Below, piece after piece: positions 1 to 41,048 of a stretch of 41,048 bases of DNA. Location of the stretch: positions 1 to 41,048 of IMG/VR virus record IMGVR_UViG_3300035099_000031; one strand, 5' to 3'. The position numbers and the translations under genes are program-made. The DNA comes from a virus. Below the pieces are notes generated by a model. The model searched no databases. It saw only the letters and a program-made list of their open reading frames with translations, and had not been told where the DNA came from. Each line of letters starts with the position of its first letter. The stretch's first letter is position 1.

Positions 1-112
1 GTGTTCGCACACCGGGGACTGGGGCTGTCAGTAGGATATACTCTCGCAGCTCGTAATTGCCCCGGTTTTTGACCCTCTCTGCCAGGATGTTCAGATTCTG
101 TCCGGTTGCCAT
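1..112 (-). CDS. Partial copy of small minus-strand gene crossing the circle junction
   Basis: This is the 5-prime part of the 67-residue gene given in full at 40830-41033. The ATG is at 112-110 on the minus strand, preceded by an AAAGGAGA ribosome binding site. It is cut here only because the circular molecule was linearised inside it. It is the same gene, not a second one. Confidence 0.8.
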   Translation of the reverse strand, partial: MATGQNLNILAERVKNRGNYELREYILLTAPVPGVRT

Positions 113-127
113 TTGCCTTTCTCCTTT
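1..127. repeat. Left copy of exact 127-bp terminal repeat
   Basis: Bases 1-127 are identical to 40922-41048, so the window is a circular or terminally redundant molecule of 40,921 unique bp. The length of exactly 127 bp fits an assembler k-mer overlap better than a biological terminal repeat. The overlap carries the start of a minus-strand gene, which confirms that coding continues across the join. Confidence 0.95.
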
Positions 128-142
128 TCTAACCTTTTCTCC

Positions 143-187
143 GAGTCTATCCCGTGATAGGCTCAGGGGAAGGGCTAGAAGCCCTGC
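143..187 (-). terminator. Two intergenic hairpins, the second just after a stop codon
   Basis: Bases 143-151 and 156-164 form a 9-bp stem (one G-T pair) with a CCGT loop. Bases 171-176 and 180-185 form a 6-bp stem with an AGA loop. Lying one base 3-prime of the stop of the minus-strand gene 189-383, the second hairpin shares its sequence (AAGGGCKAGAAGCCC then TGC) with 40810-40828, which also sits one base after a stop. There is no long T-run, so this may be an mRNA-stabilising or processing hairpin rather than a strong terminator. Confidence 0.45.
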
Positions 188-188
188 T

Positions 189-383
189 TTATAGCCCATA
201 AATAGTGATAAGCCTGCGGTATGCATAATCCATTCTCAGCGGATCTAGATGGCGATTCACCTTCAGGATTGGCTGGAACCCTGCTGGGAAGTCGGCCCCT
301 GGCAGTCTACACGTCAACCGTCCAGCGCTATCAGCCAAGACAATGAAACGTTTTGTCGGTGCTTTGTCGTGATTCCTTGTCAT
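189..383 (-). CDS. Small early protein of unknown function (64 aa)
   Basis: I do not recognise this protein. The start is the ATG at 383 (MTRNHDKAPTK), chosen because AAAGGAGAAAACG precedes it at good spacing; a longer frame upstream has no such site. It is basic at the N-terminus and has no membrane segment or cysteine motif. It is the first gene of the minus-strand operon of tiny genes that continues through the circle junction down to 38561, and it lies directly behind the promoter at 441-413. That position suggests an early gene acting on the host, which is inference only. Confidence 0.7.
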   Translation of the reverse strand: MTRNHDKAPTKRFIVLADSAGRLTCRLPGADFPAGFQPILKVNRHLDPLRMDYAYRRLITIYGL

Positions 384-412
384 CGTTTTCTCCTTTCTCT
401 TAATCCGTGCAC

Positions 413-441
413 AGCATAACACCACCAACATAGCATTGCAA
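413..441 (-). promoter_or_regulatory. Promoter for the minus-strand early operon
   Basis: On the minus strand TTGCAA (441-436) and TATGCT (418-413) are separated by 17 bp. Transcription would start near 406, about 23 nt ahead of the ATG at 383. This is the only good sigma-70-like match in front of the minus-strand operon. It diverges from the plus-strand promoter near 576. Confidence 0.55.
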
Positions 442-490
442 GTCCAGTCAGGGACAGTAGGCTATTGTATTTTATTATCATACTCACTCT

Positions 491-520
491 ATGTCTCACA
501 ATGTCTCATATTCTCACACA
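491..520. repeat. Three 10-bp phased repeats in the divergent promoter region
   Basis: ATGTCTCACA (491-500) is followed at once by ATGTCTCATA (501-510) and a weaker TTCTCACACA (511-520). The 10-bp period places each unit on the same face of the helix. Sitting between the divergent promoters at 413-441 and 573-581, it is a candidate operator for a protein that switches between early and late transcription. The rest of 384-589 shows no gene. Confidence 0.5.
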
Positions 521-572
521 CAGGTATGAGTTTTAATGACTTTTATGCGCTACCCGTATTGTTGACATAAGG

Positions 573-581
573 TGATATAAT
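573..581 (+). promoter_or_regulatory. Extended -10 promoter (TGATATAAT)
   Basis: TG at 573-574, one base, then TATAAT at 576-581 makes an extended -10 element. A TTGACA lies at 562-567 but is too close to serve as its -35. Transcription would begin around 588-590, which is the ATG of the small ORF 590-700, so that mRNA may be leaderless. GTGATATAAT recurs upstream of 2710. Confidence 0.5.
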
Positions 582-589
582 ATATAGAT

Positions 590-700
590 ATGAGAACTCT
601 CAGGGCTAGATGGCGCCAAGCGGCTCGCAACCCGGCATGGTGGCTCCTTGTCGGGCTAGACATCATCGTCTGGACAATTATTGTGGGAAGGCTATTATGA
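590..700 (+). CDS. Tiny single-span membrane protein (36 aa)
   Basis: The ORF begins at the ATG at 590 and has no Shine-Dalgarno sequence. Its N-terminal third is basic (MRTLRARWRQAARNPAW), followed by one hydrophobic span (WWLLVGLDIIVWTIIVGRLL), so an N-in single-pass membrane protein is predicted. The -10 box ends only 8 bp before the ATG, which suits a leaderless transcript. I do not recognise a family. It could be a small early membrane effector. Confidence is moderate because the ORF is short, but the charge-then-hydrophobic layout directly behind a promoter is hard to dismiss. Confidence 0.5.
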   Translation: MRTLRARWRQAARNPAWWLLVGLDIIVWTIIVGRLL

Positions 701-737
701 GCAATACAGTAATAAGGGACAATAACTAATGAACCTC

Positions 738-764
738 TTGACAAAACCTAGACCTATCTATAAT
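738..764 (+). promoter_or_regulatory. Promoter upstream of the small-terminase-like gene
   Basis: TTGACA (738-743) and TATAAT (759-764) are separated by 15 bp; read as TAATAT at 761-766 the spacing is 17. Transcription would start near 771-774, so the ATG at 775 would sit at or near the 5-prime end of the RNA. No Shine-Dalgarno sequence is present before 769 or 775, again pointing to a leaderless message. Confidence 0.6.
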
Positions 765-768
765 ATAT

Positions 769-1302
769 ATGGATATGACGAACACTTCGCTTACCCCTAA
801 AGATAATACTAATAGTATAATACTTAACCCAGACTTCGACGCTGCTTTCTCTAGGCTTACCCCTAAACAGCAAGTCTTTATCTCCCGGCGTGCAGAGTTC
901 TACTCTGATTATGCCTGCTCTCAAGCAGTGGGTGTTGATTGTAGTAATATATATACGTGGAAAGAACAGCCCGATTTCGGCTTTTGTTACTCCCTTATCC
1001 TCAATTATATCCAATCCCGCCTTAGAGATAACCTGTTGGCGCTCCCTTTGGCTGTTACTGACGCCTTCCCCGTAGTGCTGCAAGAGGAGCGCAAGCGCTA
1101 TACAGAAGATAAAGAGCGCGATGTACATGGTGTAGCGCGCTTATTGGAGATTGGCCTGAAGCCTGTGCTGGCCCAGATACGTAGAGGTGATATAATAGTC
1201 AATGTAACCAACGAGTTCCCAGTTGACCTAATCAACGAGGAGCGAGCAAAAAGGGGTCTGGGGAAGCTGGAACGGCAAAAAGAGGGGGCGTCTCAGGTAT
1301 GA
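769..1302 (+). CDS. Small terminase subunit-like HTH protein
   Basis: The protein is 177 aa from 769, or 175 aa from the ATG at 775, which I prefer because of the promoter position. Residues 30-75 (LTPKQQVFISRRAEF... then VDCSNIYTWKEQPDF) match the helix-turn-helix start of phBC6A51-type phage small terminase proteins, in which an LT-x-KQ helix is followed by an HTH and W-x-x-x-P-x-F. Its role would be recognising the packaging site for the large terminase. The remainder is helical and charged, as in oligomerising small terminases. It is separated from the large terminase by about 1.8 kb of small genes, which is unusual but seen. A plain DNA-binding regulator is the alternative. Confidence 0.6.
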   Translation: MDMTNTSLTPKDNTNSIILNPDFDAAFSRLTPKQQVFISRRAEFYSDYACSQAVGVDCSNIYTWKEQPDFGFCYSLILNYIQSRLRDNLLALPLAVTDAFPVVLQEERKRYTEDKERDVHGVARLLEIGLKPVLAQIRRGDIIVNVTNEFPVDLINEERAKRGLGKLERQKEGASQV

Positions 1303-1779
1303 GTATTGCCGCAGATGTGCAGTCTGTATACGGCAACTATACAAGAGCCTGATTTGCCGCCTGATTGCTTGTCATAATAGTTATAGGGCGTAGGAAAACG
1401 ATATTATTGTCAAGTAACGATGGGCACAATGGCGGCCTTCCTAGAGGCCTGCTCATACTTGGAGCGGTGATTCAGAATTGATGGACGTACAAAACATCGG
1501 ATTGATTCAAATAGGCGGTCTGTTGGGCTTCCTAGGGGCCTCTCGTGCTGAGGGTGCGGGCTTTTCTGGCTGCGCTTCGGCTTGGCTTTCTTCTCCGCTT
1601 TCTTTCTTGCCTTCTTCCATTTCGCTTTCTCTTTCTTTGCCTTATCACTTTATTCCAGTACCAGACCACGATACCCCCCCCAGCTTACGAAACCATACCA
1701 CTACGAAAGTACCGCCCAGCCCTTTCAGCGAGCAAGGTTAAAATTTCAAGCGATAAATTGATATAAGGAGCAATAAATA
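1303..1779. other. Intergenic stretch with a pyrimidine-rich tract, no convincing gene
   Basis: No ORF here has a good start and ribosome binding site. Bases about 1560-1680 are strongly pyrimidine-rich on the plus strand and end in eight consecutive C (1674-1681). Two plus frames are open across it only because of this composition. The minus strand holds a 37-codon frame, acidic then proline-rich, with a weak site. The location just after the small-terminase-like gene makes a packaging (pac) or other DNA site possible; this is a guess. Confidence 0.4.
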
Positions 1780-2109
1780 ATGATAATAAAAGTTCCAGTA
1801 CCTATACCGGTGGGTGGTCATCTTTACTCTATCATACTTGTTCCAGAACTGCAGGATGAGAATAGGAATGGCAGTATCAATTACCGGACGCAAACAATAC
1901 GTATAAATCCACTTACATCATCTAGTCAAATACGTGAGGCATTAGTACATGAGGTGTTGCATTGTATCAATTATGTGTATAATGCAGGAAATGTTACCGA
2001 GAGCCTAATAAATGGCTTGAGTGAGGGCTTAAACCAAGTACTGCAGCACATGGAAATAGAGTTCGATTGGTCGGATATAAGGAGGGGGAAGTGGCAAGAG
2101 AATACTTAG
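1780..2109 (+). CDS. Small zinc metallopeptidase-like protein (HEXXH)
   Basis: This 109-aa protein contains HEVLH at residues 57-61 within REALVHEVLHCINYVY, and a glutamate at E82 (GLSEGLNQVL) placed as the third zinc ligand. The layout, a beta-rich N-terminus followed by an HEXXH helix and an E-containing helix, is that of the short zincin-fold proteins common in phages and often annotated as ImmA/IrrE-like. Function is unproven: candidate roles are cleavage of a host regulator or of virion proteins. The start is supported by ATAAGGAG ahead of ATG 1780. It precedes and overlaps the DnaJ-type zinc protein gene by 19 nt. Confidence 0.65.
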   Translation: MIIKVPVPIPVGGHLYSIILVPELQDENRNGSINYRTQTIRINPLTSSSQIREALVHEVLHCINYVYNAGNVTESLINGLSEGLNQVLQHMEIEFDWSDIRRGKWQENT

Positions 2110-2282
2110 ACAGTAGCGCATGGGGAAAGGATGCGCTTATAGTAGAGCCGAGTGAAGATGGGGGGAGAGTTATAAACCGCAGACCAGAAAACTATTGTAG
2201 AAGGTGCAATGGGCACGGTTATATAACGGTGATGGGAATACCTGAAGTTTGCAGTTTATGTGAAGGGAAAGGGGGGAATTGA
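2091..2282 (+). CDS. Small protein with paired CXXCXGXG zinc motifs
   Basis: The 63-aa protein starts at GTG 2091, chosen because AAGGAGGGGGAA stands just in front; an upstream in-frame TTG lacks a site. Residues near the C-terminus read CRRCNGHG then CSLCEGKG, two CXXCXGXG motifs with 14 residues between the core cysteine pairs, the hallmark of one DnaJ-type zinc centre. It has no J domain, so it is a stand-alone zinc module that may bind unfolded protein or nucleic acid. The first 19 nt overlap the zincin gene, so the two are probably translated together. Confidence 0.65.
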   Translation: MAREYLDSSAWGKDALIVEPSEDGGRVINRRPENYCRRCNGHGYITVMGIPEVCSLCEGKGGN

Positions 2283-2305
2283 CATAAAGGAGAAGGAGGA
2301 GAGAT

Positions 2306-2626
2306 ATGAGGTTAGCATTAAGAATGCCACGGATGGTAGAGAAAGAGGTAGTGGTAGAGTTTCTGCATGTAGAAAAACCTGGGGAATTATGGGTAGACTG
2401 GGGGAATGAATTAGGCGAAGGCAAGCAGAAAGTATGGGAGGTTATTGGGAAGCGGGAGGGGATTATGGCATACATATTCAACACAGGGGAAACAGAGCAC
2501 TATCAAGTGTTCACTCCTCTAGTTTTGCGCTTACGGTCAGACCTAAGCCCTTCTCAAACAGGCAAGAAGGTACGGCCATCCCCCCCTTATGACAGGTTAG
2601 GCGTAAAGGAGCAGGCGTTGGCATAA
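2306..2626 (+). CDS. Hypothetical protein (106 aa)
   Basis: I do not recognise this family. ATG 2306 is preceded by AAGGAGAAGGAGGAGAGAT, an exceptionally rich Shine-Dalgarno region. The N-terminal 70 residues alternate hydrophobic and charged residues and look like a small beta fold (EKEVVVEFLHVEKPGELWV); the C-terminal 35 residues are basic and likely disordered. It is part of the run of small genes between the small-terminase-like gene and the large terminase. Confidence 0.6.
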   Translation: MRLALRMPRMVEKEVVVEFLHVEKPGELWVDWGNELGEGKQKVWEVIGKREGIMAYIFNTGETEHYQVFTPLVLRLRSDLSPSQTGKKVRPSPPYDRLGVKEQALA

Positions 2627-2678
2627 GGTTCAGCCCACGATGTGGAAGTGGCAGAAAATAGCAACCATAAAAGGTTTG

Positions 2679-2687
2679 TGATATAAT
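2679..2687 (+). promoter_or_regulatory. Extended -10 promoter (TGATATAAT) before the packaging genes
   Basis: TG (2679-2680), one base, TATAAT (2682-2687); no good -35. The ATG at 2710 follows after an AGGAGG, so transcription from about 2694 would start the terminase-portal message. The 10-mer GTGATATAAT also occurs at 572-581. Confidence 0.5.
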
Positions 2688-2709
2688 TGACATAACGAGG
2701 AGGCAAGAA

Positions 2710-2937
2710 ATGGCGAAGGCAAGTCTAGCAGTAAGAAGAGCGACTAGGGCAAAGCAGGAGAAAGTTGAAGCGACGAAGCCGCTAGGTGAAGGCAGCAGGT
2801 TTGCAGCGGTAGAAGCGGCGGCGAAGGCTGGTGGAGCGAAGAATCCTGCGGCAGTGGCGGCGGCAGTGGGCCGGAAGAAATACGGTCAAAAGCGCATGAC
2901 GGCGATGGCGGTTAAGGGCAAGAAGGCGGCGAAGTGA
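2710..2937 (+). CDS. Small Lys/Ala-rich basic protein (75 aa)
   Basis: The protein is rich in lysine and alanine. Its centre (GEGSRFAAVEAAAKAGGAKN and the following PAAVAAAVGRKKYGQKRM) resembles small proteins that often sit beside phage terminase genes, with a G-A-K-(N/D)-P-A-A-x-x-A-x-x-G-R-K-K-Y-G core. Function is unknown; its charge fits binding to DNA or RNA. The site AACGAGGAGGCAAGAA precedes the ATG. The stop overlaps the GTG start of the next gene. Confidence 0.65.
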   Translation: MAKASLAVRRATRAKQEKVEATKPLGEGSRFAAVEAAAKAGGAKNPAAVAAAVGRKKYGQKRMTAMAVKGKKAAK

Positions 2938-3113
2938 GTCCTCTAACAGCAAAAGGTCGCAAGATTAAAGCAGCCATGCAAAAGCAATATGGTGCGAAAA
3001 AGGGCGAGGAGGTATTCTACGCCAGCGAGAACAAAGGGACGATAACGGGGGTAGCGGAGAACAAGCCCCGCCATATTGTAAAGACCAAGAAGAAAAAGAA
3101 AGCCAAGAGATGA
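2934..3113 (+). CDS. Small basic phage protein with YGxKKGExVFYAS motif (59 aa)
   Basis: It starts at GTG 2934, overlapping the previous stop (GTGA), and ends by overlapping the terminase ATG (ATGA), so three genes are coupled. The sequence KIKAAMQKQYGAKKGEEVFY followed by ASENKGTITGV matches a small protein very common in phage packaging and structural regions, with the consensus KG-x-x-I-M-x-x-M-x-x-x-YG-x-KKGExVFYAS-x-NKG-x-I-x-G. Its function is not established. The tail ends in a run of lysines. Confidence 0.7.
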   Translation: MSPLTAKGRKIKAAMQKQYGAKKGEEVFYASENKGTITGVAENKPRHIVKTKKKKKAKR

Positions 3114-4696
3114 CAGGACAGATGTCCGAACTCACCCCCAGAGAATACCTGGAGACGTTTCTCTATGTCAAGGACAGGGAGACAGCTCAGGTTGTGCCGC
3201 TAGTACTTTATCCTATACAGAAGCAATATCTTGATGGGGCAACGCAACGTGACATAATACTGAAGTCGAGACGACAGGGATTGAGTACGGCAATCGGGGC
3301 AGAGTTCTTCAGCGATCAACAAACCTCCAAGGGGTTAGACTGCAAGGTGGTAGCACACAGGGCGGAGTCTACCAGGTATTTACTGGAAATGGTGAGGCTT
3401 TTTTATCTATCCCTGCCACCGAGAATACAGGTAAAAACTGAGAACTTTAACATGAACGCCATCACCTTCCCTTCGTTGAATGCCTCCTACGCCATCGAGA
3501 CGGCAGGGGCGGAATCGCCAGGGCGAGCGATGGCAATACACAGGCTTCACGTATCAGAGTTAGCCTTCTGGGAATACCAGCCAGAGGAGCAGTTTAGGGG
3601 GCTTTCTGGGTGTGTACCGAGCACGGGCAAGATACGGATAGAATCTACACCCAACGGTCAGGGCAACCTCTTTCACCAACTTTATCAGGAAGCGAAGTTG
3701 GGGTTGAGTTCATATAGAGCATGGTTCTTCCCCTGGTTCCAAGACCCAGGTTATTCCTTTGCGCCAGACCATCTGCTAACGTTGCCTAAAGATCGAGGTG
3801 ACCTGGAATATAGTGCTGAAGAATCGAAACTAGCTGTACAACATGGCCTGACGCAGGGTCAAATACGGTGGAGACGGTGGGCGAAGGCCGAATACGGCGA
3901 TATGTTCGACCAGGAGTTCCCGGAAGACGATGTAAAATGCTTTCTAGTAGCTGGCTTGCCATTTTTTGACAAAGTTGCTCTCGTGCGGGCAATGCAAAAC
4001 GCGTTGCCACCGCTAAAAACTGTCCAGGAAGGGACAGGTTGGGTACGAATATGGGAAAATCCTGATCCTACCGAGCGTTATGCCTTCGGTGCAGACGCCT
4101 CAGAGGGGTTAGAAAAAGGCGATAGGGCGGGGATGTTCGTTTTTAGCCTTCACACAGGGCATCAGGTGGCTACTTTGCACGGGGTATGGACACCTTCAGA
4201 GTTCGCAAAGCTTATAGACCAATATGGAAGGCGTTACAATGATGCTTACGGAGCGATTGAGAACGATAAGTACGGCGCTTTAGTCCTGAAGTACCTTGAG
4301 GAGAAGTTCTGCTACCCCAATTTGCACTACCATCCTTCTACAGACAACCCAAAAGAGGTAAAAATCGGCTATCCGACAACCTCTTTGTCTAAAATAATGG
4401 CTGATGAGGAGCTGAATGACGGCTTGAAGTCGGCAGAATTACAAATTAGAGATAAAGAAGTGCTTGGTGAGATGTCTTCATATGTCAAATTGCGGTCTGG
4501 CAAGGTTGGTGCAACCGCTGGGACGCACGATGACCTAGTTTCAGCAGCCAAAATCGCCTGGCAGATGCGAAAATATGCCCCCACCAGGCCGATAAAGACC
4601 ACTGAGGAGGCAAGGTATCCCCGTTTTGGGCCTTATGGGACTAATAGAAGGCCAACACCGGCCTTTAAGCGATATTTGGATGAGGTACGCACGTGA
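3110..4696 (+). CDS. terL: Terminase large subunit (packaging ATPase and nuclease)
   Basis: This 528-aa motor protein drives genome packaging. The ATPase half has a deviant Walker A at residues 52-60 (KSRRQGLST), Walker B with the catalytic glutamate at 146-150 (LHVSE) and the coupling motif around 176-183 (RIESTPNG). The nuclease half has RNase H-fold acidic clusters: FGADASEG (326-333), the AIENDKYG strand (382-389) and GTHDD (471-475). The length is typical. It overlaps the small basic gene before it and the portal gene after it by 4 nt each, so translation is coupled. An ATG four codons in (3122) is an alternative start. Confidence 0.92.
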   Translation: MTGQMSELTPREYLETFLYVKDRETAQVVPLVLYPIQKQYLDGATQRDIILKSRRQGLSTAIGAEFFSDQQTSKGLDCKVVAHRAESTRYLLEMVRLFYLSLPPRIQVKTENFNMNAITFPSLNASYAIETAGAESPGRAMAIHRLHVSELAFWEYQPEEQFRGLSGCVPSTGKIRIESTPNGQGNLFHQLYQEAKLGLSSYRAWFFPWFQDPGYSFAPDHLLTLPKDRGDLEYSAEESKLAVQHGLTQGQIRWRRWAKAEYGDMFDQEFPEDDVKCFLVAGLPFFDKVALVRAMQNALPPLKTVQEGTGWVRIWENPDPTERYAFGADASEGLEKGDRAGMFVFSLHTGHQVATLHGVWTPSEFAKLIDQYGRRYNDAYGAIENDKYGALVLKYLEEKFCYPNLHYHPSTDNPKEVKIGYPTTSLSKIMADEELNDGLKSAELQIRDKEVLGEMSSYVKLRSGKVGATAGTHDDLVSAAKIAWQMRKYAPTRPIKTTEEARYPRFGPYGTNRRPTPAFKRYLDEVRT

Positions 4697-6516
4697 AATC
4701 GCCTAAAAATCCCCAAGATGTGATAGATGCCTGCACGGAATACGAGAAATTCTGGAAACCCCGTGACGACAGAGCGAAAAAGGCACTCGAAACGTATCAT
4801 ATGTATGATAAATTGGAAATGGCTAAAAAAGCCAACGATAAAGCCTACTACATCTCCAATGATGCTCGCACTTTGGCTGAAACTGTCATTTCACTTATCT
4901 CCAGGAACGAACCTTGGCCTCGTATCCCTATAACCACCGAGTCCCAGGAAGATCGCAAGCTAATTTCTCAAATCGAGCGGATGTGTATTGGAATTAAGCG
5001 TATGGCTGACGAGCAGATGCGCCAACAGTGGCGGGGCAACGGCATTATGGCTCTGTGTGCTAAAAATGCTGTCTTGAGGGGTTGGTACGGAGCGTGCCAG
5101 CTACTTATAGACGACGAAGGTGAAATATCTATCAAGATGTTCGATCCCATCGAGTTTTTCCCCGAACTAGGGCCTGACAGACCACGCAGGATAATTCATA
5201 AATACGTTATGACGGTATCCGAGGCGATGGACGAGTGGGCCATTGCCAAATATCAACCAGTAAGCGATAAGGTTAAAACCGTAACCGTCTATGATGACTG
5301 GTTCTACGATGACGATGGCAATGTCTTGAATGGGGTTGTCATCCAAGATGCCTATGGAAACCTGGTCGGGTCCGAAAAGCAAAAAGCCAATCATTATGTC
5401 AAGGAGCCGACGATTGTGGAGGGGTTGAGGCGGATACCGATAATCATGGGGCCAATCACAGGTACAACCATCCGTTCTGACACTGTAAAGGGGGTTAAGT
5501 GGCAGGCGACCATCGGCCAGGACATTTACAGTATGAACATGGCGTTGAGTAGCGACGGGGCGAATATCTATGAGCAATTTAATCACTATATGTCCTTAGT
5601 ATTGGAACTCGTTGACAAGGCGGCGAATCGAGGTCTCATTGGTTTTTCCCCCAGCGGGGACTTGACGGCGGATAGGATTGATGAACGTGCGGGAGGGTTT
5701 ACCTCTCTCAAAACGACTGAAAGGTTAGAAGCCCAACCTTATGTAACGGCTCCTATTGAAGTTAATCGCATAGCGGCTGACCTGGCAGCGCAGTTGCAGC
5801 GTGGCGGCATATCGTGGGCTTTGACAGGTCAAGTGCCCTTCGAGATGTCAGGTTATGCTCTTGACAAACTTATCAGTAGTGCGATGATTGTGCTGAATGC
5901 CTTTATTGATGGTCAGAAGTCATTTATCAAGGATTTCTGGGGATTATTCCTGGAGCAATACAAAGACAGAGGGCAGAAACCCGTTACATTCTTCGGTGAG
6001 TTGAAGACTGGCACTCTCTTCGAGGAAGAATTCAAGCCCGAGATGCTTACTAAGAAATATTATATTGAACCCGACCTCCAGGCGGCTTTACCAGAGGATG
6101 CGGCGTCAAAGGCGGCTATTGGGGCACAATGGCGACAAATTGGCATAGACGTTTTCACCATCATGGAAGAGGTGCTCCATACTCAAGACCCAGACTTACT
6201 TGACGAGCGCAAGTTGCGTGAAGTAGCGATGAGCCTAGAGCCGATCGCCTTGAGACGGATTGAAGCGGCTTTTGAGGCAGCAGGCGAAATGGAGAAGGCA
6301 AAGTTTGTCAAGGAGTACCGCATTATGAAGGAACTTGAGCTGTCGGCACGTTTTGAAACAACTATGCAGGGGCTTAAGGCTCAATACAAGGCATTAACGC
6401 AGCCAAGCCAAATGCCGCCTGGGATATTGCCACCAGAGGCGCAGGGAACACCAGAACCCACCAAGCCACCAGTAACAGAGAGGCCAACGGCACCACCAGG
6501 TGTACCAGGGCCGTAG
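4693..6516 (+). CDS. Portal protein
   Basis: This 607-aa protein follows the large terminase with a GTGA overlap. It has features of short-tail phage portals: a helical N-terminus, a mid-protein beta region (VKTVTVYDDWFYDDDGNVLN), a long helical core, and a disordered proline-rich C-terminus (residues about 575-607). Residues around 60-80 (SLISRNEPWPRIPI) match the early portal motif in which a hydrophobic helix is followed by (R/N)-x-P. It would form the dodecameric DNA entry ring at one capsid vertex and dock the terminase. Position, length and composition together make this a firm call. Confidence 0.85.
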   Translation: MKSPKNPQDVIDACTEYEKFWKPRDDRAKKALETYHMYDKLEMAKKANDKAYYISNDARTLAETVISLISRNEPWPRIPITTESQEDRKLISQIERMCIGIKRMADEQMRQQWRGNGIMALCAKNAVLRGWYGACQLLIDDEGEISIKMFDPIEFFPELGPDRPRRIIHKYVMTVSEAMDEWAIAKYQPVSDKVKTVTVYDDWFYDDDGNVLNGVVIQDAYGNLVGSEKQKANHYVKEPTIVEGLRRIPIIMGPITGTTIRSDTVKGVKWQATIGQDIYSMNMALSSDGANIYEQFNHYMSLVLELVDKAANRGLIGFSPSGDLTADRIDERAGGFTSLKTTERLEAQPYVTAPIEVNRIAADLAAQLQRGGISWALTGQVPFEMSGYALDKLISSAMIVLNAFIDGQKSFIKDFWGLFLEQYKDRGQKPVTFFGELKTGTLFEEEFKPEMLTKKYYIEPDLQAALPEDAASKAAIGAQWRQIGIDVFTIMEEVLHTQDPDLLDERKLREVAMSLEPIALRRIEAAFEAAGEMEKAKFVKEYRIMKELELSARFETTMQGLKAQYKALTQPSQMPPGILPPEAQGTPEPTKPPVTERPTAPPGVPGP

Positions 6517-6525
6517 GAGAGTAAA

Positions 6526-7770
6526 ATGGCTGAAAATTGGTTGTCTACAGAAGAATATCCATTGCCGCCCTATGATCCACGTTCAGGTATCCCTGAGTGG
6601 CTATATGGGCATGAGGCTGAATATGCGAATCAATATGGCGAACAAGCTTTACTTAATCTTTTGAATTTTGGTACACCGGGAGGTGGAACTATGGCGAACA
6701 TTACAGACGGTGGTGGCGGAGTTTATCCAAGGTACTTCGTGCAAGACAATGGGGACGGCACATTCTCGCTGGTGCAGGAGTACGCCCCAGGCGGGTTCAC
6801 GGTAATGGCTTCTGGCACCCGAACCGATATGGAGAAGATGTACAATGCCAAGGTTGGTGCTGCAGCAACCACAGGGGGGATTACAGAAGAGCATCGCCAG
6901 GGACTTAAAATGGCAGGCTATGCAGACTGGGCTAATCCAAATTTGACAGAAGCCGACTTCGCAAGGATTTCGGCAGGGGCACAGGCTGGTGCTGGAGCTA
7001 CCACAGGGGGGACTGGTGCAACAGCGTTTCTCAACGCTAACCCTGACATCAGGAACTTCTACTATGCGAACGGTTGGCAAGGACAACCAGATACAGCCAT
7101 CCTTACCGACTGGGTGAAAAATGCAGCGGGAACGGATACCCGCAAAGCAGCAGCACAGACTGCTTTAGCTGGCGGTGCGTATCAACTGGAACCAACTACC
7201 TATGAAAAGTCCCTCATCAGCGGGCAGACTATACCTGCCACTGCAACAACGGGCGAACTTACGGGTGGGGTGAACGAACCTGCGTACTGGGAAGAGAAAC
7301 TGTACCCCTTCCTTCAGTACCTTATGGGGCAAAGAGGTCTGCAAACCACGGGGACACCATTATCTCAGTATTATCAGGAGATGGTTCCTAGTGCTGAAAG
7401 AGCACAGTGGGCGCAGAGAGCACTAGGGTACATGGGGCAAGCAACTCCTGAATCAGCGGCAACGAGTGAGTTCCTGCCAAAATACCTGGGTGCAGGCGGT
7501 GCAGGCCAACTCTCGATGAGCCAACTGGGACAAATAGCGGCAAACCCAGATGTAGCTGCACTCGCAGGTCAAATTAGTGCGAATGACTTGTTGGCTTTGC
7601 TCGCTCAGACGAAAATGCCCTGGATGAGTGCGGCCTCGAACTACATGGGTTATCTGAGGGGTACCGTGGCTCCTGAACTTTATACTAAGTGGCAGGCACA
7701 GGGGCCAACAGCAACGACGAATCAGACCTACCTTCAATACCTGTTGTCTCGGTACGGTGGAGGTGCCTAA
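6526..7770 (+). CDS. Probable virion protein, unknown function (414 aa)
   Basis: I do not recognise a family. The protein is rich in Ala, Gly, Thr, Tyr and Gln, with low-complexity linkers (for example GGTMANITDGGGGVYPRYF, and repeated ATTGG at about 112 and 162). C-terminal residues 260-414 are helical. Its place between portal and a large internal transglycosylase protein suggests an internal or ejection protein. The GTAGGAGAGTAAA site precedes the ATG. The stop TAA shares a base with the next ATG. Confidence 0.6.
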   Translation: MAENWLSTEEYPLPPYDPRSGIPEWLYGHEAEYANQYGEQALLNLLNFGTPGGGTMANITDGGGGVYPRYFVQDNGDGTFSLVQEYAPGGFTVMASGTRTDMEKMYNAKVGAAATTGGITEEHRQGLKMAGYADWANPNLTEADFARISAGAQAGAGATTGGTGATAFLNANPDIRNFYYANGWQGQPDTAILTDWVKNAAGTDTRKAAAQTALAGGAYQLEPTTYEKSLISGQTIPATATTGELTGGVNEPAYWEEKLYPFLQYLMGQRGLQTTGTPLSQYYQEMVPSAERAQWAQRALGYMGQATPESAATSEFLPKYLGAGGAGQLSMSQLGQIAANPDVAALAGQISANDLLALLAQTKMPWMSAASNYMGYLRGTVAPELYTKWQAQGPTATTNQTYLQYLLSRYGGGA

Positions 7771-8099
7771 TGGCAGATAATATGTGGGACGAGTTTTTAA
7801 GGCAGTTCCTCTACGAGTATCAGCCTGCATATAGGGGTGCGTATTATGGCTGGGCGCAACCCTATGGGACGACACGCCCTCGACAGTCGTGGTTGGAGAA
7901 TATGTTCGGGACTTACCAGAACCGCTACCTGAGCCAAGTATATCCGCAAATCAAGGCAGGCCAAGTGCCAAGTCAAACCTTCGAGGAGTTCTTGCGTAAC
8001 CAGAATCCGCAGGGTGAGTTTGCCAATTTGCCATTCTCCGAGCGGGGGGAAAAGCCGTATGTGTTCTCTCCTGCTATGAGGATGCTTTTTAGGACGTAG
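7770..8099 (+). CDS. Hypothetical virion-associated protein (109 aa)
   Basis: The start is the ATG at 7770, overlapping the preceding stop and preceded by GGTGGAGGTG; longer in-frame extension upstream is not supported. The protein is rich in Tyr, Phe, Gln and Arg ([19 protein letters not shown]) and ends in FRT. No family is recognised. It sits two bases from the large internal protein gene, so a partner or chaperone of that protein is plausible. Confidence 0.6.
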
Positions 8100-8101
8100 C
8101 A

Positions 8102-11100
8102 ATGGCGGTACGTTTAGGTGAAGACATCGAGGATAAGGCTGCATTGCGGGCTATTCAACCTTACATAGAGAAGCCACAAGAAAAGGTTGCTCCTGCTCCG
8201 CCTACTGGCACGTTCACGAATTACCTCGCCTCAACTTCAGCGACAGACTATCGTGCCTTGACTGTGCAATATGCCAAGAAGTACGGCGTAGACGAAAACA
8301 CAGCGTTGTGGCTAGTAAACCAGGAGTCGGGCTTTAATCCCCGTGCCATCTCTCGTGTCGGCGCACAGGGGTTGACACAACTCATGCCTGCAACCGCCCG
8401 CAGTCTGGGTGTAACCAATCCCTACGACCCCAACCAGAACCTTGATGGTGGTATGCGTTACCTAAAGGAACAGTTGGAACGGTACGCCGGTGATTACTCA
8501 AAGGCGGTGGCGGCTTATAATGCAGGGCCAGGTGGTGTTGATGAAGCCGTCAAGACGGGTGGGGCAAACTGGGAACAATATCTACCTGACGAAACCAAGC
8601 GGTTCTTGGCCTCGTATCGTGCAAGCGGCGGCAAAGCGCCTGTAACACCTATTAAGCCCCCAACTATCCCTCCTCAACCTGTAGCACCTGTCCCAGTTAC
8701 TAAACCATTTTACGATCCAACAGGGCGTTTCAAGACTGAAGCAGAATATCTTGCTTATGAGGCAGGTTTAAGACCACAGCCATCATCCCTCCCAGAAGTA
8801 GCAGCCAAAGGCATGTGGCTTCCCGTGCAGACTGCCCAGGAAATACCTGGTATGCCGACATGGGCGAAGGCAGGCATGGAGCAGACAACGCCTGGCTTAT
8901 TCGCCCAATATCTCGCACGGCGGGCTGGGATAGAACTCCCATCTTTAGTACCACCAACATATCAACCTAACCCCCTTGAGCAAGTAGCAGCGGGTGGCGT
9001 TGCAATGGTAACTGATCCCCTGACCTATCTTCTTGGCGGTGTCGCTAAGGGTGCTGTGGGCGCAGTTGCCCCCAGAGTTGGCGCTGGTCTTGCGGGAAGA
9101 TTGGCTACCCGTGCCGCTGCTGGTGCTGCGTTTATGGGAGGCTATGAAGCCGTCCAAAGCCCATTGCGCCAGGCAATAGAGTCAGGCGAAGTTACATTGC
9201 CTAAGACACTCCAAGATATAGGCGTAGGTCTGGGCATGGGCGTGGTATTTGCTGGCCTCGAAAGTGCGGTACTCGAAGTCGGCCTACCTGTAGTCAAGAG
9301 TGCATTACAGAAGTTGGCGCAGGGTAAGGTACTCAATAAAGTGGAACGCAAGGCTTATGATTTAGCAGTAAGTGAGGCAGGGAGACCAGCCAGAAACATA
9401 CAAGACCGTTGGCCTTATATGACTACGCCTGAAAAAGTAGAAGCTGCTAAGGCGGCAGGGCTAGAGGGTAAGGTTGGTTCGAAGAACTGGGCAGCGCTAA
9501 CAGAGGAGGAGAAGGCAGCACTTACGGGCGCAAAGAAAGCGGTTGGTGTACCCAAAGCCAAAGTAGTAGAACCCGTGGACGAAGAAGCGGCGAGGGTGGC
9601 AGCCCTTGCAAAAAAAAATTGGCCTAAATTGAGTCCAGAGGATGCAGCAATAGCTGAAGCATTTACAAGGGGTGATGAGAAATCCCAAGCTCTCTACCAA
9701 GCCTGGAAGGAAGCGGGGATGCCATCAGCAGAGGTGAAAGTGCCAGCTGAAGTACCACCGACTCCGCCAACCAAACCGCCAGTCAAAGTACCACCTGCGG
9801 GGGCAATACCGCCTACCCCAGCACAACCTACTGTCCCTGACGCAATGGCTCGCATAATTGCTCAAGCCAAAGAGCAGATAAGGCAAGATAGGCCTAGAGC
9901 TATCAAGAATCTTCTCCTGAAAGTTCCTGCGGTTAAACAAGCCCTGCAATATGAGCGTCCTGGTCTTGCCATGACGGGAGAGAAAGAGAAATTCCTTGTC
10001 GCCAATATAGGCGAAACTGCCGCCCGCTCTGACGTGGCTACTAAGTTGGCGGCTAGCCGTACTCCTGTAATCGAGCAATTAAAGAAAGCCTTTGGCAAGG
10101 ATGTTCTAAGAGGCAAGAAAAGTGCCATCCCTTTCACTGGGACACCAGAACAAGCCGCAAGCCCGATTACTGGAACTCTTAAAGATATTGCTGAAAACCC
10201 CGAATTATACACCTTGAGCGAAGTGCAAAAGGCCGCATTGCAAGCCATAAACCAGCATGGCGATATGGGATTGAATCTTGTTAATAGTGGTTACGCTACT
10301 GAAATCGGCCGTTTTGTACCTAAGCAAAACGGAGCTTTTCTCCCAACGGTAGATGTTTCCCAGGACGTACTTGATTATTTGGGTACTAGGGAAAGAGCTA
10401 TTGCAGTTGGCAGGGGCAGGACACGGTTCTATCAGACTGCACGGGAACGTATAGCTGCCGATCCTACTTTTACGCCTGAACTAGATGTTGAGAAACTCAT
10501 CAGGGGCGCAGATGCTGCTAAGGCACAGATGGCAGCAGGCCAGACCTTCAGGGCTGCTGTGGGCGGTAAGACAAGGCTCGAAGCCATGCAAGAAACTCAC
10601 CCGGCGCTTTATCAGAAGATGATGGGCTTACGGAAGCGCCTCCAATCCTTCCAGGGCAGTCTAGGAACACTCGATACCAAACTGAAAGAGCGCCTGAATG
10701 ATTTTTTGGCCTCGCCAGTAGAGGATGCTGACCTCACCAACCTACGGGACAGTTTGGACGTTAAGTTGGCTTCTGGGCCTCGTAAGGGAATGAGTATAGA
10801 GGCAATCCAAAAAGAAATTACTGGGATAAAGGCCCAGATTGCTGCCTTGCGCCCTGCTTGGAAAGTAGCCAACCTCAAACCGTATGTCTTTGTTCAAGAA
10901 GGGATTTACCGTTACTTCCCGATGGATCAAGTCCCAACTTTAAGAGGTCTTCTGGAAACCAGCAATAATCGTCTTCTTGCTTTCGTGGAGGGTGTTCGTG
11001 GGCAATCGTTCAGTGGTGATGTTTCCCCAGTCGGGATTCAGTCGCTTGTAGGGCTATTGGCTGATCCCATAGGCACTACCCAAACTGCTATGGGTGGATT

Positions 11101-12772
11101 GAAAAAGATGGTCATAACTAAGGATTTAATACGCCCATTCAGGCTGTCGGCATTGATGAAGGACATTGGGGAAGACCCACAAGGGTGGGCGAAATTTTTC
11201 TCGTTCTTAGGCTTAGAGCCGATGGGGACACCACAAGAGTATATTGCAGGATACCTAAGCAAAATACCAGGCTTCAACAAATTCACGGAAGGCACTTACA
11301 TCATCGTTATTAGGGCGCTAAAGGCTTTGTACGATAGGCTTGCCTCCTCGCTGATAAAAGGCGGAACTACTGAAGAAGTTGCCCAGGTTGCTGCTGCAGA
11401 TGCCGCCAGTAGAATCTTCCCCTTGATACAACCTAGGAGATTAGGGCAATCGCAGGCCAGGACTGCATTCTTGCGTGCTTTGCCCACTTCTTACTCATTC
11501 ATCAGGAAGCCGGGAGAACTGATGGAGCAGGCGGCGATGGGTTACTTAAAGTTGGGCACAAAGCAAACCCTATCCCCTGCCGAAAACCTGGCGGTTAGGC
11601 TTATGACTCAAATGGCAGTTACCGTTTTAGGCGTGTCTGCTGCCAGCGCTGCCATATCAGCCGAAATCAAAGGCGAAGATGTAGGCGAGGCTATTCTGGA
11701 TGCTGTCAACCCAAGCCCCATGAATGGCAAATTCGCTTCTCTTATTATTGGGGATCATCGCATACCTCTAGGCGGCCCTTACCGGGCGCTATTCAGGGCA
11801 ATATATCCCCAGAAGGTTTTTGGCTCGCCAATTCCAGTACCGTTTGGTGGCATTCCAAACTATCTTCAGAACCGTATTACCCCAGCGATTAGAACACAGT
11901 TGGAGCTACTAAAGAACAAGGATTACTATGGCAACCCGATAGTCTATGGAGAATTCCCTGAGAATGTCCTTAGATTCCTGGAGTATGAATTTGAGGGCGC
12001 TACACCTTTGACAGCACGAGCACTCATGGAAGGCAAACGAAGGAACGATGAGGGGACTGAGATTGCATGGCAGGCGGTAGGGCAATTTGTCGGGCCTAAC
12101 GTTATGGAGGCAACTACGCCATACCAAGAACGTAGAGAGGTTAGAGATAAGTTTGCCCAACTTCCTCCACCTCAAGGTTATGGCAAACGTTGGGATGACT
12201 TGGCGCCTGAACAGCAAATATCGCTAAAGGCGAAGCATCCAGAGATAGGACAAGCAGAACAGGCGGTCAAGGTTGAAGCCGTTAAGCAAGAGGACATATA
12301 CACAAGCGAGGAAGCGCAACGAGCTGGTATCAACATTCAGAACCGCTTACCTAAAGCCGTACAGGGTGAGATGGACAAGCTGGGTGTTGGGATTGGCGAA
12401 ACCTCTCGCTCTTTCTACATCCCGTCTCTCAAGTATAGTTATCGCCTTAGCGATGCCCACTACAAGAGGTATCAAGACTTGATTGTAGAACTTGTCGGCA
12501 CTCAAGGGGCAAAGTACGTGGCGTTGCCTGGATGGAAAGCCCAAAAGGACACCACTAAGATTCAAAAGCTGAAGGATTTAGTCAGCGAATCTAAGACGGC
12601 GGCGCAGACTACAATACTGGCAGAAATTAAAAAAGAGCAAATACCTGGAAAGGTAGCAGCGCCTGCGCCTACTTGGGGACAGTGGGTTGGATCGGCATTA
12701 CCTGGTGGGGGGCCTACTCTGTCACCACCACTTGGATTTCAGCAGTTCTTAGAGCGTTTGCCAGGGAAATGA
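8102..12772 (+). CDS. Large internal virion protein with lytic transglycosylase domain (1,556 aa)
   Basis: Residues about 45-170 form a soluble lytic transglycosylase domain: catalytic E75 in [21 protein letters not shown] (87-99), NLDGGMRYL (113-121) and [12 protein letters not shown] (135-146). A hydrophobic Ala/Gly-rich segment follows (about residues 290-350) that could insert in membrane, then a Pro/Lys-rich linker (about 540-575), and about 950 further residues without a recognised domain. This layout is that of ejection proteins which leave the head with the DNA and cut peptidoglycan during entry (compare T7 gp16). The gene is the longest in the genome. GTAGCAATGG gives only a weak ribosome binding site, so it may depend on coupling to the gene 2 bp upstream. 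Confidence 0.85.
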
Positions 12773-12778
12773 GGGGGC

Positions 12779-12919
12779 TTGACAAACTCTACTACTACGC
12801 TTAACATAATAGACGAGGTTAGATGCCCCTGGTGCGGGAAGTTCTTGGCGATAAAACTAAAAGGGGAACTGACAATCAAGTGTTCTCGCTGTAAGCGAGT
12901 ATACATAATAACCAAGTAA
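12779..12919 (+). CDS. Com-like small zinc-binding protein (46 aa)
   Basis: The frame begins at TTG 12779 behind GAGGGGG, 6 bp after the large internal protein gene. Its second half reads VRCPWCGKFLAIKLKGEL then IKCSRCKRVYIITK, with two C-x-x-C pairs 14 residues apart. This is the pattern of the Com family, named for the phage Mu protein that binds mRNA and activates translation of the mom DNA-modification gene. No mom homologue is evident here. The next gene is the scaffold, with a hairpin in between, so a translation-control role on capsid genes can be proposed but not shown. Confidence 0.65.
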   Translation: MTNSTTTLNIIDEVRCPWCGKFLAIKLKGELTIKCSRCKRVYIITK

Positions 12920-12943
12920 AAACTTAATAGTGTAGTGACCTTT

Positions 12944-12993
12944 AGCGTCCGATTTTTGCAGCCTTAGTGCTCCGAAACTGGGCGCTTTTTATT
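12944..12993 (+). terminator. Hairpin followed by T-run before the scaffold gene
   Basis: AGCGTCC (12944-12950) can pair with GGGCGCT (12980-12986), seven pairs including one G-T, across a 29-base loop, and TTTTTATTT follows (12986-12994). It resembles a weak intrinsic terminator or attenuator. The AGGAGG of the scaffold gene begins just after it at 12995, so it could instead gate translation of the scaffold. Confidence 0.4.
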
Positions 12994-13008
12994 TAGGAGG
13001 TATAAGGC

Positions 13009-13725
13009 ATGGTTACTGACAATTCCTCTTCGGCTGACTTGGATGCCCTGGCTGCGGCTGTTACTGCAACACCCGCCCCTGAATCCACACCTTCACCCGA
13101 ACAGGTAGTACAAGAACCCGAACCTACCATTGACCAACTTATCACGCAAGCCAAAGCCAAATGGGACGAGGAACACCAACAGGAAGTAGCCCGTTTCAAG
13201 GGGCAAAGCCGTAAAGTCCAGGAGTTGACTGCTCAACTCAACTACTATCAAGAGCAGTACAACAGGATGCAAAGCCAGCTGGCGCAGATTCAGCAATCCA
13301 TCGAGAAACAGAAACTCGATGAACTGCCAGACGACGTGAAGCCCTTGGCGCAGGATGCGATGGAAGCTCGCAGGCGAGAACGCCTGGCGCAAGAGCAACT
13401 GCTGCAATTACAGCGCCAGTGGGAGCCGATGGCTAAGACTCTCGTTATGCAGCAAATCTCGCAGGAGTATGGCATCCCTGTAGCGGAACTGAACGACTTA
13501 AACACCCCGCAAGAGATGGTTGCTGCTGGTATAGCTCATCTGAGGGCTGAGCTGGCAAAAACCACGAAAGAACTGAGTGAGGTTAAAAGTCGAGGTGGGG
13601 CAAAGGCGCAACCATTCGCAAAAGGCGGCGGTGCTGGAGCACCTGCCTTCGACAAGTCGAAGTTAGCGGGAACGGGCAAGATAGAGGAATTCCTCCAACT
13701 GAAGCGTGAAGCTGGCGAACTGTAA
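13009..13725 (+). CDS. Scaffolding protein
   Basis: The 238-aa protein is Glu/Gln/Ala-rich and almost entirely helical, with a long coiled-coil region (residues about 45-140, rich in QEQYNRMQSQLAQIQQS-type heptads), an acidic Pro-rich N-terminus and a flexible Gly-rich, basic C-terminal tail ending in a helix (KIEEFLQLKREAGEL). Such a protein directly before the major capsid gene is the classic assembly scaffold, with the C-terminal helix likely touching the coat. A strong TTTAGGAGGTATAAGGC site precedes the ATG. Confidence 0.82.
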   Translation: MVTDNSSSADLDALAAAVTATPAPESTPSPEQVVQEPEPTIDQLITQAKAKWDEEHQQEVARFKGQSRKVQELTAQLNYYQEQYNRMQSQLAQIQQSIEKQKLDELPDDVKPLAQDAMEARRRERLAQEQLLQLQRQWEPMAKTLVMQQISQEYGIPVAELNDLNTPQEMVAAGIAHLRAELAKTTKELSEVKSRGGAKAQPFAKGGGAGAPAFDKSKLAGTGKIEEFLQLKREAGEL

Positions 13726-13859
13726 ACCACAGAAAATCTAATGAGAGGAGAAAACAGGCTTCGGGAAACCGCACTCTCCGAGATAGGACTGCATGATAAG
13801 CCCCCTTAAATCTTATAGTCGAAAGATAACAGGGATACTGTCTTATTATACAGTGGTAA
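13726..13859 (+). promoter_or_regulatory. Structured leader ahead of the capsid frame
   Basis: Between scaffold stop and the open capsid frame lie several hairpins: CGG-GAAA-CCG, a GNRA-type tetraloop (13762-13771); ATCTT/AAGAT around 13810-13827; and ACTGT/ACAGT around 13836-13855. A good AGGAGA (13745-13750) is present but no ATG follows at usable spacing in the capsid frame. A 22-codon frame starts at ATG 13741 and another at ATG 13793 runs into the capsid gene in a different frame. The role is unknown; see the finding on the capsid start. Confidence 0.45.
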
Positions 13860-13991
13860 GGCTTTTCCGAAGTCAATACTACTACGGCTGGAATTACAAC
13901 CACAAGTAGGGTTGCTGGCGTCACAGGCGGCTACCCAACCCCGTCCGACTGGACGGCACAACCGAGATATGTTGACGATGCCTTCGATGTC

Positions 13992-15065
13992 ATGTCCCCA
14001 TTGGACGTGCCATTTCTGAAACTCATCGGCGGCATTGACCAGTTTACCTGTGATAATCCAAAGGTCGAATGGCAGAAGGATGACCTGTGGACTGGCTCAC
14101 TTACCGTATCCAGCACCACTGGTTTTACCGACACCGCACAGACAACCCTATATCTAAATGCCAGTTCTGCTTACCAGTTGCAGCTAGGAACCGTTATCCA
14201 GATTGACGATGAGTTGATGTGGGTAACGGCGGTAGCGAGTGCCACCACTGCAACAGTAACCAGAGGTTATGCTGGCAGCACCGCTGCAACCCACAGTACG
14301 GCTCTTACCGTATACCTGGCTGGCATAGCGGTGGCTGAGAACGCCGACAGCCCGTATCGGGGAACGCCGATTTACAGCTTCCCCTATAACTGGGTGCAGG
14401 TGTTTGATGCTGCTATCCAGAGCTCGTTTATCAACGAGAATACCAACTACTACGGCGAGAAGCCAACCCTAGACAGACTCTTGGCCTTTACGCTGAAGCA
14501 GCAGACGGCTTTACTAGAGGCTGCGGCTATCAGGGGACTGCGTGGTGTGGCAGCGGATATGAGCGCTACTGAGCCATCCTCGATGGGTGGATTGCGCCAG
14601 TATATCAACCCCACCGACTCCAATGTTACGGATTTGGCTGGTGCGGCAATTACTGAGAAAAACATCAATGATTTGCTTCAGACCATCTTCGAGAAGGTGG
14701 GGGCGGAGAACATGGCGAAGACCATCATTTGCAACGCCTGGGTTAAGCGCAAGATTAGTGGCTTCTATGAGCCGCATGTGCGCCTGAATCAAGGTGAGAC
14801 AACGGGCGGCGTCGCCATTGACAAGCTGGAGACCGATTTCGGCACGATCAACGTGGCGCTGGTACAGCGATGTCCCCCAGAGAGAGCCTACTTTATCAAT
14901 CCTGACTTCATCGAAGTCGGGCACTATAAGAACCTTCAGTTCGCCGAGTACGACCTGGCGGTATCTGGTGGCTACAAGAGACGCCATCTGTACGGCGTCT
15001 ACTCAATGGTAGTCAAGAACGAAGAGGCTCAGGGACTGATTGATAATATCAGCACCACAGCGTAG
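13992..15065 (+). CDS. Major capsid protein, SU10-like
   Basis: The 357 aa from the first ATG match the SU10-type major capsid family (formerly DUF5309). MSPLDVPFLKLIGGIDQF leads into NPKVEWQKDDL, an inserted beta domain follows (about 35-115), and the C-terminal half holds VKRKISGFYEPHVR, a DFGTINVALVQRCPPERAYF segment and YSMVVKNEEAQGLI. The frame stays open upstream to TAA 13857 and that part still looks like capsid N-terminus (VNTTTAGITTSRVAGVTGGY then PTPSDWTAQPRYVDDAFDV). The true start therefore lies upstream of 13992, but no ATG, GTG or TTG exists there, and no ribosome binding site precedes 13992. Confidence 0.88.
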   Translation: MSPLDVPFLKLIGGIDQFTCDNPKVEWQKDDLWTGSLTVSSTTGFTDTAQTTLYLNASSAYQLQLGTVIQIDDELMWVTAVASATTATVTRGYAGSTAATHSTALTVYLAGIAVAENADSPYRGTPIYSFPYNWVQVFDAAIQSSFINENTNYYGEKPTLDRLLAFTLKQQTALLEAAAIRGLRGVAADMSATEPSSMGGLRQYINPTDSNVTDLAGAAITEKNINDLLQTIFEKVGAENMAKTIICNAWVKRKISGFYEPHVRLNQGETTGGVAIDKLETDFGTINVALVQRCPPERAYFINPDFIEVGHYKNLQFAEYDLAVSGGYKRRHLYGVYSMVVKNEEAQGLIDNISTTA

Positions 15066-15094
15066 GTCAGATTGAAATGAGCCGAGGAAGGCGA

Positions 15095-15283
15095 ATGTCT
15101 GAAGGTTCTAAAACCTGTATAGGATGTGGAGCGTGGGCGCACGTGAGGGAGACGAAAGTATATCCGTGTCTTGAGACAACGGTAGCCCTCTGTCGAAAGT
15201 GCGCCCATACCCCTCTTGAGGTCTTACCAGACTATGAGAGGGCAAACTTCGCAATTCTAGTGCGGGTTATGAGAGGGAAATAA
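15095..15283 (+). CDS. Small Cys-rich zinc-binding protein (62 aa)
   Basis: The start is the ATG at 15095 because GAGGAAGG lies 7 bp ahead; the ATG at 15077 has no such site. The protein has CIGC near the N-terminus and CLET...LCRKC about 25 residues later, a probable single zinc site. Its function is unknown. It sits between the capsid gene and a probable head-decoration protein. Confidence 0.6.
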   Translation: MSEGSKTCIGCGAWAHVRETKVYPCLETTVALCRKCAHTPLEVLPDYERANFAILVRVMRGK

Positions 15284-15284
15284 C

Positions 15285-15794
15285 GTGGCAAATGTAAAGA
15301 CAACTAATCCTGATGCGACAGTTCTCAGCCAATGCACGCTAGGTTATCGCCAGAGACAAATCATCTGCCGAGATATTGTTGTGGCAGCAGCGAGGACTAA
15401 CAACAGTGCGCCCAACCTGATTATGGCTGATGCCATTCAGAATGAAACACTTGTAAGGGGCTTTGGCGTTATGCCGTGCAACGGTAGGGTGCTGCGCATT
15501 ACCGCTAACGGTACGCCCTTCGTAGATATGGCTACTTCTGGCACAGTAACGGCCAAGCTATCAAAGGCGGTTATCGGTGGCACGGACATTGATTTGTGCT
15601 CGACGATTGCCATAGGTGCAGCGACTGTCCCCACAGCGGATACGGCCATAGATGCCGTTCTATCAACGACAAGTAGCGACCTAGACCTTCTTAACGGACA
15701 GCATATCTATCTGACCGTAGCTGTGTCTAACCATGCGGTAGAGGCCATAGGTTATGTAACTGTGATGATGGAGTGGATGCCGACCGAGGAATAG
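15285..15794 (+). CDS. Probable virion/head protein (169 aa)
   Basis: It starts at GTG 15285 one base after the previous stop. The sequence is Thr/Ala/Val-rich and predicted all-beta (for example ITANGTPFVDMATSGTVTAK), typical of phage head-decoration or neck proteins, but I do not recognise the family. The position two genes after the coat supports a structural role. Confidence 0.6.
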   Translation: MANVKTTNPDATVLSQCTLGYRQRQIICRDIVVAAARTNNSAPNLIMADAIQNETLVRGFGVMPCNGRVLRITANGTPFVDMATSGTVTAKLSKAVIGGTDIDLCSTIAIGAATVPTADTAIDAVLSTTSSDLDLLNGQHIYLTVAVSNHAVEAIGYVTVMMEWMPTEE

Positions 15795-15810
15795 CCGGGT
15801 AATAGGCTCT

Positions 15811-15834
15811 GGGGGTGAGCCTTAAATCGCCCCC
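15811..15834 (+). promoter_or_regulatory. GC-rich hairpin before gene 15855
   Basis: GGGGGTGA (15811-15818) pairs with TCGCCCCC (15827-15834), eight pairs with one G-T, around the loop GCCTTAAA. No T-run follows, so termination is unlikely. It ends 10 bp before the AAGGAGG of the next gene and may be a processing or stability element. Confidence 0.5.
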
Positions 15835-15854
15835 AAATAGCATAAGGAGGCTTT

Positions 15855-16232
15855 ATGCGAGTTACCAATGGGGAAATCTTCAATGCCAAAGAGCCACTGG
15901 AGAAGTTAGTCCAGGTGTCGTTGCCAGTGAAGGTAAGCCTACAAGTAGCGAGACTTGCCAACAAGATAAACGTGGAGCTGAGGGCAATCGAAGATGTCAG
16001 GATGGGATTGATTCGCAAATATGGCAAGGTCAGCGAAGATGGTCGTCAGATGACGGTTGACCCCTTTGATGGCAACTATCCTAAGTTTCTCGAAGAGATA
16101 AACGAACTGATGTCCCAGGGTACGGAAATCGTGGCGGAGAATGTAGTACTACCCACGACCGTTGACGGCAAGCCATTGGAACTAGAGCCGAGCATCCTGA
16201 TGGCTTTGGAGAAATTTGTAAGCTGTGAATAA
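15855..16232 (+). CDS. Phage protein of unknown function (125 aa)
   Basis: This resembles a conserved phage protein found between head and tail genes, beginning M-(R/K)-(V/I)-TNGE-x-x-x-AKEPL and containing a NELMSQ-like helix late in the protein (FLEEINELMSQGTEIV). No biochemical role is known to me. A strong CATAAGGAGGCTTT site precedes the ATG; the same site is found upstream of 30418. It overlaps the next gene by 8 nt. Confidence 0.65.
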   Translation: MRVTNGEIFNAKEPLEKLVQVSLPVKVSLQVARLANKINVELRAIEDVRMGLIRKYGKVSEDGRQMTVDPFDGNYPKFLEEINELMSQGTEIVAENVVLPTTVDGKPLELEPSILMALEKFVSCE

Positions 16233-17061
16233 ACTCTACATCCCAGGGTTAGGGCAGAAACTACGCCGTCAGGTCGAGATGCTAGAGACCTTGACGGAGA
16301 TATACGGCTTCCCGATTGACCGCAAGGTGCTCGATAAGGCTTTCGAGCTTTACAAGGTTGATGCTGCCCGCAGTCGAGTCATGGTGGCAATCCCGATGTA
16401 TAAGCACGTAGCCCCTGATTTTGTAGAGGCATTGGCAAGATTACACCTAGACTTTCGCCATGTGAGGACTACGCAAAACCTGTTTGTCACCATTGCCAGA
16501 ACTAAGTTAGCGGAGAAGGCACTAGAGGAAGGATACGAGTACATCTTTTGGCTGGACGATGACATGATAATTCCACCGCATACGATTCCCCAACTTGTGC
16601 AGCATAATTTGGACATTGTGGGGGCACTCTACCACCAGAAGGGCGGCGAATACCTGCCGAACATCTACATCTACAAAACCTATAACAAGAGGACAGGGTG
16701 GCACGACTACAACAATATCGTCATCTGGGAAGCGGACAGTCTGGTAGAGGTAGACGGTTGTGGGTTCGGAGCCTTACTGACCAAGACCAGTGTGTTTAGG
16801 AGTATCCCTAAGCCCTGGTTTCGGGATGTAGGCGGTGGCGAGGATTTCTACTTCTGCCGTAAGGCTAAGAAAGCAGGATACAAGATTTACTGCGACACCA
16901 GTTTGCAATGCGGGCACTTGGCGGTAGGGGCCATTACCACAAAGCACTTTTATGCTAATAAGTTGGCTCTCAAGTTCAAAGAGGAAACGGGCAGCCAAAT
17001 TCAAGAGGTGGCTGATATGGTGTCAGACAAAGCCAGAGAGTTGAAGGAGGTTCTAGCGTGA
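16225..17061 (+). CDS. GT-A fold glycosyltransferase-like protein
   Basis: The 278-aa protein starts at GTG 16225, overlapping the preceding gene. It has a beta strand VMVAIPMYK (52-60), the metal-binding FWLDDDMIIPP with DDD at 111-113, and a downstream acceptor-site region GGGEDFYFCRKAKKAG (203-218) with H231 as a further probable metal ligand. These are the landmarks of inverting GT-A glycosyltransferases. In a phage late operon the likely target is a virion protein or host surface sugar; the donor sugar cannot be read from sequence. Confidence 0.75.
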   Translation: MNKLYIPGLGQKLRRQVEMLETLTEIYGFPIDRKVLDKAFELYKVDAARSRVMVAIPMYKHVAPDFVEALARLHLDFRHVRTTQNLFVTIARTKLAEKALEEGYEYIFWLDDDMIIPPHTIPQLVQHNLDIVGALYHQKGGEYLPNIYIYKTYNKRTGWHDYNNIVIWEADSLVEVDGCGFGALLTKTSVFRSIPKPWFRDVGGGEDFYFCRKAKKAGYKIYCDTSLQCGHLAVGAITTKHFYANKLALKFKEETGSQIQEVADMVSDKARELKEVLA

Positions 17062-17564
17062 GATTCCGTCATAAGGGCAATCCAATCACAAGCCGAGAGT
17101 ATCCAGGCGGCATAGGTGCAGTCAACAAGACCTATGTGGTAAACCAGGGGGCAGAACCCCCAGAAGGACGCCATCCCTCGATGCGACAGGGCTACAAAGA
17201 GATTCGGTTCTTTGCCAACAGCATCGTAGAGATTGACGATCCTGAAACCATCGAGTTCTTGCGCCGACAGCCCGATGTCATCTGTCTGGATGACGAAGAG
17301 GCAAAGAAGCCAAAGATGTACACCGAAGCCGAATTAGAGGCTGAGATACAACGGCGTCTGGCGGCGGTAGAGTCACAGGTGGAAGTGTCACCCGTAACAA
17401 CGGGTACTGCGGTCTTGGATATTCCCGAAGAACTAGTAGGCTTTAGCTGCGATGTATGCGGGCGTAAGTTCAAGACTGAGTATGGAGTGTTTGTTCACAA
17501 GCGCTCACATTCCCCAGACTTCAAGTCAAGAGGGAAAAAGAAAGACTACATTAAAGTGACCTAG
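17058..17564 (+). CDS. Phage protein with C2H2 zinc finger (168 aa)
   Basis: It starts at GTG 17058 within the previous stop (GTGA). Residues 1-80 appear to be a small mixed domain, 85-110 a charged helix, and 129-155 a textbook C2H2 finger: C131, C134, H147, H151 with F138 in the core (FSCDVCGRKFKTEYGVFVHK). The tail is basic. C2H2 fingers are frequent in eukaryotes and rare in phages. A DNA-binding or assembly role is possible; the position in the head-neck block favours a virion-associated function. Confidence 0.65.
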   Translation: MRFRHKGNPITSREYPGGIGAVNKTYVVNQGAEPPEGRHPSMRQGYKEIRFFANSIVEIDDPETIEFLRRQPDVICLDDEEAKKPKMYTEAELEAEIQRRLAAVESQVEVSPVTTGTAVLDIPEELVGFSCDVCGRKFKTEYGVFVHKRSHSPDFKSRGKKKDYIKVT

Positions 17565-17604
17565 AGTAACCAACCCATTGAAGGTTGGAGGAGGAGTAAA
17601 GTCA

Positions 17605-17928
17605 ATGGGACAGCAACACGTAAGAAGTGATGTAACCCAAGTACCAGCGGGAGCCTTTGAAACGCTGGATGTTACCGATGATGCCGCTGTGGGTTTCACC
17701 ACTGCAACAATCCCCAATGGATGTGTCATCGCCGAGTGTTTCCTTGACCTCGCTGATGTACGCTATCGGCGAGACGGCACAGACCCCACACAAGCCGTAG
17801 GCGAAAAGCTATTCTACCCGATGTCTTTCAAGGTGTATGGCGAAAATGACATTCGCAGGATTAGATTTCGGGCTTGTAATGGTACAACTCATGCCACAAT
17901 TTCCGTGAGCTTTGGGGTGGAGGCATAA
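17605..17928 (+). CDS. Probable virion protein (107 aa)
   Basis: Start ATG 17605 follows GGAGGAGGAGTAAAGTCA. The protein looks beta-rich and resembles its neighbours in length and composition (QVPAGAFETLDVTDDAAVGF), as expected for small neck or decoration proteins. I recognise no named family. Confidence 0.55.
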   Translation: MGQQHVRSDVTQVPAGAFETLDVTDDAAVGFTTATIPNGCVIAECFLDLADVRYRRDGTDPTQAVGEKLFYPMSFKVYGENDIRRIRFRACNGTTHATISVSFGVEA

Positions 17929-17929
17929 C

Positions 17930-18385
17930 ATGGGGATAGAAATTCTCGCAAAGTACAGCCAAAGTGAAGTTAGGCGAGCAGTCAAGACCGTAACCTTCGA
18001 TGGGACGGCGGGGAAGGGTGCTGTCGGTACAGTTGCCTGTTTTACCGTAACTGGTGATGTTTTGATAATGCTTGCCTCAGCTAAATGCATCACAGACCTT
18101 ACAGAGGCGGCGGCAACGGCTAGTATCACCTGGGGGATTACAGGTTCGACAGCCTTGTTTGCCCCTAATCCCACTGGCGGGGCGACTGACCTTGATGCGG
18201 GAGAGTTCTGGGTTGATGCGACCCCTAACCTCTATGGGGTTGCCGTACCTGCTGCACAAAAAGACATTGAGATTAACCAAAACATCATCCTCACCATCGC
18301 CACGCAAGCAGTGAACGGTGGGTCATTGAGAATGGTCATATTGTGGGCAGCTCTGTCTGATGACGGCAATGTAGTGGCAGCATGA
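17930..18385 (+). CDS. Probable virion protein (151 aa)
   Basis: Start ATG 17930 is 2 bp past the preceding stop and follows GGTGGAGGCATAAC. The sequence is Ala/Thr/Val-rich and beta-predicted (EVRRAVKTVTFDGTAGKGAV), with no recognised domain. It is one of a run of four similar-sized structural-type genes after the glycosyltransferase. Confidence 0.55.
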   Translation: MGIEILAKYSQSEVRRAVKTVTFDGTAGKGAVGTVACFTVTGDVLIMLASAKCITDLTEAAATASITWGITGSTALFAPNPTGGATDLDAGEFWVDATPNLYGVAVPAAQKDIEINQNIILTIATQAVNGGSLRMVILWAALSDDGNVVAA

Positions 18386-18436
18386 TAAAGCCGAAGTTTA
18401 TATCAAAATTACATATGGAAGGATTGGTGTTGTGAA

Positions 18437-18874
18437 ATGGCAGTTACAGGAAAATTATATGGCAAGGTGTTTCTCGCCTCTTTCAACAAAGAGATAGACT
18501 GGGACACTGACACTATCAAGTGCTCGCTACACACGTCAACCTATGTTCCAGACCAGGATGTACATGACTATTTCAATGATGCCACCAATGAGGTAACTGG
18601 CACAGGATACACCGCAGGCGGGGCTACATTAGCGGGCAAGACCATCACCTACACAGGTGCTACCAATAAAATCACTCTAGATGCTAATGATGCAACCTGG
18701 TCAAGTGCAACTATCACGGCACGGGTGGCAGTAGTCTACGATGCCCAGACTGGTGTGGCTACTACCGAGCCGCTTATCTGCTACCAGCTTAGTGATGCAG
18801 ACATTACCAGCACCAACGGGACATATACCGTGAGTTGGAACGCAAATGGCATTGCTGAGATTAGTGTATCGTAA
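18437..18874 (+). CDS. Conserved phage structural protein (145 aa)
   Basis: The N-terminal segment (FNKEIDWDTDTIKCSLHTST then YVPDQDVHDYFNDATNEVTG) and the WSSATITARVAVVYDAQTG segment belong to a widespread family of small phage virion proteins, in which A-x-x-x-x-IDWDTDTIK is the signature. They are usually called structural or decoration proteins. It is the last gene before the HNH insertion. Confidence 0.7.
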   Translation: MAVTGKLYGKVFLASFNKEIDWDTDTIKCSLHTSTYVPDQDVHDYFNDATNEVTGTGYTAGGATLAGKTITYTGATNKITLDANDATWSSATITARVAVVYDAQTGVATTEPLICYQLSDADITSTNGTYTVSWNANGIAEISVS

Positions 18875-18886
18875 AAGTTCCAAGTG

Positions 18887-18895
18887 TGCTATAAT
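18887..18895 (+). promoter_or_regulatory. Extended -10 promoter of the HNH gene
   Basis: TG (18887-18888), C, TATAAT (18890-18895), then TAGGAGG and the ATG at 18913. TTCCAAG precedes TGTGCTATAAT here, and nearly the same string occurs at the decayed IS element (38205-38224). A private promoter inside the late operon is typical of a mobile homing gene. Confidence 0.55.
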
Positions 18896-18912
18896 TATGG
18901 TAGGAGGTAACC

Positions 18913-19479
18913 ATGAGAATAGCACAGAATTACAAACAGGACAGCGATGGACAATGGTGGTACTACTCTAAAGGCCGTAGATGGTCAGCGGAAGTCAGGC
19001 AGTGTGTCTGCGGGGAACAGTTTATTACTCGGTCTTCCCACAAAGGTAAATTGGGGATGTATTGTTCAACAAGTTGTGCTAGCCGTTATTTGGGACTCGC
19101 TAAAAGCATGTATTCTCCACCAGGCCCTAGCCATCACAATTGGAAGGGGGGGAGACATACTTATACTACACACGGGCGAACTTACAGGATGATTTACGCA
19201 CCTGAACATCCCAACAATAACAAAGGCTATATTGCTGAGCATCGGCTGGTGATGGAAAAACAGTTGGGTCGCTACTTACAACCTTGGGAACAAGTGCATC
19301 ATAAAAATGGAGATACACTCGATAACCGCATTGAAAACTTGGAATTATGGGGGCTTTGGGGTGCACAAAAGCAACCTTTTGGTCAGCGAGCTACCGATAT
19401 GAAGCCTCACTGCCCAACCTGCACCTGTTTTAAGGAGGTGGGCTATGGAGCGAGTAGAAGCATGGAAACACCTATTTGA
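18913..19479 (+). CDS. HNH homing-type endonuclease
   Basis: The 188-aa protein has an N-terminal zinc-binding part (CVCG at 31-34 and CSTSC at 51-55) and then an HNH nuclease domain: AEHRLVMEKQLGR (108-120) and WEQVHHKNGDTLDNRIENLEL (125-145) with H129, H130 and N138 as the catalytic core. Free-standing HNH genes of this type spread between phages by cutting intact alleles. Its own promoter and ribosome binding site (GTAGGAGGTAACC) support independent acquisition. Confidence 0.85.
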   Translation: MRIAQNYKQDSDGQWWYYSKGRRWSAEVRQCVCGEQFITRSSHKGKLGMYCSTSCASRYLGLAKSMYSPPGPSHHNWKGGRHTYTTHGRTYRMIYAPEHPNNNKGYIAEHRLVMEKQLGRYLQPWEQVHHKNGDTLDNRIENLELWGLWGAQKQPFGQRATDMKPHCPTCTCFKEVGYGASRSMETPI

Positions 19480-19504
19480 GTTACGTAGGAGGCACGATGG
19501 ATAA
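19445..19504 (+). CDS. Tiny possible leader ORF (19 aa)
   Basis: ATG 19445 follows a strong AAGGAGGTGGGCT inside the end of the HNH gene, and the 19-codon frame (MERVEAWKHLFELRRRHDG) ends just inside the next gene. It may be a coupling peptide for the gene at 19497 or a remnant of the sequence that the HNH gene interrupted. Its size makes the call uncertain. Confidence 0.3.
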   Translation: MERVEAWKHLFELRRRHDG

Positions 19505-19838
19505 CGAAGAAGCCAAAGAGATGCTTTTCAACATGCTCAAGGTGCCTGGCTTGCTCAGGATAATCACCAATGAGTGCGTTTCACCTAATTGTAAGGGCGG
19601 CGAGCACGATACATCTAAGTATCCTTTGACCGACCCACGCCACTTTGTCATCCACAAGGTTGTGAACCTAGAAGAATTGCCAAATGGAAGGATACGGGCT
19701 GACTCTGCTGAAGGTGATTGGACTTACGGATATCCTGAAGCAGTTTTAAGGCGGCTGCAAGAGTGGAACATGGGCAAGATAATTGCTGAAGCACCTCAAG
19801 GCAAAAGCGGAGTATTTTCAAGATTATTTAGACATTAG
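19497..19838 (+). CDS. Hypothetical protein (113 aa)
   Basis: Start ATG 19497 follows GTAGGAGGCACG. The protein has a possible metal pair (CVSPNC) and a region that looks like a small beta fold (FVIHKVVNLEELPNGRIRAD). I do not recognise a family. It lies between the HNH gene and the repeat-bearing fibrous protein. Confidence 0.6.
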   Translation: MDNEEAKEMLFNMLKVPGLLRIITNECVSPNCKGGEHDTSKYPLTDPRHFVIHKVVNLEELPNGRIRADSAEGDWTYGYPEAVLRRLQEWNMGKIIAEAPQGKSGVFSRLFRH

Positions 19839-19846
19839 GGGATTAA

Positions 19847-20953
19847 ATGTCTGATACTGGAGCTAAATATCCAGCAACTAAGACAACCCAGGCGGTAGCG
19901 CCTGAAAGCTCCGATAACTGGGTAAACATTGCCAATATTGGTGCTGATGATGGTGTTTATGCCTATATTACTGCAGCTACCTATGACACCAATGATATTT
20001 GCTATCGGGCTAAGGCACAAGGGTTTGACTTTTCGGCAATTCCTGATGGTGCTACCATAGATGGTATCCTGGTAGAAATTGAACGGCGATGTGCTGCTGG
20101 CGCTGCTAAGGATTATCGAGTCCAGTTGCTGGATGCCTCTGGTGCTCTTGTAGGTGATAACAAGGCTGATACAGTCAATGCATGGCCAGGTACTGATACT
20201 GTCAAATCTTATGGGGAAGCTACCGACAAGTGGAATGCCTCGCCTACAGTAGCGATGGTTAAGGATGCTGACTTTGGTGTTGTCCTCTCAGTTCAAGCTA
20301 CAGCCGACAATACAGACATTTATGTTGACTTCATCCGAATAACCATCTACTACACAGTGCAGGTTGTAAATGGCACGATGAATGCTGCCCTTTGCACAGC
20401 AACAGCCCTAACCTATGACGGAGGGCTCACTGGCGGAGCAACGATAGCCTGTGCTTTGCCTACTGCATCTGCTCTTGCCTATGAGGCTGTTTATTCAGGC
20501 TCAGCCTCGTGGGATGGCGCAGTAGCCCTAGCAGATGCGAGTTCGCCTAATGCAGATATTGGGGTTTATGGGACGCTAGAAGCTGCTCTTGCCTTAGCGA
20601 CGGCACTAGGTTATGCCAGCACGCTAACAGGGACAGCTCTTATGGAGGCAGCGGTAGCCTTAGCCAGTGCACTATCCCCTGAAGCAACTTGCAGCGCCGA
20701 TGCTTTGCTAGTAGGAGCATTGGCAACAGCGGTAGCCGAGTCCTACTCAGGTGAGCTCACTGGGGCTGCCGTTATGGAAGCGGTTACATCACTTGCTAAT
20801 GCCACGTCGCCTGCGGCAGTTTATAGTGGCAATGTATCACTGGCAGGAGTGCTGGCTGAGGCAACGGCACTAGCCTTTGCTGCCGAACTCATAGGAGGAG
20901 AAGGTGGCGGGCCAGGCTTTGCATGGAGCACTGGGCGTTGGTTTAGGAGATAG
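19847..20953 (+). CDS. Virion protein with beta domain and eight 22-residue repeats
   Basis: Residues 1-172 form a beta-sandwich-like domain (DGVYAYITAATYDTNDICYR and AIPDGATIDGILVEIERR) seen in phage appendage proteins. Residues 176-351 are eight consecutive 22-residue Ala-rich repeats of the form (A/G)-x-x-x-x-A-x-(A/T)-x-A-x-A-x-x-(Y/P)-x-x-x-x-x-(S/T)-G. The 17-residue tail ends in WSTGRWFRR. Such repeats suggest an elongated solenoid or fibre. I propose an appendage, collar fibre or decoration spike. The repeats are diverged at DNA level, so they are old. Confidence 0.65.
   Translation: MSDTGAKYPATKTTQAVAPESSDNWVNIANIGADDGVYAYITAATYDTNDICYRAKAQGFDFSAIPDGATIDGILVEIERRCAAGAAKDYRVQLLDASGALVGDNKADTVNAWPGTDTVKSYGEATDKWNASPTVAMVKDADFGVVLSVQATADNTDIYVDFIRITIYYTVQVVNGTMNAALCTATALTYDGGLTGGATIACALPTASALAYEAVYSGSASWDGAVALADASSPNADIGVYGTLEAALALATALGYASTLTGTALMEAAVALASALSPEATCSADALLVGALATAVAESYSGELTGAAVMEAVTSLANATSPAAVYSGNVSLAGVLAEATALAFAAELIGGEGGGPGFAWSTGRWFRR
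20372..20899 (+). repeat. Eight tandem 66-bp protein-coding repeats
   Basis: Eight units of 22 codons cover residues 176-351 of the protein above with no insertion or gap. Consecutive units share Ala at fixed positions and a closing Gly, with alternation between a Y-ending unit (LTYDGGLTG) and a SP-containing unit (LSPEATCSA). Confidence 0.75.
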
Positions 20954-20955
20954 CG

Positions 20956-21042
20956 ATGGTAAGGAAGAACCGCAAGAACAAGAAGAAGCCAAAGAAGGGG
21001 CAAGTTCCTGTTGTCATCCCCAAGAAAAAGAAGAAGAGGTAA
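20956..21042 (+). CDS. Tiny Lys/Arg-rich peptide (28 aa)
   Basis: ATG 20956 follows TTTAGGAGATAGCG and the frame ends in KKKKKR. Sixteen of 28 residues are Lys or Arg (MVRKNRKNKKKPKKGQ and onward). It sits 2 bp after the repeat protein and 3 bp before the next gene, so it is part of the operon. Small polybasic phage peptides may neutralise DNA in the head; the role here is unknown. Confidence 0.6.
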   Translation: MVRKNRKNKKKPKKGQVPVVIPKKKKKR

Positions 21043-21045
21043 CAC

Positions 21046-22098
21046 ATGAATAGACAAGAGGCACGGCAAGAACTCGCCCTCACGATGGGGGATACTGGCG
21101 TAGGCCTGGTTACAGAAGTAACGACCAGCGCAGGCAACGCTGGAGGCACTACTGTTATCTGTACAGGGCTTACCCAACAGAACGACTATTGGAATGGTGG
21201 CCAGGTTATCCCTTATTCAGGCACGTATGCGGGGTACTCACGGCGCATCACCGACTGGGTACTTAGCACCAATACCCTGACAACCGTAGCCTTTGGCGGC
21301 ACAATTGCTAACGGTGTGAACATTGAAGTTCTGCTTTCCCATGTCTACGCCGAATACAACGGTGCTTTCGATAGAGCGATCCGCTATGCCCGCAACAAGA
21401 CTCGCTTCCTGCAATCTTATGTTAATGAATCCTTAACGCTTGACGCTTCTACTTACGAATATGTTATTCCCAGGGGTAAAGTTGTGTCAGGTACGGCTGG
21501 GGCTACCAGCACCACAACAACCCTAGTCAACACTGGTTTAACCCAAGCTGACAATTATTGGATTGGGGCCAAACTGACTATCACAGGTGGCACTAACGCA
21601 GGCAAGTATAGATACATTACCGACAGCGACCAAAGCGATACCAGCGTTACCTTCGATGCCTTTGACACAGCCATAGATGCTACCAGCACCTTCTATCTGG
21701 AGCGTTTCGAGCCTGTGTATCTTTATCGTGTCGAATACGAAGACACCGATGGCGACTGGTTGCAAGTCGAGCCACAACATTGGGCTGTCATCAGGCGGGG
21801 GTCAAGCCCCGTAATCCGCTTCACTCATAATGCCGTAGGCGCATATGCCGACCAGAGGATACGCCTCTTGGGACAACGCTTGCCAGCACTCTTTGTTAAC
21901 GAGATGGACGAGTGCGAAGTGGACGAGGAGTACCTGATGGTCTACGCCGAGCAAATACTACGGGGAGCAGTTGCTAGAAGGCGAGACCTGGATGTAGAGG
22001 ACAATCGGGCACGGCGACTGGAATTGCGGCAAGAGGCAGAACTCATACTCCAGAACGATCCTACTGTACCATTCCCTGGTGCCAGGAGATGTCAATAA
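21046..22098 (+). CDS. Probable head-tail connector/neck protein (350 aa)
   Basis: The protein carries two copies of one beta domain: residues about 35-85 (GLTQQNDYWNGGQVIPYSG) and about 160-207 (GLTQADNYWIGAKLTITGG), each ending in a Y-(S/R)-R/Y-x-IT-D turn. A helical segment between them (YAEYNGAFDRAIRYARNKTR) and a helical C-terminus (DEEYLMVYAEQILRGAVARR) recall adaptor proteins. Location just before a large tail protein supports a connector role. Not a firm family assignment. Confidence 0.5.
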   Translation: MNRQEARQELALTMGDTGVGLVTEVTTSAGNAGGTTVICTGLTQQNDYWNGGQVIPYSGTYAGYSRRITDWVLSTNTLTTVAFGGTIANGVNIEVLLSHVYAEYNGAFDRAIRYARNKTRFLQSYVNESLTLDASTYEYVIPRGKVVSGTAGATSTTTTLVNTGLTQADNYWIGAKLTITGGTNAGKYRYITDSDQSDTSVTFDAFDTAIDATSTFYLERFEPVYLYRVEYEDTDGDWLQVEPQHWAVIRRGSSPVIRFTHNAVGAYADQRIRLLGQRLPALFVNEMDECEVDEEYLMVYAEQILRGAVARRRDLDVEDNRARRLELRQEAELILQNDPTVPFPGARRCQ

Positions 22099-23918
22099 TG
22101 GTAACGAGACTGTCGCAACGTCCTAACACAATATACCTCAACGGTCAAGAATACCCTATCGAGGGCAACGTCCAGGTGCAAGACGTGAACCCCTTTATCG
22201 TGGGTGTGGCGGCGACAGGGACACAAGAGGCACAGAATTTTAGCGGTGCAAACCACTGGTTTATCGAAGACCTGACAGGCGGCTTCGGTATAGACATCGG
22301 GGACATACGCAATAACCTAGATAGGTTTTGGGACTCAACTATATCTACCCACGTCAAGAAACGCCTTACATTGCCACCCCTAATAAACACAGCCTTGACA
22401 TTGGCTACTGGCGCAACCGTTCAGAAATTCTGGGACTTTGGGGGCAAAAGTTACGCAGCGGCAACTCTTACGGGCGGTACTTATCCTATCTATTGTGGAA
22501 CGGCAGGTGCTTGGTCGGGGACAGCAGTTAAAGCCGATCTGGGGGCACCAGTTGTAGATTTCGTGGAGTATAGGGGCAATGGCATAGTCCTGTTTGGTGA
22601 AAATACAACCTTCCAGTATTCGAGCGACATGGCCTCATGGACGGCAAATGGGAGCGCCGAGAAGGGGAACTATGGCTGTATCTTTGACGATAAGTTTACC
22701 ATCATTAAGCGGGTGGCAACAGGCAGTACCTACGGTGGGCAAATCAGGTACGGCACGGATGTTACGGGTGCTTTGACCGCTGGCGGCATCCTGGAAAACG
22801 CTCACCCTACCAGCATCATCACCCATCGGGATGCTCAGGGTAATCCCTGCGTCTATATCGGCTCACAAGAGGGACTTGCCGCCTACGATTTCTGGTCGCA
22901 GAAGGCATATCCCCAAGACCTGAAGTTCGACACCTGCCTTGATGTTAAGAACTGTATAGGGATGTCTAAGTGGCACAACAACGCCCTGTGGATTCCTGCT
23001 CAAGCCAGTCTGTGGCAATATACCCCTGGTAATCCCGCTTCCGTTGTTCCCATCGGCCCCGACCTGGATGCCGGCCTTCCCGCAGCGTTTCAGGGGAATA
23101 TCATTAAGGTTATCCCCACGATCTACTGTGTCTACATCCTCATCCAAGATAAGAACTCCAAAGGCATCATCCTGCGTACTACTGGAGGCGGGCGTTTTCA
23201 CTATGTAGCTGCAAGTTCTGGCGCTTGCTACGATATGCACTACTCCAACGTTACTTCTCCGCCACGGCTCTACTTCGGGGACGCTAACGCCATCAAGTAT
23301 GTAACAGTCCCAGACATAGCAGCCAACGAATACTACTACGATGTTGCAACGCAATCCTACGCCCCTACTGGCTATCTGACCACCTGGCGCTTTCATGGGG
23401 GCCTTCCTAGCGTGCCGAAAGTAGCATTGCGCCTGACTGTGAGAGCAGACAACGTAGCGGCAACGGAAACAGTTGTAGTCCAGTATAAGATTAACGGTAC
23501 TGGCGACTGGAGCACGGGAGTCACAATAGATAGTATGAGTGACAATCCCATCAGTTTTGGCTCTGGCGCAGGCTTAGAGTTTTACGACATTCAATTCAAG
23601 TTCACATTGACTACTACAACAACCCTTACCCCTCGCATCTGGAACATAGACTTTGAGTGGCTGGCAACCCCCACGAGGCGCTATGCCTACACTCAGACAC
23701 TACTCTTGATGAACGGGGAATTGCCAAACTACACGGGGCAGCAGCTCATAACCGCCTTTAACACGGCATTAGGGACGAATACCTTGCTGGCCTATTATCC
23801 TGACGGCGATACATCGGGGACGGCCAAGTATGTACGCATCGAGCAAGCACCTTATCAGACCTGGGCAGGACGAATCACCAAAGAAGGACGCTACCGAGTC
23901 CGTGTTGTGGAGTTCTAG
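22098..23918 (+). CDS. Probable tail/tail-hub protein (606 aa)
   Basis: I choose ATG 22098, whose AGGAG lies 9 bp ahead; the ATG at 22089 touches that site and is less likely. The protein is all-beta with repeated blades (FVEYRGNGIVLFGENTTFQY, IITHRDAQGNPCVYIGSQEG and ALWIPAQASLWQYTPGNPAS), which suggests a propeller, as in tubular or nozzle tail proteins of short-tailed phages. I cannot name a family. It overlaps the connector gene by one base and is followed at once by the nuclease-fold gene. Confidence 0.55.
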   Translation: MVTRLSQRPNTIYLNGQEYPIEGNVQVQDVNPFIVGVAATGTQEAQNFSGANHWFIEDLTGGFGIDIGDIRNNLDRFWDSTISTHVKKRLTLPPLINTALTLATGATVQKFWDFGGKSYAAATLTGGTYPIYCGTAGAWSGTAVKADLGAPVVDFVEYRGNGIVLFGENTTFQYSSDMASWTANGSAEKGNYGCIFDDKFTIIKRVATGSTYGGQIRYGTDVTGALTAGGILENAHPTSIITHRDAQGNPCVYIGSQEGLAAYDFWSQKAYPQDLKFDTCLDVKNCIGMSKWHNNALWIPAQASLWQYTPGNPASVVPIGPDLDAGLPAAFQGNIIKVIPTIYCVYILIQDKNSKGIILRTTGGGRFHYVAASSGACYDMHYSNVTSPPRLYFGDANAIKYVTVPDIAANEYYYDVATQSYAPTGYLTTWRFHGGLPSVPKVALRLTVRADNVAATETVVVQYKINGTGDWSTGVTIDSMSDNPISFGSGAGLEFYDIQFKFTLTTTTTLTPRIWNIDFEWLATPTRRYAYTQTLLLMNGELPNYTGQQLITAFNTALGTNTLLAYYPDGDTSGTAKYVRIEQAPYQTWAGRITKEGRYRVRVVEF

Positions 23919-23919
23919 G

Positions 23920-24408
23920 ATGATTAGCAATACTAGGTTCAGGAGGCAACTATTCAAGGCATTCCCTGTACGCACAGTCCGAGGCAGTGGGAAGCGAGAT
24001 AACTTACCCAGATTAGAGGGCAAGCCACAAGTGCCAAACCTAACTATGACGGATACTTCCCTCGAAGGCATAGAAGGGTCGCAGGGCGAAATAATAGCGA
24101 TGTCGTGGCTACAACGGCAGGGGATACCATTTACCCCACAAGTGCCTATCCTCGGCGGGAGACAGGTACGAGGTGGCCGGGTGCTAGATATAGTAATCAG
24201 CGAAGGGATGGCGCAACCGTTGGTGATTCGGGTACAGTCCGAGCGGTATCACGCTGGCTCTAGCGAACTAGAAGGCCATGACCTAGAGGAAGAGGTCATG
24301 CTGATAAATATGGGGTATGAGGTCGTGGATGTCTGGGAGAGAAGACTCCTAATTGATGTGGATTTTGTCATGCGTAATGCCCTAATGGGCGTAGAGGTTG
24401 GCCGATGA
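23920..24408 (+). CDS. Restriction-endonuclease-fold (PD-(D/E)XK-like) protein (162 aa)
   Basis: Start ATG 23920 lies 1 bp after the previous stop. The order of motifs is that of DUF559/Vsr-like nucleases: an early glutamate (E57 in GSQGEIIAMSWLQRQGIPF), D90 in GGRVLDIVIS, then a core strand LVIRVQSERYH (101-111) and a late EEEVMLINMGYEVVDVWE. In the active family the core strand reads I-E-V-D-G-x-x-H; here it is I-R-V-Q-S-E-R-Y-H, so catalysis may be altered or lost. Similar proteins occur in phage structural operons. Role unknown. Confidence 0.6.
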   Translation: MISNTRFRRQLFKAFPVRTVRGSGKRDNLPRLEGKPQVPNLTMTDTSLEGIEGSQGEIIAMSWLQRQGIPFTPQVPILGGRQVRGGRVLDIVISEGMAQPLVIRVQSERYHAGSSELEGHDLEEEVMLINMGYEVVDVWERRLLIDVDFVMRNALMGVEVGR

Positions 24409-24761
24409 TAGGGGCGTTGCTCGCATTTCTCATGTTCTTAGGTACAGTTGTAGCCCCTATCCAGTGGGATGGGCAACTAGAGGGGTTGGCACAAGAGCGA
24501 GCGACACAGTTGGCGCAAGGGGCTGAGTTCCGCCATACTGATTACATTCCTTCCCAACTCGCTTACTGTGGTTGCGGCCTCTACGGGGAAATGCTAGGTC
24601 GTACTTCTGGCAGTGTCATAGACCTGTTCCATGCCTTTTTGAATAGCCCTTCTCATAGGGCTATTATGTTATCTGACTGGGATAGCATAGCGGTAGCAGT
24701 TAGTTCTAATGAAACCTGGCACATGATTATCGTAGTGAGTTATCTAGGAGATTGTAACTAA
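24405..24761 (+). CDS. Secreted CAP (SCP/PR-1-like) domain protein
   Basis: This 118-aa protein overlaps the previous gene by 4 nt. Residues 1-17 (MIGALLAFLMFLGTVVA) are a signal peptide or anchor. Residues 22-116 fit the CAP fold: an early helix LEGLAQERATQLAQG, H44, a GEM segment with E62, and SPSHRAIML with H84, followed by the closing strands IAVAVS and MIIVVSYLG. CAP proteins are extracellular and of varied function. A CAP gene between virion and fiber genes is rare in phages. It may act at the cell surface during infection or lysis. Cysteines C55, C57 and C117 could form disulfides. Confidence 0.7.
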   Translation: MIGALLAFLMFLGTVVAPIQWDGQLEGLAQERATQLAQGAEFRHTDYIPSQLAYCGCGLYGEMLGRTSGSVIDLFHAFLNSPSHRAIMLSDWDSIAVAVSSNETWHMIIVVSYLGDCN

Positions 24762-26983
24762 TGGCCACACAAGTTGAAGGTTACGCAGTGTGCGCACAGG
24801 GTCAGCCCCTTATTGGGGTCGTAGTTAACCTCTATTCTGTAACTGACCTGGAGACTATCGTGGCGACAACCACTACCAACTCTAGTGGGTATTATTCGTT
24901 CACGGGGTTGGCTGATGGCGATTATATTGCCCGCATTATATCAGGGGTTATCGGCACGATAGGGGCGGAGCGATTCACATACAAGGGTGGAGAATGGCGC
25001 TGGGGTACAGGGACAGTAGGGGTGAACTTCACAGGCGTAAGGATAGACCAGGAAGGCGTAAGAGGATATGCCAATAACGTAGTTACTTTTGACCTTGATG
25101 CCACGACAGGCACTTTGGTACAAAGTGGGCTTGACCTCGATGATATAGCCGATGGTACTACCCATCAGAGATTATTGGCTACCCAAATTTCAGCAGGCAA
25201 GATATACCTATCTGATGCGTCTACCTATAAGGCGGGCTATGACCCTAGTGGGAAACGGAGAGTATTCACCGCAACACCTACAACGCCTTACGATGTCGGC
25301 GACCTCTGGTTAGATGCCACCACAGTCAAACGATGCACAACAGCAAGGGCAAGCGGAGCTTATGTAGCTGGCGATTGGACTGCCACGACCCTTGATGCTA
25401 TCACTGATGGCACCACTTATAGTCGTGTGCTAACCACTAGCATAAGTGCTGGTAAGATACTGCTAGATGAAACCACTGCAGGCACTTATGGCAAAGTGCT
25501 AAGCACTGATATATCTGCTGGGCACATCCTTCTTTCTGCTTGCACGGGTACACTGGATAACATAGCCAATGGTACTACTTATGGCAAGGTGGCGCTAACT
25601 GGCATATCAGCAGGGAAAATCGTAGTTGCTGGCCTTGATAGTGGCGTAACTGCCAGGATGTTCCTCGATGCAACAACCAAAAACAATATAGAGGCTTGGA
25701 GACACGCTTCTGACGTTACTATGATAGACGGTGGCGATATTTATGCTAACTCTATAACCCTTACTAAAGTCGCTTCCGAAGTTACTGATAGAATGTTTGA
25801 TTCCTCTGCTGCCTCAGACAACATTCAGGGATGGCCTCATGCGTCAGATGTCACTAAGATTGATGGCGGCGATATTTACACTGGCTCGGTTACAGCAGCC
25901 AAGATAACTGTAGCCACTCTCTCAGCTTTATCTGCCGATATGGGTACACTCACGGCAGGCACCATCAAGATGGGCACAGGCACAAAGGATGTAAACCTGA
26001 CAGGGTTCCAACTTGATAGCGGCGAGATAGTAGGGCAGGCTGCGGGGGTAGACCAAGTTTACATTTCCGCTGCTGATGGCAAACTATATGCTGGGGCAGG
26101 AGCTGTTGTTATAGGCTCCGCTGGAATTTGGATTGCTGACCAAGAGGATTTAATAGATAAGAAACTCTTGTTTGGCAATACTGCTGCCTTGCCTTATTCA
26201 TGGTTACATACTGGCCCCACCAGCGTTTATTGGTGGCAACTTTATGCAGTAGACTGTTTAACCAATATGACCCACGCCTTAATGAGTAGTCGAGAACTAG
26301 GAGCCCACAGCTTAATCCGCACACAATTGAGTTATGATGATCGCTTCGCTTACCCAATCAGTGTTTTCAAAGTTCAAGCCTATGATGGACAATATGTGCG
26401 GAATATATTGGAGGTTGAGGGTTATAAAGGAGATGCCTCTGGTGTATTCACAGGAGCACTCTCCACCTACGGCTACATCTACCCTGGGACAGGGACTGCA
26501 ATACAGGCCACAGGTTACATAACTGCTCATGCTACTGGCAAACTAGCTCTTATGGGTGGCAATGTCGGCATCGGGACAGCGGCACCAAATACAAAACTGG
26601 AAGTCAGTGGTACAACAAGAACAGCGCGGTTGGACATCGCAGGAGCGGAAACTTATATTTACCGTCTAAGTGCCAATGACCTCATATTCGGCTCAAATTC
26701 AGGGGATATGATTACAGTGAGTAATAATCTTTTAAGGCCATGCGCAGATAATGTTGTAGCGCTCGGGCATGGTAGCTATCGATGGAGTAACCTCAGAGTT
26801 GGGACTGGAACATCATATTTAATGGGTAATGTCGGCATCGGGACGACAGCCCCCAAAAGCGCACTCCATGTAGTAGGATTGCCTGTATATGCCAATAATG
26901 CTGCTGCAGTTGCTGGGGGCTTAACCGCAGGGGCATTCTATCGGACAAACGGTGACCCAGACCCAGTTTGTGTAGTACACTAG
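24761..26983 (+). CDS. Tail fiber / receptor-binding protein (740 aa)
   Basis: Residues 5-60 form a carboxypeptidase-regulatory-like beta domain (VEGYAVCAQGQPLIGVVVNL then YYSFTGLADGDYIARI). Residues about 125-290 contain short repeats (TTYSRVLTTSISAGKILL, TYGKVLSTDISAGHILL), and two copies of HASDVT-x-IDGGDIY follow. GNVGIGT-x-AP appears twice (about 600 and 690). The C-terminus (NNAAAVAGGLTAGAFYRTNG then DPDPVCVVH) is a common trimeric fiber tip. It is the best candidate for host recognition. The ATG shares a base with the CAP stop. Confidence 0.8.
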   Translation: MATQVEGYAVCAQGQPLIGVVVNLYSVTDLETIVATTTTNSSGYYSFTGLADGDYIARIISGVIGTIGAERFTYKGGEWRWGTGTVGVNFTGVRIDQEGVRGYANNVVTFDLDATTGTLVQSGLDLDDIADGTTHQRLLATQISAGKIYLSDASTYKAGYDPSGKRRVFTATPTTPYDVGDLWLDATTVKRCTTARASGAYVAGDWTATTLDAITDGTTYSRVLTTSISAGKILLDETTAGTYGKVLSTDISAGHILLSACTGTLDNIANGTTYGKVALTGISAGKIVVAGLDSGVTARMFLDATTKNNIEAWRHASDVTMIDGGDIYANSITLTKVASEVTDRMFDSSAASDNIQGWPHASDVTKIDGGDIYTGSVTAAKITVATLSALSADMGTLTAGTIKMGTGTKDVNLTGFQLDSGEIVGQAAGVDQVYISAADGKLYAGAGAVVIGSAGIWIADQEDLIDKKLLFGNTAALPYSWLHTGPTSVYWWQLYAVDCLTNMTHALMSSRELGAHSLIRTQLSYDDRFAYPISVFKVQAYDGQYVRNILEVEGYKGDASGVFTGALSTYGYIYPGTGTAIQATGYITAHATGKLALMGGNVGIGTAAPNTKLEVSGTTRTARLDIAGAETYIYRLSANDLIFGSNSGDMITVSNNLLRPCADNVVALGHGSYRWSNLRVGTGTSYLMGNVGIGTTAPKSALHVVGLPVYANNAAAVAGGLTAGAFYRTNGDPDPVCVVH

Positions 26984-26995
26984 AAGGATAAGACG

Positions 26996-27199
26996 ATGGA
27001 AAAACCAAGCTTCAAACTGACAAATTGGCAGATTTTCCTCCTTCTTGTGCTGATTGTGGCTGCCATCACATTCCTAGACTGGACGGCATTAGAAAAGAAT
27101 GTGGACGGGATTGCCCTCGGCTCTACCATTGCTGCCCTTGTGGGGATAGCGGCAGCTATTCTTGCAGTGAAGATAAAGGACATACTCTTTGGCAAGTAG
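26996..27199 (+). CDS. Holin-like membrane protein (67 aa)
   Basis: Two hydrophobic spans are visible: residues 12-27 (QIFLLLVLIVAAITFL) and 38-58 (GIALGSTIAALVGIAAAILA), with short charged ends. Size, two spans and the place at the head of the lysis genes make a holin or a holin partner likely. It follows the fiber gene by 12 bp behind AGAAGGATAAGACG. Confidence 0.65.
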   Translation: MEKPSFKLTNWQIFLLLVLIVAAITFLDWTALEKNVDGIALGSTIAALVGIAAAILAVKIKDILFGK

Positions 27200-27208
27200 G
27201 TGGGGAAG

Positions 27209-27655
27209 GTGGAGTTAGACGAATTCAAGGCACTTGAGGCTAAGGCGGTCTTGGGCTTCTATTTTGACGTCGAGAATGGTATTATCCTCTTGCGCGAACG
27301 CCGTGAAGAAGCTGGGGGCGACTATGTACCAATGTTGCTCGATGGCGCAATTCTTATCACCGAGCCGTGGGTAGTAGATTACATGATGTGGGTACTTAAC
27401 CATTGTCTGGAACGCCTTGACAATCCTATTGAATTTCGCCAAGCTATGGAGAACTGGGTAGAGGTATGGAAACTTTTGCGCCCTGCTATCCAAGCTGTAA
27501 CCCGCTTGCGCATGGCTGAGGTTCCGCTTACTGAAATAAGCGATTACATGCAAAAGAATTATCCTTACCTCTGGGTGACGGGAAAACATGACATCAAAGG
27601 GTTGAGCGAACAAGATAAGGGAACACTAAACGAATTGCTAGAGAAATTTGAGTGA
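27209..27655 (+). CDS. Hypothetical protein in the lysis cassette (148 aa)
   Basis: I take GTG 27209 as start because AGGTGGGG stands ahead; GTG 27200 is an alternative three codons earlier. The protein is soluble, acidic and mostly helical (CLERLDNPIEFRQAMENWVE). No family is recognised. It sits between two small membrane proteins, so it could modulate lysis timing. Confidence 0.55.
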   Translation: MELDEFKALEAKAVLGFYFDVENGIILLRERREEAGGDYVPMLLDGAILITEPWVVDYMMWVLNHCLERLDNPIEFRQAMENWVEVWKLLRPAIQAVTRLRMAEVPLTEISDYMQKNYPYLWVTGKHDIKGLSEQDKGTLNELLEKFE

Positions 27656-27665
27656 GGAGGATAAG

Positions 27666-27836
27666 ATGAAGAAGTGGTACGCCAGTCGGACACTATGGGT
27701 AAACATCCTGCTAGCTGTGGCAGTAGTGGTCAATAGCCAGTGGGGATTCCAGCTTAGTCCCGAAGAACAAGGGGGGATCATTATTGTAATCAACCTTATT
27801 CTTCGAGCAATTACCAAGGAGGGATTGACGCTATAA
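27666..27836 (+). CDS. Holin-like membrane protein (56 aa)
   Basis: ATG 27666 follows GTGAGGAGGATAAG. The pattern (K)KWYASRTLWVNILLAVAVVV, a short loop, then IIIVINLILRAITKEGLTL is that of a common family of small phage membrane proteins next to endolysins, with W-x-N-I at the first span and N-(L/I)-ILR-x-(I/V)TK at the second. It is probably the holin or one of a pair with 26996-27199. Confidence 0.7.
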   Translation: MKKWYASRTLWVNILLAVAVVVNSQWGFQLSPEEQGGIIIVINLILRAITKEGLTL

Positions 27837-28832
27837 ATGAAAGTCGGAGTGGGACTTCAGGGACAAGGCCGCTACCTAGACCGTCTCCTATGGCTAAATC
27901 CTGATGCTACTCTCATCCTACAGGAAGGAATAGAAGACGCTAGGTGGTTGTGCGCACATGGTTGGGAAGGCGAAGTATGGCTTAGGTTCTATGATTACGA
28001 AGATAACAATCCAATGGGAACTGACCCTGAAGTCTATGCTGCACGTATCCAGCAATGGCTTGTTGAGAATGAGTACGGGGTAGACATAAAGCACATCATA
28101 CCCTGGAACGAGCTTAACTTAGCTTGTGAACATAAGGGCATAGGTGTTTGGGACTCTGTAGAGGCATATATCGCCATCAATCAATGGTGCTGTAGATGTC
28201 TCTTGAGCCTTCGGGAACTGCTTAGGGATAAGTATATCCTTCATTGGGGAGCGTTAAGTCCTGGCCATGAACCACCTGGTTATGAGCCAGAGTACGAATA
28301 CAACCTCGTAGCAGCTTCAGTAAGATATGCCGATATGGTGGATATGCACGTCTATGGGCCTACCGAACTAGAGTGGACAGGCTCTGGCAGAGCAGAGCGC
28401 ATCGTGGCAAAGTTGAACCAAATGGGTGTCCTTACAAAAAACATCGCCATAACTGAGGTTAATAGCGTAGACTATGTCGAGTTATTATCCTGGTTAAAAG
28501 CATATATACCAGATTTAGCTGCAATTTTTTGGTTCTTATGGTGTGGGAACCCGGAGCACTCTGCCTTTGATTTAATCAAACAGGATTTGGAGCCATTAAA
28601 AGCGTTTATCGAAAAGAATAAGGAGGTAAGCATGGCTGAGTTTAGATATGGGGTAAAGGACGAAGCAGATAAACTGCGGTTAGCAGGAATAGACCCTGGG
28701 CAACCACTGTCAGACGAATACTGGTTTTTGCATGACCTGGCGGTACAACCAACTACCACGGGAACGTTTTGGATATACAAAGTTCAGGGAACATTCTATG
28801 TGCAATTCTTTCCGAAGGCGTTGGGAGGATAA
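27837..28832 (+). CDS. Clan GH-A glycoside hydrolase-like protein, candidate cell-wall lysin
   Basis: The 331-aa protein has clan GH-A landmarks of a TIM barrel: the acid/base in PWNELNLA (E92, N91 before it), DMHVYG (H171) and the nucleophile strand AITEVNS (E207), then WFLWCG late in the barrel. Residues about 265-331 form a separate small domain that may bind cell wall. Lying directly after a holin-like gene and before a transglycosylase, it probably cuts wall polysaccharide or capsule. The substrate is unknown. AGGAGGGATTGACGCTATAA gives a distant ribosome binding site. Confidence 0.65.
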   Translation: MKVGVGLQGQGRYLDRLLWLNPDATLILQEGIEDARWLCAHGWEGEVWLRFYDYEDNNPMGTDPEVYAARIQQWLVENEYGVDIKHIIPWNELNLACEHKGIGVWDSVEAYIAINQWCCRCLLSLRELLRDKYILHWGALSPGHEPPGYEPEYEYNLVAASVRYADMVDMHVYGPTELEWTGSGRAERIVAKLNQMGVLTKNIAITEVNSVDYVELLSWLKAYIPDLAAIFWFLWCGNPEHSAFDLIKQDLEPLKAFIEKNKEVSMAEFRYGVKDEADKLRLAGIDPGQPLSDEYWFLHDLAVQPTTTGTFWIYKVQGTFYVQFFPKALGG

Positions 28833-28833
28833 A

Positions 28834-29337
28834 ATGAAACTCACAGCACAAGGCGAAACAAAAGAATGTCCTGACTATATCTACAATATCATCAAGACCA
28901 TAGGTCAGCAATATGGCGTGCCGTATAAGTTGCTCCTAGCTATTGCTTTCTGCGAGAGCAGCTTTGACCCCGCGGCCATCAACTATAATCCGCCTACTGA
29001 CTCCTCGACAGGGACGGTGGATTATGGGCTATTCCAAATCAATAGCCATTGGCATCCCGACTTCAACCTCGAACTGAAGTTTGACCCTACCTACAATACA
29101 CAGTACGCTTGCGACCTAATCTTGGGCGAGTATGCTAAGTTCGAAGATTGGTACAAAGCTATCTGGATGTGGTCTACATGGGATAGGGCATGGGCAATCT
29201 ATCAGGAGTGGCAAGCAGCACCTGAAACGCCTAAGCCAACCTATGAGGAACTAGAGGCGAAGTTAGTAACAGAACAAGTAAAAGTTAATAAGGCTTTGAA
29301 CTTTATCAATCAGGCACGGGACGCTCTATTGGAGTAG
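28834..29337 (+). CDS. Lytic transglycosylase/lysozyme-like endolysin (167 aa)
   Basis: ATG 28834 follows TTGGGAGGATAAA; the longer frame upstream overlaps the GH gene and has no site. Catalytic E41 stands in AIAFCESSFDPAAINY, followed by DYGLFQINSHWHPDF and a Trp-rich closing region, the pattern of SLT-type lysozyme folds. Residues 135-167 form a charged helix, perhaps for wall attachment. No signal peptide, so it would need a holin. Confidence 0.8.
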   Translation: MKLTAQGETKECPDYIYNIIKTIGQQYGVPYKLLLAIAFCESSFDPAAINYNPPTDSSTGTVDYGLFQINSHWHPDFNLELKFDPTYNTQYACDLILGEYAKFEDWYKAIWMWSTWDRAWAIYQEWQAAPETPKPTYEELEAKLVTEQVKVNKALNFINQARDALLE

Positions 29338-29340
29338 GCT

Positions 29341-30408
29341 ATGCCATTACCGCCGTCTGGCAGTACTAAGTTCCAGGAGTGTATTCAAGCCCTTCAGGAA
29401 CTTGCATACAATGACCTCAATAAGTTTGCCCAAAAACTAGGCTATGCTCATGCTCAGAGTTTCGCAACCCAAATGAAGCGCAGGGGCTATTCACGGCCAC
29501 GATACAGCGACCCAACAAATCCAAGTGAAGAGAAGCAACCCGAACCCGTCATTATCATGCCCGAAATCCATCCGTACAAGGCACCAGATGTAGGTGAAGG
29601 CGAGGAGGAGACGCAAGTAGTGGTGCTGTCGGATGGTCACGCTGGTAAGATAACTCCTACCTTTGATGATGATGTGTATAAGGCTCGCATGGAGAGGCTA
29701 TTCCAGAAGGTCATTACGGTCACACATCTCCATCGGCAGATGTACCCGATAAACCGATTGGTTATCCTTGACCTTGGGGACAACATAACTGGCGAGAATC
29801 CCCAGCAGGGAAGCAAGATAGAATCCGTCTCTATGGGCGCTCGCAGCCAGGTTTGGCGGCTGGCCCTTCCTGCAACCACGGAGTTTATCTTATCCGCCAG
29901 ACAGGAATTCAGTAGTGTTGACTTCTATGGCATGGGTGGAAACCACGGTAGGTATGATAGACTGGCTCCAGAAACATCTAGTTGGGACTTGGCCCTTTAC
30001 GACAATCTGAAGTCTACCTTTGGAGACAAGTATGATGGCATCACAATCCATAGTTCCGAGGAGTTCTACATTCTCCTAGAGATAGAGGGGCATAGGTTCT
30101 TTACAGTTCATGGGGATGAATTCCGAAACTCTGGCACGAGGGGTATCCCGATGATGGCTATGCTGCTCAAGATAGCCAACTGGTTTATCCAATATGGTGG
30201 GTTTAAGTATTTTCTCTGTGGTCACTTTCACACGTATGACAACCGCCTGCTATCGGCAAAGACAGAATTATTTATGAACGGGACTCTTGTTTCAGACGAC
30301 CCATGGGCATTGGCTAGGCTGGGGGTTTCCTCCATCCCAAGCCAATGGACTTTTGGTGTTAAGCGTGACAAAGGGGTTACGTGGAGATACCCATTATGGT
30401 TTGATTAA
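29341..30408 (+). CDS. Calcineurin-like metallophosphoesterase (355 aa)
   Basis: All metal-binding motifs are present in order: SDGH (97-100), LGDN (145-148), GGNHGR (199-204), VHGDEF (256-261) and CGHFHTYD (293-300). Residues 1-55 look like a helix-turn-helix (ELAYNDLNKFAQKLGYAHAQ), so the protein may bind DNA. Phages use such enzymes as nucleases or phosphatases; the substrate here is not deducible. It begins 3 bp after the endolysin gene and marks the change from lysis to DNA metabolism genes. Confidence 0.8.
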   Translation: MPLPPSGSTKFQECIQALQELAYNDLNKFAQKLGYAHAQSFATQMKRRGYSRPRYSDPTNPSEEKQPEPVIIMPEIHPYKAPDVGEGEEETQVVVLSDGHAGKITPTFDDDVYKARMERLFQKVITVTHLHRQMYPINRLVILDLGDNITGENPQQGSKIESVSMGARSQVWRLALPATTEFILSARQEFSSVDFYGMGGNHGRYDRLAPETSSWDLALYDNLKSTFGDKYDGITIHSSEEFYILLEIEGHRFFTVHGDEFRNSGTRGIPMMAMLLKIANWFIQYGGFKYFLCGHFHTYDNRLLSAKTELFMNGTLVSDDPWALARLGVSSIPSQWTFGVKRDKGVTWRYPLWFD

Positions 30409-30417
30409 GGAGGCTTT

Positions 30418-30465
30418 ATGTCTGAATTAGATTGTTTTTACATAAGGCGATGGATACGACTATGA
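30418..30465 (+). CDS. Possible 15-aa leader peptide coupled to the DUF4406 gene
   Basis: ATG 30418 has the strong site ATTAAGGAGGCTTT, while the DUF4406 start at 30462 has none. The short frame (MSELDCFYIRRWIRL) ends in CTATGAAAA, where its TGA overlaps the ATG of the next gene. This suggests translational coupling: ribosomes load on the leader and reinitiate. Confidence 0.45.
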   Translation: MSELDCFYIRRWIRL

Positions 30466-30842
30466 AAAGGCCAAAAATCTTTGTAAGCGGCCCATACCGA
30501 GCGGAGACCAGTGCAGACATAGAAAAGAATATTATCGCTGCCGAGGCTGTTGCCCGTGCCCTATGGCTTCAGGGTTGGTCTGTTTTTGTCCCTCACCTTA
30601 ACACGAGTCATTTCGAGGGTCTTGCGCCAGAGGAAGATTTCTTAGATTACGGTCTCTCTATGATACAGCACCATGATGCTATTTTTATGTTGCCGAAATG
30701 GGAAAACAGCGAGGGCGCTTGTAAAGAGAGGGCAGAGGCAAGGCGATTGGGGAAGCCAGATGTCTATTCGCTTACAGGAGCAGAAATATTACTGGCCCGT
30801 ATATCATGGGATAACAAAGATCGCTATCCTCCTTCTTTTTGA
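30462..30842 (+). CDS. DUF4406 / nucleoside deoxyribosyltransferase-like protein (126 aa)
   Basis: It starts with KIFVSGPYRAETSADIEKNI, continues with AEAVARALWLQGWSVFVPHL and MLPKWENSEGACKERAEARR, and matches DUF4406, a Rossmann-type relative of nucleoside 2-deoxyribosyltransferases common in phages. The family glutamate (E in SEGA) is present. It may act in nucleotide salvage. ATG 30462 is chosen because of the coupled leader; ATG 30450 would add four residues. Confidence 0.75.
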   Translation: MKRPKIFVSGPYRAETSADIEKNIIAAEAVARALWLQGWSVFVPHLNTSHFEGLAPEEDFLDYGLSMIQHHDAIFMLPKWENSEGACKERAEARRLGKPDVYSLTGAEILLARISWDNKDRYPPSF

Positions 30843-30871
30843 TAGGGCAGGCCCGTCCGGCTAGATTTCCT

Positions 30872-30895
30872 CCCTCCTTTCTCTGGCTAGGAGGG
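30872..30895. terminator. Hairpin after the DUF4406 gene
   Basis: CCCTCC (30872-30877) pairs with GGAGGG (30890-30895) across a 12-base loop, 30 bp past the stop. No T-run follows, so it is at most a weak terminator. Confidence 0.35.
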
Positions 30896-30931
30896 CCTAC
30901 CCACTTCCTTGACAATGGTAGTATAATAAAA

Positions 30932-31096
30932 ATGCTTGCAGCAAGCGATATGATACGTTATCTAAAAAAGGCCCAGGCGGGTAAGGGCGACAAGAAAGTA
31001 GGCGAAACCGCTAGGAGACAGGCCATCGGAATTGTTGATGGCCTGTTTTCTTTTGGGCAAACCATCCTAATTGCAGTTGATACTCCCCAGCCTTAA
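30932..31096 (+). CDS. Small ORF ending in an IS605-type terminal sequence (54 aa)
   Basis: The frame starts at ATG 30932, four bases after a TATAAT (30922-30927), with no ribosome binding site. The product is basic then hydrophobic (MLAASDMIRYLKKAQAGKGD, then FSFGQTILIAVDTPQP). Its last codons (VDTPQP and stop) lie in a sequence matching the reverse complement of the TnpB element right end at 38549-38580. It may be a truncated gene. Function unknown, and the call is weak. Confidence 0.35.
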   Translation: MLAASDMIRYLKKAQAGKGDKKVGETARRQAIGIVDGLFSFGQTILIAVDTPQP

Positions 31097-31108
31097 AAGG
31101 CGGGGTTT
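31077..31108 (-). repeat. Solo copy of the IS200/IS605 right-end hairpin, reversed
   Basis: TTGATACTCCCCAGCC and the following TTAAAAGGCGGGGTTT agree with the reverse complement of 38549-38580 at 27 of 32 positions. No tnpB or left end lies beside it. Read on the plus strand CCCC-A-GCC/GGC-GGGG followed by TTTT (31084-31109) is also a good intrinsic terminator, so the fragment may now serve as one. Confidence 0.6.
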
Positions 31109-31112
31109 TAGG
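31084..31112 (+). terminator. Intrinsic terminator
   Basis: CCCC and GCC pair with GGC and GGGG around a short TTAAAA loop with one bulged A, and TTTTAGG follows. It closes the lysis-to-DUF4406 message before the promoter at 31163. Confidence 0.55.
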
Positions 31113-31136
31113 CAGCGTTAATTGCAGATAATGCTT

Positions 31137-31160
31137 AATTTGCCGATATATCGCCAAATT
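31137..31160. promoter_or_regulatory. 24-bp near-perfect palindrome next to a strong promoter
   Basis: AATTTGCCGATA is followed directly by TATCGCCAAATT; 11 of 12 positions are symmetric. It ends 2 bp before the -35 box at 31163. Dimeric repressors or activators bind such sites. The adjacent HTH-containing gene could regulate itself here. Confidence 0.6.
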
Positions 31161-31162
31161 GC

Positions 31163-31191
31163 TTGACAGAGTACGGATAGTTTGTTATTAT
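31163..31191 (+). promoter_or_regulatory. Strong sigma-70-like promoter
   Basis: TTGACA (31163-31168), 17 bp, TATTAT (31186-31191). Transcription would begin near 31198, about 14 nt ahead of ATG 31212. It is the best -35/-10 pair in the window. Confidence 0.7.
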
Positions 31192-31211
31192 AGCGTCACA
31201 GGTAGAAAGTG

Positions 31212-31763
31212 ATGCGCAATCAGTTTTCTAAATGGAATTCAGTCAAAGTTAAAGCTAGATATAATTATACTTGTGCACGCTGTGGTTCAATGGAAAATAT
31301 ACAGGCGCATGACCCAAGTATGCAACATAGCGATTGGAGAATGGGGATAGCGCTTTGCGGGGAATGCCATAGTAAAGAACACCCCGATGTTCCAAAACGA
31401 CTTTTTACAAGTTCTGGGAAACAACCCTATTGGCCTAATATGTCTGCTAGAACTTTAGCTAAGGAAATAGCTTGTCATTCTAGAACCATTATTCGTAGAG
31501 CAAAGAAACTTGGTATATTGCCTGGCAAACCATTGTCTGAAGAAGATAAGCAGAGAATAATGAATATTAAGTTTGATATATCCCCAGCGTTACCTGAAGA
31601 GTTACCCGAAAAGTACATAAAGCTACCAGAGGGATGGATTGGTGAGATGGAATGCCTGAGGTGCGGACACAAGTGGTTACGTAGGGTGCCACATTTGCCG
31701 AAGAGGTGCCCTCATTGCTTTAGTCCATATTGGAATAAACCAAGAAGAGACAAAGGCAAATAG
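31212..31763 (+). CDS. HNH-like nuclease with HTH and zinc ribbon (183 aa)
   Basis: Residues 15-58 are HNH-like with zinc ligands: YTCARCGSMENIQAHDP (C21, C24, H33) and IALCGECHSKEH (C49, C52, H53). Residues 78-103 form an HTH (SARTLAKEIACHSRTIIRRA). Residues about 148-172 form a zinc ribbon (MECLRCGHKW then RCPHC). Combined nuclease and DNA-binding parts fit a homing endonuclease; the strong promoter and palindrome in front would also fit a regulator. GTG 31209 is an alternative start. Confidence 0.7.
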   Translation: MRNQFSKWNSVKVKARYNYTCARCGSMENIQAHDPSMQHSDWRMGIALCGECHSKEHPDVPKRLFTSSGKQPYWPNMSARTLAKEIACHSRTIIRRAKKLGILPGKPLSEEDKQRIMNIKFDISPALPEELPEKYIKLPEGWIGEMECLRCGHKWLRRVPHLPKRCPHCFSPYWNKPRRDKGK

Positions 31764-31786
31764 AGGTAGCAGAAAGGAGGATGTAA

Positions 31787-32053
31787 ATACTAGTTAATCT
31801 TGCCAAGCTATTATCCGATTTCGAGAACTTACACCAAAGCTTAGAGAGGCCAATCTACTACAAAAAAATCGTAGCATTGACGGATAATCCCCATCTATTT
31901 GAAGCGCAGGTCTGGGTAAATGGCGAAGTGGTTTTTGTCAAGTGCTTCAAATATCATCGCACGGCAGTAGATGCCTGCGATGATTTTGTCTATACCATGA
32001 TTAGGGATAATAAATTCGGGCCCGGCCCTTATATCAAGGAGAATGATGACTGA
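31787..32053 (+). CDS. Hypothetical protein with apparent ATA start codon (88 aa)
   Basis: A perfect AGGAGG (31775-31780) stands 6 bp before ATA 31787. The ATG that touches the site (31781) is followed at once by TAA in the same frame. The downstream frame looks coding (LVNLAKLLSDFENLHQSLER then VWVNGEVVFVKCFKYHRTAV) and has no ATG/GTG start before codon 50 or so. It overlaps the next gene by 8 to 11 nt, as real operon genes do here. The family is not recognised. Either AUA initiates translation or the gene is inactivated by a stop at codon 2. Confidence 0.5.
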   Translation: MLVNLAKLLSDFENLHQSLERPIYYKKIVALTDNPHLFEAQVWVNGEVVFVKCFKYHRTAVDACDDFVYTMIRDNKFGPGPYIKENDD

Positions 32054-32441
32054 GGACAAGGCGCAACAGGCATACTGGATTGGGCAAGTCTACGTGCTAG
32101 ATGGTAAGTGTTGGGGCAGGGATTTGAGACGCAAGGTGGACAAAAAGGGTATAAGTTACCTCGATGTTGTCAATGTATGTCTAGGCAATGAGGAGGATAT
32201 AGTACCAATCCTCAAGGGGGAAAGCCCATTAGGCAACCTACCAGATGATGCTGATGGCTATAAACGGATAGTATTACGAAGGATATTAGACGAGGATGAA
32301 GTAGAGTATGTCAGAAGTGATATTGCAGAACGAAGTGTGGAAAGAGGCCGAGCTGCTAAACCTCTTGGGGATAGAGAAAGGAACACTGGCTTACCTCAGA
32401 GAACAAAGGGGCTTTCCCACAGTGCAAGTCGGACGAGGTAA
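32046..32441 (+). CDS. Hypothetical protein (131 aa)
   Basis: ATG 32046 has AAGGAG 4 bp ahead; ATG 32043 is an alternative. Residues 1-90 look like a genuine fold (YWIGQVYVLDGKCWGRDLRR and DADGYKRIVLRRILDEDEVE). The last about 45 residues overlap the HTH gene in another frame and look like unselected sequence. The family is unknown. Confidence 0.5.
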   Translation: MTEDKAQQAYWIGQVYVLDGKCWGRDLRRKVDKKGISYLDVVNVCLGNEEDIVPILKGESPLGNLPDDADGYKRIVLRRILDEDEVEYVRSDIAERSVERGRAAKPLGDRERNTGLPQRTKGLSHSASRTR

Positions 32442-32514
32442 AAGGGTCTACTTGGCAAAGGAAGTGCTACAATGGTTGAGGGAACACGGAAATACGCCCG
32501 CCAACACCGAATAA
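32308..32514 (+). CDS. Excisionase/MerR-like HTH protein (68 aa)
   Basis: WKEAELLNLLGIEKGTLAYL followed by GFPTVQVGRGKRVYLAKEVL is the winged-helix pattern of helix-turn-helix-17/excisionase-type proteins. No integrase exists here, so a role in transcription or replication control is more likely than excision. The gene overlaps the previous frame by 134 nt, an unusually long overlap. The ribosome binding site (GAGGATGAAG) is weak. Confidence 0.65.
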   Translation: MSEVILQNEVWKEAELLNLLGIEKGTLAYLREQRGFPTVQVGRGKRVYLAKEVLQWLREHGNTPANTE

Positions 32515-32613
32515 CTGCCAGTCCTCCGCCTATAACAGTACAGGGACTAGGCGCAGTTGGCGATGTTAGAAATGCAGGTATTTTAGACCATCCGTCAGAA
32601 AAACAGACAAATG

Positions 32614-32633
32614 AATTATACCTAATTATACCT
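32614..32633. repeat. Tandem 10-bp repeat (AATTATACCT x2)
   Basis: Two exact copies lie side by side, 18 bp before ATG 32651. With its helical phase it is a possible protein-binding site or a recent duplication. The remaining bases of 32515-32650 hold no supported gene. Confidence 0.5.
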
Positions 32634-32650
32634 AAGAGGAGGCTCTTAGA

Positions 32651-32809
32651 ATGGTCAAGGCCAAATGCCCACCTCACTGGTGGGAGATAGATGCCCTAAA
32701 TATAGGCCGATGCAAATTCTGCGGGCGGGAAAAACAATTCACGAACCGATTAAAGAAGTTCGGGCGCAGATACCAAGTAATGGGGGTAGAGAATGAGGCC
32801 TGGAAATAG
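32651..32809 (+). CDS. Small zinc-binding protein (52 aa)
   Basis: The ORF follows GAGGAGGCTCTTAGA. It begins MVKAKCPPHWWEIDALNIGR and continues CKFCGREKQFTN, a C-x-x-HxW...C-x-x-C pattern common in small phage zinc proteins. Function unknown. It overlaps the next gene by 17 nt. Confidence 0.65.
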   Translation: MVKAKCPPHWWEIDALNIGRCKFCGREKQFTNRLKKFGRRYQVMGVENEAWK

Positions 32810-33098
32810 GGTGCGCTACATTGGCCCTAACCAAGAGGATGTTGGGAAAACGGGCACTGTCGAGTGGATTAGTGGGCAAGGGGTCAAATGTAACGTCGTC
32901 TGGGATGATGGGCGCACGGCATTTTTACCAATAGCGCATTTAGAATTAGAGCCATGTGTCAAGATTAACGGTTGCCCTAAAATCCGGATGGTTCTCGACA
33001 AAAGCTATGATGTTGAGGGATTGTACCAGAAGGTGATCCAAGAAGTCTGTGCGATGTGTGAGGAGAAGGCGAAATCAACAGAGGAATTGCCATTTTAG
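32793..33098 (+). CDS. KOW/SH3-like small protein (101 aa)
   Basis: Residues 1-55 (GNRVRYIGPNQEDVGKTGTV then VVWDDGRTAFLPIAHLEL) form an SH3-like barrel as found in KOW-type phage proteins. The C-terminal part is helical with CAMC and ends in EELPF. ATG 32793 follows GGGGGTAGAGA. The acidic hydrophobic tip resembles SSB-type interaction tails, a guess. Confidence 0.6.
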   Translation: MRPGNRVRYIGPNQEDVGKTGTVEWISGQGVKCNVVWDDGRTAFLPIAHLELEPCVKINGCPKIRMVLDKSYDVEGLYQKVIQEVCAMCEEKAKSTEELPF

Positions 33099-33112
33099 GA
33101 AAGGAGAAGCAG

Positions 33113-33283
33113 ATGAAGGCAAGGCTATACGATTGGGAGATGTTTTTAATTCTAACGGTTGCTGTCATTGTCCTGACGGCACTCCACATTCGCTTACATC
33201 CAGCGACGCTATATGGAGCTTATGTCTTAGGGATATTAGCGGCATTAGGCTACAAAGCATTACTTGACAGGAGAAGCAGATGA
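33113..33283 (+). CDS. Small two-span membrane protein (56 aa)
   Basis: ATG 33113 follows AAAGGAGAAGCAG. Spans are FLILTVAVIVLTALHI and LYGAYVLGILAALGYKALL. The final codons carry GGAGAAGCAG, the ribosome binding site of the next gene, with ATGA overlap, so the two are coupled. Membrane role unknown; it lies away from the lysis genes. Confidence 0.6.
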   Translation: MKARLYDWEMFLILTVAVIVLTALHIRLHPATLYGAYVLGILAALGYKALLDRRSR

Positions 33284-34224
33284 CAGAAAAAGCAATAGTG
33301 CCACATGAAGCCCCAATCGCCTTGAGAAGCCAGTTTGCAGAGCGAGGGTTAAGCCCTGAACAGGCTCGGTACCAAGTCCAACGCATAAGTGAAGTTTACA
33401 AAACCGTGATGTCTGAGGGAACAGATTATGGAGTTATCCCAGGGACACCAAAGCCGAGCCTATGGAAGCCTGGTGCCGAGATTTTAGGTATGGTGTTTGA
33501 ACTTGAGCCACGAATTGTATCTGAGGATAAGACCTTCGATTTCGAGCGGGGCTTTATTAAGTATGATTACCATATGCAAGTTGGATACACCCTGCCGGGG
33601 GGTCTTTTCATTGTGCGCGGTGAGGGCGTGGGAAGCTGTAACTCCTGGGAGGAGAAATATCGCTATCGCTGGGTGTGGCCTAATGAGCTTCCCCCAGAGG
33701 TTGATAGAGATAGCCTGGTAAAGCGATGGGTAAGAACGAAGACGGGGAGGGCCCCGCAATATCGGTTAGAAAATCCCGATCCCTGGAGTTTAGACAATAC
33801 CATTAAGAAGCAAGCTAAGAAGCGGTGCTTCGTAGATGCTATCCTAAATGCGACCAGCGCCTCCCGTATATTCACGCAAGATGTCGAGGACTTACCCCCA
33901 ACCCTGATGCAGACGGTTGCCGAGGATAATCTTGAGACAAGAGGCACCGATGATGCCGCGGTATCACCTGAACCGAAGACAGGCCCCCCTGAACAAAAGG
34001 CAGCGCTACCTCATATTGAGCAGGCAAAAGCCCTAGAGGAACTAGCCTATAAGATGTGGTCGCATATTGAGAGTAAACAGGCACGCTCTATGGCCTGTGG
34101 TCGCTGGATAAATCAGAAGTTCGGTAAAGGTTGGGGAAGTATGACCCCAGATGAGCGAAGTGCTGTTATCAACGCATTAGCATTTGAAGTCGGGGAGAAG
34201 AAGGAGGTAGACGATGACGACTAA
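33280..34224 (+). CDS. Candidate single-strand annealing/recombination protein (314 aa)
   Basis: Residues 28-75 (VYKTVMSEGTDYGVIPGTPK then PSLWKPGAEILGMVFELEP) and 175-200 (KKQAKKRCFVDAILNATSAS) match a phage family in DNA-metabolism operons in which G-x-DYG-x-IPGT-x-KPSL-x-KPGAEKL is the signature. I associate it with Rad52-like annealing proteins but not with certainty. The linker (210-245) is Pro/Glu-rich and the C-terminus ends in an acidic tail (EVDDDD) like SSB. Next to the replication genes this fits recombination. Confidence 0.5.
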   Translation: MTEKAIVPHEAPIALRSQFAERGLSPEQARYQVQRISEVYKTVMSEGTDYGVIPGTPKPSLWKPGAEILGMVFELEPRIVSEDKTFDFERGFIKYDYHMQVGYTLPGGLFIVRGEGVGSCNSWEEKYRYRWVWPNELPPEVDRDSLVKRWVRTKTGRAPQYRLENPDPWSLDNTIKKQAKKRCFVDAILNATSASRIFTQDVEDLPPTLMQTVAEDNLETRGTDDAAVSPEPKTGPPEQKAALPHIEQAKALEELAYKMWSHIESKQARSMACGRWINQKFGKGWGSMTPDERSAVINALAFEVGEKKEVDDDD

Positions 34225-34414
34225 GCGCGAGGCCACGAAAGTGATGACCAGTCAGACAGTATGTGTTTGGTGTGGGGAACCCCTCCGCTTTGAGCGAGGA
34301 CGGGGTTGGGTACATCAAGATGGCTCGGTCTACAAACAGCGCATTGAAAAGACTGAGCGCCACCCAGAGGGAGAATTAGTCGATGACCACTGTGTTTTAC
34401 CGAGGAGGAGTTAA
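34214..34414 (+). CDS. Small Cys-containing protein (66 aa)
   Basis: The sequence TVCVWCGEPLRFERGRGWVH with a later DDHC suggests one zinc site (C-x-x-C...H...H-C). It overlaps the annealing protein gene by 11 nt. No further function can be read. Confidence 0.55.
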   Translation: MTTKREATKVMTSQTVCVWCGEPLRFERGRGWVHQDGSVYKQRIEKTERHPEGELVDDHCVLPRRS

Positions 34415-34496
34415 GCCCCGTGATGCATCGCCGTAATCAAGACGCGATCCACCGCCAAGAAGGCATACGAGCAGGTCATAGCCACGAAGGAAACCC

Positions 34497-34916
34497 ATGC
34501 CGATTGAAACCATGTTCGACTTAGACGCTGAAGAGGCTGTCTTGGGTAGCCTTTTGATTGATGGGGAGGCTATGGCCACCATTGCAGATTGGCTCAAGCC
34601 AGAACATTTCGGGCGTGATAAAAATCGCTGGATTTATCAAGCGATGTTGGCACTTTACAAGCGGGGCGAGGATGTCAATCTAATTACCGTAGACCATGAA
34701 CTCGCCCAATCTGGCAAAATGAGCCAGTGGGACGCTTTCCAATACAATGAATATTTGGTGTGGCGTACACCTACATGCGTCTATCTGGAGTCCTATGCTC
34801 GGATTGTGGCACGGCTAGGCTATCAACGAGAACTGTTAGCCAAAGGCAAAGTGGACTTGCCAATAGAAATGCCCAAGCCCAAGATAAAAAACAAGACAAT
34901 CTTCCGCAGGGAATAA
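34497..34916 (+). CDS. Stand-alone DnaB N-terminal-like domain (139 aa)
   Basis: Residues 5-105 (DLDAEEAVLGSLLIDGEAMA, WLKPEHFGRDKNRWIYQAML and VNLITVDHELAQSGKMSQWD) are a clear replicative-helicase N-terminal domain, the part that forms hexamer collars and touches primase. The ATPase half is absent: the protein stops after a short basic tail. The next gene, 3 bp later, is a RecA-fold helicase without this domain. The pair may work as a split helicase. Confidence 0.75.
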   Translation: MPIETMFDLDAEEAVLGSLLIDGEAMATIADWLKPEHFGRDKNRWIYQAMLALYKRGEDVNLITVDHELAQSGKMSQWDAFQYNEYLVWRTPTCVYLESYARIVARLGYQRELLAKGKVDLPIEMPKPKIKNKTIFRRE

Positions 34917-34919
34917 TTT

Positions 34920-36158
34920 ATGGATTATCTTTCTAGCACCGATGGCTCGGTTTATGTCGAGATTGCGCTAGGAGATGCTGTGTTGTTGATAGAGGCTTCT
35001 GATGTTCGGCGTGAACGGACGGGCATACACGGGCGGCTTTGTATTATGCTTGACGGCGAACCTCTTGCCTGGACTATAGATAACATCGAAAAGGACGAGG
35101 TACGCACTAGATTGGGGAATAAGGCATACAGTTTCATAGACCCCAAATGGGCCACTAAGGTCAAATACAGCAAGGACGATATAAAGCATGACCTTGACCT
35201 CTTTTGTGCAGGACTATGGGAGCAATATATCAAGCAGGCTGAAGCTGAGGAAGTAGATGGAGACCCAGACATTAAGCTCTCCTTCTTAGTAAAGCCATTC
35301 ATCCTAGAAGGTGGTGGAACGATAATTTTTTCCCCACCTGGCAGGGGAAAAAGCTATATGGGCTTGGCTATGGCTGTCTGCATTGATGCCGGGCTCGATA
35401 ATTTGTGGCCTTGCCGGCAGGCTAAGGTATTATTTGTAAACCTGGAGCGGTCTGCCCAGTCGGTAAGGCGCAGGCTTGGTATGGTGAATCGAGCACTAGG
35501 TCTACCATGTAACCGTAAGCTCCTGATGGTGAACCAAAGAGGTAAGAGCCTGGCTGATATTTACGATGGTGTTAAGTCTACAATCGCCAAACATGATGTG
35601 AAGGTTATCATCCTTGATTCACTGAGCCGTGGTGGCTTTGGCGATCTCACGGGCAATCAAGATGTAAACCGAGCCGTTGATGCAATCAATAGCCTCTGCC
35701 CTACCTGGCTTGCCTTGGGGCATACGCCGCGCCAAGACGAAAGCCATGTCTTTGGTGGTATTCACTTTGACGCTGGGGCGGATATTATGATTCCCTTAAC
35801 GAGCGAAAACAAAGAGAATGGCACGCTAGGGGTAGCTATGGAGATAAGCAAGGCGAATGATGTATCAACCGGGCAGCGCAGAACCATCGCCTTTGAGTTT
35901 GATAATGACGCCTTAACCGCTATAAGGGAAGCAGAAAGCTGGGAGTTTCCTGAGCTAGAAGCTGAGCATAAAGTAAGCCTAAAGGAACAAGTGGAGGATT
36001 TTCTGCTCGACATGGGCAAGGCTAGTGCTACACAAATCGCTAATGAAACGGGACTGAGTAGAGCTAAAATATCAACTTTGCTGCGCCATGATTCTAGGTT
36101 TGTAATGGTAGAGCGCAAAGGGACATCTGTACTATATGGCGTTAAAACTGTTGCTTAA
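34920..36158 (+). CDS. RepA-like RecA-fold helicase/ATPase (412 aa)
   Basis: Residues 138-145 are a Walker A (SPPGRGKS) and 228-234 a Walker B (VIILDSL); NLERSAQSVRRRL and LALGHTPRQDESHVFGG follow the AAA_25/RepA pattern. Residues 1-120 are a separate N-terminal domain, and 350-412 a winged helix (ASATQIANETGLSRAKISTL). It is the replicative helicase or loader candidate, beside a DnaB-N-like partner and directly before iteron-like repeats. No polymerase is encoded, so host polymerase must be used. Confidence 0.78.
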   Translation: MDYLSSTDGSVYVEIALGDAVLLIEASDVRRERTGIHGRLCIMLDGEPLAWTIDNIEKDEVRTRLGNKAYSFIDPKWATKVKYSKDDIKHDLDLFCAGLWEQYIKQAEAEEVDGDPDIKLSFLVKPFILEGGGTIIFSPPGRGKSYMGLAMAVCIDAGLDNLWPCRQAKVLFVNLERSAQSVRRRLGMVNRALGLPCNRKLLMVNQRGKSLADIYDGVKSTIAKHDVKVIILDSLSRGGFGDLTGNQDVNRAVDAINSLCPTWLALGHTPRQDESHVFGGIHFDAGADIMIPLTSENKENGTLGVAMEISKANDVSTGQRRTIAFEFDNDALTAIREAESWEFPELEAEHKVSLKEQVEDFLLDMGKASATQIANETGLSRAKISTLLRHDSRFVMVERKGTSVLYGVKTVA

Positions 36159-36159
36159 T

Positions 36160-36387
36160 ATGTGTTACTTAGTATGTGTTCCTACACTTCAAACAAGGGC
36201 ACACATGCTGCTTAGGGGGAACGATATATGTGTTCCCCTATATACAAAAGAAAAGGTAACACATACTATGTTCCCTCATAAATAGGGAGTTTTTATTAGA
36301 CTCCCTTTAGAGGGGAGTCTGCCTAATAAAAACCTGGCACATATAAATTGAACCTATGTGTACATATGGAACACATTGGGAACACAT
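36160..36387. repeat. Iteron-like ATGTGTTMC repeats, candidate replication origin
   Basis: Six 9-bp matches to ATGTGTTMC occur: forward at 36160, 36174 and 36228; reverse at 36256, 36368 and 36379. Close variants lie at 36199, 36267 and 36355. The region is AT-rich, contains a long hairpin (36290-36332), carries no gene over about 260 bp (36159-36418), and follows the helicase gene. Repeats of this kind bind initiators; an operator cluster is the alternative. Confidence 0.6.
36290..36332. terminator. Long bidirectional hairpin within the repeat region
   Basis: TTTTTATTA (36290-36298) pairs with TAATAAAAA (36324-36332) and GACTCCC (36299-36305) with GGGAGTC (36313-36319), with a TTTAGAG loop and a 4-base bulge (TGCC). 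The A-stem-T form is typical of a terminator read from both sides, which would end the helicase message. It could also expose a single-strand origin. Confidence 0.6.
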
Positions 36388-36418
36388 GAGGAAGTATAGT
36401 TCTAAGAGTGGAGAGAAC

Positions 36419-36607
36419 ATGGAGCCTAAGAGCAATCGAGGTCTATGTTATCGCTGCAGGGAAAAGCCAGCGAAGTACATGATGCTGATGGATGAGCCAG
36501 AGCTAGTCCTACGAGATGATGGCTTTCATATGGAGAAAGTGGCAATCTGGCTCTGCGATGCGTGTGAGAAGGAACAGTACAATAGGAGACGCAAGGGGAT
36601 AGTTTAA
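36419..36607 (+). CDS. Small zinc-ribbon protein (62 aa)
   Basis: ATG 36419 follows GTGGAGAGAAC; the longer frame upstream runs through the repeat region and is unlikely. C-x-x-C at CYRC and CDAC, 41 residues apart (GLCYRCREKPAKYMML then IWLCDACEKEQYNRRRKG), form a treble-clef or ribbon pattern. The tail is basic. Function unknown. Confidence 0.65.
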   Translation: MEPKSNRGLCYRCREKPAKYMMLMDEPELVLRDDGFHMEKVAIWLCDACEKEQYNRRRKGIV

Positions 36608-36626
36608 CAACTGAATATGGAATAGA

Positions 36627-36721
36627 TTGTGGCTACCGGCGGGGATGAGTACCGCCCCCGAAAGGGCCGCACGAGAGCGACGGGGCAGAACGACAGTAGG
36701 AGCAGAGCCTACTAGCCACAA
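36627..36721 (+). ncRNA. Candidate structured RNA with cloverleaf-like fold
   Basis: A 9-bp closing stem (36627-36635 with 36713-36721) encloses three arms: GGCGG/CCGCC with a 9-base loop (36638-36656); CCCG/CGGG (36657-36660 with 36681-36684) around CGC-ACGAGA-GCG; and GTAGG-AGCAGAG-CCTAC (36696-36712), a 5-bp stem with 7-base loop abutting the closing stem. The alternative CCC-GAAA-GGG hairpin (36657-36666) is also possible. A further GCG-GAAA-CGC hairpin lies at 36746-36755. There is no T-loop consensus or CCA, so it is not a normal tRNA. The gap 36608-36827 has no supported ORF and is GC-richer than its flanks. Confidence 0.5.
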
Positions 36722-36827
36722 GCCAAGCCTGGGGAGTGGCACTATGCGGAAACGCTAAGGGGTGTATTAAATGGGCGAGCTAGACCGTACCCAGCTCCCC
36801 AGGTGGGGCACCAGAGAAAGGAGAATG

Positions 36828-37076
36828 ATGGCTGATAGTTGGAAGGCAGAGAACCCTTATACAGCAGGCAACTATTTACCAGGCCAGGAGAAGCCCAAAA
36901 CATTCGATGAGGGCTGTGAAGCCCAGGCGGAGAAGCTGATAGCGTTACTTGAAGCTAATATGATTACGTTAGTAATTGAAAAGCCATTCCAGGAGGAGCT
37001 TGTTGCAATCCCCAAAGAGTGGTGGCAGCAACTAAAGAAGGAGGTGGAGAATGGAGCGCAAGATGGGGTTGCCTAA
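36828..37076 (+). CDS. Hypothetical protein (82 aa)
   Basis: ATG 36828 (or 36825) follows AGAAAGGAGA; an in-frame ATG at 36771 lacks a site. The protein starts MADSWKAENPYTAGNYLPGQ, then a helical region and a short basic-acidic end. No family recognised. Its stop overlaps the next ATG (TAATG). Confidence 0.6.
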   Translation: MADSWKAENPYTAGNYLPGQEKPKTFDEGCEAQAEKLIALLEANMITLVIEKPFQEELVAIPKEWWQQLKKEVENGAQDGVA

Positions 37077-37435
37077 TGTGTGATTGTTATGAGCAGAAGT
37101 GTGATCGTGAAGGATGTAAGGTGATGATTCCTGTCCACATCACTGACTTTATCATGCCTCGTAGTAATCTGGCGGTTTTTTGTGGCAGGCATATCCCAAA
37201 GAGTGATTGCTTTATTTGGAAATTCGATAAAAGACGAAAGGCGGCATTCAGGATACTGGACGTCAAGAAGATAGCCTATGAGAGACATAGAAAAGTCAAT
37301 GAGCCATTGGAAAAGAAATTGGGAATAGAATATAGACCGCTAGCATTAAATGAGATAGCCACGCCTAATGCTTTCTCGACGGAATTGATGGCCGAGTTGC
37401 CTAATGTTAGCTTGCGCAATAAGGGATTGCCGTGA
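37076..37435 (+). CDS. Cys-rich hypothetical protein (119 aa)
   Basis: It begins MCDCYEQKCDREGCKVMIPV and has LAVFCGRHI about 20 residues on, together a likely zinc site. The rest is charged and helical. Start ATG 37076 overlaps the previous stop. Function unknown. Its end carries the first copy of a 26-bp repeat. Confidence 0.6.
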   Translation: MCDCYEQKCDREGCKVMIPVHITDFIMPRSNLAVFCGRHIPKSDCFIWKFDKRRKAAFRILDVKKIAYERHRKVNEPLEKKLGIEYRPLALNEIATPNAFSTELMAELPNVSLRNKGLP

Positions 37436-37439
37436 GTAA
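37414..37439 (+). repeat. 26-bp direct repeat, first copy
   Basis: GCGCAATAAGGGATTGCCGT then GAGTAA matches 37771-37796 at 24 of 26 positions, spaced exactly 357 bp. Each copy covers a gene end and the GTG start of the next gene. Confidence 0.75.
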
Positions 37440-37779
37440 TTGGGCTGAGACCTTTCCTGAATTAAAGACACGTTTGCTCCTAGTGCGAGAATTGGAGAAT
37501 AACGCCAAACTGCGGAGTACCTTATTTCATTATTTTGGTGACCTTGCTATCATTGCCAAGATTTTGGATATTAAATCTGCGCTTAGGATAATGAATGCCT
37601 GTTATCGTGATTACAGGAAGCAACTTGTCTCCTTCCAGGGGGAACTCGAAGTGAAGGACAAACATATCTATAACGAGTTGATAGGCACAAGTCGAAATTA
37701 CTACCGCAATATGTTGGTTAAGATAAAGCCGAGGGCAGCTACATTCAAGGCCACTGATGTTATACGGAGAGCGCAATAG
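37432..37779 (+). CDS. Hypothetical protein flanked by direct repeats (115 aa)
   Basis: It starts at GTG 37432 within the previous stop (GTGA). The protein is helical and basic in its second half (YYRNMLVKIKPRAATFKATD). No family recognised. A 26-bp near-identical repeat stands at both gene junctions, as if the gene were gained or could be lost as a cassette. Confidence 0.6.
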   Translation: MSNWAETFPELKTRLLLVRELENNAKLRSTLFHYFGDLAIIAKILDIKSALRIMNACYRDYRKQLVSFQGELEVKDKHIYNELIGTSRNYYRNMLVKIKPRAATFKATDVIRRAQ

Positions 37780-37796
37780 GGGGTTGCCGTGAGTAA
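37771..37796 (+). repeat. 26-bp direct repeat, second copy
   Basis: GCGCAATAGGGGGTTGCCGT then GAGTAA, two mismatches to 37414-37439. It includes the GTG start of the nuclease-like gene at 37789. Confidence 0.75.
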
Positions 37797-38136
37797 GGGT
37801 AACTATTACTTGGCAAAAACAATAGCCTTCTTCCGAAGCGAAGGCTACATATGTGAGCGCATAGAGAAGTTGCAGCGTGTGGTCTCAAAGGATAAGGTTA
37901 TCTATGTCAAGCAAGACTTATTTGGCAGCGATCTCCTGTGCGTGAATGATACTGAAGTGCTATTTGTGCAGGTGAAGACTAATCGGGGCGATATTGCTAA
38001 GGGGCTGAAAAAGTTAGCCCAATTCCCCTGCCCCCCATGCGCCAGACAAGTGGTGATTTTGTGGACACCTAGAGAAAAACAACCGGAGCTAATTGAAGCC
38101 GAGCGAGCGATGGGGAATGACACCCACAGCCTCTAA
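37789..38136 (+). CDS. PD-(D/E)XK-like nuclease / Holliday-junction-resolvase-type protein (115 aa)
   Basis: GTG 37789 starts the frame. YYLAKTIAFFRSEGYICERI gives the first helix, DLFGSDLLCV the metal-binding aspartates, and VLFVQVKTNRGDIAKGLKKL the core strand with Q-V-K in place of E-x-K. QxK variants occur in some active resolvases. It would cut branched or recombining DNA. The end lies just before the decayed IS element. Confidence 0.6.
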   Translation: MSKGNYYLAKTIAFFRSEGYICERIEKLQRVVSKDKVIYVKQDLFGSDLLCVNDTEVLFVQVKTNRGDIAKGLKKLAQFPCPPCARQVVILWTPREKQPELIEAERAMGNDTHSL

Positions 38137-38195
38137 GTAATTATAGACTCGCGGGCGAGAAAACCTCGCCCTTCAGGGCGGGGATGAAAGCCCGC

Positions 38196-38224
38196 TTGCC
38201 TTCTTTCCAAGATTGTGCTATAAT
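38196..38224 (+). promoter_or_regulatory. Promoter inside the IS remnant
   Basis: TTGCCT (38196-38201), 17 bp, TATAAT (38219-38224) with the TG extension at 38216-38217. It reads toward the tnpB remnant and the right end, so an RNA covering the right-end hairpin and the flank could still be made. Confidence 0.65.
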
Positions 38225-38259
38225 AGATAAGGCACGGAACGGGTTAAGCCTAAGTAGGG

Positions 38260-38547
38260 TTGCCTACCCAAGGACTTAACAAAAGCCTTCACCTTCAAGG
38301 TGAGAAGCCATATATGGTAGTTCAACCAGACGCTCAAGCACGTCCTAGAGCACTTGAGCGTCGATTTTTTAGGGACACCTCTCAGCTCTGCTCCCAGTGT
38401 GGAGCTAGAGTTCCTAAAGACCTCTCGGTTCGTATCCACCGTTGTCCTTCCTGTGGTTTAACAATAGACCGCGATATCAATGCTGCCCTTAACATCTTAA
38501 ATTTCGGGCTGGGGCACAGCCCTCAGGTGCCTTGCACCGTATCCTGA
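38260..38547 (+). pseudogene. tnpB: TnpB C-terminal fragment (zinc finger and last RuvC motif)
   Basis: The frame from TTG 38260 encodes [20 protein letters not shown] then [20 protein letters not shown], the four-cysteine finger (C44, C47, C62, C65) and the DRDINAA motif of TnpB. Full TnpB has roughly 350-400 residues; the first three quarters, with the RuvC I and II acidic residues, are missing. The N-terminal 38 residues do not resemble TnpB. It cannot be an active nuclease. Confidence 0.8.
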
Positions 38548-38560
38548 GAATCCCCGCCCT

Positions 38561-38734
38561 TTAGGACTGGGGAGTGTCAATGTGGCTGTCCTGACGTTTA
38601 GCTACTACTCTCCCGCATTTGGGGCATTGAAAGGCAATAGTCTTATTGCGTCCTGACCATCCATAACCATGAATGTACATCTTGGCCCCACACTCAGGGC
38701 ACATAGGCCGAATAGCCTCAGTCTTTTGTGTCAT
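38561..38734 (-). CDS. Small zinc-ribbon protein, C-terminus replaced by IS end (57 aa)
   Basis: ATG 38734 follows AAGGAGCAAG. MCPECGAKMYIHGYGW and FQCPKCGRVVAK form a C-x-x-C...C-x-x-C ribbon. The last residues (DTPQS and stop) are encoded by the IS605-type right end, so insertion changed or truncated the C-terminus. It is the last gene of the minus-strand operon. It overlaps the preceding gene by 17 nt. Confidence 0.65.
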   Translation of the reverse strand: MTQKTEAIRPMCPECGAKMYIHGYGWSGRNKTIAFQCPKCGRVVAKRQDSHIDTPQS

Positions 38735-38897
38735 CTTGCTCCTTCCTCTCTGTAGCTTCCATGTACTTCTCGTCCTCTATTTCATCCTCTAACTCATAAA
38801 TTGAATCTGCCCACTTGTTGCCTTCGGCATAATCTTCCATCATTAGAGCCATCGAGTAACGTGCCTTAGCATATTTCAGTTTCTCTTCTAATGTCAT
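38718..38897 (-). CDS. Small acidic helical protein (59 aa)
   Basis: ATG 38897 follows AAGAAAGGAGAAAG. The protein is highly charged and helical (LEEKLKYAKARYSMALMMED, then ELEDEIEDEKYMEATERKEQ). No family. Small acidic phage early proteins often bind and block host enzymes or mimic DNA; that is inference. Confidence 0.65.
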   Translation of the reverse strand: MTLEEKLKYAKARYSMALMMEDYAEGNKWADSIYELEDEIEDEKYMEATERKEQDDTKD

Positions 38898-38909
38898 CTT
38901 TCTCCTTTC

Positions 38910-39101
38910 TTATGCTGGGTGGATTTCATTTACGAATTTCTGCCGCCCATCGTCGCATTGGATTATGGCCATGACCGCCCCATGTTGCGTCATTATTGTC
39001 TTAACGTAATTCCCTACAACCCAATGCTTACCAGCTAAGCCGCTAATCCTTGTGCCAGGTGCGGGTCGCCATCCTCTAGGGCCTGCATTATAGGATGCCA
39101 T
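38910..39101 (-). CDS. Hypothetical early protein (63 aa)
   Basis: ATG 39101 follows GTGAAAGGAGAGGATA. The sequence looks like a small beta barrel (KHWVVGNYVKTIMTQHGAVM then DDGRQKFVNEIHP). No family recognised. Confidence 0.6.
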   Translation of the reverse strand: MASYNAGPRGWRPAPGTRISGLAGKHWVVGNYVKTIMTQHGAVMAIIQCDDGRQKFVNEIHPA

Positions 39102-39113
39102 TATCCTCTCCTT

Positions 39114-39512
39114 TCACCTACGCCACATCCCGATTGCAAAGCATTGCAAATACAATCGTTCTATTTCATCCGCTATTAAAGGATTTAATTCCACAGTAAA
39201 ATGGTGCAGACCTCGTAATGGGCTAAGGTATTTCCACTGTCCAGGCTCTTTTTCACTATAATCGTCAATGACAAGCTCTTTTTCATTTGGCACACTACGG
39301 AACGTGAAGACAGCGTAGCCATCCTTGATTAGGCGGGCACCGTTCTCTTTAGCCTTTCCCTCTACGTAAGCCGTTGCCGCTTTCGCATAATGCACAGCCG
39401 CCTCCTTATTTTCCGTCAGATACAGAGGCGCATTGAAACCACGCCCTCCGCAGATGTACACTGCTGCTGCTGCGCTAGTTCCATGATATAAGGGTTTGTC
39501 CAGTTTATACAT
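39114..39512 (-). CDS. ADP-ribosyltransferase-fold-like protein (132 aa)
   Basis: ATG 39512 follows GTGAAAGGAGAGG. LYHGTSAAAAVYICGGRGFN and PLYLTENKEAAVHYAKA give the H-G-T strand and the YLT...A-x-x-YA helix typical of the ART fold (H-Y-x class, as in KptA or PARP-like proteins). The third catalytic residue is not certain; VELNP near residue 110 is one candidate. Phages such as T4 use ARTs to modify host proteins early. Alternative: a toxin-like or inactive fold relative. Confidence 0.45.
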   Translation of the reverse strand: MYKLDKPLYHGTSAAAAVYICGGRGFNAPLYLTENKEAAVHYAKAATAYVEGKAKENGARLIKDGYAVFTFRSVPNEKELVIDDYSEKEPGQWKYLSPLRGLHHFTVELNPLIADEIERLYLQCFAIGMWRR

Positions 39513-39521
39513 CCTCTCCTT

Positions 39522-39614
39522 TCACCTATATTTTATGCCGCAATACACCATGAATAATATTGCCGCTATTGCAAGCCATTCTATAAGATTAAGACCCAAG
39601 AAGGTTCTATCCAT
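39522..39614 (-). CDS. Tiny single-span membrane protein (30 aa)
   Basis: ATG 39614 follows AGAGGAACA and overlaps the upstream stop. The frame encodes MDRTFLGLNLIEWLAIAAIL followed by FMVYCGIKYR, one clear membrane span with a basic end. It resembles the small ORF at 590-700 in design, though not in sequence. Confidence 0.5.
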   Translation of the reverse strand: MDRTFLGLNLIEWLAIAAILFMVYCGIKYR

Positions 39615-39792
39615 TGTTCCTCTGTTGCTCCTTTTCTTGATATTGTTGAAGGTATTCTCTTATGGTTTCGCCAATCTGTAGCAAATCCTTCAGCAGAAAG
39701 TTATAACCTATATCACGCCCATCAGGATCTACAATCCGCCATATGCTTACTTTGCCTTCCCAATCCTTATATTCCTTAATTGTATATGTCAC
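39607..39792 (-). CDS. Hypothetical early protein (61 aa)
   Basis: ATG 39792 follows GAAGGAGAAGCAGGTGAC. A beta part (KEYKDWEGKVSIWRIVDPDG) is followed by a helix (LLKDLLQIGETIREYLQQYQ) and a charged end. No family recognised. Confidence 0.6.
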   Translation of the reverse strand: MTYTIKEYKDWEGKVSIWRIVDPDGRDIGYNFLLKDLLQIGETIREYLQQYQEKEQQRNNG

Positions 39793-39815
39793 CTGCTTCT
39801 CCTTCTCTCGTCGCC

Positions 39816-40082
39816 CTATTCCCTTTCTAGCAATCGGCTAAACTTTAGGTTTCTGATACCCTTTTCGGCGTCAGCTTTTGCAAGTTCAAGAACACGGGCT
39901 ACATCATTCATTCTGCTGTTTAGTAGTTGATATGCCGCACCACCGTTAAGCCGTCCTTCCTCTTTTGCAGCTTGGACTTGTCTTTGGTAGCCGCGAAGCA
40001 TACTCAAACCTAAACTATATCCCTGTATTTCCCCAAGATTGTATACTTGTTCCCGTGTGGCTCCCGGATAGAACTTTGCCAT
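39816..40082 (-). CDS. Hypothetical helical early protein (88 aa)
   Basis: I use ATG 40082 because AGAAGGAGGGAAGAA precedes it; an in-frame ATG nine codons earlier lies on the previous gene end. The protein is nearly all helix (VYNLGEIQGYSLGLSMLRGY then LNSRMNDVARVLELAKADAE). No family. Confidence 0.6.
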   Translation of the reverse strand: MAKFYPGATREQVYNLGEIQGYSLGLSMLRGYQRQVQAAKEEGRLNGGAAYQLLNSRMNDVARVLELAKADAEKGIRNLKFSRLLERE

Positions 40083-40099
40083 TTCTTCCCTCCTTCTCG

Positions 40100-40312
40100 C
40101 TATTCCCATTTGGGCTTGTGTTGGAAAAATCGCCCTTCAATGAAACCTTGCGGGTATTTGAATCTTGCCAGCAAATAGCCGCGTCCTGGGGCTTTGTATA
40201 AGAAATCTACTACGCCGGCCTCTTGTGGGAATGTATCTAATAGTTTACACGGCTTCCCATCAACACGTACTCGATTGATATAAGCAGCTTCTATCTCTGT
40301 GTCCCTTGCCAT
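40100..40312 (-). CDS. Hypothetical early protein (70 aa)
   Basis: ATG 40312 follows GTGAAAGGAGAAGCAA. It is basic and aromatic-rich, with a beta pattern (RGYLLARFKYPQGFIEGRFF). No family recognised. Confidence 0.6.
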   Translation of the reverse strand: MARDTEIEAAYINRVRVDGKPCKLLDTFPQEAGVVDFLYKAPGRGYLLARFKYPQGFIEGRFFQHKPKWE

Positions 40313-40332
40313 TTGCTTCTCCTTTCACTTCT

Positions 40333-40494
40333 TTAGCCGACTATGCTAACTGCCTTACGTGCTAGGGCATCAAGGCAGGGTGAATGTATCTCTTCGACTT
40401 CGAGCTTCTGGCCTTGATATTCAATCCAGACCATTTTAATATATTGATGTTTCTTACCGCACAGTTCGCAGTATTGATACTGGCGCTTTGCCAT
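40333..40494 (-). CDS. Small zinc-binding protein (53 aa)
   Basis: ATG 40494 follows GGGAGAAAGGCAAA; a longer frame upstream is not supported. CELCGKKH near the start and SPCLDALAR near the end suggest one zinc site (C-x-x-C...H...C). Confidence 0.6.
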   Translation of the reverse strand: MAKRQYQYCELCGKKHQYIKMVWIEYQGQKLEVEEIHSPCLDALARKAVSIVG

Positions 40495-40522
40495 TTTGCC
40501 TTTCTCCCTTCTCGCCCTTGCG

Positions 40523-40756
40523 TCACTTCCGCCACGCTGCACGGAGGTAACTGCTCTGCGCTGGAACATTGATCGCAGTGTACACCGCCTCATCGTCGTA
40601 ATCTACGTCTATGCGCAGATTCTCGACGATTGCTTTGCCTCGTCCCCAGGGGTGCGTGCAGAGGTTGTATGCTGCGCGCACCCTGGTCTCCGGATCGAGG
40701 CCAAACCGTTTGAGGCCTCTCATGGTCAAAATGTCGCCGCTTCTTACTGTTTCCAT
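40523..40756 (-). CDS. Hypothetical early protein (77 aa)
   Basis: ATG 40756 follows GAGAAGGAGGAGAG. The protein has a basic N-terminal half (ILTMRGLKRFGLDPETRVRA) and a beta C-terminal half (ENLRIDVDYDDEAVYTAINV). No family. Confidence 0.6.
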   Translation of the reverse strand: METVRSGDILTMRGLKRFGLDPETRVRAAYNLCTHPWGRGKAIVENLRIDVDYDDEAVYTAINVPAQSSYLRAAWRK

Positions 40757-40782
40757 CTCTCCTCCTTCTCGCCTATTCTCAA

Positions 40783-40803
40783 AAGCTAAACATCGCTTAG
40801 CTT
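40783..40803 (-). terminator. Intergenic hairpin in the early operon
   Basis: AAGCTAA (40783-40789) and TTAGCTT (40797-40803) form a perfect 7-bp stem with a 7-base loop, between two minus-strand genes. Only two extra T follow on the minus strand, so it may attenuate rather than stop transcription. Confidence 0.4.
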
Positions 40804-40809
40804 CTGAGC

Positions 40810-40828
40810 AAGGGCGAGAAGCCCCTGC
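40810..40828 (-). repeat. Post-stop hairpin repeat, second copy
   Basis: AAGGGCGAGAAGCCCCTGC matches 170-187 apart from one substitution and one extra C. Both copies begin one base after the stop codon of a minus-strand gene. This placement suggests a conserved 3-prime mRNA element. Confidence 0.5.
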
Positions 40829-40829
40829 G

Positions 40830-41033
40830 CTAGATTCGGGGATGGATTATGTAGCCGGCGTCGGCCAGCCGTTTTTTATTGCCCCCGGTAGCCCAGCAAG
40901 CGCGTCCTCCTGGGGTTTGGTGTGTTCGCACACCGGGGACTGGGGCTGTCAGTAGGATATACTCTCGCAGCTCGTAATTGCCCCGGTTTTTGACCCTCTC
41001 TGCCAGGATGTTCAGATTCTGTCCGGTTGCCAT
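40830..41033 (-). CDS. Hypothetical early protein spanning the circle junction (67 aa)
   Basis: ATG 41033 follows AAAGGAGAAAGGCAA. The protein reads MATGQNLNILAERVKNRGNY, then a Pro/Gly-rich loop (PVPGVRTHQTPGGRACWATG) and a basic end. No family. The start of the same gene is seen again at 1-112. Confidence 0.7.
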   Translation of the reverse strand: MATGQNLNILAERVKNRGNYELREYILLTAPVPGVRTHQTPGGRACWATGGNKKRLADAGYIIHPRI

Positions 41034-41048
41034 TTGCCTTTCTCCTTT
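40922..41048. repeat. Right copy of exact 127-bp terminal repeat
   Basis: Identical to bases 1-127. See the left copy. Confidence 0.95.

Follow-up and report, generated by a model that had tools for sequence, protein, structure and literature searches.

A foldable, cloverleaf-like segment between replication-region genes of a phage: candidate 5′ leader rather than tRNA mimic

Does a short, GC-rich stretch of phage DNA that can be drawn as a cloverleaf specify a functional RNA and, if so, does its likeness to tRNA say anything about what that RNA does? The question was raised by an earlier note on IMG/VR virus record IMGVR_UViG_3300035099_000031, made from the sequence alone, which singled out positions 36627-36721 as a structured RNA candidate in the replication region and offered four possible roles: tRNA mimic, origin-linked RNA, anti-defence decoy or translational leader for the gene at 36828. 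We refer to the whole stretch of DNA that was analysed, 41,048 nucleotides in length, as the window.

Upstream of the segment, on the + strand, lies a gene for a RepA-like ATPase (34920-36158), which carries an AAA_25 domain, has relatives at 32-49% identity and, by eye, ends in what looks like a winged-helix domain. An iteron-like array (36159-36387), made up of ATGTGTTCC/GGAACACAT repeats, variants of these and a palindrome, is found directly 3′ of this gene, and is followed by a + strand gene for a small protein with two CxxC pairs (36356-36607; no family match). A non-coding gap (36608-36824) separates the CxxC gene from the next, a small gene in the same orientation (36828-37076, start at 36825 or 36828), which has no family match and the strongest coding score in the neighbourhood (codon score 0.238). 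Further downstream, 38150-38590 is a remnant resembling an IS200/IS605-type element, with terminal hairpins CCTCGCCCTTCAGGGCGGGG and CCCCGCCCTTTAGGACTGGGGAGTGTCAA and, between them, a truncated TnpB C-terminal domain (Pfam Cas12f1-like_TNB, E 6e-15); a short stretch at 31080-31115 (TGATACTCCCCAGCCTTAAAAGGCGGGG) resembles, on the other strand, the end of such an element, and no transposase gene accompanies it.

The helices described in the earlier note—a 9-bp closure, a 5-bp arm with a 9-base loop, a central arm and a 5-bp arm with a 7-base loop—all proved to be present in the sequence. In this + strand segment (module A, 36627-36721), an inverted-repeat search recovered the closing helix TTGTGGCTA/TAGCCACAA (36627-36635/36713-36721) as a perfect repeat, with nine of nine positions paired, enclosing a multi-branch junction. 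From the junction project GGCGG-GGATGAGTA-CCGCC (36638-36656), a central arm of 3 bp capped by GAAA (CCC-GAAA-GGG), a weak 3-bp arm (CGC-ACGAGA-GCG) and GTAGG-AGCAGAG-CCTAC (36696-36712), which abuts the closing helix and is stacked on it. When the 95-nt segment was folded with RNAfold, the minimum free energy (MFE) and centroid structures were both essentially this fold (-36.2 kcal/mol, z -2.60), and its energy was matched by 3 of 200 dinucleotide shuffles.

The earlier note had also recorded a GNRA-capped hairpin at 36746-36755 following the cloverleaf. This hairpin (GCG-GAAA-CGC) is indeed there; however, it is not a separate element, belonging instead to a larger fold that had gone unnoticed. 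That fold, module B (36722-36809, + strand), begins at the base immediately after module A and consists of GCC..GGC outer pairs followed by a long helix formed around another perfect inverted repeat of 9 bp, CCTGGGGAG/CTCCCCAGG (36728-36736/36795-36803). Folded over 36722-36812, it scored z -2.83, with 2 of 200 shuffles as good. Together, the two modules occupy nearly all of the gap between the end of the CxxC gene at 36607 and a Shine-Dalgarno sequence at 36817, and 36627-36809 is, judging from the predicted folds, a better structural unit than the 95-nt segment alone.

The whole gap folds with an MFE of -81.0 kcal/mol (z -3.08), which none of 400 shuffles equalled, and two disjoint 9-bp closures appeared in none of 3000 shuffles of the gap. 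The region is a GC island (64% vs 49%), and the GC content of the 95-nt segment is attained by 0.3% of 95-nt windows. Across 36627-36809, the fold favours the + strand (z -2.62, vs -1.40 for the - strand).

Codon scores calculated against the phage's own gene usage gave no coding signal in any of the six frames across 36608-36827, ruling out a coding explanation of the gap and bearing out the earlier description of it as lacking a supported gene; the longest + strand open stretch within it (36627-36755) scored -0.03, compared with 0.15 +/- 0.07 for true coding segments of the same length. The picture of a GC-rich, non-coding and foldable segment is thereby supported. Its function is a different matter, as a fold predicted from a single sequence is, according to PMC8250186, no evidence of functional structure.

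We tentatively favour the reading, to which we assign a probability of roughly 0.4, that 36627-36809 is a lineage-specific, cis-acting structured 5′ leader of the small gene starting at 36825 or 36828. The segment is non-coding, lies directly upstream of that gene and is on the same strand. An untranslated RNA of ~183 nt would be transcribed on the + strand together with the replication-region genes and would fold in the cell into a pair of neighbouring domains shortly before the small gene, where it could protect or insulate the message and set translation of that gene. It might perhaps also govern the choice of start: in the predicted fold, the Shine-Dalgarno sequence AAAGGAG (36817-36823) lies exposed 7 nt past the structure, whereas an alternative in-frame start at 36771, preceded by AAGGGG at 36757-36762, is buried within module B and partly paired. 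A leader that shielded the 5′ side and so favoured the downstream start would be consistent with this anatomy. The reading is supported by the whole-gap statistics (fold energy, paired closures and GC content), by the + strand preference, by the lack of coding signal, by the shared direction of the flanking genes and by the high coding score of the downstream one; promoter-like sites in the region do not exceed the shuffle mean, which is consistent with co-transcription. Against it count the single-sequence nature of the fold, the lack of a homologue in the collections searched and the fact that adjacent 9-bp closures are commoner in real DNA than shuffles suggest. Of the roles first offered, that of a leader for 36828 still appears the most likely, plausible but unproven.

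The main rival, which we regard as quite conceivable, is that the segment has no RNA function and is simply a non-coding, GC-rich spacer whose good fold is accidental. Module A by itself is only moderately unusual: 16 of the window's 854 95-nt segments score at least as well by z, placing it about 17th, and 12 of 854 equal or better its MFE, so that it falls within the top 2% without being exceptional. A strict motif, combining a 9-bp Watson-Crick closure with a stacked 5-bp/7-nt arm, occurs once in the window and in none of 100 Markov shuffles, a contrast to be read in the knowledge that the definition was picked after module A had been seen; the same motif turned up six times in 7.36 Mb of other viral and genomic loci (both strands), twice with the second arm as well. 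Adjacent pairs of 9-bp closures were likewise found at 19 loci in 3.69 Mb of real DNA, or ~0.2 per 41 kb, 9-bp closures being commoner in real DNA than in shuffles. With both strands counted, 782 kb of related viral DNA contained 16 matches to a relaxed cloverleaf descriptor, or roughly one in every 49 kb, which makes one match in the 82 kb represented by both strands of this window what chance would give. The absence of the RNA from all replication-module relatives that we found also fits a spacer. What a spacer accounts for less readily is that the whole gap outperforms 400 of 400 shuffles, forms a marked GC island without coding and prefers the + strand; the case for something better than chance is stronger for the gap than for the 95-nt segment.

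Homologues were sought by several routes. The 41-kb record has no close relatives among the collections searched, from which near-identical records may have been left out: BLASTN against phages and plasmids returned no meaningful match, and exact peptide words from the terminase, RepA, P0002 and P0003 identified no relative in IMG/VR. The terminase and the phrog_10048 protein (33280-34224) led to hundreds of distant matches, none of which shares the replication region. The phrog_10048 protein has >500 matches among IMG/VR candidates, with many in bacterial and some in archaeal genomes; it shows recurrent motifs such as YGVIPGT and IFTQDxED and is common, yet its function is unassigned. A search with a conserved motif of the RepA-like ATPase reached 7 contigs and an alignment search then yielded 27 loci at 32-49% identity, which have the replication gene in common, in one case (L269) clearly together with the preceding DnaB-N gene, but hardly the terminase. 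RepA searches in two phyla, undertaken in the hunt for a host, produced only distant AAA matches.

More than 20 viral contigs with a RepA-like gene at this level of identity were examined with BLASTN and with a covariance model, and none carries the RNA. The model, built from the single sequence and structure (self-score 126 bits), found nothing in the RepA-gene relatives and their full records; another 1.1 Mb gave one negligible match, and ten bacterial and archaeal genomes gave none. Because a model of this kind can pick up only homologues that are fairly similar, these results indicate the absence of close rather than distant ones. The RNA seems to be confined to the lineage of this phage. 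A weak second model match, at 14217-14296 inside the capsid gene (19.3 bits, E 0.003 on a rough calibration), folds differently in context and was set aside as a probable coincidence in coding sequence. The strongest fold in the window by 95-nt z is that of 14150-14299, inside the major capsid gene (about -4.4; -3.9 for 150 nt), which takes in this matched stretch.

Phages encode small RNAs, and the segment could instead be one of these: a trans-acting regulator or host-factor decoy processed from the replication transcript. Its compact, GC-rich and gene-free setting in an early-type region would suit such a product; nevertheless, we consider it unlikely, given that no promoter-like sites were detected above background, no intrinsic terminator was found at the 3′ end of the RNA and neither an Rfam match nor a homologue was recovered. 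Rfam 15 at gathering thresholds gave no match in the whole window and, relaxed up to E 10, none overlapping 36608-36827.

A place in the replication origin, whether as a cruciform in the DNA, as a primer RNA or as a structure at the nick site next to the iterons, strikes us as quite unlikely. The array lies 240-470 bp further upstream, immediately 3′ of the RepA-like gene, and the DNA fold retains both closing helices, although it is weaker against shuffles (z -1.97) and a gene sits between the RNA segment and the array. The array itself has what is expected of an iteron origin, namely clustered short repeats beside an initiator gene: all four copies of the exact 9-mer ATGTGTTCC in the window fall within 36174-36387, and 36217-36340 forms a strong palindrome (z -4.68). 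Diverged repeats (AAGTGTGTA, GGCAACACAT, ACCACACAT and AACGTGTCC) occupy the same place in several relatives, the same RepA-iteron layout recurring in the otherwise dissimilar viral contigs L250, L267, L269, L273, L274, L280 and L282; at 9 of 21 family loci (the window included), an 8-mer is present in three or more copies in the 400 bp following the gene, vs 7% of control stretches. This array is probably the replication origin or RepA operator, and arrays so placed are probably the replication origin in this phage group. The cloverleaf is missing from relatives that keep the array and is therefore no constant component of the RepA-iteron system, and the origin-linked role once suggested for it is better suited to the separate array.

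Very unlikely, in our estimation, is a new class of phage structured RNA: a product of ~183 nt from the replication region, made of two domains of which the first is cloverleaf-like, that would act in trans on some factor of the host or the phage and would be confined to a lineage not yet in collections. That module A is a tRNA, a tRNA remnant or a tRNA mimic is hardly credible despite its arm order and the stacking of a 5-bp/7-nt arm on the closing helix, for ARAGORN found no tRNA or tmRNA gene, no tRNA-family Rfam match occurs in 36150-37000 up to E 10, tRNA hallmarks detailed below are missing, and, with viral DNA yielding cloverleaf geometry at the rate that chance predicts, the likeness carries no information.

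If the favoured leader is real, it lengthens the list of unclassified phage RNAs by one, from a phage without a close sequenced relative. The more transferable result is the control: with relaxed tRNA-like geometry arising by chance so often in related viral DNA, tRNA mimicry should not be read from such likeness without covariation. A better handle on the replication of these phages is provided by the RepA-like gene with its iteron array, present in several otherwise dissimilar viral contigs.

Set beside known systems, module A resembles tRNAs and tRNA-like structures in its arm order, its stacked 5-bp/7-nt arm and the 2-nt joint before its 5-bp/9-nt arm. It departs from them in closing with 9 bp rather than a 7-bp acceptor, in its extra arm and 16-nt single strand, in a stacked-arm loop (AGCAGAG) without T-loop consensus, in lacking D-loop consensus and CCA, and in having no anticodon-type arm, the central arm being 3 bp with a GAAA loop in place of a 7-nt anticodon loop. 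Like the large ornate phage or phage-associated RNAs GOLLD and ROOL (PMC12286853), the locus is a candidate for a structured, non-coding RNA encoded by a phage, but it is far smaller and has neither an Rfam match nor a family of homologues. The likeness to the iteron origins of plasmids and phages with a RepA-type initiator concerns the neighbouring region, where a RepA-like ATPase gene is followed by clustered 9-10 bp repeats (36159-36387), as in several relatives; the cloverleaf itself contains no iterons and is missing from those relatives. In comparison with the structured 5′ leaders and cis-regulatory RNAs (Rfam cis-reg) known from bacteria and phages, the segment lacks an Rfam match even at E 10, homologues and any terminator or sequestered Shine-Dalgarno that might serve as an expression platform; it is like them in being non-coding and GC-rich, in forming two compact domains on the strand of the downstream gene and in a predicted fold that ends 7 nt before the Shine-Dalgarno sequence.
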